27,500 bases of DNA from Candidatus Hydrogenedentota bacterium (GTDB taxonomy: Bacteria > Hydrogenedentota > Hydrogenedentia > Hydrogenedentales > JAGMZX01), in contig JAKQEQ010000066.1 of the NCBI GenBank assembly GCA_029556545.1, forward strand, positions 1 through 27,500, in the 5' to 3' direction. The notes under the pieces were generated by a model. It was not told the origin of the DNA, did no database searches, and saw nothing but the letters and a program-made list of their open reading frames with translations. Within the stretch, counting starts at the first letter, position 1. Every line of letters starts with the position of its first letter. The position numbers and the translations under genes were made by a program. Below, in pieces: positions 1 to 27,500 of this stretch.

Positions 1-11
1 ACATCCCGTAA

Positions 12-32
12 GGTGCGCTTCCTCGGCGCACC
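12..32 (+). promoter_or_regulatory. Hairpin in the tuf leader
   Basis: GGTGCGC at 12-18 and GCGCACC at 26-32 form a perfect 7-bp stem around a 7-nt loop. It lies just upstream of the AGGAGG ribosome binding site (43-48) of tuf. It has no U-run, so it is more likely a processing or attenuating hairpin than a full terminator. What lies upstream (fusA would be expected) is outside the window. Confidence 0.4.
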
Positions 33-53
33 GCACCGAACCAGGAGGCCATC

Positions 54-1244
<1,191 letters not shown>

Positions 1245-1286
1245 ACCCGGCGCGCGCGCCGCGGAGAATAGGACCGGAGAGCACAC

Positions 1287-1598
1287 ATGGCCGTCACGCA
1301 TAAGATACGAATCAAGCTGCGGGCATACGATCACCACTTGCTTGATCAATCGACGCGGGAGATCGTGGCCGCCGCCCAACGCACGGGCGCGGGAATCAAC
1401 GGCCCGATTCCGTTGCCGACGGCCATCAGCAAGTATACGGTGCTGCGCGGCCCGCACATCGACAAGAAGTCGCGCGAGCAGTTCGAGAGCCGAACCCATA
1501 AGCGGTTGCTCGATATTCTCAACCCGAACGCGGCAACGGTCGACGCCCTGATGAAGCTCGACCTGCCGGCCGGGGTTGATGTCGAGATCAAGCAGTAG
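1287..1598 (+). CDS. rpsJ: 30S ribosomal protein S10
   Basis: S10 is a small-subunit head protein; in the family it also binds NusB in antitermination complexes. The 103-residue length is normal. The N-terminal run [17 protein letters not shown] and the internal GPIPLPT are family hallmarks. It starts at ATG 1287, preceded by GGAG. It opens the S10 operon, 42 bp after tuf, and that gap contains a 14-bp CG-only palindrome at 1248-1261. No separate promoter is evident, so co-transcription with tuf is likely. Confidence 0.98.
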
Positions 1599-1634
1599 CG
1601 GCTGGGCGGGCGAAGCTGTAGAGGACGACAAGCG

Positions 1635-2306
1635 ATGTTGAATGGAATACTGGGCAGGAAGGTCGGCATGACCCGCCTCTTTACGGCGGACGGCCGATGG
1701 ATACCGGTCACGCTTATCGAGGCCGGGCCGTGCACGGTCGTGCAGCGCAAGAGCGCGGCGAAGGACGGCTATGACGCCGTACAACTCGGCTTCGGCGAAG
1801 CGAAGGAGGGGCGCTGCACCATGCCGGTGCGGGGCCACTTCAAGGCCGCCGGCGTGACGCCGAAGCGGCATCTTTTTGAATTCCGCGTGACGGGCGACGA
1901 CGAATTGAAGCCGGGCGATGAAATCAAGACGGATATTTTCGCGATCGGCGAATTCGTGGACGTGACCGGGACCTCGAAGGGTAAGGGGTTCGCGGGCGTT
2001 ATCAAACGGCATCACTATAGCGGCGGACCGGGCACGCACGGGTCGAATTTCCACCGGGCGCCGGGGTCCATCGGGCAGAGCGCGTACCCCGCGGAGGTGT
2101 ACAAGGGCAAGGGACTGCCGGGGCACATGGGCGACGAGCGGGTTACCGCGCAGAACGTCGAGGTCGTCGACGTCGATAGCGAGAAGAATCTGCTCGTGGT
2201 GCGCGGCGCGGTGCCCGGCGCGAACGGCGGCCTGCTGATGGTGCGCCGGAGCGTGAAGGGCCGGGTGCGCAAAGCGGCCGAGAAGTCGGAGAAAGGGTCG
2301 AAGTAA
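1635..2306 (+). CDS. rplC: 50S ribosomal protein L3
   Basis: L3 binds 23S rRNA early in assembly and reaches towards the peptidyl transferase centre. The 223-residue length is slightly above the usual 205-215. The start [15 protein letters not shown], the central [19 protein letters not shown] and the loop segment [14 protein letters not shown] are diagnostic. The end carries a short lysine-rich tail. The last base of its TAA stop is the first base of the rplD ATG, which implies translational coupling. Confidence 0.98.
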
Positions 2307-2932
2307 TGGCTTCGGTGAAAGTCGTCGATATGAGCGGCGCCGATCAGGGTGTGCGCGAGGTGGCCGACAAGGTATTCGCCGCGCCCTTCAACGAGACGGT
2401 TGTCCATGAGGCCGTTCTGGCGCTGCGGAACGCGGCGCGACAGGGCACGCACAAGACGAAAACGCGCAAAGAAGTGAGCGGCGGCGGCGCGAAGCCGTTC
2501 CGCCAGAAGGGCACGGGCCGGTCGCGGCAGGGCAGCAGCCGTGAACCGCAGATGCGCGGCGGCGGCACGGTGTTCGGGCCCATTCCCCGCAGTTACCGCC
2601 AGGCCGTGTCGGTGCGCGTGAAGCGCCAGGCCATCTGCTGCGCGCTAAGCGACCGCCTTCGCGAGGACCGCTTGAGCGTCTTGGCGGGCTTGCTCGTCGA
2701 GCAGCCCAAGACCAAGCCGTTCGCGGCCATGATGGCGCGCCTGTCGCCGGAAGGGCGCAAGACGCTCCTGGTGACCGCGGACATGGATCAGCGCCTGTTG
2801 CTTTCCGCGCGGAACATTCCGCATGTGACCGTGCGCACGGCCTCGGACCTGAATGTCCTGGACGTGATGTTGGCGAACCGGGTGATAGTCCAGGAAGAGG
2901 CGCTGCAACCGCTGGAGGAAAGGTTGTCATGA
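2306..2932 (+). CDS. rplD: 50S ribosomal protein L4
   Basis: L4 binds 23S rRNA and its extended loop lines the peptide exit tunnel; in enterobacteria it also represses the S10 operon. The 208-residue length is normal. The tunnel-loop segment KPFRQKGTGRSRQGSSR and the following GGGTVFGP are characteristic. It overlaps rplC by one base at its start and rplW by four bases (ATGA) at its end. The sequence does not show whether autoregulation by L4 exists in this organism. Confidence 0.98.
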   Translation: MASVKVVDMSGADQGVREVADKVFAAPFNETVVHEAVLALRNAARQGTHKTKTRKEVSGGGAKPFRQKGTGRSRQGSSREPQMRGGGTVFGPIPRSYRQAVSVRVKRQAICCALSDRLREDRLSVLAGLLVEQPKTKPFAAMMARLSPEGRKTLLVTADMDQRLLLSARNIPHVTVRTASDLNVLDVMLANRVIVQEEALQPLEERLS

Positions 2933-3222
2933 GCGTGGAGCCGCACAAGATCATCCTGCGCCCCATCATTACGGAAGAATCGCAGATTCAAACGCGCAAG
3001 GCGAATCAATACACGTTTCGGGTGCGCAGCGAGGCGAACAAGCAGCAGATCCGCGAAGCGATCGAGACGCAGTTCCCCGAGGTGCGTGTCGTGTCGATTA
3101 ACACGATGAATTATCAAGGTAAACTCCGGCGGCACATGGGGTCGCGCCACGTGGGCCGCCGTTCGCAATGGAAGAAGGCGGTCGTCACCCTACGTCGGGG
3201 CGACGTGATCGACCTGATCTAG
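2929..3222 (+). CDS. rplW: 50S ribosomal protein L23
   Basis: L23 sits beside the peptide exit and is the docking point for trigger factor and SRP. The 97-residue length is normal. The N-terminal [11 protein letters not shown] and the [21 protein letters not shown] segment match the family. The Gly/Arg-rich loop [16 protein letters not shown] lies near residue 65. The ATG overlaps the rplD stop by four bases. rplB follows 13 bp downstream. Confidence 0.97.
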
Positions 3223-3235
3223 GGAAGGCAAGGCA

Positions 3236-4063
3236 ATGCCAGTCAAACGATTCAAACCGGTGACGCCCTCGCGGCGCGGCATGTCGGTGTCCGATTTTTC
3301 CGACCTGACCAAGAAGCAGCCCGAGAAGGCCCTGCTTGAACCCGCGCACGATCGGGCCGGTCGCAATAGCCAGGGCCGAATTACCATGCGGCGCCGGGGC
3401 GGCGGCCATAAGCGCCGCTACCGGATCATTGATTTTCGACGGGACAAGGACGGCATCCCGGGCAAAGTGGTGTCGATTGAGTACGACCCGAACCGTAGTG
3501 CGCGCATCGCGCTGGTGTCCTACGTGGATGGTGAGAAGCGCTATATCATCGCGCCCAGCGGCTTGGCGGTCGGTGCGACCATCACGAGCGGGCCGGACGC
3601 CGAATACGAGGTAGGCAACACGCTTCCCCTCGAGCGCATCCCTTTGGGAGCGAACGTTCACAACGTCGAACTTACGCCGGGCAAAGGCGGTCAGTTGGCG
3701 CGGTCGGCGGGCAACGGGTGTCAATTGCTCGCGAAGGAAGGCCGCTACTGCGTGTTGCGTCTGCCTTCCGGCGAGATGCGCCGCGTGCTCGCGGTATGCC
3801 GCGCGACCATCGGCGCGGTGGGCAATGAAGAACACGTGAACATTGAAAGCGGAAAGGCCGGCCGGAGCCGTTGGCTCGGCAAGCGCCCGAAAGTCCGCGG
3901 CGTCGCCATGAACCCCGTCGACCATCCGCACGGCGGCGGCGAGGGCCGCAGTTCCGGCGGGCGGCACCCGAGCACGCCGTGGGGCGTACCGACCAAGGGG
4001 TACAAGACCCGAAAGAAGAAGAACCGGACCAGCCAGTACATCATCCGGCGCCGGACGAAGTAG
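3236..4063 (+). CDS. rplB: 50S ribosomal protein L2
   Basis: L2 is a core large-subunit protein needed for subunit association and peptidyl transfer. The 275-residue length is normal. The N-terminal [11 protein letters not shown], the central GAxxHNVEL segment and the C-terminal [14 protein letters not shown] loop, which holds the conserved functional histidine, are all visible. It lies 13 bp after rplW. The 78-bp gap that follows is the longest up to this point in the cluster, and it holds a perfect hairpin (see 4092-4110). Confidence 0.98.
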
Positions 4064-4091
4064 TGGCATGGGTAGCTTGCTCATGATTCCG

Positions 4092-4110
4092 CACGGGCGG
4101 GACGCCCGTG
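4092..4110. repeat. GC-rich palindrome CACGGGCG-GGA-CGCCCGTG between rplB and rpsS
   Basis: A perfect 8-bp inverted repeat with a 3-nt loop sits in the rplB-rpsS gap. The same 19-mer with a single mismatch occurs in reverse complement at 16952-16970, overlapping the end of the HD-GYP-like gene. That suggests a dispersed repeat family rather than a terminator specific to this operon. No U-run follows. Confidence 0.65.
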
Positions 4111-4141
4111 ACACACAAGATGGAGAACAGGAGACAGCATC

Positions 4142-4405
4142 GTGGCCCGCTCACTGAAAAAAGGGTACTTCGTGGATGTGCACTTGCTCGATAAGGTTCG
4201 GGCGGCGCAGGCGACGCAGGACCGCAAGGCCATCAAGACCTGGTCGCGCCGCTCGACGGTGATTCCGGACATGGTGGGCCTCACGATCGCGGTCCACAAC
4301 GGGAAGACCTTCATCCCCGTGTTCATTACGGAAAACATGGTCGGGCACAGGTTGGGTGAATTCGCGCCCACGCGCACGTTCCGCGCGCACGCGGGCGCGA
4401 AATAA
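4142..4405 (+). CDS. rpsS: 30S ribosomal protein S19
   Basis: S19 is a small-subunit head protein that pairs with S13 near the A-site tRNA. The 87-residue length is slightly short but normal. It begins [11 protein letters not shown] and contains [14 protein letters not shown] and the conserved [13 protein letters not shown]. The start is GTG 4142, chosen because the family always begins at this point and because GGAG lies just upstream (4130-4133). Confidence 0.97.
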
Positions 4406-4420
4406 GCGGGAGTACTCGTC

Positions 4421-4813
4421 ATGGCAACCGCCGTCGCACATGCAAAGAACTTGAGCATTGCGCCGCGCAAGGTGCGGCTCGTCGCCGACCTCATCCGCGG
4501 CAAGAAAGTGCCCGAGGCGCGGGCGATTCTGGAATATACGCTGAAGCGCTCGGCGCTCCCGCTGCGCAAGCTGCTGGACAGCGCGGTCGCGAACGCGGAG
4601 AACGCCGCCGCCGAAAAGCACGATCGCCTTGATACGGACGAAATGGTCGTGGCGCTGATCACCGTCGACCAGGGGCTGACGCTGAAGCGGTGGCGCGCGA
4701 TGCCGCGCGGCCGCGGCGTGCGCATTCGCAAGCGGCGCAGCCACGTGAGCATTCGGATCAGCGGCGGCGAACGCGCGCCGAAGGCGTCCGCGAAAGCGAA
4801 AACGAAGGAATAA
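4421..4813 (+). CDS. rplV: 50S ribosomal protein L22
   Basis: L22 contacts all 23S domains, and its beta-hairpin lines the exit tunnel. The 130-residue length exceeds the usual ~110 because of a C-terminal Ala/Lys tail after GGERAPK. The motifs APRKVRLVADLIRGK and the hairpin region RAMPRGRGVRIRKRRSH are typical. It sits 15 bp after rpsS and 11 bp before rpsC. Confidence 0.97.
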   Translation: MATAVAHAKNLSIAPRKVRLVADLIRGKKVPEARAILEYTLKRSALPLRKLLDSAVANAENAAAEKHDRLDTDEMVVALITVDQGLTLKRWRAMPRGRGVRIRKRRSHVSIRISGGERAPKASAKAKTKE

Positions 4814-4824
4814 AGGAGAGCAAC

Positions 4825-5538
4825 GTGGGTCAGAAGGTACATCCGAACGGCTTCCGCCTGGGCGTGATCCAGAATTGGTCGTCCATATGGTATGCGGGCC
4901 GGAACTACGCCGACCTGCTGCACGAGGACCTCAAACTCCGCGACTACATCAAGAAGCGCCTGTACAACACGGGCGTGGCGAAGATTGACATCGAGCGGGC
5001 GGGCCGCAAGGCCAAGGTGCATATCTACACGGCCCGGCCCGGGCTCGTGATCGGCCAGCGCGGCCAGGAAGTCGATAAGCTGCGCTACGAGTTGGAGCAA
5101 CTCACCGGTCGCGAACTGCTCATCAACATCCATGAAGTGCTCAGTCCGGAACTTAGCGCGGTGCTCGTGGCCGAGAGTATCGCCCAGCAACTCGAACGCC
5201 GCGTCTCGTTCCGGCGCGCCATGAAAAAGGCGATTCAAAACACGATACGGCTGGGAGCGAAAGGCATTCGCTTGCGGGTGGCGGGCCGGTTGAACGGCGC
5301 GGAAATCGCCCGGTCCGAGCAGGCGCGCGAGGGCAGCGTGCCGCTCCATACCTTGCGCGCGAACGTCGACTACGGTATCGCGGTCGCGCGGACGACCTAC
5401 GGCACGATTGGCGTGAAGTGCTGGGTCTACCACGGCGAACTGGCGCCTGGCGAGATGGTGACGATGATCGGCGGGCAGGCGGCGGCGCATCCGCGGCGGG
5501 GCGAGCGCGCGGGCGCCGGCCGCGATTCGGGCCGATAG
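4825..5538 (+). CDS. rpsC: 30S ribosomal protein S3
   Basis: S3 binds mRNA at the entry tunnel and has helicase activity with S4 and S5. The start is GTG 4825, immediately after AAAGGAGAG; the frame is open further upstream but the family begins at GQKVHPNGFRLG. From this start it is 237 residues, a normal length. The KH-domain GxxG loop is at residues 77-80 (GQRG), and the C-terminal domain contains GRLNGAEIARSE and the YG-containing beta region. A Gly/Arg-rich tail ends the protein. Confidence 0.97.
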   Translation: MGQKVHPNGFRLGVIQNWSSIWYAGRNYADLLHEDLKLRDYIKKRLYNTGVAKIDIERAGRKAKVHIYTARPGLVIGQRGQEVDKLRYELEQLTGRELLINIHEVLSPELSAVLVAESIAQQLERRVSFRRAMKKAIQNTIRLGAKGIRLRVAGRLNGAEIARSEQAREGSVPLHTLRANVDYGIAVARTTYGTIGVKCWVYHGELAPGEMVTMIGGQAAAHPRRGERAGAGRDSGR

Positions 5539-5551
5539 GAGAACGTAAACG

Positions 5552-5959
5552 ATGTTGATGCCGAAGCGAGTCAAGTATCGCAAACAGCAGCGCGGTCGGC
5601 GCTCGGGCATGACCAAGGGCGGCGGATCGGTCGATTTCGGCGAATACGGCCTGAAAGCGATGCGCGACGGCTGGATCACGGCGCGTCAGATCGAGGCCGC
5701 CCGTATCGCCATGACGCGCTACGTGAAGCGCGGCGGCAAGATTTGGATTCGCGTGTTTCCGGACAAACCGATCACGAAGAAGCCCGCCGAAGTGCGTATG
5801 GGCAAGGGCAAGGGCGCGCCCGAGGCGTGGGTGGCCGTCGTCAAGCCGGGCCGGGTCATGTTCGAGATCGAGGGTGTGACCGAGGACATCGCGCGCGAGG
5901 CAATCCGCCTGGCGGGGCACAAGCTGCCGATCCCGACCAAGTTCGTGAAACGCGATTAG
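5552..5959 (+). CDS. rplP: 50S ribosomal protein L16
   Basis: L16 organises the A-tRNA side of the peptidyl transferase centre. The 135-residue length is normal. It begins [15 protein letters not shown], the usual bacterial start, and includes [13 protein letters not shown], the [14 protein letters not shown] segment and MGKGKG. The C-terminal [12 protein letters not shown] is diagnostic. It sits between rpsC (13 bp) and rpmC (12 bp). Confidence 0.98.
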
Positions 5960-5971
5960 AGGAGGCGGCAC

Positions 5972-6181
5972 GTGAAGGCCAATCAATTGCGAGAGATGAC
6001 CGGCGAACAGTTGCAGGAACGCCTGGACAAGCGGCAGCGCGACCTGCTCGCTCACCGCATCCAGGCGACCACCGAGATCGTGGAAAACGTCCGGGTCGTG
6101 CGCGAAGCGCGCCGGGAAATTGCCCGAATCAAGACGGTCTTGCGCGAGCGCGAGCTTGCCGCCGCGAAGAGGAGCCAATAG
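5972..6181 (+). CDS. rpmC: 50S ribosomal protein L29
   Basis: L29 is a two-helix protein next to L23 at the exit tunnel. The 69-residue length is normal. It starts at GTG 5972 after GGAGG and reads [17 protein letters not shown], then [16 protein letters not shown], the conserved R-I-x-T-x-L-R-E end. rpsQ follows after two bases. Confidence 0.95.
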
Positions 6182-6183
6182 AC

Positions 6184-6438
6184 ATGGCGGAAGGATACCG
6201 CAAGGAACGGGTCGGCGTGGTCGCCAGCGACCGAATGGACAAGACGATCACCGTGGTCGTCGAGGGATTCAAGCAGCACCCGCTGTACAAGAAGCGTATC
6301 AAGCAGACGAAGAAGTTCAAGGCCCACGACGAGCGCAACGAGTGCCAAGTGGGCGACACGGTGCGGATTGTGGAGACGCGGCCGCTCAGTAAGACGAAGC
6401 GGTGGCGCCTGGCCGAGATCGTGAAACGCGCGGAGTGA
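6184..6438 (+). CDS. rpsQ: 30S ribosomal protein S17
   Basis: S17 is a primary 16S rRNA-binding protein with an OB fold. It is 84 residues from ATG 6184, a normal length. The frame stays open upstream, but the family start [19 protein letters not shown] fixes the N-terminus. The central [19 protein letters not shown] and the C-terminal [13 protein letters not shown] are diagnostic. Confidence 0.97.
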
Positions 6439-6482
6439 CGCCGGCGCAGCGACGCCTGAAGCGGCGAAAAAGGTAACGGACC

Positions 6483-6872
6483 ATGATTCAGATTTACTCA
6501 CGACTGAAGGTCGCCGATAACAGCGGCGCGCGGCGTATCCGCGTCATCCAGATCATGGGCGGGTCGAAGCGGCGCTACGGCGGCCTCGGCGACATCATCA
6601 CGGCGACGGTCAAGGACGCGCTTCCGAACGCCGCAATAAAGAAGGGCGACGTGGTGAAGGCGGTCATCGTGCGGACGCGGCAGGACACGAAGCGCGCGGA
6701 CGGCACGACGATCCGTTTCGACTCGAACGCCGCCGTGCTGGTGAACCTGGACAAGAAGGACAAGGGCAAGGAGCCCGAGCCGCGGGGCACCCGCGTTTTC
6801 GGGCCCGTGCCCCGCGAACTGCGCGCCAAAGGCTTTACGAAGATACTGTCACTGGCGCCTGAAGTGTTGTAA
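6483..6872 (+). CDS. rplN: 50S ribosomal protein L14, with a small insertion
   Basis: L14 forms intersubunit bridges with 16S rRNA. At 129 residues it is longer than the usual 122-123. The core motifs are intact: [42 protein letters not shown] and the end [23 protein letters not shown]. The extra residues fall between VLVN and RGTR (about residues 88-101), where an acidic/basic stretch [11 protein letters not shown] replaces the normal short turn. It sits 44 bp after rpsQ. Confidence 0.97.
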
Positions 6873-6884
6873 AGGAACGATGTC

Positions 6885-7205
6885 ATGCATATCCGAAAGA
6901 ACGATACGGTCGTCGTGATACGCGGCAAGTACAAGGGCCGCCGCGGCCGCGTGTTGGCCATGTATCCGAAGAAGAGCCGGGTCCTCGTCGAAGGCGTGAA
7001 TATCATCAAGCGGCACACGCGCGCCAGCAGCCGGAACCAGAAAGGCGGGATCGTCGAGCGCGAGGCGCCGATCCACGTATCGAACGTGCAGCCGTGGTGC
7101 GAATCCGCCAAGGCGCCGTCGCCCATCGTGATGAAGCGCCTCGAGGACGGCAGCCGCGTGCGGGTTTTTCAGATAAACGGCGAAACCCTCACCGATAAAC
7201 GCTGA
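6885..7205 (+). CDS. rplX: 50S ribosomal protein L24
   Basis: L24 is an assembly initiator near the exit tunnel. The 106-residue length is normal. An N-terminal KOW motif ([20 protein letters not shown]) leads to [11 protein letters not shown] and [17 protein letters not shown]. The C-terminal zinc-type CxxC seen in some L24 proteins is absent; only one cysteine remains. It lies between rplN (12 bp) and rplE (14 bp). Confidence 0.97.
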
Positions 7206-7219
7206 GGAGGAGCGCAACC

Positions 7220-7765
7220 TTGACACCGAGACTCAAAGAACGCTACCTGACCGAGATTGCGCCGCGCTTGCGCGAGCAGTTCAAATTCAAGAACGTCATG
7301 GAAGCGCCGAAACTCGAAAAGATCGTGGTGAACATGGGCGTCGGCGACGCGACCCAGGACCAGCGCATGCTTGAGAATGCGCTGGCGGAACTGAGCATTA
7401 TCGCGGGTCAGAAGGGCTGCATCCGCAAGGCGCGGCGGTCCATCTCGAATTTCAAGCTGCGCGCCGGAGCCCAGATTGGCTGCATGGTCACGCTGCGCGG
7501 CGACCGCATGTATGAATTCATGGACCGGCTGTTCAACATCGCGATCCCTCGCGTGCGCGACTTTCGCGGTATCTCGCCGCGCGGATTCGACAAGTTCGGG
7601 AATTTCACGCTCGGCTTGCGCGAGCAGACGATATTCCCCGAGATTAACATCGACAAAGTGACGAAGGTGCGCGGGATGAACGTGACCTTCGTGATCAAGA
7701 ACAGCAGGTCCTCGGACGAGAGCCGGGAACTGTTGCGGCAGCTCGGGATGCCGTTCAGCAATTAG
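7220..7765 (+). CDS. rplE: 50S ribosomal protein L5
   Basis: L5 binds 5S rRNA and contacts the P-site tRNA. The 181-residue length is normal. The start is TTG 7220 after GAGGAGG; no ATG is available before the conserved [13 protein letters not shown]. Motifs include [12 protein letters not shown], the SISNFKLR loop, GRGI-like [18 protein letters not shown], and EQTIFPEI. The stretch [11 protein letters not shown] differs from the common PVVTKAKKSIA. It is followed 32 bp later by another TTG-started gene. Confidence 0.97.
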
Positions 7766-7797
7766 CGCGACGTAACGGCGCCACAAGGAGTAGCACC

Positions 7798-8103
7798 TTG
7801 GCGAAGAAATGCAAGACAGAACACGTAAAGCGGATAGCGAAGCTCGTGGATCAGTATCGCGTCAAGCGGCGCGAACTGCTCGCGATCATCAAGAACCTCG
7901 AGTCGACGATGGAGCAGCGCCAGGAGGCCTATCGCAAGCTGGCGCGTCTTCCCCGGGACTCGAGCGCGGCACGATACCGCAATCGGTGCGCGCTCTCGGG
8001 GCGTCCGCGAGGGTATTACCGCAAGTTTCGGCTGTCCCGGATAGCGCTTCGTGAACTGGCGCTCGAGGGCAAGCTGCCCGGCGTGAAAAAGTCGAGCTGG
8101 TGA
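7798..8103 (+). CDS. rpsN: 30S ribosomal protein S14, long zinc-free form
   Basis: S14 helps assemble the 30S head. At 101 residues it belongs to the long class without zinc-binding CxxC pairs, rather than the ~61-residue zinc form. The C-terminal [21 protein letters not shown] and LPGVKKSSW are diagnostic. The start is TTG 7798, after AAGGAG (7785-7790), and begins [11 protein letters not shown]. It lies in the standard place between rplE and rpsH. Confidence 0.97.
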
Positions 8104-8122
8104 GGAAAGGTATAACCGAATC

Positions 8123-8521
8123 ATGGCTATGAGTGACCCCATTGCCGATTTGCTGACGCGCCTGCGTAACGCCATCATGGCCCAACAGACCGCCGTCGAG
8201 TGCCCCGCGTCCCACGTGAAGCTCGAGATTTGCCGGGTACTAAAGCAACAAGGCTTTATCAAGGACTTCGAGGTGGTCGAGGACGTCGGGCCCGGCCGCC
8301 TGCGTGTTGCGTTGAAGTACCTCCCGGACCGCAGCCCCGTATTGCAGGGGCTGCGCCGCGTGAGCCGGCCGAGTCTGCGCGTGTACGTGCGGAACAAGGA
8401 CATCAAGCCGGTGCGCAGCGGGCTGGGCATCTCCATTATCAGCACCTCCAGCGGCGTGATGACCGGCAAAGACGCGCGCAAGGCGGGGGTCGGCGGCGAA
8501 GTCATTTGCGAGGTCTGGTGA
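8123..8521 (+). CDS. rpsH: 30S ribosomal protein S8
   Basis: S8 is a primary 16S rRNA-binding protein and, in enterobacteria, the spc operon repressor. The 132-residue length is normal. It starts MAMSDPIADLLTRLRNA; the middle contains GFIKDFEVVED, and the end contains GLGISIISTSSGVMTGKDARKAGVGGEVICEVW, which is the family C-terminus. It is 19 bp after rpsN. Confidence 0.98.
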   Translation: MAMSDPIADLLTRLRNAIMAQQTAVECPASHVKLEICRVLKQQGFIKDFEVVEDVGPGRLRVALKYLPDRSPVLQGLRRVSRPSLRVYVRNKDIKPVRSGLGISIISTSSGVMTGKDARKAGVGGEVICEVW

Positions 8522-8551
8522 CGCCGGGCAAGCAAGGAAAGGAAGTGTATC

Positions 8552-9091
8552 GTGTCGCGAATAGGTAGATTGCCGGTGCCGATTCCGGACGGCGTGACCT
8601 GCGATGTGCGCGGGACGCGGCTCAAGGTGAAGGGTCCGAAGGGCTCGCTGGAACGCGAGTTCCTGCCGCGCATGACGCTCACGGTCGAGGACAAGGAGAT
8701 TTGTGTGGCGCGCCGCAGCGAAGCGCGAGAGGACCGCGCGACACACGGCCTCACGCGCGCCCTGATCCAGAACATGGTCCTCGGCGTGACGCAGGGCTTC
8801 GAGAAGACGCTGCTCATCGAAGGCGTGGGCTATCGCGCCTCCCTTCAGGGGAAGAACCTGAACCTGGCCCTCGGTTTCAGTCATCCCGTGACGATCGAGC
8901 CTCCGGAGGGCATTGCCTTCGCCGTGGAAAACCCGCAGACCATCAAGGTCTCGGGAATTGACAAGGAGTTGGTCGGGCAGGTGGCCGCCAATATACGCGC
9001 GTTGCGCAAGCCGGAGCCGTACAAGGGCAAGGGCGTGCGCTATGCGAACGAATACGTGCGCCGCAAGGTGGGCAAGGCCGGAGCGAAGTAG
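8552..9091 (+). CDS. rplF: 50S ribosomal protein L6
   Basis: L6 lies near the sarcin-ricin loop and the factor-binding site. The 179-residue length is normal. The start is GTG 8552 after GGAAAGGAA, giving SRIGRLPVPIPDGV. Both repeats of the fold are visible, including KGPKGSLERE and the second-domain HPVTIEPPEGI, SGIDKELVGQVAANIRALR and GKGVRYANEYVRRKVGKAG. A 67-bp gap with a GC hairpin follows. Confidence 0.97.
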   Translation: MSRIGRLPVPIPDGVTCDVRGTRLKVKGPKGSLEREFLPRMTLTVEDKEICVARRSEAREDRATHGLTRALIQNMVLGVTQGFEKTLLIEGVGYRASLQGKNLNLALGFSHPVTIEPPEGIAFAVENPQTIKVSGIDKELVGQVAANIRALRKPEPYKGKGVRYANEYVRRKVGKAGAK

Positions 9092-9110
9092 CCGGCGGTG
9101 ACGCAACAGC

Positions 9111-9141
9111 GCGTGTGCGCCGCGGCATAGCGGCGGCACGC
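9111..9141 (+). promoter_or_regulatory. Intra-operon hairpin between rplF and rplR
   Basis: The left arm GCGTGTGCGCCGC (9111-9123) pairs with GCGGCGGCACGC (9130-9141) around the loop GGCATA: six GC pairs next to the loop, a small internal bulge, then five outer pairs. There is no U-run. It may be a weak attenuator or an RNA-processing site; the role is inferred only from structure and position. Confidence 0.35.
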
Positions 9142-9158
9142 TATCGGGAAACGCAGTC

Positions 9159-9512
9159 ATGGCACGAAAGAGCAGAAAAGTGAATTTGCTGGAGCGACGG
9201 AAACGGCGGGTCCGCAAGACCGTGTCTGGGTCGGCGGATCGGCCCCGGCTGCGGGTCACCCGCACGCTGAAGCACATTTACGCGCAGATTATCGATGACA
9301 CGCAGGGCCGTATCCTCACGACGGTATCGTCGCTCGGCCTGAAGGTCGCCGGCGGCAACGTGGCGGGCGCCACAGAGGTCGGAAAGGCGCTCGGGGAGCA
9401 GGCGGTGGCCAAAGGTATTAGACAGGTGTGTTTTGACCGCGGCGGCCGGCTGTATCACGGCCGCGTCAAGGCATTGGCCGACGCCGCGCGCGAAGCCGGC
9501 CTGCAATTCTAG
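9159..9512 (+). CDS. rplR: 50S ribosomal protein L18
   Basis: L18 binds 5S rRNA together with L5 and L25. The 117-residue length is normal. The N-terminus is basic ([18 protein letters not shown]), followed by [21 protein letters not shown] and the C-terminal [27 protein letters not shown], which is diagnostic. The ribosome binding site is weak (GGGAAA), so translation may depend on upstream coupling. Confidence 0.97.
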
Positions 9513-9523
9513 GAGAACAGACG

Positions 9524-10108
9524 TTGAATACGCCAGCAGCACAAGGACCAGCAGCGGAAGAGCGCCCGAAGGGGCGCGCGGGCGCCGGGGAAGGCCGCGG
9601 CCCCCGACGGCCCCGGGAACGGGATGCGCAAGAGAGCGAGTTCATCGAGCATGTCGTCAAGATCTACCGCGTCGCGAAGGTCGTGAAGGGCGGCCGGCGC
9701 TTCAGTTTCAGCGCGATAGTGGTTGTGGGCGACGGAAACGGGCGCGTGGGCGCGGCGTTGGGCAAGGCGGCCGAGGTTCCCGAGGCGATTCGCAAGGCGA
9801 TCGAGCGGGCGCGCCGCAACTTGGTTGCGGTGCCCATCGTGAATACGACCATCCCCCACGACGTCCACGGCATTTCGGATTCGGCGTGCGTGCTGCTCAA
9901 GCCGGCCTCGCTGGGCACGGGCATCGTCGCGGGCGGGCCGGTGCGCGCCGTCGTCGAGGCCGCGGGATACAAAAACATCCTGACCAAATCGTTGGGATCG
10001 AACAACGCCACGAACGTCGTCTGGGCGACGATCGAGGGACTGAAGCAGTTGAAACGCGTCGAAGAAGTCGCGTCCATGCGCGGCCTCGAAGTGGCGGAAG
10101 TGCTGTAA
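9524..10108 (+). CDS. rpsE: 30S ribosomal protein S5
   Basis: S5 acts in decoding fidelity and the mRNA helicase centre. From TTG 9524 (after AGGAGAA) it is 194 residues; the family core begins near residue 38 ([22 protein letters not shown]). The Ala/Gly/Pro/Arg-rich first 35 residues are a disordered extension. The S5 motifs [32 protein letters not shown] and [13 protein letters not shown] are clear. rpmD, the usual next gene, is absent. Confidence 0.96.
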
Positions 10109-10148
10109 CGCGCGGCGCCGCGCGGTACGGGAAAAGGATGACGCAGTC

Positions 10149-10640
10149 ATGGATTTGAGTGGTTTGAAGAGCGCTTCAGGCGCGCGCAAGAAACGTAAAC
10201 GGGTCGGTAGGGGCCGCGCTTCGGGGCACGGCAAGACCTGTGGTCGCGGACATAAGGGCCAGAAGTCCCGGTCCGGCGTGACGCTGCGGCCCGGCTTCGA
10301 GGGCGGCCAGATGCCGCTTCACCGACGCCTGCCGAAACGCGGCTTTCACCACGAGAAGCGGTGGCCGACGGCGGTCGTGAATGTCGATACGCTTGAGCGG
10401 ATTTTTGACGACGGCACGGAGGTGACGTCGGCGATGCTGGTCGAGGCGGGCCTGGCGCAGGCGCTTCCGGGCGGTGTAAAGGTGTTGGGCCGGGGCGAGA
10501 TCAAGAGTCGGCTTACGTTGAAAGTGCAGGCGGTGAGTCCGTCCGCGCGGGCGAAGATCGAGGCGGCGGGCGGCAGCGTCGAGATAGTGGCGAACAACGA
10601 GCCGGATGGCGGCGCGCGCGTCCGCGCGCGCAAGGAGTAG
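10149..10640 (+). CDS. rplO: 50S ribosomal protein L15
   Basis: L15 is a late-assembly 23S-binding protein. The 163-residue length is slightly above the usual ~145-150. The basic N-terminal half KKRKRVGRGRASGHGKTCGRGHKGQKSR, then GFEGGQMPLHRRLPKRGF, is diagnostic; the C-terminal domain ends GGSVEIVANN plus a short Arg-rich tail. It lies 40 bp after rpsE, too little for an intervening rpmD, and five bases before secY. Confidence 0.97.
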   Translation: MDLSGLKSASGARKKRKRVGRGRASGHGKTCGRGHKGQKSRSGVTLRPGFEGGQMPLHRRLPKRGFHHEKRWPTAVVNVDTLERIFDDGTEVTSAMLVEAGLAQALPGGVKVLGRGEIKSRLTLKVQAVSPSARAKIEAAGGSVEIVANNEPDGGARVRARKE

Positions 10641-10645
10641 GGCCG

Positions 10646-11974
10646 GTGTCCCAGCCGATTGAAGCCTTCAAAAACGCGTTCAAGATTCCCGAGCTGAAGA
10701 GCCGCATCATTTTCACGCTGCTGATGCTGGCGATCTACCGGCTCGGGTGCCACGTGCCCATGCCGGGCGTGGACGGGGCGGCGCTGGCACGCACGCTGCG
10801 CGACGCGGGCGGTCTCCTCGGGTTCTACGACATGTTCACCGGCGGCGCTTTCGCAAACGCCACGGTGTTCGCCCTCGGGATCATGCCCTACATCACCGCG
10901 TCGATCATCATGTCGCTGCTGGTGCCGGTGATTCCCTCGCTGGAAAACTTGCAGAAATCGGGGCAGGAAGGCCAACGGAAGATCACAGAGTATACGCGCT
11001 ACGGCACCATCGTGTTATGCCTTGTGCAGGGCTTCATGATCTCGCTCTACATGGAGAGTCTCGGCGACGAAATAGTCCCGAGCCAGGGTTGGGGCTTCCG
11101 GTTGATGGCGATCATGACGCTCACGACCGGTACGGCCTTTATCATGTGGCTCGGCGAACAGATCAGCGAGTACGGCGTCGGCAACGGCATGTCGTTGATC
11201 ATCTTCATCAGCATTATCTCGCGCATGCCCAGCGCCGTGTTTAATCTATTCCGCATGCTCGGCAACGACCAAATAAGCATCTTCCAGGCGCTCATCCTGG
11301 TGTTCCTGCTGGTGGTCGTCGTGGCGGGCGCGATTGTGGTCACCACCGGCCAACGGCGCATCCCGGTCCAGTACCCGCGGCAGATTCGCGGCCGCGGCGT
11401 CGTCGGCGGCCAGCGGACCTATCTTCCGTTGCGGGTGAACCAGGCGGGCGTCATCCCGATCATTTTCGCGAGTTCGATCCTCATGCTTCCCGGTTCGCTT
11501 GCCCAGACGGTCAGCGTACCTTGGCTCGAGGCGTTCCTGACGAGCATGTTCGATTGGGCGGGCATCCCCTATAATCTGATGTACGCCGGCCTGATCGTGT
11601 TCTTCTCGTTTTTTTACACGGCCATTACCTTCAATCCGGTGGAAATGGCCGACAACATGAAGAAATACGGCGGCGTCATTGTCGGGGTGCGTCCGGGCAA
11701 AGCGACGGCGGATTACCTGAATCGGGTGATGACGCGCGTTACGTTTGCCGGGTCGATCTTCCTGGCGCTTGTCGCGCTGATGCCGCCGATCGTCTATCGC
11801 TTTCTGGATGTGCCGGACCCGACGATCGTGCAATTCTTCGGCGGTACAAGTCTGTTGATTATGGTCGGCGTTGCCCTGGACACGATCCGGCAGATTGAGC
11901 AGCACCTGATCATGCGCCATTACGACGGCTTCGGTTCCCGCGGCGGGCGTATTCGGGCGCGTCGCGGCTACTGA
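10646..11974 (+). CDS. secY: Protein translocase subunit SecY
   Basis: SecY is the channel of the inner-membrane Sec translocon, exporting unfolded proteins with SecE/SecG and SecA and inserting membrane proteins with SRP/FtsY. The 442-residue length is normal and ten hydrophobic helices can be traced. Family motifs include the N-terminal plug region after HVPMPGVD, GIMPYITASIIMSLLVPVIP, the loop QRRIPVQYPRQ, NQAGVIPIIFASSIL, and the C-terminal YDGFGSRGGRIRARRG. The start is GTG 10646, with AAGGAG inside the rplO end. adk, often next, is missing. Confidence 0.98.
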   Translation: MSQPIEAFKNAFKIPELKSRIIFTLLMLAIYRLGCHVPMPGVDGAALARTLRDAGGLLGFYDMFTGGAFANATVFALGIMPYITASIIMSLLVPVIPSLENLQKSGQEGQRKITEYTRYGTIVLCLVQGFMISLYMESLGDEIVPSQGWGFRLMAIMTLTTGTAFIMWLGEQISEYGVGNGMSLIIFISIISRMPSAVFNLFRMLGNDQISIFQALILVFLLVVVVAGAIVVTTGQRRIPVQYPRQIRGRGVVGGQRTYLPLRVNQAGVIPIIFASSILMLPGSLAQTVSVPWLEAFLTSMFDWAGIPYNLMYAGLIVFFSFFYTAITFNPVEMADNMKKYGGVIVGVRPGKATADYLNRVMTRVTFAGSIFLALVALMPPIVYRFLDVPDPTIVQFFGGTSLLIMVGVALDTIRQIEQHLIMRHYDGFGSRGGRIRARRGY

Positions 11975-11991
11975 CGACAACAGGAAATATC

Positions 11992-12816
11992 ATGCGTGGC
12001 GGTTGGCCAGAGCGAGCCGTTCGGCGGCACGAGGGCGATATGATCGCGATCCGTTCCGAACGCGAGATTGCGCTGCTCCGCAAGGCGAACGAAATTGTGG
12101 CCGAAGTGCACACCGCGCTTGCCGCCATGATCAAGCCGGGCGTGAAAACGCGCGAACTGGACGCCGCGGCGGTCGAGATGATGCGCGAGCGCGGCGCCGC
12201 GTCGGCGTTCCTCGGCTACCGAGGTTACCCGGCCGCAACGTGCATCTCGGTGGACGAGGTGGTCGTGCACGGGATTCCCGGCGATCGCGCGCTCCGGGCT
12301 GGCGAGATAGTGAGCATCGATATCGGCGTGTGCTACAAGGGATATTACGGCGACGCGGCGGTGACGGTCCCCTGCGGGCCAGTGGACGCCGCCCGGCGGC
12401 GTCTCTTGAAGGTGACTGATCGGGCGCTGACCCAGGCGATTTGCGCGGCGCGGTCCGGTAATTACGTCGAGGACATCGCGAGGGCCATCGAGGCCGTCTG
12501 TAATCCCGCGGGCATGGGCATCGTGCGCGATTTCGTGGGACACGGGATCGGCGCGGCCATGCACGAGGAACCGCAGATACCGAACTTTGTGACGGGCGAG
12601 CGCGGGCCGCGACTGCGCAGCGGCATGGTGCTGGCTATCGAGCCGATGGTGAATCTCGGGACGCACAAGGTGCGCGTGCTGCGCGACGGCTGGACCGCCG
12701 TGACGGCCGACGGCAAGCCGAGCGCGCATTTTGAACATTCGGTCGTTGTGCGCGAGGACGGCGGAGAGATTCTCTCCGGCTCGCCCACGTTAATCTGGGG
12801 TCGGGCGGACGATTGA
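11992..12816 (+). CDS. map: Type I methionine aminopeptidase
   Basis: This dinuclear metalloenzyme removes the initiator methionine from nascent proteins. The five metal ligands are visible: D110, D121, H184, E217 and E248, numbered from ATG 11992. The motifs are [33 protein letters not shown] and AIEPM. Two starts are plausible. ATG 11992 follows AGGA and sits 17 bp after secY. ATG 12040 follows GAGG and begins [10 protein letters not shown], which aligns with the usual start of the family, so the first 16 residues may be untranslated. The location after secY fits the spc/alpha junction. Confidence 0.95.
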
Positions 12817-12847
12817 TTCCGCCGGACGCCCACGAGGAGTAGAGGCC

Positions 12848-12961
12848 ATGAAGATACGGACATCCGTGAAGAAGATTTGCGAGAAGTGCCGCATAATCCG
12901 GCGGCACGGCCGCATCCGGGTGATCTGCGAGAACCCGAAGCACAAGCAACGGCAAGGCTAA
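12848..12961 (+). CDS. rpmJ: 50S ribosomal protein L36
   Basis: L36 is the smallest large-subunit protein. The reading frame of 37 residues begins [15 protein letters not shown] and ends [10 protein letters not shown]11, C14, C27 and H32 form the zinc site, so this is the zinc-binding (C+) form. It has a recognisable ribosome binding site (GAGG) and lies 31 bp after map and 18 bp before rpsM. infA, which commonly precedes rpmJ, is absent. Confidence 0.96.
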
Positions 12962-12979
12962 ACGAGGAGAAGAAGACTC

Positions 12980-13345
12980 ATGGCACGAGTTGTCGGCATC
13001 GACTTGCCCCGTGACCGGCGCGTGGACGCCGGGCTCCAGGCTATTTACGGCATCGGGCCGGCCCGGGCGCGCAAGGTGTTGGAGGTAACGGGAATAGCGC
13101 CGGAGACGCGGGTGCGCGAACTGACGGACGAACAGGTCAGCCAGCTTTCGACGGCTATCCAGGCGACCTACAAGGTCGAGGGCGACTTGCGCCGCGAAGT
13201 GGCGGCGAACATCAAGCGCCTGATGGACATCAACTGCTACCGCGGTCTCCGCCACAAGCGGGGCCTGCCCGTGCACGGCCAGCGCACGCACACAAACGCG
13301 CGCACGCGTAAAGGGCCGCGCCGCACGGCGATTAAGAAGAAATAA
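12980..13345 (+). CDS. rpsM: 30S ribosomal protein S13
   Basis: S13 sits at the top of the 30S head and bridges to L5. The 121-residue length is normal. Motifs are [28 protein letters not shown], the [29 protein letters not shown] stretch and the basic tail [17 protein letters not shown]. It begins the alpha operon. The start ATG 12980 follows AGGAGAAG. Confidence 0.98.
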
Positions 13346-13362
13346 AGAGGAGGCGATCACCT

Positions 13363-13764
13363 GTGGCCAAGGAAAAGCGGAAAAGCGTGAAGGGGAAAAA
13401 GCGGCGCGTCGCGCTCAATGTTACTTCCGGCGTTGCGCACGTCCAAGCCACCTTCAACAACACGATCATCTCGATTACCGACCCGCAAGGGAACGTCATC
13501 GCGTGGTCGAGCGCCGGACAGTGCGGATTCTCGGGTTCCCGAAAGAGCACGGCCTTTGCGGCGCAGGTGGCCGCCGAGGCCGCCGCCCGCAAGGCGATGG
13601 ACGTCGGACTGCGCGAGGTGCGGGTGCACGTCAACGGGCCGGGCGCCGGACGCGAGTCCGCCATTCGCGCGATTCAGGCCGCCGGTCTGAACGTGACCCT
13701 GATCCGGGACGTGACGAGCATCCCGCACAACGGTTGTCGTCCGCCGAAGCGCCGTCGGGTCTGA
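13363..13764 (+). CDS. rpsK: 30S ribosomal protein S11
   Basis: S11 lies on the 30S platform near the mRNA Shine-Dalgarno helix. The 133-residue length is normal. Motifs include [23 protein letters not shown], the [18 protein letters not shown] stretch, [18 protein letters not shown] and the C-terminal [18 protein letters not shown]. The start is GTG 13363 after AGAGGAGG. rpsD, which normally follows, is missing; an 81-bp gap leads straight to rpoA. Confidence 0.98.
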
Positions 13765-13845
13765 GGACCCGCCGGGACGGCGTCGGTTCATGCAGCGACG
13801 GGGAAGGAAGCGAAACGCAACGGCCCATGGCGAAAGGCAGCACCG

Positions 13846-14874
13846 ATGATTGAAAAAGAATTCACCATACCCAAGTTCGTGAAGCTGGAAGACGGCGCGA
13901 CCGATCGGTACGCCCGCGTCACGGTCGAGCCGTTCGAGCGGGGCTACGGCACCACCGTCGGCAACGCGCTGCGGCGGGTTCTGTTGGCGTCTCTCGAGGG
14001 GTCCGGCGTGACGGCCATCCGTTTCGAGGGCATCCCGCACGAATTCTCGGCGATCCCGGGCATCCGCGAAGACGTCACCGACGTGGTCCTGAACCTCAAG
14101 AAGTGTCAGATTCGCCTCAATCGCGACGAATCCCTCATCTTCTCGTTCAGCCACAAGGGTGAAGGCCCCGTTACCGCGGGGCAACTCTTCAAGGGGACAG
14201 AGGTTAACGTGTTCAACCCAGACCACGTGATCTTCACGGCGACCGCGAAGAGCGCCAAGATCGATATGGAGATCAAGGTGGCCCGCGGGCGCGGTTACGT
14301 GACCGCCGAGCATTTCGAGCTCGAACACGCACCACTCGGGACCATCTATCTCGACGCCAATTTCTCGCCCGTGACCAAGGTCAATTTCCAGGTCGAGGAC
14401 GCGCGCGTCGGGCAGATGACCGACTACGACCGATTGATCCTCGATATTCATACGAACGGCTCGATTACGCCAGAGAAGGCCATCGAGGAAGCCGCGACCC
14501 TGCTCATCGACCACCTTAAGATCTTCGTCAAGCGCGAAGCGGAATTCGGGGCCGGCGAGGGCTTCAGCCTGCCGGAGGACCCGGAACTGCTGCGCAAGCT
14601 CGCGAAGCCGGTGGATGAGTTGGACCTGAGCGTGCGCGCCGCGAATTGCCTGCGTTCGGAGAACATCCGCACCGTGGGCGGCTTGGTGGCGCGCGAAGAA
14701 AGCGAGATGCTGCAGTTGCACAACTTCGGCAAGAAGAGCCTGGACGAGATCAAGAGCATTCTCGCCGCGATGGGCCTCAGCCTCGGCATGAAGGTGGGCG
14801 CACTGCCCTCCGAGGAACCGGAGGACTTCGGGCCCGCGGCGGAAGAACTAACGATCAGTGAGGAAGAAGAATGA
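13846..14874 (+). CDS. rpoA: RNA polymerase alpha subunit
   Basis: The alpha dimer nucleates RNA polymerase assembly, and its C-terminal domain contacts UP elements and activators. The 342-residue length is near normal. The N-terminal domain (about 1-235) shows [30 protein letters not shown]; the C-terminal domain (about 255-320) shows [24 protein letters not shown] and [23 protein letters not shown]. It ends in an acidic tail. The stop overlaps the rplQ ATG by four bases. Confidence 0.98.
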
Positions 14875-15245
14875 GGCACAGAAAAGCAGGCCGGCGGCTC
14901 GGGCGTCAGATGTCGCATCGCAAGGCGACGATGAACGCGCTTGCCCTTGCTCTATTCAAATATCGCGCCATCGAGACCGGTGTGGCCAAGGCCAAGGAAC
15001 TTCGCCGTTTCGCCGAGCCGTTGATTACGTTGGCCAAGGTCGATTCCGTCCACAACCGGCGCCAAGCATTCGCCGTGCTGCGCGATCGCGACGTGGTCGC
15101 CAAGCTCTTCACCGAGATTGCGCCGGCCTTCGCCGACCGGCCCGGCGGTTATACGCGTATCTTGCGGACCGGCCATCGCGTGGGCGACAAGGCTGAGTTG
15201 GCCCGCATCGAACTGGTCGAACTCGGCGAAGCCGCCGAGGGCTGA
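14871..15245 (+). CDS. rplQ: 50S ribosomal protein L17
   Basis: L17 lies near the exit tunnel. The 124-residue length is normal. It begins [20 protein letters not shown], then [21 protein letters not shown] and the C-terminal [26 protein letters not shown], all diagnostic. It is the last gene of the ribosomal cluster. No strong U-run terminator was found in the 73-bp gap after it. Confidence 0.98.
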
Positions 15246-15318
15246 GTCCCGCGTCTTGGCGCGGTAGTGCGGGCGCCCGGCGAACGGACGCCTTCGCGCC
15301 GTCTGGAGGGCCGCCAAC

Positions 15319-16089
15319 GTGTCGAACATCGGCATCGCCCTGCAACTCTACACGGTCCGCGAGCCTGCGGCTCGCGACCTCCACGGCACGCTGCGCCGCT
15401 GCCGAGAGGCGGGCTTTGACTACGTTCAGTGGAGCGGCATGCCCGACCTGATGGCGCCCGAAATCCACGATGCCCTTGAACAAGCCGGCCTCAAGGCCAT
15501 CGCCGCCCATTGCGCGGTCGAACCCCTCGAACAGGACTTCGACGCCGTCGTCGCGTTCTGGCGCGCCATCGGCGTGCCGGATCTTGCCCCAGGAGGCATG
15601 ATGGACGACTGCCGCGACTCGATCGACGCGTGGCGGCGCGGCGCGGCGCGGCTCGACGCCCTCGGCGCACGGCTCCGCGACGCCGGTATGCGGCTCTCGT
15701 ACCACAACCACGCCTTCGAACTCGAATGCTTCCCGGCAGACCCACGAGCAAGACTGGACATCCTGTACGAAGAGACCGCCCCGGACCGGCTCTATGCCGA
15801 GTTCGATACCGCGTGGCTCGCCGTCGCCGGCGCGGACCCCGCGGCCTATATCCGCAAGTACGCAGGCCGTTGCCCCCTCCTGCACGTCAAGGACCTGGCC
15901 CCCGCCCCCGACGCCGCGGGAAACCCGGTGTTTACCCCCCTCGGTCAGGGCACGTTGGACTGGCCCGCCGTCTTCGACGCCGCCGAAGAGGCCGCCGTCG
16001 AGTGGTACATCTACGAACAGGACACCTGTGACGGCGATGTTTTCGACGCGCTCCATATCAGCTACGAATTCCTGGCGGCGCACGCGTGA
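15319..16089 (+). CDS. Sugar phosphate isomerase/epimerase-like TIM-barrel protein
   Basis: This belongs to the xylose-isomerase-like TIM barrel superfamily (AP endonuclease 2 fold), whose members isomerise or epimerise sugars, keto-sugars or inositols with a divalent metal. Visible features: IALQLYTVRE at the first strand, YHNH at 128-131, FDT at 162-164, HVKD at 189-192, LGQGTLDW near 208-215 and a late E233. These match the metal and substrate residues of the superfamily. The 256-residue length is typical. There is no signal peptide, so it is cytoplasmic. The start is GTG 15319 after GGAGGG. The substrate cannot be told from sequence or neighbours. Confidence 0.85.
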   Translation: MSNIGIALQLYTVREPAARDLHGTLRRCREAGFDYVQWSGMPDLMAPEIHDALEQAGLKAIAAHCAVEPLEQDFDAVVAFWRAIGVPDLAPGGMMDDCRDSIDAWRRGAARLDALGARLRDAGMRLSYHNHAFELECFPADPRARLDILYEETAPDRLYAEFDTAWLAVAGADPAAYIRKYAGRCPLLHVKDLAPAPDAAGNPVFTPLGQGTLDWPAVFDAAEEAAVEWYIYEQDTCDGDVFDALHISYEFLAAHA

Positions 16090-16125
16090 GCGATTGCCGC
16101 GGCGCGTGGCCGGTACCGGCGCGAA

Positions 16126-16154
16126 TTGCCGAAGACGCCGCGCCTTGATAAGAT
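16126..16154 (+). promoter_or_regulatory. Candidate sigma70-type promoter for the HD-GYP-like gene
   Basis: TTGCCG (16126-16131) and TAAGAT (16149-16154) are separated by 17 bp and lie about 40 bp upstream of the preferred start at 16195. Both boxes match the consensus at four of six positions. A perfect 12-bp palindrome, GCCGGTACCGGC, lies just upstream. Confidence 0.4.
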
Positions 16155-16194
16155 GGCTCGCGGAAGATTCGTCTCCTATCGAAAGGGCTCGGCC

Positions 16195-16971
16195 ATGTTG
16201 AAGCGCATTCTTGTCATTGGCGACGTGCCGGAGGCGGCGGGAAAATTCGCCGCCGGCGCACGCCGCAAGGATCTGGTGGTCCACGAGGCGCAACAGGGCG
16301 ACCGACTGCCGGATGCCGCCGTGGCGTTGTTGGCCGCGGGGACGAAGCAGGCGGAACTGCTCAAGACCACGGTTACACTCGGGAACCGATATCAGGCCGT
16401 GTTGCTGCTTCTCGGTCAGGCGCTCGACGCCCGCGAGGGCAAACCGCCGGGCACGACCGAGCGCGTCCACGAACATGCGTCGCGTTTCGCGCAGGCGCTC
16501 GAGCTCGACGACGATGACCGGATTGCCCTCGAGCACGCGGGGTACCTGTCGGAGATTGGGAAGCTGCGGATCGGCAATGAAGTCCTCATCAAGAAGTCGC
16601 TCTTGACCTACGACGAGTGGACTCTGATCCAGTCGCACACGACGCTCGGCGCGGAACTCCTGCGGGAATCGGACGTGTTCATCGAGTGCGCCGACATCGT
16701 GCGGTGTCACCACGAGTGCTACGACGGCACAGGGTATCCCGCGCGGATCGAGCGCGACGCGATCCCGCGTCTCTCGCGCGCGATGCGCATCATCGACGTG
16801 TATTGCGCCATGACGACGCCGCGCCTCTACCGGAAGGGGTTCAGCACGCACGACCAGGCTGTCGCCTACCTCGAAAGCGAGCGCGGAAAGCATTTCGACC
16901 CCGAACTGCTTGACGTGTTCATCAAGAAGAAGGTCGGCAAGCCGTTCGTGGCACCGGCGTCCCGCCCGTGA
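16195..16971 (+). CDS. Degenerate HD-GYP-domain protein
   Basis: HD-GYP proteins are metal-dependent c-di-GMP phosphodiesterases. Residues 85-245 follow that fold: VHEHASRFAQAL, YLSEIGKLRI, the SH at 147-148, ADIVRCHHECYDGTGYP at 166-182, and the RIIDVYCAMTT / RLYRKGFS / HFDPELLDVF end. The defining HD dyad (normally LHDIGK) reads LSEIGK (S119, E120), and the later F-D-A motif reads Y-C-A, so catalysis is doubtful. The first 80 residues resemble no domain I can name. The start ATG 16195 follows AAAGGG and gives MLKRILVIGD; in-frame starts at 16126 and 16153 are less likely because a promoter-like sequence spans them. The last codons come from a dispersed repeat (16952-16970). Confidence 0.75.
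   Translation: MLKRILVIGDVPEAAGKFAAGARRKDLVVHEAQQGDRLPDAAVALLAAGTKQAELLKTTVTLGNRYQAVLLLLGQALDAREGKPPGTTERVHEHASRFAQALELDDDDRIALEHAGYLSEIGKLRIGNEVLIKKSLLTYDEWTLIQSHTTLGAELLRESDVFIECADIVRCHHECYDGTGYPARIERDAIPRLSRAMRIIDVYCAMTTPRLYRKGFSTHDQAVAYLESERGKHFDPELLDVFIKKKVGKPFVAPASRP
16952..16970. repeat. Second copy of the CACGGGCGGGACGCC palindromic repeat
   Basis: Read on the minus strand, this 19-mer is CACGGGCGGGACGCCGGTG, which differs at one base from the palindrome at 4092-4110. It forms the last codons of the HD-GYP-like gene, encoding the end of the APASRP tail. Confidence 0.6.
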
Positions 16972-16979
16972 CGGAAAAC

Positions 16980-16998
16980 CGTGGGCAATGCGCCCACG
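16980..16998. terminator. Hairpin between convergent genes
   Basis: CGTGGGC and GCCCACG form a perfect 7-bp stem around the loop AATGC, between the HD-GYP-like gene (plus) and the thioredoxin-fold gene (minus). The position suits a two-way terminator, though there is no clear T-run on either side. Confidence 0.4.
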
Positions 16999-17019
16999 CC
17001 GGCGTGACGCCGCGGCGGG

Positions 17020-17595
17020 CTATTCCGCCGTCAGCCGTGCCAGCAAATCCGCGACGACGGGCGCATCCCACCGCGCGCTGCCCAGGTGCTTGAACGCGAT
17101 GCGGCCATCCCGCGCGATGATGTACGTCACGGGGACGGCGTCGTCGTCGAAAGGCGCGGGCCGCGTCCCATCGTGGAGGTAGACCGGCGCCTTCAGGTCG
17201 TATTCGGCGATGATGCGCGGCACGTCGTCGAAGCCCCCGCGCGCGATGCACGCGAACACGACGCCCTGTTCCGCGAACTGCTCGTGGAGGCGGCTAATCG
17301 CCTCGAGTTCGGTCAGGCACGCGTAACAATCGCCGCTCCACAGGTGCAGGAAGACCGGCCCGCCTTCGAGCGCGCGCATGTCGAAGACCGTCCCCGTGAC
17401 GGTCTTCACTTCCCAGTTGTAGTCCGCCCGCGCGTCAATCAGGATGGGTGGCGGCTGCAGCTGTTTCGAGGCCAGGCGGATGATCGGGTCCTTGAAGAGG
17501 TACACGGCGGCCACTGCGCCGCCGACGGCCAGCGCCACACCGAGTACCGTTCCCGTGAAACACCCGAAAACAAACAACCTGCCTGGTCGCGCCAC
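17020..17595 (-). CDS. Membrane-anchored thioredoxin-fold (TlpA/ResA-like) protein
   Basis: This is a 191-residue protein with one N-terminal membrane helix (about residues 8-34) and an extracytoplasmic thioredoxin fold. The active site is SGDCYAC, with C90 and C93 as the redox pair, and the cis-proline is in AVPVTYII (P155). TlpA/ResA relatives reduce disulfides outside the membrane, for instance in cytochrome c maturation. No cytochrome biogenesis gene lies nearby, so the partner is unknown. The start is GTG, with GGAGGT eight bases upstream. The CYAC dipeptide is not the usual CxPC of ResA. It is convergent with the HD-GYP-like gene. Confidence 0.8.
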   Translation of the reverse strand: MARPGRLFVFGCFTGTVLGVALAVGGAVAAVYLFKDPIIRLASKQLQPPPILIDARADYNWEVKTVTGTVFDMRALEGGPVFLHLWSGDCYACLTELEAISRLHEQFAEQGVVFACIARGGFDDVPRIIAEYDLKAPVYLHDGTRPAPFDDDAVPVTYIIARDGRIAFKHLGSARWDAPVVADLLARLTAE

Positions 17596-17633
17596 TGAAC
17601 AACACCTCCATTTTTGTTGCGCCGTGTGGCGGG

Positions 17634-17647
17634 CGGGGCGTGCCCCG
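17634..17647. repeat. Short GC palindrome CGGGG-CGTG-CCCCG
   Basis: A perfect 5-bp inverted repeat with a 4-nt loop lies downstream of rarA and upstream of the thioredoxin-fold gene. It could act as a terminator for rarA transcripts but lacks a T-run, and it resembles the other GC palindromes in the window. Confidence 0.35.
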
Positions 17648-17656
17648 TCCGGCCTC

Positions 17657-17689
17657 TGGACGTTATGGACGCTTTGGACGTTATGGACA
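17657..17689. repeat. Tandem 9-bp repeat TGGACGTTA
   Basis: Three full units (TGGACGTTA, TGGACGCTT, TGGACGTTA) and a partial fourth (TGGACA) lie end to end, just downstream of the rarA stop. The array is non-coding. Confidence 0.75.
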
Positions 17690-17707
17690 GAAGACGAGTC
17701 CCCGCCC

Positions 17708-19036
17708 CTAATCCGATGCCTGATCGCGCGCGTTGAAGCGTTCGAGGCGTGCCTTGAATTCGGCCTCCTTCCCGCGGTCCACGGGGTGGTAATACGCGCC
17801 CCGCGGCACGCCGTAGTCTTGGGTCACGTAGCCCTCCTCGAAATCGTGGCTGTACTGGTAGCCTTGGCCGCGCCCGAGCCGCTGCGCGCCGGGGTAATGC
17901 GTATCCCGCAGGTGCGCGGGCGTCTCGACCGTCTTTTGCTCGCGCACGTCTTTCAGCGCCGCGTCTATCGCCAGGTAGGCCGCGTTGCTTTTCGGCGCGC
18001 AGGCGACATAAGTCGCGGCCTGCGCCAGGATAATGCGCGCCTCCGGCATCCCGATAAATTCGCACGCCTGCCACGCCGCCGTTGCAAGCACCAGCGCCAG
18101 CGGATCCGCGTTGCCTACGTCTTCGGACGCCGCGATGCAAATGCGCCGCGCGATGAAGCGCGGTGTCTCGCCCGCCTCGATCATGCGGGCCATCCAGTAA
18201 ATCGCCGCGTCCGGGTTGCTGCCGCGCATGCTCTTGATGAACGCGGACGCCGCGTCGTAGTGCTCATCGCCCGCGCCGTCGTAATGGAGCAGTTTGCGCG
18301 CGATGGACTCCCGCGCGGCGTCGAGTGTCACGTGGAGGCCGTCTTCCACCTGAGGCGTCGTGAGCAGCGCGATTTCGAGGGCGTTCAACGCGCGCCGTGC
18401 GTCGCCCTCCGCGTATTGCGCGAAGTGTTCGAGGGCGTCGTCGTCGACCTCGATCCGCAAGTCGTTCATGCCGCGATTCGGATGCGCGAGCGCGCGGCGG
18501 AGCAGTTCGATGACGTGGCCGTCTTCGAGGCGCTTGAACTCGAATATCTGCGACCGCGACAAGAGCGGCGCGACCACCGCGAAGAACGGGTTTTCGGTCG
18601 TCGCGCCGATGAGCGTGATCGCGCCGTTCTCGACGTCCGGCAGGAGCGCGTCCTGCTGCGCCCGGTTGAACCGATGGATTTCGTCGATGAAGACGATGGT
18701 GCGGCGCTGTTCGTGGATACGCCGCTGCTTCGCCGCCGCGATCAGTTCGCGCAGTTCCCTCACGCCGGAGGTCACGGCGTTCAGCGGCTCGAAAGCCGCC
18801 TTGGTCCGCATCGCGATGATCCGCGCCAGCGCGGTCTTGCCCGAGCCCGGCGGCCCGTACAGCAACAGCGAGGTGATCCGGTCCGCCTCGATGGCGCGGC
18901 GAAGCACCTTGCCCGGCCCGAGGATGTGGTCCTGCCCCACAATCTCGTCGAGCGTGCGCGGCGCAACGCGGCGCGCCAGCGGCGCTTCCTTCTTCAGGCG
19001 GTCCGCGGCGGCATGCGCAAAAAGGTCCTCGTTCAT
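17708..19036 (-). CDS. rarA: Replication-associated recombination protein A (AAA+ ATPase)
   Basis: RarA (MgsA) is a AAA+ ATPase related to clamp loaders that acts at stalled replication forks. The 442-residue length is normal. Visible motifs are Walker A GPPGSGKT (61-68), Walker B IVFIDE (114-119) with the following IHRFNRAQQDALLP, sensor 1 GATTENP (144-150) and the arginine finger in LSRSQ (R161). The C-terminal half contains the family segments HYDAASAFIKSMRGSNPDAA, YWMARMIEAGE and EDVGNADP. The ATG at 19036 has no good ribosome binding site and may be leaderless (see 19043-19072). Identity is secure. Confidence 0.95.
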   Translation of the reverse strand: MNEDLFAHAAADRLKKEAPLARRVAPRTLDEIVGQDHILGPGKVLRRAIEADRITSLLLYGPPGSGKTALARIIAMRTKAAFEPLNAVTSGVRELRELIAAAKQRRIHEQRRTIVFIDEIHRFNRAQQDALLPDVENGAITLIGATTENPFFAVVAPLLSRSQIFEFKRLEDGHVIELLRRALAHPNRGMNDLRIEVDDDALEHFAQYAEGDARRALNALEIALLTTPQVEDGLHVTLDAARESIARKLLHYDGAGDEHYDAASAFIKSMRGSNPDAAIYWMARMIEAGETPRFIARRICIAASEDVGNADPLALVLATAAWQACEFIGMPEARIILAQAATYVACAPKSNAAYLAIDAALKDVREQKTVETPAHLRDTHYPGAQRLGRGQGYQYSHDFEEGYVTQDYGVPRGAYYHPVDRGKEAEFKARLERFNARDQASD

Positions 19037-19042
19037 CGGGCC

Positions 19043-19072
19043 ATCCTAGCCCCGCCCCGCGCGGCGAAGCAA
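19043..19072 (-). promoter_or_regulatory. Candidate promoter of rarA, possibly giving a leaderless mRNA
   Basis: Read on the minus strand, TTGCTT (19067-19072) and TAGGAT (19043-19048) are 18 bp apart, and the -10 box ends only six bases before the rarA ATG. A start site about seven bases below the -10 would coincide with the ATG, matching the absence of a Shine-Dalgarno sequence. Confidence 0.35.
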
Positions 19073-19186
19073 TCCGCGCGGGCCGCGCCATACACCAGGG
19101 GGAATAATGGACGGCGAGACGCTGTTGACACAGCGGGTGCAAACAGGATCGCCATGTCGTAAATGGCGCAAAAAAGGAGTGTGATC

Positions 19187-19774
19187 ATGAGCGAAAACAT
19201 GGAAAAAGAAACCTCGTGCGCGTGTTCGTGCGGCACGTTGCGCAATCGTGTCATCGGTGTTGTGTTGTTTCTTGCGGCCGTTGCCGTCGGTGCGGGGCTG
19301 CTGACCTCGGGGGCGTTGGCCGGTGACGGCGCCGAAGGCAAGGGCAGTTGCTCCGCGATCAAGGCGGTGTGCCCCGTAAGTAGTTGCGGTGAAAAGGCCG
19401 AGGCGGGTTCGTCCGAGGAGGACGCCGCGGCGAAGGGCTGCTGCCCTGGCGACGAGGCCAAGGCCGGGTCTTCGGAAGAGGAATCCGCGCCGAAGGGCTG
19501 TTGCCCGAAGGATAAGGCCGCGTGCGCGGATAAGGCGAAGGCCGGCTCGTCGGAAGAGGAAACCGCGCCGAAGGGCTGCTGCCCGAAGGATAAGGCCGCG
19601 TGCGCGGATAAGGGCAAGGAGTGCTGCCCGAAGGTTAAGGCGGCATGCGCGGACAAGGCCAAGGCCGGCTCGTCGGAAGAAGAAGCCGCGTGCCAGAAGA
19701 CAAACAAGCGCGGTAGCTGCTCGCGCGGCGCGTCGTCCTGCGTGACAAAGAACGTCCCCACGTCGGCCACCTGA
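19187..19774 (+). CDS. Cysteine-rich repeat protein with an N-terminal membrane segment, function unknown
   Basis: I do not recognise this 195-residue protein. It has 20 cysteines. The N-terminus carries CACSC (11-15), then a hydrophobic segment (about 22-44) ending GALAG, which could be a signal peptidase I site or an uncleaved anchor. The rest is a tandem array built on KAGSSEEE-APKGCCPKDKAACADK: one degenerate copy, two nearly identical 26-residue copies and partial copies. Each unit alternates an acidic SSEEE stretch with a basic CCPKDK stretch. That would suit metal binding, redox buffering or a disulfide-linked envelope protein, but none of these is shown. The start ATG 19187 follows AAAAAGGAG at seven bases; an upstream in-frame ATG at 19163 lacks such a site. 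Confidence 0.75.
   Translation: MSENMEKETSCACSCGTLRNRVIGVVLFLAAVAVGAGLLTSGALAGDGAEGKGSCSAIKAVCPVSSCGEKAEAGSSEEDAAAKGCCPGDEAKAGSSEEESAPKGCCPKDKAACADKAKAGSSEEETAPKGCCPKDKAACADKGKECCPKVKAACADKAKAGSSEEEAACQKTNKRGSCSRGASSCVTKNVPTSAT
19400..19690 (+). repeat. In-gene tandem repeat (78-bp units) of the cysteine-rich gene
   Basis: Two close 78-bp copies lie at 19460-19537 and 19538-19615. A diverged copy precedes them from 19400, and partial copies follow at 19616-19660 and 19661-19690. All stay in frame. The near identity of the two central copies points to recent unequal exchange or slippage. Confidence 0.8.
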
Positions 19775-19824
19775 TAACGACAATACGCGCGCCCGGTCGC
19801 GAGCGCGCGCAAATACGCTCAATC

Positions 19825-19859
19825 GCCGTCGGGGCCGGATGTAGGTTCGCCCCGGCGGC
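19825..19859. terminator. Stem-loop between convergent genes
   Basis: GCCGTCGGGGC (19825-19835) pairs with GCCCCGGCGGC (19849-19859) over 11 positions, with one G-U pair and a 13-nt loop. It lies between the ends of the cysteine-rich gene (plus) and the YqeY-like gene (minus), as expected for a shared terminator, but there is no T-run. Confidence 0.5.
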
Positions 19860-19862
19860 GCC

Positions 19863-20306
19863 TTATTGTCCGAGGACGGCGCGGCAAATCTCGTTCAGCA
19901 TCTTGCCGTCGGCGAGGTCACCCAGTTCCTTCTTGATCGCGCCGGTGAGCTTGCCCGCATGGTTCAGTTCCGGGTGTTCGGCGAGGTAAGCGCGAACGCG
20001 CTCCTCCAGTTGTCCCGCCGAGAGTTGTTTCGGCAGGAATTCCTCGATGATCGCGATTTCGATTTCCGTCTTCTTCGCGGCCTCCTCCTGTCCCACGCTC
20101 CGGAAGGTCTCGATGGAATGCTGGCGCTTCTTGATTTCCGCGCGTAGCGCGGCGACGGCGTCGGCGTCCTCGATGTCTCCTTTCGGGCCCTCCTTCTCCT
20201 TGAGGAGCAAGGCGCCTTTGGCCATGCGCAGACATTCGAGCCGATCGTGGTCCTTGTTCTTCATGGCCTCTTTCATGGCCTCTTGAATGGCTTGCTTGAT
20301 ACTCAT
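19863..20306 (-). CDS. GatB/YqeY domain-containing protein
   Basis: This stand-alone YqeY-type protein is homologous to the tail domain of the amidotransferase subunit GatB, which binds tRNA. Its own role in bacteria is poorly defined. From the ATG at 20306 it is 147 residues, the usual length, starting MSIKQAIQEAMKEAMKNKD. Family segments LECLRMAKGALLLKEKE, IKKRQHSIETFRSVGQEE, EIAIIEEFLPKQLS and the end GKMLNEICRAVLG are clear. AGGAG lies eight bases upstream; a longer in-frame start adds 14 non-conserved residues and was rejected. It lies downstream of cls on the same strand (109-bp gap). Confidence 0.92.
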   Translation of the reverse strand: MSIKQAIQEAMKEAMKNKDHDRLECLRMAKGALLLKEKEGPKGDIEDADAVAALRAEIKKRQHSIETFRSVGQEEAAKKTEIEIAIIEEFLPKQLSAGQLEERVRAYLAEHPELNHAGKLTGAIKKELGDLADGKMLNEICRAVLGQ

Positions 20307-20415
20307 GGCGCGGCTCCTGTGCGGGAGGTAAGGCGTCTCGCTCCACACCCTATCGGGGCAAGATGCTCCCCACTTCCTTCAATCTATCCCTCTCCGGCAT
20401 TCGGATGCAATATGG

Positions 20416-21831
20416 CTACAACAGCGGCGCGGCGAGGGCCGCAAGCCCCTCGGCCCACTCCCGCACGTAACCGGCGCGCGCATCCAGCAGCGGCGTGGAC
20501 TGCGCGGCGAGATTATCGACCCACGCGGCGGTCCGCTCGATCTCGGGCGCGGAATAGTGCAGCAGCGTGATTTCGAAATTGAGGTACATACTCCGCATGT
20601 CGAGGTTGGGCGATCCGGTGATGGCGAGGCTGTTGTCGAAGACAATGACCTTCGCGTGGACCATTTTCGGGTAGGCGAAGAATTGCGCGCCCGCCCGCAG
20701 CAGTCGGCGCACCGCGGGGCCGCGCGCGAGGTCCGGGATGCGGTGGTTGGACCGGGCCGGAAGTACGATGCGCACGTTACGGCCCATGCGCGCCTGTAGC
20801 GCGAGGACTTTCAACATGGCATCGTCCGGCACGAAATACGGCGTCACGACCCAGATGCGCTTCCGCGCGTCCATCATCGCCGTCAGCAGCGCATCGTGCA
20901 GCGTGTCCTCCCGCACGTCCGGGCCGCTGGCAACGACCTGCACTGCGGAATCGCCCGCGATCACGGGCGCCGCGGCGGCCTCCGCGCGGGGCACCACCTC
21001 GCCCGTGGCGAATTCCCAGTCGCTCGCGAAGACATCCTCGATGTCCGCCGCCGCCGGACCCCGAAGGAACACGGCGGCGTCGAGGAACCGCTTTTCATCG
21101 GGACGCGGCCCCATGAACCGAGCGTCGAGGTTCATGCCGCCCACCATGGCGGCCTCGCCGTCAACCACTACGATCTTCCGGTGATTGCGCAGATTCGCCG
21201 ACCAGCGTCGCCGAATGGACAACACGGGCAGAAAGTGCGCCACCTGCCCGCCCGCGTCGCGCAGCGGTTGCACGAAGCGGCCTCTGGTGGTGAGGCAGCC
21301 GAGCGAATCGAGCAACAGCCGGACGCGCACGCCCTGCGCCGCCTTGCCCGCCAGCGCCCGCACAATGCCGCGCCCGACGTCGTCGCGCCCGAGAATAAAG
21401 ACCATGATGTGAATCGAGCGCTCGGCCTCGTCGATAAGGCGTAGCAGCGCGGCGTGGGCGCTCTCGCCGCTGAAATGCGGCACGACCGCATTGCCCGCGC
21501 GGCGGGGCGGCATACCGGCGGCCAGCAGCACGCGCTCGATATCGCGTGGCGCCCCTTCCTCGAAGCCGCACGCGGCGCCCACGTCGTACAGAGCGCGTTT
21601 GCGGCCCGTGCGGAGGCCCAGCTTGCGCCCGCTCAGCAGCAGATACAGCGGGACGCCGATATACGGAATCAGCACGATGGCCAGCAGCCACGCGATCGCG
21701 CCGCCCGGGTGCTGGTGGCCGCGCGAGACCCGCGCCACGAGCGTAATGGCAAGGAAGAACACCACAATCGTGAGCAGATGTTCGAGAAGCAATGTGATCA
21801 AGGTGTTGATACGCGCATCCCGGCGGCGCAC
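20416..21831 (-). CDS. cls: Cardiolipin synthase-type phospholipase D protein
   Basis: Bacterial cardiolipin synthases join two phosphatidylglycerols at the inner membrane. The protein is 471 residues, like the family, with two N-terminal membrane helices (about 11-33 and 45-66) and two PLD domains. HKD motif 1 is H217-K219-D224 (NHRKIVVVDG) followed by GGMNLD; motif 2 is H392-K394-D399 (VHAKVIVFDN) followed by GSPNLDMRS. Both are intact, so activity is likely. The start is GTG with AAAGGCGG upstream; in-frame starts further in would cut into the first helix. It diverges from pilT across the heptamer element. Which cls paralogue it is cannot be told. Confidence 0.9.
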   Translation of the reverse strand: MRRRDARINTLITLLLEHLLTIVVFFLAITLVARVSRGHQHPGGAIAWLLAIVLIPYIGVPLYLLLSGRKLGLRTGRKRALYDVGAACGFEEGAPRDIERVLLAAGMPPRRAGNAVVPHFSGESAHAALLRLIDEAERSIHIMVFILGRDDVGRGIVRALAGKAAQGVRVRLLLDSLGCLTTRGRFVQPLRDAGGQVAHFLPVLSIRRRWSANLRNHRKIVVVDGEAAMVGGMNLDARFMGPRPDEKRFLDAAVFLRGPAAADIEDVFASDWEFATGEVVPRAEAAAAPVIAGDSAVQVVASGPDVREDTLHDALLTAMMDARKRIWVVTPYFVPDDAMLKVLALQARMGRNVRIVLPARSNHRIPDLARGPAVRRLLRAGAQFFAYPKMVHAKVIVFDNSLAITGSPNLDMRSMYLNFEITLLHYSAPEIERTAAWVDNLAAQSTPLLDARAGYVREWAEGLAALAAPLL

Positions 21832-21878
21832 GGACCGCCTTTGGGAAGTAGTCTATTGCGTGAGTCTGCGCGGGGCAA

Positions 21879-21914
21879 GTTAGGGTTTAGGGTTTGGGGT
21901 TTGGGGTTTGGGGT
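21879..21914 (+). repeat. Left telomere-like heptamer array
   Basis: G-rich on the plus strand: GTTAGGG, then TTTAGGG, then three TTTGGGG units. Its consecutive GGG runs spaced by three or four bases could fold into a G-quadruplex in single-stranded DNA or RNA. Confidence 0.9.
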
Positions 21915-22026
21915 CTTGGTGACCTGCCCCCGTTTTATGTACCAACTTGAATGAGAGTATTTGCCTTGGTTTCGGGTCGTGGCTCCGGGGTGCAATGCGC
22001 GGCGAATTCCGCCGGGGTCACCGCCA

Positions 22027-22096
22027 CCCTAAACCCTGAACCCTGAACCCTAAACCCTAAACCCTAAACCCCAAACCCCAAACCCTAAACCCTAAC
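22027..22096 (-). repeat. Right telomere-like heptamer array
   Basis: About ten C-rich heptamers on the plus strand: CCCTAAA, CCCTGAA (twice), CCCTAAA (several), CCCCAAA (twice), CCCTAAA and CCCTAAC. It is inverted relative to the left array and twice as long. Confidence 0.9.
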
Positions 22097-22176
22097 CAAC
22101 ACCGTGCCTTCGAATGGCCATCTGTAGTATCCTTGACCCAGGCGGGTGTCATCGCCCCAAGAAGGAGACGGGTCGA

Positions 22177-23256
22177 ATGAGCATTTCGATGCGGGACCTG
22201 ATGCGGGGCGCGCTCGAACGGCGCGCGTCGGATATTCATCTGAAGGTGGGGAATCCCCCGATCTACCGGATCGACGGCGACCTGGTGCGGCTCGAGAGCG
22301 AGGCGCTGACCGAGCAATCCCTCCAAGCATTGCTGAAGGAAATCGCGTCCGAGCAGGACATCGCCAAGTTCAGCAAAGTCATGGAGTTGGACAATTCGTT
22401 CATGCTCGAGGAGATCGCGCGGTTTCGCGTGAATGTGTGCCGGGACGACGGCGACACTCGCATCGTACTGCGGCTCATTCCCCTGAAGATCCTGACCATC
22501 GACGACCTCGGGCTGCCGCAGGTCCTCAAGAAGCTATGCCCCCTGCACACGGGGCTCGTACTGGTCACCGGCCCGACCGGCAGCGGCAAATCGACCACCT
22601 TGGCGGCGATTATCGACGAGATCAACCGGACGCGGCCCGTGCATATCATTACGGTCGAGGACCCGCTCGAATTCATGCACCAGGACAAGACGGCCATCGT
22701 TACCCAGCGCGAGGTCGGCCATGACACCCTCTCGTTCGCGAACGCCTTGCGCGGCGCGCTGCGTCAGGACCCGGACGTCATTCTCATCGGCGAGATGCGC
22801 GACGCGGACACGGTGCGCACCGCGCTGGCCTCGGCGGAAACCGGACACCTGGTGTTCTCGACGCTGCACACCGTGGATGCCGTCGAGACGTTGAACCGCA
22901 TCCTCGACTTCTTCGAGCCGCACCAGCAGTTGCAGGTCCGCAAACAGTTGGCGAGCGTGCTGCGCGCGGTCGTCTCGCAGCGCATCGTTCCACTCGCCGG
23001 CGGCACGGGGCGCACCGTCGCCGCCGAGATTCTCATCGGAACGCGCACTGTCCGCGAGTTCATTGACCAGGGCAAGGCCTTCAAGGATATCGTCAAACTG
23101 ATCGAGGAAGGCGTCGATCAATACGGCATGCAGACCTTCGACCAGGCCCTCTTCAATCTCTGGACGGCAAAGAAGATCTCGACCGAGACCGCCCTGCAGA
23201 ACGCGAGCAGTCCGAAGGACCTCAAGCTCCGCATGCAGGGATTGGCCGTGCGCTAG
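22177..23256 (+). CDS. pilT: Type IV pilus retraction ATPase PilT-like
   Basis: PilT is a hexameric cytoplasmic ATPase that powers pilus retraction, twitching and DNA uptake. From ATG 22177 it is 359 residues, a normal length. Motifs are the N-terminal RASDIHLKVGNPP, Walker A GPTGSGKST (132-140), the Asp box TVEDPLE (159-165), Walker B VILIGE (201-206) and the His box TGHLVFSTLHT (222-232). AAGGAG lies nine bases upstream; an upstream in-frame ATG at 22114 adds non-conserved residues. It could be PilU or another PilT paralogue. No other pilus gene is in the window; the next gene is 12 bp downstream. Confidence 0.93.
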   Translation: MSISMRDLMRGALERRASDIHLKVGNPPIYRIDGDLVRLESEALTEQSLQALLKEIASEQDIAKFSKVMELDNSFMLEEIARFRVNVCRDDGDTRIVLRLIPLKILTIDDLGLPQVLKKLCPLHTGLVLVTGPTGSGKSTTLAAIIDEINRTRPVHIITVEDPLEFMHQDKTAIVTQREVGHDTLSFANALRGALRQDPDVILIGEMRDADTVRTALASAETGHLVFSTLHTVDAVETLNRILDFFEPHQQLQVRKQLASVLRAVVSQRIVPLAGGTGRTVAAEILIGTRTVREFIDQGKAFKDIVKLIEEGVDQYGMQTFDQALFNLWTAKKISTETALQNASSPKDLKLRMQGLAVR

Positions 23257-23268
23257 GGAGCCCGCGCC

Positions 23269-24132
23269 ATGTACGGGTTGCTCGGCTTGGTCCTCCTGGC
23301 CATCGAACTCCCCGATGCGGAGAACCTGCTCAGTAACCCGGGCTTCGAGGTCGCCGTCGCCGACCGGCCCGCGCGGTGGGACCTTTTCCTCATGCCGCAG
23401 GACGGTGCGTTTGCCCGGCTGGACGGGACCGCCCGGTCCGGTGCGTACGCCGCTATGATCCATGTGCCCCTGCCGTATCCGAAGGACCCGTTTAACAACT
23501 GGAGTCAGAATGTTCTCGGCGATGTGGCGGGAAAGTCGTTTCGCCTGAGCGGCTACATCAAGGCGCAGGACGTCCAGGACGCCGCCCTCTGGGCGCAGTG
23601 CTGGCGCAGGCGGCCGCTGGCCCTGTTGCACACGGCCAGCACCTCGGAGACCGCGCCGATATACGGTGTGATGGACTGGCGCGAGGTCGAGACGATCGTC
23701 CACGTGCCAGCGGGGACGGACTTCCTCACGATCCGCTGCGTGCTGAAAGGCGCGGGGACGGCCTGGTTCGACGATCTGTCGTTGTCCCCGCTGGGCGCCG
23801 CGGAAACGGAGACGCAGCCGACGCGGAACGCCCCTGTGACCGCGCGCCCGGCGGGCGCGGCGCCCTCGCAAAGCACGCCTGCGGAGGCGTTGCCGGCAGC
23901 CGCGCCGGTAGCAGCCTCGAAGCCGGACAAAAGCTCCCATCGGCCTCGCGCCGAGACCCGCCAGCAAGACGACGCGCTCCTGCGGGAGGTAGTACGGCTC
24001 CGGGCGGAACTTGAGGATGTGCGCGCCCAACTCGAAGCCGCGACGGCACGGCCGGATGCCGCGGCCTCGCAGCCGGCGCCGGATCCGTTCGTGTCGCCGA
24101 TTGTGCCGCATTACCCGAGGCAAGAGGAGTAG
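23269..24132 (+). CDS. Predicted exported beta-sandwich (CBM-like) protein with coiled-coil tail
   Basis: No named family is certain. The 287 residues divide into a short hydrophobic N-terminus (2-14, a weak signal peptide), a beta-sandwich domain (about 18-185), a Pro/Ala-rich linker (about 186-225) and a coiled coil (about 237-262, LLREVVRLRAELEDVRAQLE). The domain opens NLLSNPGFEV and closes AWFDDLSLSPL, the pattern of carbohydrate-binding jelly rolls (CBM4/9-like) common in surface proteins. It starts at ATG 23269 after AGGGAG, 12 bp downstream of pilT, and is probably co-transcribed with it. Glycan binding is inferred from the fold only. Confidence 0.65.
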   Translation: MYGLLGLVLLAIELPDAENLLSNPGFEVAVADRPARWDLFLMPQDGAFARLDGTARSGAYAAMIHVPLPYPKDPFNNWSQNVLGDVAGKSFRLSGYIKAQDVQDAALWAQCWRRRPLALLHTASTSETAPIYGVMDWREVETIVHVPAGTDFLTIRCVLKGAGTAWFDDLSLSPLGAAETETQPTRNAPVTARPAGAAPSQSTPAEALPAAAPVAASKPDKSSHRPRAETRQQDDALLREVVRLRAELEDVRAQLEAATARPDAAASQPAPDPFVSPIVPHYPRQEE

Positions 24133-24138
24133 TCCGCC

Positions 24139-24348
24139 ATGAGCATCGACTGGCCGCTGTTGCGCATGGTGATCATCGCGCTGCTCGTGGGGTTTGTCGT
24201 GGGCGGCTGTGTGTGGTACGGCTGGGAAGTCGTCGGTGGGCTGCGCCGCGCGCTCGCGCAACGCCGTCCTGGGCGGGACCGGGCGTCTGGGAAGCCGAAG
24301 CAGCCACCCGCTCCGGCGAAGCGTGACGCGGGAGAACGCCCCGGGTGA
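24139..24348 (+). CDS. Small single-helix membrane protein
   Basis: This 69-residue protein has one membrane helix (about 9-30, MVIIALLVGFVVGGCVWYGW) and a basic, Pro-rich tail (about 36-69). It is not recognised. A GAGGAG site lies 12-17 bases upstream of ATG 24139, inside the end of the previous gene. It lies six bases after that gene and overlaps the next by four, so the group from pilT to 24542 looks like one operon. Confidence 0.6.
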   Translation: MSIDWPLLRMVIIALLVGFVVGGCVWYGWEVVGGLRRALAQRRPGRDRASGKPKQPPAPAKRDAGERPG

Positions 24349-24542
24349 GCGATCCTCGCGAAGAAGGCAAGACGCCGCGCCCTTTCATCAACATGCACTT
24401 CAAGTGCTGCAACGTCTACGCGCGCGTCCATCTCAACCATGACGGCACGGCTTACACCGGGCACTGTCCCCATTGCGCCGCGCCCATCACCATACGCGTC
24501 GCTCCCGGCGGATCCGACGCCAAATTCTGGTCGGCGGAGTAG
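24345..24542 (+). CDS. Small CC/CxxC putative zinc-ribbon protein
   Basis: This 65-residue protein starts at GTG 24345 in a four-base overlap (GTGA) with the preceding stop. The core reads RPFINMHFKCCNVYARVHLN, then GTAYTGHCPHCAAPITIRV. C21, C22, C41 and C44 could bind one zinc ion. Short proteins with this layout occur in environmental bacteria, mainly as unnamed conserved proteins; that is memory rather than a search. Function is unknown. The fine coupling with the membrane protein suggests that the two act together. Confidence 0.65.
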   Translation: MSDPREEGKTPRPFINMHFKCCNVYARVHLNHDGTAYTGHCPHCAAPITIRVAPGGSDAKFWSAE

Positions 24543-24856
24543 ACGAAAGGCGACAGGCGACGCCGATTCAGGGCCTGTGCGCGTGGTTTCCGCGGTCTTT
24601 GTGGGCCGTTGCTCGGGGCTGGACGGCGGGGCTAAGTTGACAGCGCAAACCAGTCTATGATACAAACTATACGAAAAAAGAGAACACGGGTCGCTCCCGG
24701 AAACCCGGCGCGGTGCGGAATTACGGACGGCGACAAGGAGTTGCCCGGTGTTGACGGTGCCTGCTATGCTCGACCCTCTCACGGGCATCGCGCCATGACC
24801 GCGCCTCGCGGTCCTGCGGTGCATTACGTCGGGTTTGGAGGAAGGACCTCACGCAT
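24543..24856. other. Intergenic region before the exosortase gene
   Basis: These 314 bp hold no convincing gene. A 67-codon frame at 24657-24860 has no family character. TTGCCC (24741-24746) and TATGCT (24765-24770), 18 bp apart, make a possible promoter about 85 bp upstream of the exosortase ATG. TTGACA at 24637 and TATGAT at 24656 are only 13 bp apart, too close for sigma70. Confidence 0.5.
24741..24770 (+). promoter_or_regulatory. Candidate promoter of the exosortase operon
   Basis: TTGCCC and TATGCT are separated by 18 bp, like the TTGCCG-17-TAAGAT seen before the HD-GYP-like gene. This is based on consensus and position only. Confidence 0.35.
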
Positions 24857-25912
24857 ATGACGAATCCCGCGCCTGGCCCTATACATCATGGCGGGCGTTC
24901 CTGGCTGCAAATGGTCACGTTCTTTGTGGTCTTTGTGGTAATCGTGCTGGGGCTGCTCATCGGCTATCGCTATGCCGTGGACACGGTGACCAATGACTGG
25001 TACTTGTTCCAGGTGGCGCGCCATACGGCCTGGACGCTCGATAAGATCGGGCAGGAAGGGTCGCTCGAGGGCGCGTCGCGTTCGGGCCGGGCCGCGGCGC
25101 GCATTCGCGCGAGCCTCGCGGCCTGGGACCGGGGCGAGAACGCGGCGAGTGAGGAGGACGTGGCCGCGGCGTCTCAGGCGCCACTGACGCCGTGGGAGAG
25201 TTTTCGCTATCGACTGGGCCGTCAGATCGGCACGCACAACCCCGCCGAGATTCGCGCAACGCTCGAGGCTTGGGAAAACGGCGAGATGCGACCGACGCCG
25301 GAGGCGTTGAAGTCGGCATCGGGCGCGCCGCTTTCGCTGTGGGAGCAATACCGGTTTCGTCGGGAGAAATCGCAGAGGGAAGGCCGCTCGACGGGTCCGC
25401 GCGTGTGGTTCGTCCTGGAACCCGGCGTGGAAACGGAACTCCGCGACGTGAACGAGCGGCTCGAAGCCCTGCGTGACCAGCGGGACGCGGACGTGACCCA
25501 CCCTTCCCCCGAAGAGCAGGCGCTCGAGACACAGCGCGCGGAATTGCAGACGCGCTTGCAGACCGTCCGCAGTGAGTCGCCCGGGAGCCGAGAACTGGGC
25601 CGGTACTTCGTCTTTATTGTCGTGCCGGAGTGCGGCGCCATCGAGGTGATGGCGATCTATCTGGCGGCGATCATCGCGTTTCCGACGCGGTGGCGGCGGC
25701 GCGTCGCCGGGCTGATTGTGGGTCTCCCGATCATGTATTTCGTGAACGTCTTTCGGCTTTCGTGTCTGGCCGTCGTGGGCGCCCTCGATACGACACGCGA
25801 GCGGTGGGTCTTCAGCTTCGCCCACGAGTATATCTGGCAGACGGTGTATATAGTCTTTGTCGTGGCCGTATGGCTGGTGTGGATCGAATACGTGGTGAAG
25901 AGGAAAGCGTGA
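24857..25912 (+). CDS. Exosortase/archaeosortase-family transpeptidase with a duplicated insertion
   Basis: Exosortases are multi-helix membrane cysteine transpeptidases that recognise C-terminal sorting tails of exported proteins. The catalytic triad is visible: C259 (VVPECGAIEVMAIYLAA), R300 (YFVNVFRLSCL) and H323 (FAHEYIWQ), each in or next to a membrane helix. One helix lies at about 18-39, followed by NDWYLFQVARHT. Unusually, about 180 residues (65-245) separate that helix from the catalytic core. They include two tandem copies of a 43-residue module (81-123 and 130-172) and a charged coiled-coil-like stretch (about 190-240). The ATG follows GGAGGAAGG. The subtype is undetermined, and no sorting-tail substrate is encoded in the window. 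Confidence 0.82.
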   Translation: MTNPAPGPIHHGGRSWLQMVTFFVVFVVIVLGLLIGYRYAVDTVTNDWYLFQVARHTAWTLDKIGQEGSLEGASRSGRAAARIRASLAAWDRGENAASEEDVAAASQAPLTPWESFRYRLGRQIGTHNPAEIRATLEAWENGEMRPTPEALKSASGAPLSLWEQYRFRREKSQREGRSTGPRVWFVLEPGVETELRDVNERLEALRDQRDADVTHPSPEEQALETQRAELQTRLQTVRSESPGSRELGRYFVFIVVPECGAIEVMAIYLAAIIAFPTRWRRRVAGLIVGLPIMYFVNVFRLSCLAVVGALDTTRERWVFSFAHEYIWQTVYIVFVVAVWLVWIEYVVKRKA

Positions 25913-26493
25913 TGGTCCAGAACGCGCGCAACGGAAACAAGCCGGCGTTCCGCCACAGACTGGTCGTCGTGCTCCAGTTTTGCCGGAACTTCATCGAGTT
26001 GACCCTGCTGCTGAGCGTCGCGTGGTGGTGGTTGCTGCCCTATTACGGCTATGCCATCGCGCAACTGAGCGCGGGGGTCCTGCTGAACGGGCTTGATGTG
26101 CCGATCGAGGCGGCCCGCATCGACCCGAATGGCATCCTGAACACAGAGTCCGCGCTCGTGTTCGTGCTTGACGGGCACGAACTCCGGCTCGCCGTCGCGT
26201 TATTGATTACGAACATGGCGCCGTATCTGGCGCTTGTACTCGCGACGCCGGGCCTGCGCGTCGTGCGCCGTCTTGTGATTCTTGTGGCGGGGGCCGCCGT
26301 GCTGTTCGGCGGTCATGTCGCGTTCATCGTCCTGGCGCTCTACTTCCGCGAGGCCATCGCGGCCGCCCCGCACATCCCGCACGCCATCGCGCAGTTCTAC
26401 CTGACGCTGCCGTTCTTGCTTTGGATCGTGCTGGCGTACTGGGGCAGAATTACCGCCTCGCTCGCCGAGACGGCGAACTCGGAAAATGAATGA
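25912..26493 (+). CDS. Exosortase-linked four-helix membrane protein
   Basis: This 193-residue protein has about four membrane helices: near 23-45 (FIELTLLLSVAWWWLLPYYG), 89-110 (LRLAVALLITNMAPYLALVLA), 119-143 and 160-177. A loop of about 45 residues lies between the first two. The ATG at 25912 shares one base with the exosortase stop, so translation is coupled. Some exosortase types (XrtH, for example) have a small dedicated membrane partner; this fits that role by context, not by a recognised motif. The frame is open far upstream, but that stretch lies inside the exosortase gene and is not the start. Confidence 0.65.
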   Translation: MVQNARNGNKPAFRHRLVVVLQFCRNFIELTLLLSVAWWWLLPYYGYAIAQLSAGVLLNGLDVPIEAARIDPNGILNTESALVFVLDGHELRLAVALLITNMAPYLALVLATPGLRVVRRLVILVAGAAVLFGGHVAFIVLALYFREAIAAAPHIPHAIAQFYLTLPFLLWIVLAYWGRITASLAETANSENE

Positions 26494-26524
26494 CGAAAGT
26501 ATACAACCGGCGCGGCGCGAGCCT

Positions 26525-26581
26525 GTTCGTAGTGCAAGCTTCAGCCTGTCTTGAAGACAGCCTGAAGGCTGCACTACGAAC
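26525..26581. repeat. 57-nt near-perfect palindrome (REP-like)
   Basis: The 28-nt arms around G26553 pair at 25 positions. The outer part GTTCGTAGTGC/GCACTACGAAC and the inner part CTGTCTT/AAGACAG are perfect. It lies downstream of the exosortase pair and 47 bp upstream of the epimerase gene, and could end transcription in either direction. The form suggests a dispersed palindromic repeat. Confidence 0.75.
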
Positions 26582-26628
26582 TGGAGCCACGAACGCGTAT
26601 TGCCACGCCAAATAAGGAGGGACCCGTC

Positions 26629-27500
26629 GTGAGCATTCGCCAACGCCTCAATGACGCCCGCATGGAAATCGAAAACCATCTCCAGAACGAGTTGCTGCCC
26701 TTCTGGCTTACCCACGGCGTGGACAAGGAGCACGGCGGCTTTCTGACCTACTTCGACCGGGACGGCAACCCAACGGGCGAAACGGATAAGACGCTGGTGT
26801 GCCAGACGCGATGCATTTACACGTATGCGTCCGCACATCGCGCCGGATTCGGGGATGGCAAGTTCTTGGAAATGGCCCGGCAGGGAGTCGAGTTCCTCAT
26901 CAAGCATTTCTGGGACGAGGAGAACGCCGGCTGGCACTGGATATGCCGCCGCGATGGCACGCCGCTGAGCACGCTCAAGATCATGTATGGCCACTCGTTT
27001 GCCATCTACGCTCTGAGCGAGTATGCCATGGCCTCGGGCGACCACCGCGGCATCGAAATGGCCGAGGAGACTTACGAGACCATCACGCGCCTTGCCGCGG
27101 ACAATGAACACGGCGGCTTCTTCGAATTCATGGAGCGCGACTGGACGCCGCGGTCCGGGGGCCGCTCGGGGGGAGACCGCAAATCGCTCGATGTGCATAT
27201 GCACCTGATGGAGGCGTTCACCAACCTCTACGAGGCCACGGGCGTCATCGGCTACAAGGAAGATACGGAATACGTGATCAATCTCATCTTCGAGCATATG
27301 GTCCATCCGAAGCATGGGACGGGCATCGCGCAGTTTACCCTCGACTGGCAGCCGGTCCGCGCCATCATTTTCGACAACGTCTGGGGCTCGGACCGCGACG
27401 CCGCCGAGGATGAAGGACGTCCCCTCGACAATACGAGCTACGGACACAACGTCGAGTTCGGCTGGTTGCTCAAACACGCCATCGACATCTGCGGCCTCGA
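26629..27500 (+). CDS. AGE-family epimerase, probably cellobiose 2-epimerase (3' end outside window)
   Basis: AGE-family enzymes are (alpha/alpha)6 barrels that epimerise sugars at C2; cellobiose 2-epimerase acts on beta-1,4 glucosides and mannosides. The visible 290 residues of an expected ~400 contain R61 (CQTRCIYTY), YGHSFAIYALSEYA, LDVHMHLMEAFTNLYEATG (H190/H192) and SYGHNVEFGWLL (H273, E276). These match the catalytic histidine and acidic residue region of cellobiose 2-epimerases. The second catalytic histidine would lie past the window edge. The start is GTG 26629 after AAGGAGG. There is no signal peptide. N-acylglucosamine 2-epimerase is the alternative. Confidence 0.85.
   Translation, partial: MSIRQRLNDARMEIENHLQNELLPFWLTHGVDKEHGGFLTYFDRDGNPTGETDKTLVCQTRCIYTYASAHRAGFGDGKFLEMARQGVEFLIKHFWDEENAGWHWICRRDGTPLSTLKIMYGHSFAIYALSEYAMASGDHRGIEMAEETYETITRLAADNEHGGFFEFMERDWTPRSGGRSGGDRKSLDVHMHLMEAFTNLYEATGVIGYKEDTEYVINLIFEHMVHPKHGTGIAQFTLDWQPVRAIIFDNVWGSDRDAAEDEGRPLDNTSYGHNVEFGWLLKHAIDICGL

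Follow-up and report, generated by a model that had tools for sequence, protein, structure and literature searches.

Inverted heptamer arrays between cls and pilT

The window analysed here is a 27,500-nucleotide stretch (contig JAKQEQ010000066.1) of the draft genome of a Candidatus Hydrogenedentota bacterium, denoted G000. It contains the divergent genes cls and pilT, named so in the original prediction and confirmed by Pfam (PLD domains and T2SSE, respectively). The region between them contains an inverted pair of heptamer arrays (Table 1). The predicted 36-bp arms, 21879-21914 and 22061-22096, are indeed reverse complements at 35 of 36 positions (97%). As had also been noted, both arms start from a common GTTAGGG edge, and CAA borders the element on both sides. 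The edges read GGGGCAA-GTTAGGGTTTAGGGTTTGGGGTTTGGGGTTTGGGG on the left and CCCTAAACCCCAAACCCCAAACCCTAAACCCTAAC-CAACACC on the right, where the hyphen marks the element boundary.

The right array, of which the right arm is the outer half, has about double the length of the left one. The order of unit variants, read from the GTTAGGG edge, is identical in both arms. The repeat search also listed these arrays in longer registers that overlap one another. The inverted repeat extends to GGTGACC and GGTCACC at the inner edges, which may reflect chance or deletion microhomology. The CAA flanks are a possible but unproven target duplication. They are 3 bp long, against the 5-bp duplications at other loci described below, and cannot be confirmed as a duplication because the flanks are apart in the sister species.

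Table 1. Features of the region between cls and pilT (positions in the window)
Feature	Position	Strand	Description
Interval between synteny edges	21860..22101		Comparison with the sister species
Left CAA flank	21876..21878		Second copy at 22097-22099
Left heptamer array	21879..21914	+	GTTAGGG, TTTAGGG, three TTTGGGG; top strand G-rich
GGTGACC inner edge	21918..21924	+	Inverted copy GGTCACC at 22016-22022
IS3-type terminal fragment, interior	21920..22019	+	Search of a 251-bp region against the same genome
Right heptamer array	22026..22096	-	About ten units TTTAGGG/TTTGGGG/TTCAGGG on the minus strand

The interior is a terminal fragment of an insertion sequence present in full elsewhere in the genome. 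Positions 21920-21994 are identical to C63:177800-177874 and C43:35032-35106 (75 bp), and positions 21993-22019 to C63:177921-177947. The full IS on contig C63 is about 1.28 kb long, has the ends TGACCTGCCCCC and GGGGGACAGGCCA, contains an integrase-like reading frame, and was assigned to the IS3 type by eye. A 46-bp hairpin near the IS end is present in both other copies (C63 and C43) and absent from the window, as is the remainder of the IS. Therefore what remains in the interior is one IS end that has undergone two deletions. The full copy (C63:177800-179075; L090, L032) has AAAT on both sides and interrupts an apparent IS4-type transposase gene.

Genomic context

In the sister species, the sole congener compared, homology to the window ends at 21859 on the cls side and restarts at 22102 on the pilT side. 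There, cls adjoins a citramalate-synthase-like gene (cimA), and pilT is preceded by tsaD. Among the pilT loci of 22 relatives, some possibly cut by contig ends, at least five have tsaD upstream, and none has cls there. Thus the cls-pilT arrangement is derived, and the element lies exactly on the new junction.

One possibility is that this join is an assembly chimera, fused from a pair of contigs that carried heptamer arrays and IS ends. The genome is a draft, 75 bp of the interior are identical to two other places, and the flanks are apart in the sister species. However, the IS fragment in the window lacks the hairpin that both other copies have, and the arms agree in unit order. Moreover, in the same genome tsaD and the cimA-like gene are both internal to other contigs, where their neighbours are different; this favours a real rearrangement over an assembly error. 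We consider a chimera highly improbable, the assembly of the join being judged indirectly, from draft assemblies.

A strong long hairpin is predicted for the element (MFE -117.6 kcal/mol, z -6.7), and G-rich heptamers of this type form G-quadruplexes in vitro (PMC4692102). The arrays might be a functional regulator or structural element, folded as a hairpin, cruciform, or G-quadruplex and maintained between the two divergent genes; an effect on both genes through a cruciform or G-quadruplexes was suggested originally. However, arrays were found at none of the 22 pilT loci of relatives; the element is not conserved and lies on a new junction, and the conserved promoter-proximal sequence is outside it. 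Scans of the region found neither sigma-70-like promoters nor terminators, and a device of this kind is very unlikely. An Rfam scan of the region produced no match.

Heptamer arrays elsewhere in the genome

The genome has TTTAGGG-type arrays at about a dozen locations, most of them single and without an S23 gene, according to a census based on pattern matches and on some 380 kb of sequence selected in part for the arrays already known there. The original prediction was to fail if the arrays were single and unpaired throughout the genome. About ten further arrays are indeed single; however, paired ones also exist, in the window and on contig C33. The genome thus has at least two convergent pairs. 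If 13 to 40 array sites were placed at random in the 6.1-Mb genome, at least one convergent pair within 250 bp would occur with P = 0.002-0.016.

The search for the same arms with other interiors, proposed together with the prediction, was successful. On contig C192, TTTAGGG arrays enclose an S23 gene, the order being array, S23/IVP gene, array, apparent S23 remnant, inverted array. The second gene-less inverted pair, on C33, encloses a different spacer, unlike the interior in the window. Both loci support the earlier suggestion that the arms might be termini of a small mobile element. The S23 protein of this genome has its best match in XCC0516 of Xanthomonas campestris (PDB 2gsc). Only 5 of the 68 phylum genomes searched contain exact three-unit TTTAGGG arrays. 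Such arrays are missing from the sister species, as are S23 matches above the cut-off of the family.

A REP-like palindromic repeat, GGGGACTGGCACAAGC / GCTTGTGCCAGTCCCC, occurs at C33:32289-32600 (L092 12289-12600) and near 23.6 kb of C192 (L111 1435-1495); the C33 heptamer pair encloses a piece of this palindrome as its interior.

S23 genes and heptamer arrays

S23 genes (PF05635) were considered in three sets, each made up of the best-scoring matches, which do not sample the family at random; gene positions are approximate for a few loci close to contig ends. In the host phylum, period-7 arrays were observed within 500 bp of the gene at 22 of 30 loci (13 on both sides), other periods occurring at zero or one locus. 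Gammaproteobacteria have such arrays at 25 of 30 loci (14 on both sides), with every other period at zero. On plasmids, mostly cyanobacterial, the count is 10 of 14 (six on both sides), and here too no other period exceeds one locus. At the threshold used, 17 of all 74 loci have no array. The background density of period-7 arrays is 0.017 per kb (352 kb). Arrays were observed in 24/40 and 28/44 near flanks of S23 genes, against 0/40 and 4/44 outer flanks (700-1500 bp).

The two arrays of a locus are matched. In the 33 pooled two-sided loci, the mean mismatch between inverted units is 0.79 of 7 positions; for shuffled partners it is 3.18, and none of 20000 shuffles gave less than 2.15. The loci share a polarity as well, with a ratio of 43:4 in favour of G-rich left arrays and of 38:2 in favour of C-rich right ones. 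The units themselves vary between loci, e.g. GGGACCA, TAGGCTT, AGTAGGG, GTGAATA, TCAGAAT. Hence the plant telomere likeness seen in the original prediction amounts to period 7 and G-richness, as equivalent elements carry heptamers of many sequences. The unit is the same as in plant telomeres, (TTTAGGG)n, but the arrays of the window are very short, interstitial, bacterial, and form an inverted pair. With genes on both sides and units differing between equivalent elements, a relation to telomeres was ruled out.

The window element resembles S23 loci in having inverted, matching period-7 arrays with the G-rich one on the left. It differs in the absence of the gene, as an S23 profile search of the window produced no match. 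Could the two arrays have arisen independently, by replication slippage beside the IS fragment, at a locus that has nothing to do with S23? Many bacterial genomes do favour repeats of seven bases (see the reviews in PMC4679880 and PMC4692102), and most arrays of this genome are single. However, the common order of unit variants from the GTTAGGG edge, the low probability of a convergent pair given above, and the polarity and inversion shared with S23 loci all argue against slippage, which we consider unlikely.

As a general origin of S23 loci, the splitting of a single array by an inserted gene was rejected because the halves would then be direct and not inverted; 2 of the 33 two-sided loci look direct. 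One S23 gene (G076, C172:12527; L186 1208-2112) lies within two nested inverted array pairs, GAACATT inside GGAAGGG. The 1.5-Mb genome G404 (C1) has eleven weak PF05635 matches; ten of them are 300-bp stretches along one contig, several with identical scores, and possibly represent a multi-copy S23-like element family. A role of S23 as a defence gene was rejected, as PADLOC produced no match for it. One query of phage records returned no S23, and no link between S23 and heptamer arrays was found in the open-licence literature.

Empty sites and movement of cassettes

S23 cassettes on plasmids lie between genes otherwise found side by side, e.g. cas6/cas4 and nrdB/nrdA. Empty counterparts were found for three sites. 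At site (a), Trichormus L230 reads AAAAAGTAAT-cassette-GTAATTAACAAAT and the empty Fremyella L294 reads AAAAAGTAATTAACAAAT, with a 5-bp duplication GTAAT. At site (b), in Nostoc, L240 reads GGTTCTA-cassette-TTCTAGTTATG against GGTTCTAGGTTATG in L243, with the duplication TTCTA and one base lost. Site (c), from comparison of L243 with L235, is a second site in the same gene cluster as (b) and has TAATG/TTATG. The heptamer arrays are missing from the empty sites, and therefore they arrive together with the S23 gene. Comparison of cas6-cas4 (L221 and L241), nrdB-nrdA (L223 and L242), and plasmid sites B and C yielded no clean junctions, as the compared gaps differ.

Three cassettes (L224, L225, L230) belong to one S23 lineage, are 78-81% identical over the cassette alone, and have the same unit at different sites. 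The compared junctions show that at loci other than the window one the arrays and the S23 gene entered short intergenic gaps as one unit. Site (a) is also occupied in L295 (NZ_CP040277.1, 700-840), here by a decayed S23 cassette consisting of one array and an apparent piece of the gene. This locus shows a route from a full cassette to a solo array or relic.

The cassettes might move via RNA with a reverse transcriptase acting in trans, S23 playing a part similar to that of Avd in diversity-generating retroelements. S23 proteins do match bAvd (PF22296) weakly, with E from 6e-5 to 8e-10, below the cut-off of that family. However, matches to RVT_1 are absent from 7 of the 14 genomes searched (drafts), including the S23-bearing G000, G016, G058, G163, and G446. 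Since several S23-bearing genomes, that of the window among them, have no RVT_1 match, this mechanism is not supported and is extremely improbable.

Origin of the window element

The element between cls and pilT is probably a relic of a heptamer-ended S23/IVP cassette, gene-less, damaged by an IS, and immobile. In the intact form, such a cassette consists of an array, one gene for an S23/IVP four-helix-bundle protein (PF05635), and an inverted array. There is no S23 match in the window, and therefore we call the element a gene-less relic and not a full member. The same unit, TTTAGGG, occurs in the S23 cassette of C192 and in the gene-less pair of C33; a parallel situation is observed in the gammaproteobacterial genome G446 with GGGAATC.

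The following sequence of events may be suggested. A cassette, or a gene-less derivative of one, would once have been located between the present cls and pilT. An IS3-type element would then have inserted just inside the left array, and deletions would have removed most of the IS together with any remaining interior. Later, the locus would have become a rearrangement junction. The remnant can still form the predicted long hairpin but encodes nothing to move itself. The IS fragment occupies the interior nearly edge to edge, and no original cassette interior remains; the flanks are rearranged, and the window copy has no empty site.

On balance, we lean towards the view that S23/IVP cassettes form a widespread transposable class, whose terminal inverted repeats are heptamer arrays, each with a private sequence, a fixed period, and G-rich-first polarity. 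Much of the heptamers of Xanthomonas and cyanobacteria, and the window element as well, would then be gene-less or single-array relics of such cassettes, and arrays carried by cassettes may explain the scattered 7-base repeats in bacteria. To our knowledge, no known transposon ends keep the period and polarity but not the sequence. Intergenic heptamer repeats of bacteria have been recorded for decades and, as far as we know, there is no consensus on their origin; for S23 proteins a crystal structure exists, but no role known to us. If the heptamer repeats and S23 belong to a single mobile unit, either puzzle could be tested directly.

Relation to known repeats

The window element is similar to MITEs in being short, gene-less, and intergenic, in having inverted ends, and in being accompanied in its genome by a counterpart that carries a gene. 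However, in the class considered here the ends are tandem arrays that vary between elements, and the interiors vary between copies. MITE copies share both ends and interior, and this assignment was rejected, as the arms recur with other interiors and the interior in the window is an IS end.

The STRR heptanucleotide repeats are short, scattered between genes in heterocystous cyanobacteria, and described as simple repeats, not, as far as we know, as ends of gene-bearing units. S23 cassettes with short heptamer arrays of this kind occur on plasmids of the same organisms. STRR repeats are mentioned for Calothrix, and GGGGA(C/T)T heptamer arrays for Nostoc (PMC4692102).

The S23p-encoding intervening sequences of 23S rRNA, e.g. 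in Coxiella burnetii, are bounded by terminal inverted repeats forming a stem (PMC4990558). Like intact S23 cassettes, they contain an S23 gene enclosed by stem-forming terminal inverted repeats, and a long stem of this kind is also predicted for the window element. However, they reside in 23S rRNA and contain S23, whereas the window copy lacks it and is located between protein genes; nor is their terminal stem described as a heptamer array (PMC4990558). The hairpin predicted for the window element resembles this stem; that RNase III would cleave it is a guess.

In Xanthomonas, GGGAATC arrays form 70 to 75 convergent pairs, for which a general association with mobile elements was not found (Rehm et al. 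2015, PMC4692102); S23 is not mentioned in that study. These arrays are similar to those in the window in being of period 7, G-rich, and mostly intergenic, and the Xanthomonas ones often form close convergent pairs, but the unit in the window is TTTAGGG/TTTGGGG. Exact GGGAATC arrays were found in one of 369 sampled Gammaproteobacteria (G446). Gene-less convergent GGGAATC pairs with other interiors were observed on contigs C5, C2, and C19 of this genome. Two of them, at C2:93036 and C19:617806 (L257, L263), enclose the palindromic repeat CCCTCCCCTTCAAGGGGAGGG; heptamer pairs often seem to hold other selfish repeats. In the same genome, accB and accC, both named by eye, are separated by an S23 gene with at least one frameshift that lies inside GGGAATC/GATTCCC arrays.
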